Virus record (IMG/VR): IMGVR_UViG_3300030104_006072 | Coordinates: 1 to 21,448 of that record | DNA: 21,448 bases | Reading direction: 5' to 3' (one strand) | Source: a virus | Part shown: piece after piece, positions 1 to 21,448 of the stretch | How the letters are laid out: the number at the start of each line of letters is the position of its first letter | Position numbering within the stretch: the stretch's first letter is position 1 | The notes under the pieces: model-generated | Told to the model about the DNA's origin: nothing | Database searches by the model: none | What the model saw: only the letters and a program-made list of their open reading frames with translations | Position numbers and translations under genes: made by a program

Positions 1-2
1 AA

Positions 3-887
3 AAAGAGACTCGGAATATGTCCCGCCGTGAGATTGCCCAAGAGCTTGAGTGCAATTTCAACGCTTCAGGTGAGACTGTTGTCCACGGGGATGATCTAAA
101 GATAATATTAGAAAATATTAAGGAACCGATACATCAGACAGGATTTGATAGAAATTACTGGATATGGAAAGAGCCTCAGCCAGATAGGCAATATATTTTA
201 GTAGCTGATGTGGCAAGGGGCGACGGATCAGACTATAGTGTTGGACATGTTTTTGATACCCAAACAATGGAGCAGGTGGCAGAATATCAAGGTAAGGTAA
301 CACCAGATATGTTCGCCCCATTATTATTTTCAATAGCAAACGAATACAACAGTGCTCTGTTGATAATTGAAAACAATTCATTAGGAATAGGTGTCTTGAG
401 TAGGCTTCAAGATTTAAACTATAAAAATTTGTATTATAGTGTAAAATCAACACATGAGTACGTTGATGAAGTAACCGCAGAAGCTATCGGTGGGGTTCCC
501 GGTTTTACCATGTCTATGAAAACCCGACCATTAGTAATCGCCAAGTTTGAGGAATTCGTGAGAAATAAACTAATTACTATTAACTCAATGAGGTTGGCCA
601 ACGAAATTAAGACTTTTGTTTGGCACAACGGAAGACCTCAAGCAATGAGGAGTTATAACGACGATCTTGTTATAGCTGCCTGTATTGGTTGTTGGGTTAG
701 AGGAACGGCGCTTACAGCAAACAAGCGGGAGGAAACATACAAAAGAGCTTTATTGAATAGCATCTCCGTGTCTGGAAAAACAATAAACACAAACATTGAA
801 GGACAGACGGGATACCGCCAAGGGAGTCAAAATTTCCGAGGTACCGATGGAAGATCGCATGATTTAGGCTGGATTTTGAAAGGATAA
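3..887 (+). CDS. 17: Terminase large subunit, C-terminal part (T4 gp17-like), 5' truncated by the window
   Basis: DNA-packaging motor, nuclease end. The frame is open from base 3 (residues KETRN before the Met at 18), so the Met at 18 is internal and the ATPase domain lies upstream of the window. Counting from that Met, the stretch IAQELECNFNASG is the conserved linker that follows the ATPase domain in T4-like terminases. An RNase H-fold nuclease follows: Asp64 in VADVARGDGSDYS, Glu118 in LLIIENNSLG and Asp215/216 in SYNDDLVIA match the order and spacing of the acidic catalytic triad in gp17. In the family this nuclease cuts concatemeric DNA at the start and end of packaging, docked on the portal. 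The portal gene starts 2 bases after the stop, so the two are co-transcribed. The family call is firm; the 5' end is missing. Confidence 0.95.
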   Translation, partial: KETRNMSRREIAQELECNFNASGETVVHGDDLKIILENIKEPIHQTGFDRNYWIWKEPQPDRQYILVADVARGDGSDYSVGHVFDTQTMEQVAEYQGKVTPDMFAPLLFSIANEYNSALLIIENNSLGIGVLSRLQDLNYKNLYYSVKSTHEYVDEVTAEAIGGVPGFTMSMKTRPLVIAKFEEFVRNKLITINSMRLANEIKTFVWHNGRPQAMRSYNDDLVIAACIGCWVRGTALTANKREETYKRALLNSISVSGKTINTNIEGQTGYRQGSQNFRGTDGRSHDLGWILKG

Positions 888-889
888 CA

Positions 890-2782
890 ATGGCTGACGA
901 CTATAATTCAAACGATGGAAACAATCCTCGCAATAAACAATCAGGGCTCTTCAAGCGCCTAACAAGACTTTTCAGTGGTCCTATCGTGGACTACGATCGC
1001 CCTGCTGTTGTTCGCACGAACCGCAGTGATGTTAAGAAGTATACTTTCACTACTGGAACTGGTCGTGAGTTCAAAAAGAAAGAATATTACAATCCTTTTG
1101 GATCACTCAGTAATAAAGTACTGACAGCTAGAAACAAACAGATCAGGTATACTGATTTTGATCAAATGGAATACATGCCAGAGATCGCCTCTACTTTAGA
1201 CATTTATGCAGATGAGATTACTACGTCAACAGTCTTTAATCCAATTGTGGCTGTTGATTGTTCTAATCGCGAGATCAAAGATATTCTAACAACTTTGATG
1301 TATACTGTGTTGAATATTGAATCAAATCTATTCGGCTGGGCACGCAGCATGTGCAAGTATGGTGATTATTATCTTTATATGGATATTGATGACAAGCTTG
1401 GAATTACAAATGCTATTCCTCTACCAGTCCGTGAGATTGAAAGAATTGAGGGCACAGATAAAACAAATCCAAATTATATTCAATACTTCTGGCAGGGCGC
1501 AGAAGGTAATAAAGGCGTAACCTTTGAAAATTGGCAAGTCTGCCATTTCAGAGTTTTGGGTAATGACAAGTATGTTCCAAACGGAACATCAGTACTTGAG
1601 CCATCTCGCCGTATTTGGCGACAGCTTACTTTGCTTGAAGATGCCATGATGGCATATCGTATTGTTCGCTCTCCAGAGCGACGTGTCTTTTATATTGATG
1701 TTGGAAATATCTCACCCGAAGATGTTGAGCAATACATTGAGCAAGTCAAAACACAAATGAAGCGCAACCAAATCGTTGAAGAAGACAGCGGTCGTGTTGA
1801 TTTGCGCTATAATGCCATGAGTGTTGATGAAGATTATTATATTCCAATTCGTGGAGCAGCCAGCAACACAAGAATTGAAACACTGGCAGGTGGGCAGTTC
1901 ACAGGTGATATTGATGATGTCAACTATCTCCGTGATAAATTATTCTCAGCCCTCAAGGTGCCAAAGGCTTACCTAGCCCAGACTGACGCCATTGAAGATA
2001 AGACAACCTTGTCTCAAAAGGATATCCGCTTTGCCCGCACAATCCAGAGGCTTCAAAGGGTTGTTGTAGCTGAGTTGGAAAAGATGTGTATTATCCATCT
2101 TTATACTCTAGGTTTCCGCGATGTAGACTTAACTTCATTTAATCTAACTTTGAACAATCCATCCAAGATTGCAGAACTCCAAGAACTTGAACACATGCGT
2201 ACCAAGTTTGATATTGCAGGCGCTGCAACAGATGGGTACTTCTCTAAGCGTTGGGTATACAAGAACATCTTCAAGTTGGACAACGAAGAAGTTGAAAGAA
2301 TGCAGATTGAAATGTATGGCGACGCCAAATTCGGCTCAGCAATTGAAGAAGCAGGAACAATACCAGACACAGAAACCGGTATGGGCGGCGATGAAGATTT
2401 TGGTGATATGCTTGGTGGTGACGATACCGCCGCAGAAGAGACACCAGAAGAAGACCCAGGGGCACTTTTAGCAGAGCCAGAGCCTGGACAGCGAGACGAT
2501 GGAAAACCCAGGGGTCGTCAAAAGCGAGGAGCCAGATTGAGATCTGATCTTGCTAAAGCCGGAGGAGAGTCTGCAAAGCCTGGCAATAGGAATAAGAGGA
2601 GACTATTTAATGGAGGAGACTCCATAACTAAACAGCTTATCCGCCCAATGGATTCTCTAGGTAACGGAATAGTCAGAACTAGAGAGTCGGTAGATAAAGA
2701 GGAAGAGATCTTGTTTAATAATCAATATGAAATTGGCAAGCTTATAGAACAATTGGAAAGTAAAGATGAAGGTCAAGCATAA
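890..2782 (+). CDS. 20: Portal vertex protein (T4 gp20-like) with long charged C-terminal tail
   Basis: Dodecameric portal at the unique capsid vertex, through which the terminase pumps DNA and to which the neck attaches. Typical gp20 stretches are visible: YMPEIASTLDIYADEI near residue 100, the wing/stem region with RIWRQLTLLEDAMMAYRIVR, ERRVFYIDVGN, and LRDKLFSALKVPKAYLAQ followed by KDIRFARTIQRLQRVV. At 630 aa it is about 100 aa longer than T4 gp20. The extra length is a C-terminal tail: residues about 493-535 are very acidic (Asp/Glu/Gly/Pro), then about 536-600 are basic (KPRGRQKRGARLR), then a short helical end. An AAGGA site precedes the ATG. The last 17 bases overlap the next gene. 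The tail is likely disordered; its role is unknown. Confidence 0.93.
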   Translation: MADDYNSNDGNNPRNKQSGLFKRLTRLFSGPIVDYDRPAVVRTNRSDVKKYTFTTGTGREFKKKEYYNPFGSLSNKVLTARNKQIRYTDFDQMEYMPEIASTLDIYADEITTSTVFNPIVAVDCSNREIKDILTTLMYTVLNIESNLFGWARSMCKYGDYYLYMDIDDKLGITNAIPLPVREIERIEGTDKTNPNYIQYFWQGAEGNKGVTFENWQVCHFRVLGNDKYVPNGTSVLEPSRRIWRQLTLLEDAMMAYRIVRSPERRVFYIDVGNISPEDVEQYIEQVKTQMKRNQIVEEDSGRVDLRYNAMSVDEDYYIPIRGAASNTRIETLAGGQFTGDIDDVNYLRDKLFSALKVPKAYLAQTDAIEDKTTLSQKDIRFARTIQRLQRVVVAELEKMCIIHLYTLGFRDVDLTSFNLTLNNPSKIAELQELEHMRTKFDIAGAATDGYFSKRWVYKNIFKLDNEEVERMQIEMYGDAKFGSAIEEAGTIPDTETGMGGDEDFGDMLGGDDTAAEETPEEDPGALLAEPEPGQRDDGKPRGRQKRGARLRSDLAKAGGESAKPGNRNKRRLFNGGDSITKQLIRPMDSLGNGIVRTRESVDKEEEILFNNQYEIGKLIEQLESKDEGQA

Positions 2783-3590
2783 CAAAAAGAGAAACACTGC
2801 TTTCTTGTTTGAAGCATTGGTTCGCGAATTAACAAAATCAGTTGTCAGTAGCGACAAATCCCGCTCCGCCGCCGCAAAAAAGATTCTCTCCGAACATTTC
2901 CGGAAAGGACACACTCTTCATGAAGAGGTTGACTGCTATAAATCAGTTGTAGGAAGACAGGGACTAGATTCTAGTATAGCTACAAGAGTCTTAGAATTAG
3001 CCAAAGAAACTTACGGCAAATTAGATTCTGAAGAGATTTTCAGAGAGCAGTCACAAGTTATCAAAAAAATAAACACTACACTAGGAAAGTCGGTATATAA
3101 TAACTTTGTACCAAATTATAAATCATTTGCTACCGTCGCACAGATCTTCGGAGAGAAGGCTCCAATCAAGAGTCGGGTGCTCATGGAGCAAGCAATAGTT
3201 CAGGAACTAACTTTGGACCCTGATGCCAAAGAAGACATGCAACCTGTTGACAGCTTAGTGGTTTCCAGATTCACTAAGAGATTCAATGAGCAATACTCTG
3301 ATATGCTTGAAGAGCAGCAACAGTTGCTAGGAAAGTATATTGTTTCTTTCGGACAGAACGAGATTGATTTCCGTGTTCATATTGGCACAGAACTTCAACG
3401 CCTCAGAGGGGCTGTACAAGAGTCTTTAGAAATGGAAGAAGTAAAAAAAGACGAACAAATGACTGCAAACACAAAATCAGTCCTAAGTCAGATAGATGAG
3501 ATGCACATTTCAAATATAACTGAAAAAGATATCCTGAAGATTCTAAAACTTCAGAAACTAGTGAGAGAGTATCAATCAAATGCCGATTAA
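2766..3590 (+). CDS. Unrecognised protein in the prohead-core slot
   Basis: 274 aa, predicted mostly helical and charged, with no signal peptide or membrane segment. It begins with a basic stretch (MKVKHNKKRNTAFLFEALV) and carries Gln/Glu-rich helices around residues 175-195 (MLEEQQQLLGKY) and 215-235. The start overlaps the portal gene by 17 bases and has GGAAAG upstream, so translation is probably coupled to the portal. In T4 the genes between portal and protease encode small prohead core proteins (gp67, gp68). Position suggests a core or head-assembly role, but I see no sequence match to those, so the function is inference only. The reading frame is clean and intact. Confidence 0.8.
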   Translation: MKVKHNKKRNTAFLFEALVRELTKSVVSSDKSRSAAAKKILSEHFRKGHTLHEEVDCYKSVVGRQGLDSSIATRVLELAKETYGKLDSEEIFREQSQVIKKINTTLGKSVYNNFVPNYKSFATVAQIFGEKAPIKSRVLMEQAIVQELTLDPDAKEDMQPVDSLVVSRFTKRFNEQYSDMLEEQQQLLGKYIVSFGQNEIDFRVHIGTELQRLRGAVQESLEMEEVKKDEQMTANTKSVLSQIDEMHISNITEKDILKILKLQKLVREYQSNAD

Positions 3591-4119
3591 TATTTCCTTC
3601 CAAAAGAGACAACCAGCAGTTCAAGCACAAATCCCACTTAAGATCTCCAAGACCTTAGACGGAAATTTGATCATTGATGATCATGATTGTATGGACATTG
3701 TGGTTAATCCAATGGAGGGAAGGATAATAACTCTTCCAAAGCCATATGCAGAGAAAGATGTATATGAGTATCAAAGAGACTTGATGTATTTTCTCTTCAA
3801 GGGTGGAGTCACAGATGCAGCGGTCCCAACTGGCGGTTCAGCCTTTGGAATGGTAGAAGCAACTTATCCAACCAAGAGTTCAATACATATCAATTCATTA
3901 CAGTCTGTTTTGTATTTGATAAGTGAATATATTGCAACAACTGCCCACGATGAAGATGTCGCCAAAGAGTATGACAAAAACATTGAAGACAGGTTTGTTG
4001 ATCCACCAGATTCAGAGACCACAGCCCTGGGACAAATTCAACCATACGAAGACAACCCCGAAGCTAGTCAGACTGGTGATCCCACTTACTCTTTTGCCGG
4101 CTATGGTTACTACTACTAG
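3580..4119 (+). CDS. Unrecognised protein, second gene in the prohead-core slot
   Basis: 179 aa. The ATG lies inside the 3' end of the previous gene (11-base overlap), indicating coupled translation. Residues 1-120 look like a compact domain with alternating strands and a helix (DVYEYQRDLMYFLFKGG, then SVLYLISEYIATTAHDEDV). The C-terminal 50 residues are low-complexity, rich in Pro, Asp, Thr and Tyr, and end in an aromatic run (YSFAGYGYYY). No family recognised. Location between portal and protease suggests a head-assembly or virion role, by position only. Confidence 0.78.
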   Translation: MPINISFQKRQPAVQAQIPLKISKTLDGNLIIDDHDCMDIVVNPMEGRIITLPKPYAEKDVYEYQRDLMYFLFKGGVTDAAVPTGGSAFGMVEATYPTKSSIHINSLQSVLYLISEYIATTAHDEDVAKEYDKNIEDRFVDPPDSETTALGQIQPYEDNPEASQTGDPTYSFAGYGYYY

Positions 4120-4131
4120 AAAGAAGTATTT

Positions 4132-4476
4132 GTGGAATTAGCATATTTTATACTGTCCTGTTATGGACTAACTCAAATTTTAGTTTACTCAAAAATTTTA
4201 GAACCGATTCGTCCAAAACATCATTTCTTTCATTGTCCGATGTGTATAGGTTTTTGGGCAGGGGCTCTTCTTCTGTTCCTAAACCCATTTACAGAACTAT
4301 TTACCTTTGATGTTTCTTTGATAAATGCCCTACTGCTAGGTTGTTTATCATCTGGAACATCTTATGCGTTATGTATGCTCATATCGGACGGAGGATTTCA
4401 ACATGAATACCGAACTAGAAGGGATGTGGACGCAAAAATGGAGACTGAGACCAGTCGCCAGGTGTTGCAGGGGTAG
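4132..4476 (+). CDS. Small membrane protein with CPMCxGFW motif (DUF1360-like)
   Basis: 114 aa, GTG start with an AGAAAGAAG purine stretch just upstream, which decides the start. Three hydrophobic segments are visible: residues about 2-20, 38-52 and 60-84. Between the first and second is HCPMCIGFWAG (Cys35, Cys38), the hallmark CP-C-GFW motif of DUF1360 (YjcA-type) membrane proteins. The C-terminal 25 residues are charged and presumably cytoplasmic. The family has no firm biochemical role that I know of; the cysteine pair could bind metal or form a disulfide. A membrane protein between head genes is unusual: it might place head assembly at the membrane or simply be a co-expressed late accessory. 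The 3' end overlaps a possible 34-aa frame at 4403-4507. Confidence 0.75.
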   Translation: MELAYFILSCYGLTQILVYSKILEPIRPKHHFFHCPMCIGFWAGALLLFLNPFTELFTFDVSLINALLLGCLSSGTSYALCMLISDGGFQHEYRTRRDVDAKMETETSRQVLQG

Positions 4477-4507
4477 CAGTATCGTGCGGGTAGCGCCCGC
4501 ACTCTAA
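4403..4507 (+). CDS. Possible 34-aa overlapping small protein with strong SD
   Basis: A short frame begins at ATG 4403, eight bases after a perfect GGAGG (4390-4394), which lies inside the membrane-protein gene and out of frame with it. It reads MNTELEGMWTQKWRLRPV, then an Arg/Cys-rich stretch (ARCCRGSSIVRVAPAL), and stops at TAA 4505-4507. That stop overlaps the AAGGAG used by the next gene (start 4518), an arrangement typical of translational coupling. Against it: it is very short, it ends through a hairpin, and an SD-like site can arise by chance inside a gene. The function is unknown. I rate it a candidate. Confidence 0.35.
   Translation: MNTELEGMWTQKWRLRPVARCCRGSSIVRVAPAL
4484..4502 (+). 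other. GC-rich stem-loop upstream of the 4518 gene
   Basis: Arms GTGCGGG (4484-4490) and CCCGCAC (4496-4502) form a perfect 7-bp stem with a TAGCG loop. No T-run follows; the next bases are TCTAAGGAG, which holds the SD of the gene at 4518. It is therefore more likely an RNA processing, stabilising or translation-tuning hairpin than a Rho-independent terminator. Confidence 0.55.
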
Positions 4508-4517
4508 GGAGAATATT

Positions 4518-4907
4518 ATGAAGATCACAAAATCACAACTAAGAAAGATCATCAAAGAAGAAGTTTCAAAAGTTCTTTTGGAAGAGGAAGAATCCTCCTT
4601 TATGGATGCGTACAGAAAAGCCGAAGCCGAAAAGGACCCCGAAGAAAGAGAGGGACTCTTTCAATTAGCGTATAATGATGCTGACTCGGACGATGAAGTT
4701 GATAAATTCCTTAGTAAACTTAAGGCTGATGGTCTTGATAAAGAGTACGAGGACTTTTCCAGACCGATGGATCTTGAGATGTCTCGCCACGTTCACGGAA
4801 AGGGAAAGTCCTATCCCAAATTCGGAGGAGCGATGCAGAAAAGAGGAGATGAACAAGAAGCCAAAGCCAGAGCAGCCCGCCTGAGAAAACAAGGAAAGAT
4901 AAAATGA
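4518..4907 (+). CDS. Small charged protein with putative capsid-targeting N-terminus
   Basis: 129 aa, strong SD (AAGGAG, 4506-4511). It opens with an amphipathic basic helix, MKITKSQLRKIIKEEVSKV, then LLEEEE. This contains the T4 prohead-protease consensus [I/L]-x-E at residues 12-14 (IKE) and 20-22 (LLE). The rest is hydrophilic: an acidic middle and a basic Lys/Arg/Ala-rich C-terminus that could contact DNA. The stop overlaps the protease gene in an ATGA, so the two are translated together. The same N-terminal pattern recurs in the gene after the protease (5524). By analogy with T4 internal proteins, whose short N-terminal capsid-targeting sequence is removed by gp21, I infer a packaged or core protein; the body itself matches no family I know. 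Confidence 0.75.
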   Translation: MKITKSQLRKIIKEEVSKVLLEEEESSFMDAYRKAEAEKDPEEREGLFQLAYNDADSDDEVDKFLSKLKADGLDKEYEDFSRPMDLEMSRHVHGKGKSYPKFGGAMQKRGDEQEAKARAARLRKQGKIK

Positions 4908-5506
4908 CAAGCAAATACATTCTACAAGAGTTCATGAATCTAGATTACAGCAACAGTCTTCTCACTGAAGAGGAGCGCCAAGGTAATATTGACGGAATTC
5001 ACCTCGTAGTAGCAGGACCAATCCAGAGAGCCAATAAACCAAACGGAAACCAGAGAGTTTACCCAAAAGGATTGTTAGAAAGAGAGATGAAGAACTATGA
5101 CAAGTTAGTTAAAGAGCGCCGAGCAACAGGCGAACTAGATCACCCAGATAAGCAAGAAATTAGATTAACTCACGTCAGCCATCTTGTTACCGAGGTGTGG
5201 TGGAATGGTGATGACGTCATGGGCAAGATCAAGATTTTGGACACGCCTGCCGGCAAAATTGCAAAGCAACTGGTTGAGGGCGGCGTTCAACTTGGAATCT
5301 CTAGTCGTGGTCTTGGGTCTACTCGTCAAGAAAACGGTGTGACCATAGTTGAAGACGACTTCCAGCTTGTTTGTTTTGACTTGGTTTCTGAGCCAAGCAC
5401 AGCCGGCGCATTCTTGGTCGCAGAAAGCAAAATGAGAGAACGCCTAACAAATCTTACTAAAGCAGATCGCATTAATCGTGTCCTTAATGATATTTTGGGC
5501 GCATAA
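4904..5506 (+). CDS. 21: Prohead core maturation protease (T4 gp21-like)
   Basis: Serine protease that degrades the scaffold and trims capsid proteins before DNA packaging. At 200 aa it is close to T4 gp21. The herpesvirus-assemblin-like catalytic layout is visible: His80 in TGELDHPD, Ser133/134 in GISSRGLG, and the conserved strand FDLVSEPSTAGAF (159-170) that carries the supporting acidic residue. N-terminal PIQRANKPNGNQRVYPK is the family's opening signature. Its own N-terminus contains LQE (7-9) and LTE (20-22), possible self-cleavage sites. It starts in an ATGA overlap with the gene upstream. The position between portal and scaffold/capsid genes is the expected one. The first of the two serines is probably the nucleophile, but I cannot settle that from sequence alone. 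Confidence 0.93.
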   Translation: MTSKYILQEFMNLDYSNSLLTEEERQGNIDGIHLVVAGPIQRANKPNGNQRVYPKGLLEREMKNYDKLVKERRATGELDHPDKQEIRLTHVSHLVTEVWWNGDDVMGKIKILDTPAGKIAKQLVEGGVQLGISSRGLGSTRQENGVTIVEDDFQLVCFDLVSEPSTAGAFLVAESKMRERLTNLTKADRINRVLNDILGA

Positions 5507-5523
5507 TAAAAAAAGAGGTTATA

Positions 5524-5952
5524 ATGAAAAAGTCGGAACTTAAATTACTAATCAAGGAATGTATAAAAGAAGTCATCTTTGAGGATGGTATCTTATCTGG
5601 GATTATAACAGAAGTTGCCAGTGGCATGAACACTGTAAATACAAGAGCAACAAGCCAGACCAACGCACCTTTGATGGAAGAAGTTGCCAAACAGAGCGCC
5701 CAAGCATCTGATCTATTGGATGCTCACCGTAAAGAGGTCATGGATGCTGTGGCTTCCAACAATTATGATGACTTGAAGAAGAAATTTTCAAACCCTGAAT
5801 TCTTTGCCGGCACACAGCCGATACAGGAAGGTAAAGGACAATCAGCCCTATCAAATGTTCAGCCCGGTGACGCCGGACTAGACATCAGCAGCATACCAGG
5901 CTTCGGTCATTGGGGATCTGTAGCACAAACATTAGAAAGCAATAAACGATGA
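5524..5952 (+). CDS. Small protein with putative capsid-targeting N-terminus, paralogous start to the 4518 product
   Basis: 142 aa, preceded by AAAGAGG. The first 20 residues (MKKSELKLLIKECIKEVIFE) align with those of the 4518 product as K-S-[QE]-L-[KR]-x-x-I-K-E-x-[IV]. They hold repeated [I/L]-x-E motifs: IKE 10-12, IKE 14-16, IFE 18-20 and ITE 28-30. The remainder is a hydrophilic, probably helical middle (VAKQSAQASDLLDAHRKEV) and a Gly/Pro-rich C-terminus (SIPGFGHWGSVAQTLE). It directly follows the protease gene and its stop overlaps the bS21 start (ATGA). I infer a prohead core or internal head protein processed by the protease. No known family is recognised for the body. Confidence 0.72.
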   Translation: MKKSELKLLIKECIKEVIFEDGILSGIITEVASGMNTVNTRATSQTNAPLMEEVAKQSAQASDLLDAHRKEVMDAVASNNYDDLKKKFSNPEFFAGTQPIQEGKGQSALSNVQPGDAGLDISSIPGFGHWGSVAQTLESNKR

Positions 5953-6239
5953 GAAGAAATTACAACCACAGAAGAAACAAGAACAACAAAATTGATACTT
6001 GCGTAACCGTCCGAGCCGAAGAGTGCAAGGGCGACGCAGAGAAAATGGTCCGCAAGTTTTGCAAGAAAGTAAAGCGTGATGGAATCATTGATGAGTTTAG
6101 AGACCGAACCCATTATACGAAACCAAGTGTGAAGGGAGCGGAAAGAAGAAGAGCAAAGAAAAGACTCATAGCTCAGGTGAATAGAAAAAGAAACGAACTA
6201 TTTACAGCTAGAGATAACTTTAAGAGGAGAAGACGTTAA
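5949..6239 (+). CDS. rpsU: Phage-encoded ribosomal protein bS21 homologue
   Basis: 96 aa, strongly basic. Residues about 17-80 follow the bS21 pattern: VTVRAEE, then RKFCKKVKRDGIIDEFRDR, then THYTKPS, then a Lys/Arg-rich helix. Compared from memory with E. coli S21, the anchors F, G, E-x-R-x-R, Y and KP are in register. It is longer than bacterial S21 (about 70 aa) because of an Arg/Asn-rich N-terminal extension and a basic C-terminal extension (FKRRRR). bS21 sits on the 30S platform near the anti-SD and helps initiation. The start is fixed by the ATGA overlap with the gene upstream, and the next gene begins in its stop (TAATG), so it is embedded in the late head operon. bS21 genes have been reported in many phages; incorporation into host ribosomes late in infection is the likely role but is inferred here. 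Confidence 0.85.
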   Translation: MRRNYNHRRNKNNKIDTCVTVRAEECKGDAEKMVRKFCKKVKRDGIIDEFRDRTHYTKPSVKGAERRRAKKRLIAQVNRKRNELFTARDNFKRRRR

Positions 6240-6670
6240 TGGGATACTCACCAGATCAAAGCGCACATTTTAAGGGTTTTTATGACAGGGGTCCAGGGAT
6301 CTCTAGTGTTGGTTCTTATCAGATTGCGGGAACTCCTTTTATCACAGGTAGTGCTGTTGCTAATGGTGCAGAGGTTCAAGTAAATTTCCCAACTGTCACA
6401 AGATCAATTACAATCATCAACAAAGATGCGTCGGGCAATGATGCTGTCAGGGTTCACTTCGCTCCTCAAGCAGATGCTTGTACTGCTGGCAAACTTCACT
6501 TTATTACGCTTGACGCAAAGAACTCATCGGTAACAATGAATGTAAAGGCAAAATCTGTCTGGATTTCAAATGACTCTGGTAATGCTAGTAACTTTGAATT
6601 GTTTGCAGAACTAACAGGAATCAATGAAGGCGCTATGTGGACTTTGACCGGCGCTGGCATTGACGCTTAA
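6239..6670 (+). CDS. Putative small virion structural protein
   Basis: 143 aa, start overlapping the bS21 stop by one base (TAATG). It looks like an all-beta protein: after a flexible N-terminus (DRGPGISSVGSY) come alternating strands such as EVQVNFPTVTRSITIINK, AVRVHFAP, KLHFITLDA and SVTMNVKAKSVWISN. This composition is usual for capsid decoration, adaptor or fibre-base proteins. There is no signal peptide, membrane segment or catalytic motif. It is followed 15 bases later by a fibre-like gene, suggesting the two act together on the capsid surface. No family was identified; the structural role is inferred. Confidence 0.7.
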   Translation: MGYSPDQSAHFKGFYDRGPGISSVGSYQIAGTPFITGSAVANGAEVQVNFPTVTRSITIINKDASGNDAVRVHFAPQADACTAGKLHFITLDAKNSSVTMNVKAKSVWISNDSGNASNFELFAELTGINEGAMWTLTGAGIDA

Positions 6671-6685
6671 TCGGAGGATTATTAA

Positions 6686-8482
6686 ATGGGATTCGGCGGC
6701 GGCGGTTTTAGTCCATCACCAGGTAATGTAGCAGGGCCAACAGAAGTCGGCAGTGAGTTATCTGACGTTCACCAGTTTACAGGTTCTGTTGATATCACCG
6801 GGTCTCTTGAAATTAACGGCGTTCAGATCACAACGAACGGCGGTGGCGGCGGCGGAGCTACCAGTCCTGGCGGATCAAATACTCAAGTACAATACAATAA
6901 TGCCGGATCATTTGCTGGCTCGGCTAATATGGTGTTTAATGGCACCTCATTGACCGCAACTCAAATGACAGCTTCCGTCTCTATGAAAGCTGCGACTCTT
7001 CAAGTATCATCCTCAGCAGAGGGTGCTCTTTTCCGAGTAGACCACTCTACACAAACAGGTGCTAAACCCATCATTTATGTTACCGGTAGCGGTTTGGTCG
7101 GTATTGGAACCGCTGCCCCCCGAACGGATACACCACCAGCGTCAGGACCTACTCCCGGCGATGATACTAACCGAGTTCATATTTTAGGTGAAAGCGGCAC
7201 AGATCAGGGGCAGGATCCTGTTATAAACAGTGTTCTGATGTTAGAAAATGACAACCATGTGGGTATTCAATTTATGTTCCCAAATGGAAGAGCAGGTCAA
7301 CTTACTTGGGGAACTAACCTTGCCCAGAGAAAAGCTACTTTCTACTACGATAGTAACTATAATAAATATTGTTGGGAGGGAACTTCTTACGGCGCTACCA
7401 AAGTCATGGACCTTGCCGCAGGAGGTGACTGCCTCAACATAGGTAGCAGCAATGCCAAACATATGCAGGGCATCGGATCAGCTAGAGCCAACCTTCACAT
7501 ATCGTCTTCTACTGCTGGTGTAGATACGGGTGGCCCAGTCTTGCTCCGCATTGATCACGGGTCACAAGTAGAACCAGTCTTGTATGTCACAGGCTCAGGA
7601 CGAGTCGGTATTGGGACAGAATCTGTCTTGGCTACTCTTCACGTGTCGTCATCTACTGCGTCCAATTCCCTGGATCTTTTCAGAATTGATCACAAAGATC
7701 ATGCTGATAATCCTATATTCGTAGTCACAGGTTCAGGACGAGTTGGTATCGGAACAGCAACTCCTTCCGCTGTGTTGGATGTTCACCCTGATAACGGTGC
7801 TGGCTCCAATGAAGTCAAATTTAGGGGAAGCAACGGCACTAGTCATTTCTATTACAGCGCCGCCGAGCACACTTATATTCGTGGCGGAAAGCAGACCTCC
7901 ACAGTATTCATAGCTGATGCTAGAAATACTGGCGGATCAGATAATCAAAAATGTATTATCGGTAACGCAACTTCTACTACTGCCCAATTACACGTCTCCT
8001 CATCTGATAATTCAACTGTCATGAGCGTGACAAGCAATAGTGGAAGTATTCTGACAGCACAAGAGAATCAGCAAGTTTTATTCGGTGGCACTTACGGAGC
8101 GACAACAATAGAGACCTTGACATCCAATGGTGCTATTTCTGCCACTACCTCAACAACTATTTTGAATCTTACAGCGCAAAGCAACAACACACTGTATAAT
8201 TTTACGATTGCTGATGGATCATTCACAGGGCAAGAAAAGAAAATATACGCCATGGCAACAAGTGGAAGCTCTGGACCTAACTCAAATTCAGTCATGATCG
8301 CTGGCGCAAACATCAGAAGTAAGGCCACTAATGGCATTCTGTTGTTGAGTGGATCTATGCAAGACTTCGGCGGCGGACCCTCATGGTACTTTACCGATCC
8401 TCAAGCCGGGGCTTCTTTGGTTTGGGATAGTGCGAAGTGGCTAATAGTTGGAAACAACAATTTTAGCATATCATCTTCATAG
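6686..8482 (+). CDS. Fibre-like structural protein with VTGSG-VGIGT repeats
   Basis: 598 aa, SD CGGAGG. The N-terminus is Gly-rich (GFGGGGFSPSP), then SDVHQFTGSVDITGSLEINGVQI, a module common in phage fibre and appendage proteins, a poly-Gly linker and NTQVQYNNAGSFAGSANMVF. Three repeats follow, each with FRxDH, then IxxVTGSGxVGIGT and then LHxSSST: the VGIGT cores lie near residues 135, 304 and 350. The C-terminal 120 residues form another beta-rich module ending LVWDSAKWLIVGNNNFSI. Repeats of this kind build trimeric beta-helical shafts. The gene sits between head genes rather than with baseplate or tail-fibre genes, so a head fibre or whisker-like appendage is possible. Target and attachment site are unknown. 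Confidence 0.75.
   Translation: MGFGGGGFSPSPGNVAGPTEVGSELSDVHQFTGSVDITGSLEINGVQITTNGGGGGGATSPGGSNTQVQYNNAGSFAGSANMVFNGTSLTATQMTASVSMKAATLQVSSSAEGALFRVDHSTQTGAKPIIYVTGSGLVGIGTAAPRTDTPPASGPTPGDDTNRVHILGESGTDQGQDPVINSVLMLENDNHVGIQFMFPNGRAGQLTWGTNLAQRKATFYYDSNYNKYCWEGTSYGATKVMDLAAGGDCLNIGSSNAKHMQGIGSARANLHISSSTAGVDTGGPVLLRIDHGSQVEPVLYVTGSGRVGIGTESVLATLHVSSSTASNSLDLFRIDHKDHADNPIFVVTGSGRVGIGTATPSAVLDVHPDNGAGSNEVKFRGSNGTSHFYYSAAEHTYIRGGKQTSTVFIADARNTGGSDNQKCIIGNATSTTAQLHVSSSDNSTVMSVTSNSGSILTAQENQQVLFGGTYGATTIETLTSNGAISATTSTTILNLTAQSNNTLYNFTIADGSFTGQEKKIYAMATSGSSGPNSNSVMIAGANIRSKATNGILLLSGSMQDFGGGPSWYFTDPQAGASLVWDSAKWLIVGNNNFSISSS
7586..7756 (+). repeat. Diverged direct repeat coding for VTGSGRVGIGT
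   Basis: Bases 7586-7618 and 7724-7756 are 33-base copies differing at four positions, all but one pyrimidine-for-pyrimidine, and they encode the same VTGSGRVGIGT peptide. A third, more diverged copy lies near 7080-7112 (VTGSGLVGIGT). Recent duplication within a fibre shaft explains this, and such repeats can recombine to alter fibre length. Confidence 0.7.
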
Positions 8483-8576
8483 TCTCACGAAGTAACATTT
8501 TCAGATTTCTCGTCGTTTACTAAAGTAAATAACTATTTATTCTTGATGTATTATCATCAAACGAGAGGATTCATAT
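8483..8576 (+). promoter_or_regulatory. Leader of the scaffold/capsid genes with AT-rich inverted repeats
   Basis: This 94-base gap holds three nested inverted repeats: TTTACT-AA-AGTAAA (8516-8529), TAAATA-AC-TATTTA (8526-8539) and TTGATG-TATTAT-CATCAA (8543-8560), then the GAGAGGA ribosome site. The stretch TAAATAACTATT (8526-8537) resembles the T4 late promoter of gene 23 (TATAAATA followed by CTATT) as I remember it. The ACTATTTATT at 8532-8541 recurs in other leaders of this window. It is probably a late promoter or regulatory leader for scaffold and capsid protein; this is not proven. Confidence 0.45.
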
Positions 8577-9656
8577 ATGTCTAATATGCTAGAGCAGGCA
8601 ATTGTTGACGCAAAAACCCTACGTGAAGCTGCAATGAAGAACGCCGAAACGGCTGTCGTTGAGAAATACTCCGACGAAGTTCGTGATGCAGTTAGTAAGC
8701 TTTTGGAGCAGGAAGATTTTGATCTTGGGCTTGAAGCCACAACAGAAGAATCCCCAGCTTCAGAGGTTCCTGAAGAAACTGAGGAGACACTTGACCAGGC
8801 ACCACCCGCCCATCTTTCCAAAGATGAAACTATTGTTATTGATTTGAATGACATTGGCAAGACCCTTGGAAAAGAGTTGGCTTCAGGCGAAGCTAGCACT
8901 GAAGATGGTGTACCTCGCGAAGAGATGATTGATAATCTAGAGGTAGATGCCGCCGTAGCTGAAGAAGCTCCAGGCAACCGCTCAGATGATGAAGAAATTG
9001 AAATCAATGAAGAAGAATTAGCAAACTTGTTTAAAGAGATGCTATCTTCAGACGATACAGAGGTTGTTGAAGAGGTTAAGACAAAGGATCAACTTGAAAT
9101 TGATGAAGCCCAAGGTGATAAGATTGAAAAAGAAAACAAAGAAGATCACCCTCATGAAGCAGATCCTTACTCTGAACACGCTGAACTAGTTCGCAGTGAT
9201 TACACTGACGGAATGGAAGCAGAAGATATTGCTTGGCGCGAAAGAGCACAGAAGTCTGAACAACTCACTGAAGAAAACAACAATCTTAAAAAAGAAATTG
9301 CCAAACTTAAGGAAATCCTTGGTACGGCAAAAACCACACTTGAAGAAATAAACTTGCAAAACGCAAGGTTATTGTATGCGAATCGTGTTCTCGGAGACTC
9401 CTCCTTGAATGAGCAGCAAAAAAACAAAATTGCTGAGATGGTCGATAAGGCACGGTCGGTAGAAGAAGCGAAGTTGATATTTGAAACCCTTCAAAAGACA
9501 ATGGCGGGCACAGAAAGAAAGACCCCACAATCATTGTCTGAAGCAGTATCTAAATCTTCCTCGGTTATTCTTGGCGGGAATCGTAGAGATGAGCGCACTA
9601 CCGACGAGAACCCAACAAAAAATCGTTGGGCAACACTCGCAGGTCTTAAACACTGA
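8577..9656 (+). CDS. 22: Prohead scaffold / core protein (T4 gp22-like)
   Basis: 359 aa, very acidic in the N-terminal two thirds (many Glu/Asp), then a coiled coil at about residues 225-275 (QLTEENNNLKKEIAKLKE) running into LQNARLLYANRVLGD and NEQQKNKIAEMVDKARSVEEAKLIFETL, the conserved C-terminal signature of gp22 proteins. It acts as the internal core on which the major capsid protein assembles and is then degraded by the prohead protease; [I/L]-x-E sites such as LRE and LLE are present near the N-terminus. It lies 24 bases before the capsid gene, the order found in T4. The start is supported by GAGAGGA. Confidence 0.9.
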   Translation: MSNMLEQAIVDAKTLREAAMKNAETAVVEKYSDEVRDAVSKLLEQEDFDLGLEATTEESPASEVPEETEETLDQAPPAHLSKDETIVIDLNDIGKTLGKELASGEASTEDGVPREEMIDNLEVDAAVAEEAPGNRSDDEEIEINEEELANLFKEMLSSDDTEVVEEVKTKDQLEIDEAQGDKIEKENKEDHPHEADPYSEHAELVRSDYTDGMEAEDIAWRERAQKSEQLTEENNNLKKEIAKLKEILGTAKTTLEEINLQNARLLYANRVLGDSSLNEQQKNKIAEMVDKARSVEEAKLIFETLQKTMAGTERKTPQSLSEAVSKSSSVILGGNRRDERTTDENPTKNRWATLAGLKH

Positions 9657-9680
9657 TCAAATCATAAGGAGATTATAAAA

Positions 9681-11414
9681 ATGTCAGTATTAGAAACACT
9701 CACAGAAGGTATCAAGGCTCGTTCCTTGGCCTCAGAGGGTGAAGCACTTTTACAAAAGTGGGAAAAGACTGGTCTTCTAGAGGGACTAAATGATGTTACT
9801 CGTAACAACATGGCTCGCCTCCTAGAAAACCAAGCCGGTCAACTTCTCAAAGAATCCAGCACAATGGCGCAGGGTGACGTACAAGGCTTCTCCGCAGTTG
9901 CATTTCCAATCGTTCGTCGTGTATTCGGCAATCTATTGGCACAGGATCTTGTATCCGTTCAACCAATGAGCCTCCCATCAGGTCTCATTTTCTTCATGGA
10001 CTTTACCTACAACAGCGCAATGGCTGCTGATGGTGCGGTCGCCGCCGAATCCCTCTACGGTGGTAACGTAGTTGCTAGCCAGTTGACTGGTGGTGTTGAC
10101 TTGGGTTCCGACCCAGCAACGGCCCCAGAAAAGAGCTTCTATTCCCTCAACAACGGTTACGGAATGGCAACAGCTAGTGCTGGTGACATCAATGCTCACT
10201 TGGACGCTGGTTCAAACATCGGTGCTTCAGTAGCTTATGGTGCGCTCACGGCAGTTCACGTTGCTCGCCTAGCAGGCGACCCCGATATTCTTGAGTACAT
10301 GTCTAGTAACGCTACTGCTGAAGTTATTGAGCTTAGGGTTCCTGTTGGTTCCGGTGTCGGTGAAGTTGATGCCGTGTTCCCACGTCTCAACAAGGACAAC
10401 CTCGGTGCTATTGATATTGCTAACACCCCAGCTAATGGCGTTCAAGTTCGTCGTTTGACCCGTTTTGAGTCTAACGGTGACCTTAGCTTTATCTTGTTCC
10501 ATGATAACGGCGCTGCTGCCAAAAATGGCAACGCTACTGCCACGTACAACATCGCTGATAACTTTGGTGGCACTGCCCCAATCGGTGGCGTTGCACCTAC
10601 TACAACGTGGCCATTAGAAGCTGAAGCAGCACTCAAGGAAATTGACATCAAAGTTGATTCCGTAGCTGTCACAGCAATGACCCGTAAGCTCAAGGCTAAA
10701 TGGAGCCCCGAGCTTGCTCAAGATTTGAACGCTTATCATAACCTTGACGCTGAAGTTGAGCTTACAAGCATTCTTTCTGAGCAGATCGCTCTTGAAATTG
10801 ATCAAGAGATCCTTAAGGACCTCGTTGAAGGCGCAACCGCTGGTACATTGTACTGGTCACGCAGCCCAGGCAAGTTCCTTAACCGTGAAAGCGGCGCTGC
10901 TGTTGACCCAGGTGCAGCCACCCTGGCATATCCTGACTTCACAGGTACCGTATCCGAGTGGTACGAAACTCTTCTTGAGACTGTGAACGACGTAAGTGCT
11001 CGTATTCACCGTAAGACACTTCGTGGCGGCGCTAACTTCCTAGTTACCTCCCCAGAAGTAGCTTCCATTCTTGAGTTCACCAGCGGTTTCCGCGCTTCTA
11101 CTTCCGTAGATAGCGATCAAACCGGCTCCTGGGGTGCCCAAGCCATTGGTTCTATCAACCGTAAGATGGACATTCATGTAGATCCATACTTCCCACGTAA
11201 CCTTCTTCTAGTTGGTCGTCGTGGTGGCAGCTTCCTAGAAAGCGGCTATGTGTATGCTCCTTACGTGCCACTACAAGTCACGCCCACCATCTTTGGTGTA
11301 GAAGATTTCGTGCCCCGCAAGGGCGTCATGACTCGCTACGCCAAGAAGATGGTTCGTCCTGACATGTATGGTGTTGTTGTCTGCCGCGATTTGGTTGTCA
11401 ATACTGACGTATAA
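9681..11414 (+). CDS. 23: Major capsid protein (T4 gp23-like)
   Basis: 577 aa (T4 gp23 is 521). It is the HK97-fold shell protein. The N-terminus has the classic gp23 prodomain: LLQKWEKTGLLEG, then NNMARLLENQAGQLLKESS. T4-type protease sites are LLE (47-49) and LKE (56-58); cleavage after Glu58 would correspond to the removal of the N-terminal prodomain in gp23. Then come VQGFSAVAFPIVRRVFGNL and LPSGLIFFMDF, and near the end VEDFVPRKGVMTRYAKKMVRPDMYGVV, all typical of the family. The SD is AAGGAG. All Arg codons I read are CGT or CGC (no AGA/AGG), unlike neighbouring genes, in keeping with very high expression. A terminator follows at 11455. Confidence 0.96.
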   Translation: MSVLETLTEGIKARSLASEGEALLQKWEKTGLLEGLNDVTRNNMARLLENQAGQLLKESSTMAQGDVQGFSAVAFPIVRRVFGNLLAQDLVSVQPMSLPSGLIFFMDFTYNSAMAADGAVAAESLYGGNVVASQLTGGVDLGSDPATAPEKSFYSLNNGYGMATASAGDINAHLDAGSNIGASVAYGALTAVHVARLAGDPDILEYMSSNATAEVIELRVPVGSGVGEVDAVFPRLNKDNLGAIDIANTPANGVQVRRLTRFESNGDLSFILFHDNGAAAKNGNATATYNIADNFGGTAPIGGVAPTTTWPLEAEAALKEIDIKVDSVAVTAMTRKLKAKWSPELAQDLNAYHNLDAEVELTSILSEQIALEIDQEILKDLVEGATAGTLYWSRSPGKFLNRESGAAVDPGAATLAYPDFTGTVSEWYETLLETVNDVSARIHRKTLRGGANFLVTSPEVASILEFTSGFRASTSVDSDQTGSWGAQAIGSINRKMDIHVDPYFPRNLLLVGRRGGSFLESGYVYAPYVPLQVTPTIFGVEDFVPRKGVMTRYAKKMVRPDMYGVVVCRDLVVNTDV

Positions 11415-11426
11415 TCAACGCGACAT

Positions 11427-11449
11427 AAATAATATTCTGAATATTATTT
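11427..11449. repeat. Perfect AT-rich inverted repeat after the capsid gene
   Basis: Arms AAATAATATT (11427-11436) and AATATTATTT (11440-11449) are perfect 10-bp complements around CTG. It lies 12 bases after the capsid stop and 5 bases before the terminator hairpin, so the transcript end would carry two hairpins in tandem. It could protect the 3' end of the capsid mRNA. Confidence 0.6.
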
Positions 11450-11454
11450 GAGTG

Positions 11455-11485
11455 AACCCCGTCCTTGTGGCGGGGTTTTCTTTTT
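11455..11485 (+). terminator. Rho-independent terminator of the capsid transcript
   Basis: Stem AACCCCG / CGGGGTT (11455-11461 and 11471-11477), loop TCCTTGTGG, then a T-rich tail from 11476 to 11485 broken by one C. Placed 40 bases after the major capsid stop, it separates the head module from the neck and tail module, so the genes after it need readthrough or their own promoter. Confidence 0.88.
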
Positions 11486-11540
11486 AAGGTAAACCTTTAT
11501 AGAAGTCAAAAACTACTTATACAATAGACGAGGGTTCAAA
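11486..11540 (+). promoter_or_regulatory. Leader and possible promoter of the neck/tail operon
   Basis: After the terminator the leader contains ACTACTTATA (11512-11521), related to motifs in other leaders of this window, overlapping TACAAT (11520-11525) and the 10-mer TACAATAGAC (11520-11529), which is repeated exactly at 18340-18349. TACAAT would serve as a -10 box, with TTTATA at 11496-11501 as a weak -35 at 18 bases spacing. GAGGG then precedes the ATG. A promoter here is sensible after a terminator, but the boxes are weak. Confidence 0.4.
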
Positions 11541-12791
11541 ATGCCAACAAACTTACAACCAGCCAGCACTCTGAGTGCAACAGTATTGCCTGCAACAGGA
11601 TCCCCAGGAGATGTCCAGGCAACATTGGCTTATAACATTTATACAACCGACACATTTTATAGTGGTGCTGCCGATCAAGTTGCTTACACATACAATAAAC
11701 TAGGAGGTAATGTATTAGACTTAGAAATAACACCTTCTAATGTCTATAATGCATATGAAGAGTCTTGCCTGGAATATTCTTATCTGGTCAACACTCATCA
11801 ATCTAAGAATGTTCTCTCTACTTTGCTTGGTAATTCCACCGGCTCGTTTAATCAAGACGGTGAATTTGTTAGTTATGAACCTGGCACAGACGAGAAGCCA
11901 AACCTTAAGTATCCAAGATTGCAATTAGGGTATATCAACAATGTTGGTGACAGTATTGGAACCCACGTAAACATGGGAAGCAACCAAACAATATTCTCAG
12001 CGTCATTCAGCCCAGTAGACGGTGTTCAGGATTATGATCTCCAAGCGATTATCTACACTGCTTCTCTAGAAGCTGACTCTCCGTTTAAAGATCTTGTAGG
12101 TAAAAGAGCAATAACTATTCAGAAAGTCTATTATAAAACCCCTCAAGCAATGTGGAACTTTTATGGCGGCTATGCTGTTGGTGCTGTCGGCAACCTTTCA
12201 ACTTATGGTATGTACGCCGATGATAGTGCCTTCCAGCTTGTGCCTGCTTGGCAGAATGTTTTGCAGGCATACGCTTTTGAAGAAGATCTTCATGTTCGTG
12301 CTTCGCACTGGTCATTTAAAATCAATAATAACAAATTAAGAATCTATCCAAAGCCAAATGGTCAGGAGCCAGACAAGTTCTGGGTAGACTTCAGAGTAAC
12401 AGAAGAAGCGTTCACTGAAGAATCTGATCGCAAATACGGAGCAGACGGGGTAAACAACATGAACACGTTGCCTTTCCCGAATGTTCCATATGAGAATATT
12501 AATAGTATTGGTAAGCAATGGTGCAGAAGGTTTGCCTTGTCTTTGGCAAAGGAAACTTTGGGACAAGTCAGATCTAAACTGGCAACCATTCCAATTCCAA
12601 ACAATGATATTACTTTGAACGGTTCAGCTTTGGTCAGCGAGGCAAAAGAGGAACAACTCAATCTCAGGAACGAACTCAAGGAAACGCTAGACCAGATGGT
12701 TTACGCCGCTCTTGCAGATCAAGATCAAAGACTCCAGAACAGTGTCGCTGATATAGTTCAGAAGATACCGACTGGTATTTATGTAGGGTAA
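11541..12791 (+). CDS. 13: Neck protein (T4 gp13-like)
   Basis: 416 aa. The region at about residues 325-375 (WCRRFALSLAKETLGQVRSK, then IPIPNNDITLNGSALVSEAKEE) is the conserved C-terminal signature of gp13-type neck proteins, which bind the portal after packaging and close the head. NVLDLEITPSNVYNAYEESCLEYSYLV near residue 55-80 matches the family's N-terminal 'helical adaptor' element. It is longer than T4 gp13 (309 aa), with extra beta-rich sequence in the middle (residues about 130-260). It is followed at 5 bases by the gp14-like gene, as expected for the neck pair. Confidence 0.75.
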   Translation: MPTNLQPASTLSATVLPATGSPGDVQATLAYNIYTTDTFYSGAADQVAYTYNKLGGNVLDLEITPSNVYNAYEESCLEYSYLVNTHQSKNVLSTLLGNSTGSFNQDGEFVSYEPGTDEKPNLKYPRLQLGYINNVGDSIGTHVNMGSNQTIFSASFSPVDGVQDYDLQAIIYTASLEADSPFKDLVGKRAITIQKVYYKTPQAMWNFYGGYAVGAVGNLSTYGMYADDSAFQLVPAWQNVLQAYAFEEDLHVRASHWSFKINNNKLRIYPKPNGQEPDKFWVDFRVTEEAFTEESDRKYGADGVNNMNTLPFPNVPYENINSIGKQWCRRFALSLAKETLGQVRSKLATIPIPNNDITLNGSALVSEAKEEQLNLRNELKETLDQMVYAALADQDQRLQNSVADIVQKIPTGIYVG

Positions 12792-12796
12792 TATAA

Positions 12797-13327
12797 ATGC
12801 CTCAGAATAAATGGACCCAACCTGTACAGCCACCTCCTCCGCTGTTTGTCGGCAAGGCAGAGAGAGATTTTGTCAAACAGATCAATGATGAAGTCATTGA
12901 AAAGATTATTGGTCAACAGGTATTATATTTTCCAATTGATAATAACAGAACAGATTATAACGTTTATGGCGAAGCAATAGAAAAAACATTCCTACCTCCT
13001 ATCAGAGTTTACTCTTTAGTTGAATATACTGGACCGAACAGAGTCCAAGAAGAGTATGGCTTTGATAATTTGTATTCCATCACTGTGCATTTCCACAAGA
13101 GACGGCTAACAGAAGATCAAAACCTATTTGTTCGCTTGGGTGATTTTCTTCAGTATGATCAAATGTTTTTTGAGATTGTTGATACTTGGGAGCCTCGTTA
13201 TATTTTTGGACAGGACAGTGACTTCGCTGATGGAACATCATTAGAGGTGACTGCCACTTGTCGTCAAGCTCGGAGCGGATTGTTCAATCCTGCTGGTAGT
13301 CTTGGCGGACAACACAAGAAATCATAG
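12797..13327 (+). CDS. 14: Neck protein (T4 gp14-like)
   Basis: 176 aa. It opens with a Pro-rich arm (TQPVQPPPPLFVGKAERDF), then VIEKIIGQQVLYFPIDNNRT and LPPIRVYSLVEYTGPNRVQEEYGF, then YSITVHFHKRRLTE and LGDFLQYDQMFFEIVDT. This order of elements matches gp14-type neck proteins, which with gp13 form the connector that lets the tail dock on the head. It is shorter than T4 gp14 (about 256 aa). The ATG overlaps the end of a TATAAAT string, and AGGG lies upstream. It is flanked by gp13- and gp15-like genes. Confidence 0.75.
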   Translation: MPQNKWTQPVQPPPPLFVGKAERDFVKQINDEVIEKIIGQQVLYFPIDNNRTDYNVYGEAIEKTFLPPIRVYSLVEYTGPNRVQEEYGFDNLYSITVHFHKRRLTEDQNLFVRLGDFLQYDQMFFEIVDTWEPRYIFGQDSDFADGTSLEVTATCRQARSGLFNPAGSLGGQHKKS

Positions 13328-13338
13328 GAATTTTTAGT

Positions 13339-14220
13339 ATGCCTAAGAATACGAAGTTAGATCAAGATTTGAAAGCAGATTACAGTCTGAAGCCCTCAAC
13401 CCTAGAGGATATAGATACTGCGCTTTTCAACTATGTAAATGATTCTCTAAATGTGTTCTGCGACACAAATGATGGTTTCAAGAAAGTCCCTGTAATATTT
13501 GCCGGAGCAGAAAGAGCATTCCAAATAAAAAACCAACAAGAACTGAGAAGTAATGGTCGCTCCCTTGAATACCCAATAATCTCTTTGGTGAGAACATCCT
13601 TAACAAAGAACCCTCAGAACAAAGGTCGGTACGGTGTGTATATTCCGCCTTATTTTGATTTCTATAACAAAGGTGGCAGCATTCCCATCGCCCGTCAAGT
13701 TCAACAGGAAAAAACTAGAGAACGAGCAAACGCAACTTCTCTAAGAGTGTTCGGGAACGGGACAAATACAAATTATAATACTTTCCCGTTTCAGAACGAG
13801 AAGGTTGTGTATGAGACCTTGTTTATTCCTAATCCAACATTCGTGGAGATGGTTTATCAAATCAAGTTGATTTCTAATTACCAACAACAGATGAATCAGA
13901 TGTTGGCTCCTTTGTTGTCAACGTTTTCTACACCAGCAGTTTTTAATATCACCCACGAGGGCAACACCTATGAAGCCTTTGTTGACCCAGACTTTGGAAA
14001 CGAGAGCAACAATGCTGCACTGAACACAGACGAGCGAGTGTTTAAGACAACTGTCACTGTCAAAGTCCTTGGTCATATAATTGGTGCTGACAAGAATCAA
14101 GAAACTCCAACCGTAGCAGTAGTTGAATCTGCCGCTGAGGTGGTGATCGGACGAGAGAGAACAGTGGTTCAGGACGAGCCAGAGTTTCATGCGAGAAGAA
14201 AAGATAAATATAGACGCTAA
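13339..14220 (+). CDS. 15: Tail completion / sheath stabiliser (T4 gp15-like)
   Basis: 293 aa. The architecture follows gp15: FKKVPVIFAGAERAF, LEYPIISLVRTSLTKNPQN, then NPTFVEMVYQIKLISNYQQQ and MNQMLAPLLSTFSTPAVFNI, then FKTTVTVKVLGHIIG. gp15 caps the tail end, stabilises the last sheath ring and joins tail to neck. The N-terminal residues 1-25 are charged and variable, and the C-terminus is Glu/Val-rich and basic at the end. It has a weak SD (only GGAATT upstream), so translation may rely on the preceding gene 11 bases away. Confidence 0.78.
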   Translation: MPKNTKLDQDLKADYSLKPSTLEDIDTALFNYVNDSLNVFCDTNDGFKKVPVIFAGAERAFQIKNQQELRSNGRSLEYPIISLVRTSLTKNPQNKGRYGVYIPPYFDFYNKGGSIPIARQVQQEKTRERANATSLRVFGNGTNTNYNTFPFQNEKVVYETLFIPNPTFVEMVYQIKLISNYQQQMNQMLAPLLSTFSTPAVFNITHEGNTYEAFVDPDFGNESNNAALNTDERVFKTTVTVKVLGHIIGADKNQETPTVAVVESAAEVVIGRERTVVQDEPEFHARRKDKYRR

Positions 14221-14332
14221 CCATAAAAGGATATTGGTGGGTGTTTGGATTTATCAGCTACTATTTATTAGTAGCATTTAGTATGTCTATGCTAGCATAA
14301 TAGCGTTTTTACAACGAGGAGAAGGATTTTCA
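14221..14332 (+). promoter_or_regulatory. Leader of the tail sheath gene with hairpin and palindrome
   Basis: The 112-base gap contains a 7-bp hairpin, GCTACTA/TAGTAGC with loop TTTAT (14257-14275), whose 5' arm and loop include ACTATTTATT (14260-14269), identical to a motif upstream of the scaffold gene. A perfect 12-base palindrome TATGCTAGCATA lies at 14288-14299, followed by TAGCGTTTTT. The SD GAGGAGAAGG precedes the start. A T4-late-like GATAAATA lies just upstream at 14203-14210, inside the end of the gp15-like gene. It is probably a late promoter and leader for the highly expressed sheath. Confidence 0.45.
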
Positions 14333-17300
14333 ATGGCTGACAACTCTTCAAGAAAGTTTAAGTTTATTTCCCCAGGGGTATTTATAGATGAAATAGATAA
14401 TTCCCAACTACCGGAACAACCCGGTGACGTTGGGCCTTTGGTTATTGGTAGATCTCGTAAAGGTCCAGCCAATAAGCCTGTCACAATTTCTTCATTTTCT
14501 GACTTTGTTCAGACATTTGGAGAGCCTGTTCCCGGCAACGAGAACGGCGACGTGTGGCGAGAAGGTAATCATACTGCCCCCACATACGCAGCATATGCTG
14601 CCCAAGCTTGGTTAAGAAATAGTTCACCACTCACGTTCATGCGTGTGTTGGGTGACGAATCTTCTGATGCTACGTCTTTAGGTAAGGCTGGCTGGAAGGT
14701 TAACCCAGTTCTTTTAGCTGGGGCATCAGGATTACAGAATGCTAACGGCGGTGTTTACGCTCTATGCGTATGGCCATCTGCTTCTGCTCTTTCCACAACC
14801 GGACACCTTTCTGGTGCCGTTGCTGCACAGATTTACATGGACTCCGGTCGTGTTCTACTTTCCGGCACTGTTGCTGGAACTGACAGAACTTCCCAAGCCG
14901 GTTCAACAGTGTATCAGGTCAGTAGCCTTGACGACATTACCTTGGTTGTGACCAGTAGCGCAATCAATGAAAAGATCACAGTCAGCTTGAATCCTGATAG
15001 TGAGAACTTTATTCGTAAGGCACTCAACACAAACCCAACTATCACCAACAGTTCTATTACAGATGCTGAAACCCAGACTTTTTATCAGGGTGGTGTATAC
15101 TTCTTGGGTGAATCATATGAACGCTCCTTGGTAGTAACTGGATCAACATCTATCGGCAAGCTTGCCGGCGGTTCAACTGCTGGTTACTTTGTAGCAATGT
15201 TGCCAATGGTTGCCTCAGTGAGCACTGACTTAGGCGCTGTCCAGCAAAACGATTTTGAAGGCGCTGCAACCAGAGCCTCCACAGGTTGGTTCATCTCCCA
15301 GGATCTTTCTAACAACAACGCAGCATATTTCGCAAGAAACATGCAAAAGCTTTTCCGCTTGGAAGCACTAAGTGCTGGCGAGTTTGTTCAAAGGGACGTA
15401 AAAATATCAATCTCTAACATTAAGGCACCACAAGGTGACTATCAATCATTCGGCACGTTCTCAGTGTTGGTCCGAGACCTACAAGATACTGACAACCGCC
15501 CAGTCATCATTGAACGCTTTGATGAGCTTAGCTTGAATCCTGCCGCAGCAAATTACATTGCTAAGGTTATTGGCGACAAGTATGAAGTATATGACCAAAA
15601 TGAGAAGCGCCTTGTGGAGTATGGTGAATATGATAACCGCTCCAACTTTATTCGTGTTGTCATGAATGATGATGTGGCTACTGGTACAGGTGAAAGCCGC
15701 TGGCTGCCATTCGGTGTCTGGGGTCCTCGTAAGTACCGTGATGTCGGCTACTCTTCTGGTTCCGGCGGCTGGTCCTCCGACCTAGGCGCTCCAGTGTCCG
15801 CTTCTTTGGGTGCCACCCAAACATTGTTGTTTGGCGGATCTGATGATCATTACGGCAACATCGGACACTCAGAAGGTACCCAGCGTGATTTACTTCATGT
15901 TCCCTTATTTGAGGCAGTCTCATCAATTACAGTTGGCACAGTCACAAAAGCGGGATTGAATGGTGACACTTTCACCCTAACAGATGCTGATGGAAACTCC
16001 CAGCTATTTACTTTTGATACTACCACAAACGATGTTACTGGCGGAACTGTTGGTGTTGCCTCAATGGTAGATACCAACTCCGTAGTTCCCGCTCAGCGAA
16101 TTGCTGCTGCTGTCAATGACCCATCAATCTCATTGAACATGACAGCCGTCGCGACGGTTTTGGGTGGTGACGGAGTACCTTCTACCGTTGTTCTTACACA
16201 ACACCGTGGCGGCATTGCCGGCAATACAGCGGTTGACATGTCAGGTGTTACTAACATATCTGCTACAGCCTTCGCTGGTGGCGGCCAGTTTTCTGGCTCT
16301 ATCTCTTTCCCATCTGTTCCTCTTCGCACCCAGTCAACCTGGGGTGAGCCAAAGAGCTTAAAGAGCACTTATTGGGGAGCTTGGACAGGTAGAACAGGTA
16401 CAGATACATTCTTCAACTCTCAGATTCCAGATTGCTTGAGAATCCGTTCGTTTGATGTATCTAATAATTCTGATGCTGCTTCAACCTCTCACGATGTTGA
16501 GGGTGAGCAAACAGCCCTTAAGGCTTCTGATCCAACAACCATTTCTTGGGTGTTCTCCCTTGACAATGTTTCTGGTTCTTCAGCCGCAGGTTATGCTTAT
16601 GATTCTGGCTACCGTGCCGCTGGCACAAGCTTGACAGCACCAGGCGCTGCTTCATATAAGACAGCCTTGGCTGCCGGTATTGACCGCTTTACTACTACTT
16701 TGCACGGTGGTTCTGACGGCTACAACATCACAGAGCGCGAGCCATTTAGAAATACTAAGATGACGGCAACAGATGAGAAAGACTCATACGAGTTATTCTC
16801 CCTGAGAAAAGCCATCAACATCGCAGCAGATAAAGATTATGTTCAAATGAATGCAATCACCATCCCTGGGATCTGGCGTCCAGCAGTAACAAACTTCTTG
16901 CTTGACGCAGCAGAAGAGCGTGGCGATGCACTAGCCATCATTGATCTTCAGTATGCATACACACCAAGTACTGAAGACACAGGAAGTGCCGCAACTCGTA
17001 ACGCTGGCAATACAGCAACACAAGCTGCTGATACACTAGCCGCTCGTAGCATTAATAACAGCTACGGTGCAACATACTACCCCTGGGTTAGAATCCTAGA
17101 CACTAACACAAACCAGAACTTGTGGGTACCACCCTCAGTAGCTGCTCTCGGTGTCTTGTCTTCTACCGACAGGATCAATGCCCCATGGTTTGCTCCTGCC
17201 GGATTTACCCGTGGTGGTCTTAGCGAAGGCGCAGCCGGTCTTCCCGTGCTTGATGTCTCAAGAAGGCTCACCTCTGACGATCGTGATAAACTCTATGAGA

Positions 17301-17704
17301 ACAACATCAACCCCATCGCTAAATTCCCAGCAGAGGGTATTGTCATCTTCGGACAAAAGACACTACAGCAGACAGCTTCTGCTCTAGACCGTATTAACGT
17401 TCGTCGCTTGATGATCTACTTGAAGCGTGAGATTTCCTTCATTGCTTCCCGACTCTTGTTCGGTCCTAATACAAAAGATACTTGGGATCGCTTCTTGGGT
17501 CAGGCTGGTCCATTACTAGAGAGTGTTCGTGCTGAGTTTGGTATTGATGATTTCCGTCTCGTCCTTGACGAAACAACCACAACGCCTGACTTGGTTGATC
17601 GCAACATTATTTACGCTAAGCTACTCGTCAAGCCCACCCGCTCTGTAGAGTACTTCGCAATTGATTTTGTAGTTACAAACAGTGGGGCAGCCTTTGAGGA
17701 TTAA
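14333..17704 (+). CDS. 18: Tail sheath protein (T4 gp18-like), unusually large
   Basis: Contractile sheath subunit, 1123 aa against 659 in T4. The N-terminus (FKFISPGVFIDEIDNSQLP, then VGPLVIGRSRKGP, APTYAAYAAQAWLRNSSPLTFMRVLG) and residues about 799-1123 (REPFRNTKMTATDE, IPGIWRPAVTNFLLDAAEERG, INVRRLMIYLKREISF, LFGPNTKDTWDRFLG, RNIIYAKLLVKPTRSVEYF) are the conserved sheath core. The middle carries extra beta-rich domains: one at about residues 125-260 and a clear inserted module at about 530-650 (DTFTLTDADGNSQLFTFD, then AQRIAAAVNDPSISLNMTA). Insertions face outward in other sheaths. Strong SD GAGGAGAAGG. The tube gene follows after 42 bases. Confidence 0.95.
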   Translation: MADNSSRKFKFISPGVFIDEIDNSQLPEQPGDVGPLVIGRSRKGPANKPVTISSFSDFVQTFGEPVPGNENGDVWREGNHTAPTYAAYAAQAWLRNSSPLTFMRVLGDESSDATSLGKAGWKVNPVLLAGASGLQNANGGVYALCVWPSASALSTTGHLSGAVAAQIYMDSGRVLLSGTVAGTDRTSQAGSTVYQVSSLDDITLVVTSSAINEKITVSLNPDSENFIRKALNTNPTITNSSITDAETQTFYQGGVYFLGESYERSLVVTGSTSIGKLAGGSTAGYFVAMLPMVASVSTDLGAVQQNDFEGAATRASTGWFISQDLSNNNAAYFARNMQKLFRLEALSAGEFVQRDVKISISNIKAPQGDYQSFGTFSVLVRDLQDTDNRPVIIERFDELSLNPAAANYIAKVIGDKYEVYDQNEKRLVEYGEYDNRSNFIRVVMNDDVATGTGESRWLPFGVWGPRKYRDVGYSSGSGGWSSDLGAPVSASLGATQTLLFGGSDDHYGNIGHSEGTQRDLLHVPLFEAVSSITVGTVTKAGLNGDTFTLTDADGNSQLFTFDTTTNDVTGGTVGVASMVDTNSVVPAQRIAAAVNDPSISLNMTAVATVLGGDGVPSTVVLTQHRGGIAGNTAVDMSGVTNISATAFAGGGQFSGSISFPSVPLRTQSTWGEPKSLKSTYWGAWTGRTGTDTFFNSQIPDCLRIRSFDVSNNSDAASTSHDVEGEQTALKASDPTTISWVFSLDNVSGSSAAGYAYDSGYRAAGTSLTAPGAASYKTALAAGIDRFTTTLHGGSDGYNITEREPFRNTKMTATDEKDSYELFSLRKAINIAADKDYVQMNAITIPGIWRPAVTNFLLDAAEERGDALAIIDLQYAYTPSTEDTGSAATRNAGNTATQAADTLAARSINNSYGATYYPWVRILDTNTNQNLWVPPSVAALGVLSSTDRINAPWFAPAGFTRGGLSEGAAGLPVLDVSRRLTSDDRDKLYENNINPIAKFPAEGIVIFGQKTLQQTASALDRINVRRLMIYLKREISFIASRLLFGPNTKDTWDRFLGQAGPLLESVRAEFGIDDFRLVLDETTTTPDLVDRNIIYAKLLVKPTRSVEYFAIDFVVTNSGAAFED

Positions 17705-17714
17705 TTTGAAGGCG

Positions 17715-17724
17715 ACTAATTATA
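17715..17724 (+). promoter_or_regulatory. Leader motif ACTAATTATA upstream of the tail tube gene
   Basis: In the 42-base gap between sheath and tube, ACTAATTATA matches the motif seen in the leaders at 8532, 11512, 14260 and 19468 (consensus ACTANTTAKW). It lies 32 bases before the start codon and before the GAGGAG site. The function is unproven. Confidence 0.3.
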
Positions 17725-17746
17725 TTATTGAGGAGTATGATAAATA

Positions 17747-18313
17747 ATGTCAAGCTTATTTTGGAACGACGTAAGAACTGAGCCTAAGCGTAGGTTTCGG
17801 TTTGAACTTAAGTTTAGCAGTCGCACACTTGGACAGGGTGCTATCCCCGTCTGGACAATCAAAACCGCTAGCAAGCCAAAGGCAAATGTTAGCACCATTG
17901 AGCACCAGTACGTTGATCACACTTTCAAATATCCCGGTAGAGTTACCTGGGATCCAATTTCAATTACTTTGGTAGACCCTGTAGATCCAGATCTTTCCTA
18001 TGCTTTCCTTGATGTGCTAGGTGCTGCTGGCTACAAGTTCCCCACAACTGCTTCTCGTTCTAAGTTGAGCTTAAGCAAGAAGCAATTCGCTGAGCAAATC
18101 GGCTCCGTATTCATTGATCAAATTGATGAGAGCGGTGACATTATTGAGCGTTGGGAACTTATTAACCCATTCATTACTTCTGTTGATTTCGGTGGTAGCT
18201 TAGACTACTCTTCCGACGACATGAACGAAGTAACTGTAGAAGTAACATACGATTGGGCAAGACTCACTCAGACAAAGGCTAATGGTCGCGACCAAACAGC
18301 CGCTGCTGATTGA
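17747..18313 (+). CDS. 19: Tail tube protein (T4 gp19-like)
   Basis: 188 aa (T4 gp19 is 163). It is the inner tube subunit that stacks as hexameric rings inside the sheath. The beta-barrel features of gp19 are visible: RRFRFELKFSS, PVWTIKTASKPKANVSTIEHQ, VDHTFKYPGRVTWDPISITL, the loop with LSYAFLDVLGAAGY, then FIDQIDESGDIIERWELINPFITSVDFGGSLDYSSDD and MNEVTVEVTYDWA. GAGGAG precedes the ATG. The position directly after the sheath is canonical. Confidence 0.94.
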   Translation: MSSLFWNDVRTEPKRRFRFELKFSSRTLGQGAIPVWTIKTASKPKANVSTIEHQYVDHTFKYPGRVTWDPISITLVDPVDPDLSYAFLDVLGAAGYKFPTTASRSKLSLSKKQFAEQIGSVFIDQIDESGDIIERWELINPFITSVDFGGSLDYSSDDMNEVTVEVTYDWARLTQTKANGRDQTAAAD

Positions 18314-18339
18314 TTCTAAACGGAAACAAAAATATAAGT

Positions 18340-18349
18340 TACAATAGAC
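18340..18349 (+). promoter_or_regulatory. Repeated 10-mer TACAATAGAC upstream of the gp26-like gene
   Basis: The 52-base gap after the tube gene holds TACAATAGAC, identical to 11520-11529 before the gp13-like gene. In both leaders it is followed within 20 bases by GGTTTCAAATG or GGGTTCAAAATG at the start codon. TACAAT could act as a -10 element; no good -35 is visible here. Confidence 0.33.
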
Positions 18350-18365
18350 AAAAGAAAGGTTTCAA

Positions 18366-19250
18366 ATGAGTCGTAATGAGAATAGAACAGGATTTCCTGA
18401 AGATTTCACCCCCCAAGATGATACACCAACTCCTGCTGTTGCAACAACAGTAGGCGCTGGTGCACCTGATTCACAACCAGCATTTTCATGGTCTGTGCCA
18501 ACAGAGTTCGTAACACTGCCAAGCGCCGGAAGATTTTACGAACCCGGACACCCTCTCCACAACAAGGAATCGGTAGAGATCAAGTTCATGACAGCCAAGG
18601 AAGAGGATATCCTCACCTCCCGAGCCCTCCTGAAAGAAGGAGTAGCTTTGGACAGGATGCTTCAGAACCTAGTTGTTGATAAAAATGTTCGCATCGGCTC
18701 GCTCTTAGTTGGAGATAAAAATGCTTTACTAGTGGCAGCAAGAAGAACAGGGTATGGTCCAGATTATGAGACTAACGTGACGTGTCCGGCTTGCAACCAG
18801 ACAGAGCAGTTTTCGTTTGATATCTCGGATCCCAAGGCTACTTCATATATGGAGAGTATGGATGTTCACGGAGTTGTCCTGACTGATCGTAGAACTTTAA
18901 TGATCACTCTTCCAATGACAAAAGCCCAGGTAGAATGCCGCATGTTATCAGGCGACGACGAGGTGCGAATCTTTAAAGAGACTGCTCGCAAGCAGAAAAA
19001 GAAAATGCAGGTTGGTATAATGACAGACTTGTTCCGAAATTACATCGTTAGTGTAAACGGAAATGAGTCACCCTTAGTCATAGAATCATTCATTCAAGCG
19101 GTACCGGCAAAAGATGCGCGTATTCTGAGAATGGCTTATACTGAGTGTGTTCCTAATATTGACATGACTCAAGAGTATGATTGCACCAACTGTGGTCATA
19201 CGGCGGACATGGAGGTTCCGCTCACTGCGGACTTTTTTTGGCCTAAATGA
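18366..19250 (+). CDS. T4 gp26-like baseplate / tail-assembly protein with CxxC pairs
   Basis: 294 aa. The region EFVTLPSAGRFYEPGHPL, then VEIKFMTAKEEDILTSRALLKEGVALDRMLQNLV matches the T4 gp26 baseplate-protein family (PF12322 as I recall). Two cysteine pairs, Cys140/Cys143 (TCPACNQ) and Cys273/Cys276 (CTNCGH), could form a four-Cys zinc ribbon. It ends LTADFFWPK, the ending I remember for this family. Residues 1-45 are Pro/Thr-rich and flexible. It lies between tail tube and tape measure, where many phages encode tail-assembly chaperones, and its last codons contain a T7 run next to an open shifted frame. It could serve as a chaperone for the tape measure, with a longer frameshifted form; T4 gp26 itself is described as a baseplate hub component. 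Confidence 0.82.
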   Translation: MSRNENRTGFPEDFTPQDDTPTPAVATTVGAGAPDSQPAFSWSVPTEFVTLPSAGRFYEPGHPLHNKESVEIKFMTAKEEDILTSRALLKEGVALDRMLQNLVVDKNVRIGSLLVGDKNALLVAARRTGYGPDYETNVTCPACNQTEQFSFDISDPKATSYMESMDVHGVVLTDRRTLMITLPMTKAQVECRMLSGDDEVRIFKETARKQKKKMQVGIMTDLFRNYIVSVNGNESPLVIESFIQAVPAKDARILRMAYTECVPNIDMTQEYDCTNCGHTADMEVPLTADFFWPK

Positions 19251-19452
19251 CGAATACATAGAGAATGTGTATGAGCAAATCTTCCAGCTAAAATACCATG
19301 GCGGCTGGAGTTTTTTTGAGACATACAACCTCCCTGTTAGCGTAAGAGTTTGGTTTTTGAACCGTCTTATTGAGCAAAAAAACAAAGAGTCTGAATCAAT
19401 AAAAAGTCAGACTAAATCCACCAAAGCCCGAGGTCGGACCTATACTCCGTAA
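19177..19452 (+). CDS. Downstream chaperone-like frame, probably expressed by frameshift from the gp26-like gene
   Basis: The conserved-looking part is read from 19240 on: GLNDEYIENVYEQIFQLKYH, then GGWSFFETYNLPVSVRVWFLNRLIEQ, then a Lys/Ser/Thr-rich tail. The pattern W-F-E-YNLPV-x-R-x-WF resembles the short C-terminal domains of frameshifted phage tail-assembly chaperones. I give the longest frame, from ATG 19177, but that part overlaps the gp26-like gene by 74 bases, encodes an Arg-rich shadow and has a poor ribosome site. The only other in-frame start is GTG 19267, inside the conserved part. Expression as a 70-aa extension of the gp26-like protein by +1 or -2 slippage (about 361 aa in total) fits better. 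An assembly error in the T run is an alternative. Confidence 0.6.
   Translation: MIAPTVVIRRTWRFRSLRTFFGLNDEYIENVYEQIFQLKYHGGWSFFETYNLPVSVRVWFLNRLIEQKNKESESIKSQTKSTKARGRTYTP
19233..19241 (+). promoter_or_regulatory. Candidate programmed frameshift site (T7 run)
   Basis: The end of the gp26-like gene reads GAC TTT TTT TGG CCT AAA TGA. Slipping one base forward on the T run, or two back, leaves its frame and enters the one encoding GLNDEYIENV. The tRNA-Phe in the P site can re-pair fully on TTT after +1, and the zero-frame A-site codon is the single Trp codon TGG, with a stop two codons later. The -1 frame meets TAA at once, so only +1 or -2 would be productive. Confidence 0.5.
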
Positions 19453-19458
19453 GAATTG

Positions 19459-19481
19459 GTTTACGAAACTACTTAGTAAAC
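19459..19481. promoter_or_regulatory. Inverted repeat and leader motif upstream of the 19504 gene
   Basis: GTTTAC (19459-19464) and GTAAAC (19476-19481) form an inverted repeat around an 11-base loop that includes ACTACTTA, part of ACTACTTAGT (19468-19477), related to motifs in other leaders here. The GTTTAC/AGTAAA pair also occurs at 8515-8529 before the scaffold gene. It is possibly an operator or late promoter element. Confidence 0.35.
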
Positions 19482-19503
19482 ATAGGACTAGGAGTATTAC
19501 CAA

Positions 19504-19833
19504 GTGCAAATAGATTTTGAAAATGATGTTTTAGACCTTACCCAGTTTCGGGGTGATGAGCTAAACGAAAACATTCTCCACGTTTTTGCTGCGTGGATTG
19601 AGTATCTTTTGAGCAAAATGTTCAAAGGGCGCAGAGTCCCTGTCAGAGTCAAAGGCAACAGAATAGAAGTAGAGAGATTTACTGACGCCTTGGTGAATGA
19701 AAAAAAGTACCTAGACTTCATTAAGAAGTATGGACTAGATGACCCAATGACCTATAATCAAAAAGCAAAGCTTGAGATTGCTATCAAGAGATTTGAGAGA
19801 GAAGCCGGCATCAACTGGCCTATCAAGGGGTAG
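19504..19833 (+). CDS. Unrecognised 109-aa protein upstream of the tape measure
   Basis: 109 aa with a GTG start, preceded at about ten bases by GGAG; no ATG in frame fits better. It is hydrophilic and mixed charge, with a predicted helical region (ENILHVFAAWIEYLLSKMF), a basic strand pair (GRRVPVRVKGNRIEVERFTD) and further helices ending FEREAGINWPIKG. No signal peptide or membrane segment. Its position between the chaperone-like pair and the tape measure, 5 bases before the latter, suggests a tail-assembly role, but no family is recognised. Confidence 0.75.
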   Translation: MQIDFENDVLDLTQFRGDELNENILHVFAAWIEYLLSKMFKGRRVPVRVKGNRIEVERFTDALVNEKKYLDFIKKYGLDDPMTYNQKAKLEIAIKRFEREAGINWPIKG

Positions 19834-19838
19834 GCTAG

Positions 19839-21448
19839 ATGTCTGACGAAAATCAAAATATTAAAAATTTAGAAACCAGCGCAAAGAATGCTCGCAGAGC
19901 GTTAGAAGACCTTGTGCGAACTAAGGGTGAGGCTGCCAAGAAGAGTAAAGAATACAGCGATATTCTGAATATAGTAAGAAATAGAGAAGATCAGATAACC
20001 GCCGCTAGACAAAGACAAGCCCAAGCGGCTGAGGCTGCTCGCCTCGCCGCAAAGGCTCTGGCAGAAGAAGTAGAAAAACACAACAAGGCCCTTAACGAAA
20101 CAAAGACCACCCTAGATACAATTATCCCTGGACTAGGTTCTCTTACAGAAGCGTTTCAGAAAAACAGTGAAGGTGTTGTTGATTTTTCGGCAAATCTCAA
20201 AAATTTAGCCGACAAAGCCGCGAATGCTTCAATAGCTAGTAATGCAAAGCTAGCCAAAAGCTTTGAAGAGATCAATGTAAGCCTAGCCAGACAAACAGGG
20301 TATTCCAGCGCACTGCAAAAAGATGTAATAGAGCTTGCTAGTTCGCATGATGACCTTTATTTGACAATGGACGACGGCATCAAGATCGTAGGAGCCCTAT
20401 CAACAGGTTTCAAGATGTTTAATGCTCAGAGCAAGGCAATACGAAAAGAGACTAACGATCTCGCCGGCAGATTCCAGACTCTCGGTGTTGACGCCGGGGC
20501 GTTTTCCGAAGCCATGGATCAACTTAATGACGGGTTTGGGCTAACAACCACTGGTGCTATTTCTGCTATGGCAGAATTTGAAAATCTAGCCATCAGAACA
20601 GGACAACCTCTGTCAGCAGTTGTAAATGATTTTAAAGATCTCGGACCACAAATGGCAAGGTTTGGATCCGATGGTGTACGAGTATTTACCCAGCTAAATC
20701 AGCAGGCGCGAACACTAGGACTCACAACAAGACAGGCTTTTGACATCTCTGAGTTGTTTGATACATTTGAAAGTTCGGCTGATGTTGCCGGCAAGTTAAA
20801 TGCACAATTAGGACTCCAACTTAATTCCGTGGAACTAATGGCAGCTTCCTCGGAAGATCGTTTGAAGATTCTCCGAGCAGAGTTTGATATGCGTGGAATG
20901 AACATGAAAGACATGGGCCGCCGCCAGAAGCAAATGATTGCAGAGATTCTAGGACAAGATGTATTGACTGCCGAAAAGCTTTTGGGCGACCCCATGGCAA
21001 TGCGTAAATTCCAAAGAGAACAGGCAAACAATGCTGACAGGATCAAAGAGTTCAACACGGCGATGACCAAGTTTAGTCAATTGGCAGAACAACTGTTCAT
21101 AAATATTGCACCAGTTTTCAACTACATCCTTGAAGGACTAAATGGTATTGCTGAGATGTTTAATGATATATTCTCAAATAAGTACGTGGGAACTCTTATT
21201 TCAAGCCTTACAATTGTTGGCGCACTCATGTGGAAAATATGGAGAGTAGGCGAGATGTTTGGTAAAACCATGGGTGCTATAATGGCAAAGGTAGCCCCGT
21301 TCCTTGCCATATTCCAAGCATTAATAGATCTATCAGAATCGTTCGGCTACGGCGACGGGGCCGATACTTCAGGGCAGCAAAAGGCTTGGTGGCGATTGGG
21401 TGCTGGTATTTTGGGTGCGATCATCGGGACCTTTATCGGTGGACCACT
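19839..21448 (+). CDS. Tape measure protein, 5' part (runs off the window)
   Basis: Open to the window end with no stop, 536 full codons. It starts at ATG 19839 with AGGGG about eight bases upstream. Residues 1-100 are a long Lys/Glu/Ala-rich coiled coil (RRALEDLVRTKGEAAKKSKE), followed by helical repeats rich in Ala, Leu and Gln (GLGSLTEAFQKN, LARQTGYSSALQKDV). Hydrophobic stretches appear at about 448-467 (YVGTLISSLTIVGALMW), 486-499 and 520-536 (LGAGILGAIIGTFIGGP), as is usual for tape measures, which enter the tail tube and later help DNA cross the membrane. Position after tube and chaperone-like genes fits. The protein sets tail length; T4 gp29 has this role but no clear sequence match is visible to me. 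Confidence 0.82.
   Translation, partial: MSDENQNIKNLETSAKNARRALEDLVRTKGEAAKKSKEYSDILNIVRNREDQITAARQRQAQAAEAARLAAKALAEEVEKHNKALNETKTTLDTIIPGLGSLTEAFQKNSEGVVDFSANLKNLADKAANASIASNAKLAKSFEEINVSLARQTGYSSALQKDVIELASSHDDLYLTMDDGIKIVGALSTGFKMFNAQSKAIRKETNDLAGRFQTLGVDAGAFSEAMDQLNDGFGLTTTGAISAMAEFENLAIRTGQPLSAVVNDFKDLGPQMARFGSDGVRVFTQLNQQARTLGLTTRQAFDISELFDTFESSADVAGKLNAQLGLQLNSVELMAASSEDRLKILRAEFDMRGMNMKDMGRRQKQMIAEILGQDVLTAEKLLGDPMAMRKFQREQANNADRIKEFNTAMTKFSQLAEQLFINIAPVFNYILEGLNGIAEMFNDIFSNKYVGTLISSLTIVGALMWKIWRVGEMFGKTMGAIMAKVAPFLAIFQALIDLSESFGYGDGADTSGQQKAWWRLGAGILGAIIGTFIGGP

Follow-up and report, generated by a model that had tools for sequence, protein, structure and literature searches.

What do two small proteins encoded on either side of a prohead protease gene have in common that they should begin alike and then diverge? 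The answer proposed here is that the N-terminus of the first of them, the product of the gene at position 4518, is a protease-cleaved capsid-targeting tag on an exchangeable head cargo that is probably delivered with the DNA, a reading to which we give a probability of about 0.72. The window, by which we mean the whole stretch of 21,448 nucleotides that was analysed, makes up most of a 23,253-base viral record.

Gene order in the window

The window has a head gene order of the T4 type, running from the end of the terminase gene through the portal gene, three small genes and the gene at 4518 to the S77 prohead protease gene, and then through the gene at 5524, a bS21 gene and further genes to a likely scaffold gene and a gp23-like capsid gene. 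The protease ORF (4904-5506) matches Peptidase_S77 with 98.8 bits against a family cut-off of 27, and the PHROG head maturation protease at 5.6e-53. The scaffold candidate was assigned by position, as it has no PHROG match and its Pfam matches are weak and unrelated. The features used below are as follows.

890..2782, + strand: portal protein gp20 (PF07230, E 1.1e-78)
4518-4907, + strand: 4518 protein, 129 aa, starting MKITKSQLRKIIKEEVSKVLLEEE
4518..4586, + strand: type I module (putative capsid-targeting sequence), 23 codons, MKITKSQLRKIIKEEVSKVLLEE, with candidate cleavage sites IIKE and VLLE
4587..4907, + strand: putative cargo body of the 4518 protein, for which a single-sequence model gives a largely helical fold
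4904..5506, + strand: prohead protease gp21 (Peptidase_S77; PF03420, E 3.8e-28)
5524..5952, + strand: 5524 protein, 142 aa, probable prohead-core component, starting MKKSELKLLIKECIKEVIFEDG; conserved, 3' of gp21
5524..5625, + strand: N-terminus of the 5524 protein, a module-like helix with repeated [LI]xE (LIKE, CIKE, VIFE, IITE)
8533..8539, + strand: CTATTTA, candidate late-promoter element before the scaffold gene
8577..9656, + strand: likely prohead scaffold protein, in the gp22 position just before the capsid gene; pI 4.4
9681..11414, + strand: major capsid protein (gp23-like), with inferred cleavage after LLKE, residues 55-58
9843..9854, + strand: LLKE site of the capsid protein, resembling the module IIKE

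Two neighbouring genes may be mentioned in passing. The ribosomal protein bS21 gene (5949-6239; PF01165, E 3.7e-8) directly follows 5524, and a bS21 neighbour is likewise present in Microcystis phage Mel-JY01. A small gene between the portal gene and 4518 (4132-4476) has a weak DUF1360 match (E 6.6e-4, just under the cut-off), and relatives of its product adjoin gp21 in related loci.

The shared N-terminus

The first-pass annotation had noticed two small proteins with a shared N-terminus flanking the prohead protease, and this is borne out: both ORFs are present with Peptidase_S77 between them, the two do have the core KS[QE]L[KR]xxIKE in common, a second [LI]xE site (VLLE in 4518, VIFE in 5524) lies in register and the bodies differ. 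With a weight matrix trained on module proteins, where 4518 was part of the training set and 5524 was outside it, 4518 ranked first (54.5) and 5524 second (8.3) among the window ORFs. The best null scores were 4.0 for reversed and 1.4 for shuffled sequences (1278 ORFs) and -2.1 among 1003 internal segments, and the N-terminal similarity of 4518 and 5524 thus exceeds the reversed, shuffled and internal controls. Structure models, which are too weak to support a fold search, place an N-terminal helix at residues 5-21 of 4518 (single-sequence model, pLDDT 67.7) and at residues 3-20 of 5524 (pLDDT 63.5). The two are not an equivalent pair. Among 80 relatives of the protease, the 4518 start is found on different bodies, and proteins with the 5524 start make up a single family next to the protease. 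The 5524 gene family is conserved, and 4518 is exchangeable.

Spread of the module

The start of the 4518 protein is a common module, MK[IL]TKxQL[KR]xIIKEE (hereafter type I), for which 384 distinct proteins were collected. The strict DNA pattern MK[ILV]TKxxL[KR]x[LIVMF]IKEE occurs in at least 120 stretches of the viral collection, and with its codons in reverse order it has no match there. A looser pattern occurs at 129 places, and backwards at none, in 20 large records, namely the record of the window's nearest relative (record G001, locus L001), which was reached through gp21, and 19 records of at least 65 kb among the strict-pattern matches listed. An HMM of the first 24 residues found 203 matches in the 20 records, with up to 27, 26, 23 and 22 per record, although not all of these matches were confirmed as protein starts. 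The suggestion that the signature could be used to find more cargo has therefore proved fruitful. Module genes often stand in tandem arrays, and in one locus (L282) the strict motif is found in 17 of 19 consecutive ORFs. The looser pattern had no match in the 14 S77 phages of the phage collection, where tblastn found one record with the 23-residue consensus and none with the whole 4518 protein, short queries being insensitive in that search.

The consensus of 333 complete proteins is MK[IL]TK[SR]QL[KR]xIIKEE[LI]xxLLxE, in which the residues fixed by the collecting patterns, E14 included, are conserved by construction. Module proteins shorter than 40 aa (4/337) and incomplete ORFs were left out, and from the 384-protein set also proteins with masked residues. 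A check free of the patterns used ORFs picked by residues 1-8 only, in 100 loci chosen by gp21 (81 loci plus 19 stretches, 17 of which came from module-chosen viral records and 2 from MAGs). Of 23 such ORFs, 21 had E14 and 19 had the core [LIVMF][IVL][KRQN]E; in 120 random loci two ORFs matched in residues 1-8, and both lacked E14. A second site, [LIVMF]xE[ASGTN], which the patterns do not require, lies within residues 16-27 in 36% of the proteins, compared to 11% after shuffling and 2-6% further along the sequence. The residue after IIKE (P1') is mostly E in the module (81%), whereas it is A in T4.

Seven of 382 module proteins have a further copy of the module inside or at the C-terminal end besides the N-terminal one (L149:4014-4706, L163:7169-7822, L135:69-1523, L174:484-1608, L216:336-1004, L219:1607-2395 and L262:4218-4988). 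These copies could be fused cargo or C-terminal tags, and the latter would be comparable to the C-terminal processing reported for T4 Alt (PMC9026906).

Exchange of bodies at the module border

Comparison of the window with its nearest relative, whose protease is 95% identical, revealed homology at 3418-4586 (89%) and again from 4891 to 6300 (88%), where the comparison ended. Between these, at 4587-4890, there is no DNA homology and the relative has an unrelated body, so that only the body of 4518 has been replaced. Homology is lost within codon 23, immediately past the second LxE site. The same was seen among 64 pairs of module genes in which upstream homology enters the gene: the homology stops at nucleotides 38-72 in 59 pairs, later in one, and runs through in four, and it resumes downstream in 40 of the 59 early-stop pairs, which are not independent (62 genes in 21 groups). 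Control genes of the same loci, which unlike the module genes were not collected by their first codons, stop early in 43 of 361 pairs; the proportion is 26/329 for those without a core-like motif versus 17/28 for those with one. DNA homology between relatives therefore spans the upstream DNA and the module and ends at the end of the module. While the upstream DNA and the tag stay fixed, the bodies that follow are swapped as cassettes, and the module is the exchange border.

The 5524 family and the prohead core

Members of the 5524 family share 18 invariant columns over 29 sequences, and there are 12 more distant members. Residues 1-34 of the 5524 protein contain four [LI]xE sites, and its body contains a further two. 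Six members from more distant records score 11 to 27 with the module matrix and other members score below zero; together with the resemblance of the 5524 N-terminus to the module, these six scores speak for a common origin. Given the repeated [LI]xE sites, the conserved position and the lack of any exchange seen, 5524 is probably a conserved prohead-core component rather than cargo. Against the gp67/gp68 core families, 5524 had no Pfam match at E 0.1, and its only PHROG match (0.055) was to a virion structural protein. The view of 5524 as a cargo protein is accordingly not supported, as it is a single conserved family 3' of gp21 with repeated [LI]xE sites in both N-terminus and body.

One possibility is that what holds for 5524 holds for both proteins, and that the shared N-terminus is a scaffold-binding helix of core proteins that are degraded in maturation, like T4 gp67 and gp68. 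The sites crowded into the start of 5524, its conservation and its place by gp21 agree with this, and 4518 stands in the gp67/gp68 position. A core part should be conserved, however, and in close relatives the 4518 slot holds unrelated bodies. Moreover, the number of module matches in the richest records seems too large for a scaffold, and the body of 4518 has no [LI]xE site inside. We consider this explanation unlikely, although it is the strongest of the alternatives to a cargo tag.

Link to the S77 protease and the inferred capsid cleavage site

S77 was present in 17 of the 19 module-chosen large records, the two without it being of 74 and 91 kb. The count becomes 18 of 20 with the record of the nearest relative, but the search that led to that record used gp21, and its S77 therefore carries no weight. 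Among random viral contigs, S77 occurred in 3 of 49 of at least 10 kb (taken from 80 listed random records and not size-matched) and in 1 of 5 of at least 60 kb. Fisher tests gave p values of 4e-11 against the former and 0.006 against the latter, a size-matched baseline that is tiny (5 contigs). At the strict score, 9 of 97 loci have a module gene immediately 5' of gp21.

The module core also resembles the site at which the capsid protein of the same lineage appears to be cut. By comparison with T2 gp23, the capsid propeptide ends in LLKE in all 24 distinct N-termini of near relatives. More distant capsid N-termini have LLKE, LLRE, VLRE or QLRE in 16 stretches, no capsid gene having been found in 3 of 19. 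The module core is IIKE or IIRE, resembling the inferred capsid-protein cleavage site LL[KR]E. Judged by eye, covariation at P2 between module and capsid is not tight, and records with an LLRE capsid often have IIKE modules. A pairing of this type exists in T4-type phages, with FLTE in the T2 gp23 capsid protein and FIAE in T4 IPII and IPIII; T4 IPI (MKTFKEFTST...) has no FIxE. As an aside, three loci (L046, L265 and L274) have two adjacent and very similar major capsid protein genes.

In a paper on the T4 system, the gp21 cleavage site is given as L/I-x-E, and mutagenesis of the IPIII tag assigned targeting to residues 4 and 7 and processing to residues 8 and 10 (PMC9026906). The module residues L8, I11, I12 and E14 have the same spacing as these key residues. 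The module is basic (pI 9.8) and the likely scaffold protein acidic (pI 4.4), and the latter is the proposed partner of the module. The idea of a modular, T4-like capsid-targeting sequence is supported by a tag on hundreds of unrelated proteins, its co-occurrence with S77, its likeness to the capsid site and the exchange border; the part of the original interpretation that made 5524 a cargo is not supported.

Nature of the bodies

Clustering of 378 bodies from the set of 382 (blastp E 1e-3) gave 307 clusters, 262 of them singletons. The module proteins are small (median length 109.5 aa). Among 145 cluster representatives, 26 Pfam families were found at E 0.01, each in one or two members, and judged by these searches few bodies carry a known domain. 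An RMF match in one of the 145 could not be traced to the suspected protein and was not used.

T4 internal proteins are described as basic (PMC9026906), and the bodies do not follow them in this: among 365 bodies the median pI is 4.8 and 21% are above 8, compared to 6.1 and 35% for 445 other ORFs. Internal [LI]xE sites are found in the bodies at 0.97 times the shuffled expectation (1.19 in control ORFs, which came from a simple longest-ORF caller and some of which are not genes), so depletion is not clear, and [LIVMF][LI][KR]E is in excess (2.17, with 1.82 in the control). The acidic bodies, the lack of clear internal-site depletion and the E at P1' count against the cleaved capsid-targeting tag proposed here.

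A second tag

Control genes in which homology breaks early drew attention to another conserved start, MKLLxENWRKFLxE (type II), which with its arrangement aromatic-x-x-[FY]-[LIV]-x-E resembles the T4 tag more closely. The type II pattern occurs in the viral collection at least as often as the matches listed, with 7 for the codon-reversed control, and comprises 162 proteins in 92 body clusters. When the regular expression was applied to the same 5968 ORFs, 11 reversed proteins matched. S77 was present in 9 of the 16 type II records examined among the matches listed, and in 7 of 7 of those above 130 kb. Type II genes occur in 9 of the 20 type I records versus none of 15 phage-collection records. 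Exchange at the end of the type II start is weaker (10 of 19 pairs). Type II loci include L085, L149, L255 and L301-L409, and the tag was not seen in the window.

Type II bodies include NUDIX, acetyltransferase, methyltransferase, M23 peptidase, amidase and HAD-like domains, and one has a weak ADP-ribosyltransferase match (E 2.8e-4, under its cut-off). Such enzymes fit injected effectors; they could also have a role in the cytoplasm, and they weigh equally in both directions. This bears on another alternative, in which the tag sends proteins elsewhere, to the membrane, the replication compartment or the tail, and S77 is merely a marker of the lineage. Co-occurrence with S77 could follow from descent, the cytoplasm could be the place of action of type II bodies of the NUDIX, acetyltransferase, methyltransferase and HAD-like kinds, and the prevalent E at P1' also speaks for it. 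What speaks against such a destination is that the IIKE core resembles the lineage's own capsid cleavage site, along with the second site, the slots adjoining gp21 and the T4-tag spacing, and we regard it as improbable, slightly more so than a pair of core proteins.

Sequence upstream of the module

The heptamer CTATTTA is a candidate late-promoter element. It is present in six copies in the window, all on the coding strand and four of them inside genes; the copy at 8533-8539 precedes the scaffold gene by 44 bases, and that at 14261-14267 precedes the sheath gene by 72. CTATTTA is enriched upstream of module genes (24/362 versus 3.1 shuffled), and the T4 late promoter TATAAATA is not (1/362). 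That the conserved start is just a recombination or expression leader, made up of common upstream DNA, ribosome site and first codons, for swapping accessory genes, its peptide having no targeting role, would suit this enrichment and the homology that covers upstream DNA as well as module, but it is highly improbable, as the peptide core persists in loci selected independently of the module, module copies also lie inside or at the end of proteins, and synonymous codons vary widely within the module, an observation that shows only that the DNA is free because the collecting pattern fixed the residues.

Occurrence in MAGs and in huge and cultured phages

In 84,980 bacterial and archaeal species genomes, the strict pattern was found in eight stretches on five MAG contigs. 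S77 is present in two of the five MAGs with the tag, and the other three show none. One contig, NHDW01000006.1 (305,838 bases; L257, L261 and L262), was binned as Methylococcaceae; since it has S77 and 18 module genes, it looks like a phage contig and is very likely a misbinned jumbo phage. The module HMM also picked out the huge phage LR756508.1 (484-kb), which encodes S77 together with several module-like proteins (9 matches at E 0.01). Among cultured phages, Flavobacterium phage vB_FspM_immuto (immuto; host Flavobacterium sp. LMO8) combines S77 with a single module protein, QQO92108.1, starting MKKSQLRQIIKEALDAS, which makes the idea testable in the laboratory.

Proposed mechanism and its significance

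How might the tag act? We propose that some 14-23 residues form a basic amphipathic helix, which would bind to the acidic core of scaffold as the prohead assembles and thereby trap in the head any protein attached behind it. The S77 protease would then cut after [IL]-x-E, at IIKE and/or at the LLxE eight residues later, and free the body, which may remain beside the DNA and probably passes into the host together with it. The 4518 gene would occupy an exchangeable cargo slot just 5' of the protease gene, and 5524 would use a related helix as a conserved component of the prohead core. The steps from scaffold binding through cleavage and packaging or retention in the head to injection are those that we infer.

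A broader reading is that uncultured S77 phages have a general loading code, with at least two tags (MKITKxQLKxIIKEE and MKLLxENWRKFLxE) that load exchangeable effector sets for delivery, and we think the odds of this about even. It would give such phages rapidly exchanged effector sets, with more than twenty effectors per phage in the largest genomes. Proteins delivered by phages are hard to find because they rarely share sequence. If the reading is true, the injected effectors of a phage could be read from its sequence alone, also in huge phages such as the 484-kb LR756508.1, and the tag would point to hundreds of proteins as candidate first-minute effectors, for anti-defence or host takeover, most of them with no known domain. 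Each virus would have a swappable arsenal of proteins carried into bacteria, provided that the tag loads the head. The tag also allows the choice of cargo by a T4-type head to be tested directly, and where proteins are to be delivered into bacteria it may find use as a new packaging tag.

Comparison with known systems

Giant phage SPN3US has many head proteins, some with propeptides that are removed by the prohead protease. The accessible descriptions of its ejection proteins state no short tag common to unrelated bodies, and on these descriptions SPN3US is set apart. T4 gp67 and gp68 are encoded beside gp21 between portal and scaffold, as 4518 and 5524 are here, and 5524 resembles them in its several [LI]xE sites; it differs in having no family match and in lying 3' rather than 5' of gp21.

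The closest counterpart is the set of capsid-targeting sequences of T4 (IPI, IPII, IPIII and Alt, substrates of gp21). A conserved tag with diverse bodies has already been described for T-even phages (PMC3012670, PMC9026906). By their titles, papers on the 'capsid targeting sequence' appear to concern T4 and other named phages, and neither of the present tags is described in the open literature as far as titles and the beginnings of abstracts tell. The original paper on the conserved tag and its diverse bodies in T-even phages is said to be Repoila 1994. As far as these searches show, the tags are new, as are the scale on which they occur, their arrays and the swapping of bodies at their border.

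In both systems a short N-terminal tag stands on unrelated small proteins, ends in [LI]-x-E and occurs in a phage with gp21, and the hydrophobic-x-x-hydrophobic-[IL]-x-E spacing of T4 IPII and IPIII is also present in the module. The tag itself is different, longer and often followed by a second site; its genes form tandem arrays, its bodies are acidic, matches number up to 27 per record rather than a few, and it is known from sequence alone and mainly from uncultured lineages. Neither T4 nor 11 further S77 phages in the phage collection gave a match to the module HMM, so the module is not the T4 tag, MKTYQEFIAE, with which it agrees in the spacing of the key residues only. The system is therefore best described, on the sequence comparisons made here, as one that would work like the T4 capsid-targeting sequences while standing outside their sequence family.

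Follow-up and report, generated by a model that had tools for sequence, protein, structure and literature searches.

The window analysed here is a 21,448-nucleotide stretch of viral DNA in which a frame of 70 codons lies directly behind a gp26-like gene and out of register with it (Table 1), and the question raised by this locus is how, and as part of what product, that frame is translated. Our results point to one mRNA giving both a short and a long tail assembly chaperone by +1 programmed ribosomal frameshifting, a reading to which we assign a probability of roughly 85% on comparative sequence evidence, and a large group of mostly uncultivated T4-related bacterial viruses seems to make both forms through the same one-base skip.

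Table 1. Features around the proposed shift site, with positions in the window
Feature	Position	Strand	Basis or match
Tail tube protein, upstream neighbour	17747..18313	+	phrog_4542 1e-24, PF06841 2e-4
gp26-like gene, zero-frame product 294 aa, proposed short tail assembly chaperone (TAC-N)	18366..19250	+	PF12322, phrog_150
GGAGG in codons ATG GAG GTT, part of upstream element 19211-19232	19211..19215	+	GAG conservation
CCG proline codon of upstream element	19218..19220	+	CCG bias
GAC codon directly before shift site	19230..19232	+	GAC fixed
Shift site TTT TTT TGG (UUU_Y, proposed P-site tRNA-Phe +1 slip)	19233..19241	+	
+1-frame extension, 70 aa, C-terminal part of proposed long chaperone (TAC-NC)	19240..19452	+	
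Zero-frame stop TGA	19248..19250	+	read directly
109-aa ORF, GTG start, between extension and tape measure gene	19504..19833	+	no family match (profile searches)
Tape measure protein, runs off window	19839..21446	+	phrog_167 2e-10

The gp26-like protein matched PF12322 in a profile search (6e-15; 55.9 bits vs a curated cut-off of 24.5) and phrog_150 (1e-15, columns 11-233). A preliminary description of this DNA had placed the gene and its extension between tail tube and tape measure, which agrees with the phrog_4542 match upstream and the phrog_167 match downstream, and the order tail tube, gp26-like gene, tape measure is found in isolate genomes as well. In the zero frame the gene ends ...GCG GAC TTT TTT TGG CCT AAA TGA, with a run of seven T at 19233-19239; the +1 frame reads TTT TTT GGC CTA AAT GAC GAA TAC and is open to 19452, and the -1 frame stays open only briefly at this junction. 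The 70 residues of the extension begin GLNDEYIENVYEQIFQLKYHGGWSFFETYNLPVSVRVWFLNRLIEQ..., and for the fused translation reading TGGC as G gave a clean fusion, while reading TTTT as F matched two further in-frame sites too. The same description had the shifted frame entered at the T7 run two codons before the zero-frame stop; the run is as it stated, but the stop follows the second TTT after three sense codons, and the ATG at 19177 that it took as the start of the frame is an unrelated upstream codon, since the conserved part runs from 19240 (GGC). The window holds no match to Rfam families and no tRNA genes. Further upstream, the tail sheath ORF (14333-17704, 1123 aa) is far longer than T4 gp18, and the family matches of some models are confined to near its ends, pointing to large inserted domains. 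Two small proteins, at 4518-4907 and 5524-5952, have similar lysine-rich N-termini (MKITKSQLRKIIKEE, MKKSELKLLIKECIKE), a motif repeated between them.

About 200 loci came from scans of IMG/VR in which the gp26-like protein and the extension each served as query. In the first analysis the extension was in the +1 frame at all of 76 junctions except one (L035), whose contig is visibly frame-broken, and over all loci it was in +1 at 157/158 distinct junctions, the loci being related and not 157 independent events. The point of entry was a zero-frame UUU with a pyrimidine as the next base (UUU_Y) in every one of the 157 +1 junctions, each with the +1 frame open from there for at least 45 codons, and three or four sense codons separated the shift codon from the zero-frame stop in 144 of them. 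The junction motif was TTTTTTTGGCCT in 132 cases, TTTTTTTGGTCT and TTCTTTTGGCCT in 6 each and TTTCTTTGGCCT and TTTTTTTGGACT in 3 each, with singletons that include TTTCTATGGCCT. Both the frame relation and its conservation, as well as the UUU_Y rule, are direct readings of the aligned sequences.

The T run itself, which the preliminary description had proposed to follow through homologues together with the shifted frame, was seven or more long at at least 141 of the 158 junctions. Such a run could in principle let RNA polymerase slip and produce mRNAs one U shorter that are read normally into the extension. However, at least 10 distinct loci in which the run is broken to T4 or T3 (TTCTTTTGG in 6, TTTCTTTGG in 3 and TTTCTATGG in 1) keep both the +1 relation and UUU_Y, and we consider polymerase slippage very unlikely. 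Homopolymers are also error-prone and the window is a metagenomic contig, and a miscounted T by sequencing or assembly had been a concern from the outset; over 150 distinct contigs show the same relation, as do complete isolate genomes (Microcystis phage Mel-JY01 and Flavobacterium phages among them), and the probability of such an error is negligible. The shift had at first been given as +1/-2, and the shift into the +1 frame is the part that comparative sequence strongly supports. A -2 ribosomal shift would reach the same frame with one extra residue and is formally possible on TTTTTTT, but it finds no cognate re-pairing in loci with TTC TTT TGG, TTT CTT TGG or TTT CTA TGG and is barely credible; +1 re-pairing from UUU to UUY is cognate at every junction.

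The extension is also under coding constraint, which bore out its earlier description as a conserved frame. Among 47 close pairs, synonymous and non-synonymous codon changes in the extension stood at 603:196 in the +1 frame vs 76:717 and 72:719 in the other frames, and the degenerate codon position is phase 2 before the T run and phase 0 after it. The bases after the slip vary as GGN (GGC/T/A/G) followed by a Leu codon, variation that is synonymous in +1 only and that in the zero frame would turn Pro into Ser, Thr or Val. Constraint in the +1 frame can thus be read from the sequences as starting at GGC, directly past the T run.

This starting point bears on whether the extension could be a separate small protein, made from its own start, whether through translational coupling or by internal initiation downstream of the GGAGG, and never fused to the gp26-like protein. 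The GGAGG is kept upstream, an ATG stands 15 nt before the GGC codon in 9 loci, and two loci have an ATG for the extension, all of which would suit such a protein; its start, however, is not conserved. In 49/156 loci there is no ATG, GTG or TTG upstream in the open +1 frame, 28 of those 49 (28/156) are also without CTG or ATH, and 16 of the 28 have no standard start within 11 codons downstream either, in line with the earlier remark that the frame has no convincing start. The +1-frame codon 9 nt past the GGAGG is not conserved either, and coding constraint that begins straight after the T run is not what an independent start would predict. On balance, a wholly separate protein has only a slim chance. 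The ordinary start that the preliminary description had held against its own proposal occurs only in two distant relatives, L119 and the cyanophage S-SCSM1 (L207), and these indicate that separate translation of the extension is possible in principle; it is possible as a minor route at most. L119 (LR756511, a 595-kb metagenomic phage) has, from 3271 onward, the extension in -1 with its own ATG overlapping the gp26 stop (TAATGG). In Synechococcus phage S-SCSM1 (4687-4874), an insertion past the slip site gives the extension its own ATG and puts it in +1, and this cyanophage seems to have decoupled the two proteins.

In bacteria, UUU_Ynn has been described as particularly liable to +1 shifting (PMC5009743), and the presence of UUU_Y at all +1 junctions fits a slip of peptidyl-tRNA-Phe from UUU to UUY. 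That the shift is ribosomal is our inference, and so is its efficiency. In the frameshifting that we propose, peptidyl-tRNA-Phe on the UUU before UGG would slip +1 onto the overlapping UUU in some ribosomes, presumably during a pause with UGG in the A-site, and reading would continue GGC CUA... The short product would be the gp26-like chaperone ending FFWPK, and the long product, of about 361 aa, would carry FF followed by GLNDEYIENVYEQ...

Conservation at the RNA level was found upstream of the site. The Glu codon of the upstream element is GAG in 126/131 sequences vs 38% in the gene, and in a control GAG stood at 43/46 in the element vs 15-27 of 37-49 at other conserved Glu codons. The proline codon is CCG in 105/145 (9% in the gene), with CCA almost missing, and the Asp before the shift site is GAC in 95/95 and never GAT (GAC is 32% in the gene). 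At the site itself, the second Phe codon is TTT in 142/142 vs 73% in the gene, and the codon that follows is CCT in 135/135 vs 29%, whereas controls at other conserved residues gave no comparable third-position constraint. CCT is fixed because of the +1 Leu codon, which does not account for the bias towards GAG, CCG and GAC. The SD-like elements of prfB and dnaX act from closer spacings, in prfB about 3 nt upstream of the shift, and the GGAGG here lies 17-20 nt from the slip codons, too far for the action of a prfB spacer; SD stimulation of the prfB kind was rejected on this spacing. No conserved RNA structure was found around the shift site. In the cyanophage-type loci (L205-L288), GAG is enriched at -15 (43/63).

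The +1-frame extension is present in isolate genomes too. In Microcystis phage Mel-JY01 the junction is TTTTTTTGGCCT and the region is annotated as two overlapping hypothetical proteins, of which the extension (L113 3234-3470) starts as a separate protein within the gp26 gene; this is probably a mis-annotation of the fused form. Flavobacterium phage immuto has the junction TTTCTTTGGCCT; there the extension is either not annotated or reduced to a tiny ORF, and in Bacillus SP-15, Listeria LIS04 and Streptococcus GXN1 the extension is likewise in the +1 frame. A frameshifted reading would correct the annotation of such isolate genomes. The gp26 3' ends of three Firmicute phages (L115, L116, L117) have in common CCCGATTY, before the stop and downstream of UUU_Y, and the nCC_CGA in it is a candidate second slip.

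The role of the two products is supported by homology. PF12322 matches both T4 gp26 (208 aa) and gp51 (249 aa), the latter with ~48 extra C-terminal residues, and on this basis genes 26 and 51 would be the T4 pair. In phrog_150, T4 gp26 covers columns 14-235, T4 gp51 13-280, cyanophage gp26 5-232 and the window protein 11-233; the cyanophage extension matches columns 236-281 and has phrog_634 in common with T4 gp51. The window extension gave no significant match when compared directly with the gp51 C-terminus, and it aligned without gaps to the cyanophage extension over 61 columns (hhalign, probability 91.7, E 8e-7). By these profile comparisons the window extension would be homologous to T4 gp51 only through the cyanophage family, and calling it chaperone-like, as had been done at first, is supported. 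The gp26 part and the extension were structure-modelled separately. The gp26 model, a confident one (pLDDT 87.6), matched viral gp26-type models, SP-15 among them, and no solved structure by sequence or fold at E <= 0.001 (HK97 TAC 2ob9, E 3.5); the extension was modelled as three helices, with no viral structure at an E below 0.001.

By homology the short and extended products are supported as short and long tail assembly chaperones; the presumed binding partners are the tape measure protein, which the short form would coat, and tail tube subunits, which the long form would recruit through its helical extension. Frameshifting could also be real and both products be structural parts of the baseplate hub that do not dissociate, since the family is annotated as baseplate hub and older genetics put T4 gp26 in the hub (PMC3004832). 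However, the same review counts both gp26 and gp51 among the hub assembly chaperones and gives gp51 as missing from the particle (PMC3004832), and the location between tube and tape measure, together with the short and long pattern, matches tail assembly chaperones, so that a purely structural role seems rather unlikely.

Following the extension domain also led to bacterial contractile injection systems, where a -1 frameshift has likely gone unrecognised. The window extension weakly resembles DUF6760 in a profile search; DUF6760 was not found in two flavobacterial MAGs. A Bacteroidota contractile cluster (L298:871-1626) encodes PF12322 and DUF6760 in a single ORF behind a gp19 tube gene, with the junction between QSFF and MLRL, directly past the Phe-Phe, and the ATG straight after FF could give a free C-terminal product. 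This in-frame fusion counts in favour of the proposed chaperone function. Another cluster from the Bacteroidota search (L297) has DUF6760 in a shifted frame. Together with plasmids of Nostoc, Brasilonema, Rhodococcus, Embleya, Streptomyces, Rhizobium and Paenibacillus (L299, L300, L301, L302, L303, L304 and L305, with the junction near 1201), it forms a set of contractile-injection-type clusters of which 8/8 have DUF6760 in the -1 frame, where it overlaps the end of a 'phage tail assembly protein' ORF. A G_GGG_G(AA/AG/GA) heptamer is present in 8/8, near the stop and, in Embleya, further upstream. This arrangement suggests an unrecognised -1 frameshifted chaperone in eCIS; in the open literature searched, no paper linking eCIS to ribosomal frameshifting and no mention of DUF6760 was found.

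A broader proposal would join these observations. RTGGAGGTnCCG...GAC, which is conserved as RNA with no conserved fold, may be a new 5' stimulator of +1 shifting, and recoding at the end of gp26-type genes may be ancient, with its direction switched (+1 here, -1 in cyanophages, duplication in T4), and common to bacterial contractile injection systems, in which DUF6760 would be the unrecognised C-terminal half of the chaperone. As a whole we regard this proposal as tentative, with somewhat less than an even chance of being right.

According to a 2016 review (PMC5009743), tail-chaperone frameshifting is conserved in long-tailed phages 'except T4'. Vladimirov, Gautam and Davidson 2022 has since been cited by a 2025 paper (PMC12846349) as the source for poly-T signals of -1 shifting in T4-like chaperone genes and by PRFect (PMC10885494) as the source for separate genes encoding the short and long copies. 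From these citing papers, the idea of T4-like chaperones, and of -1 shifting in some of them, was already known, and with the title they indicate that the link between T4 hub genes and the chaperone system is the subject of that work. The preliminary description had offered the link of T4 hub biology to the G/GT pair as its wider meaning; it is supported, but it is not new. No report of a +1 shift in the gp26/PF12322 family was found in the open literature, a search that the full text of Vladimirov et al. 2022 lies outside. What is new relative to the known T4-like recoding is the +1 mechanism and the RNA-level conservation upstream of the site. A large T4-related lineage would solve the same problem by a +1 shift, and with -1 in cyanophages and duplication in T4 one homologous position would have at least three solutions, which allows direct tests of why the direction switches and what ratio is needed. 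A natural UUU_Y +1 site with deep conservation is a further gain from this locus.

Compared with the G/GT pair of phage lambda, the locus has the same location between tail tube and tape measure and, at sequence level, the same design of one gene with a short and a C-terminally extended product; lambda, however, shifts -1 at a heptamer, and no sequence relation was detected. T4 gp26 and gp51 are likewise short and long PF12322 members, but they are two separate genes in place of one gene with recoding, and six related contigs of 100-188 kb have one PF12322 gene each vs two in T4. The cyanophage (Kyanoviridae) gp26 is closest, with the same gene family, Phe-Phe position and a homologous gp51-like extension, whose second frame is likewise unannotated or separately annotated. 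Its extension, in contrast, is in the -1 frame at U_UUU_UU(C/A/G) in 62/63 distinct junctions and its second Phe codon is TTC in 60/63, whereas the window has TTT and a +1 relation at UUU_UUU_UGG; the slippery heptamer X_XXY_YYZ with the extension in -1 does not describe our loci, of which 157/158 are +1. In the DUF6760 clusters, too, a small equivalent C-terminal domain follows the tail assembly protein out of frame, but by -1 at G_GGG_G(AA/AG/GA). E. coli prfB resembles the window in the +1 slip of a pyrimidine-rich P-site codon and a purine-rich SD-like element upstream, and differs in that the A-site here is UGG and not a stop, and the element lies 17-20 nt upstream, against about 3 nt in prfB. 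The SD-like GAGG of the cyanophage-type loci lies 10 nt upstream, as in dnaX. Y. pestis YopN-TyeA and influenza PA-X (UCC_UUU_CGU) concern other genes, and the A-site here is mostly UGG, but they follow the same P-site logic, in which UUU re-pairs on UUY (PMC5009743), and a UUU_Ynn site is what all 157 of our +1 junctions have.
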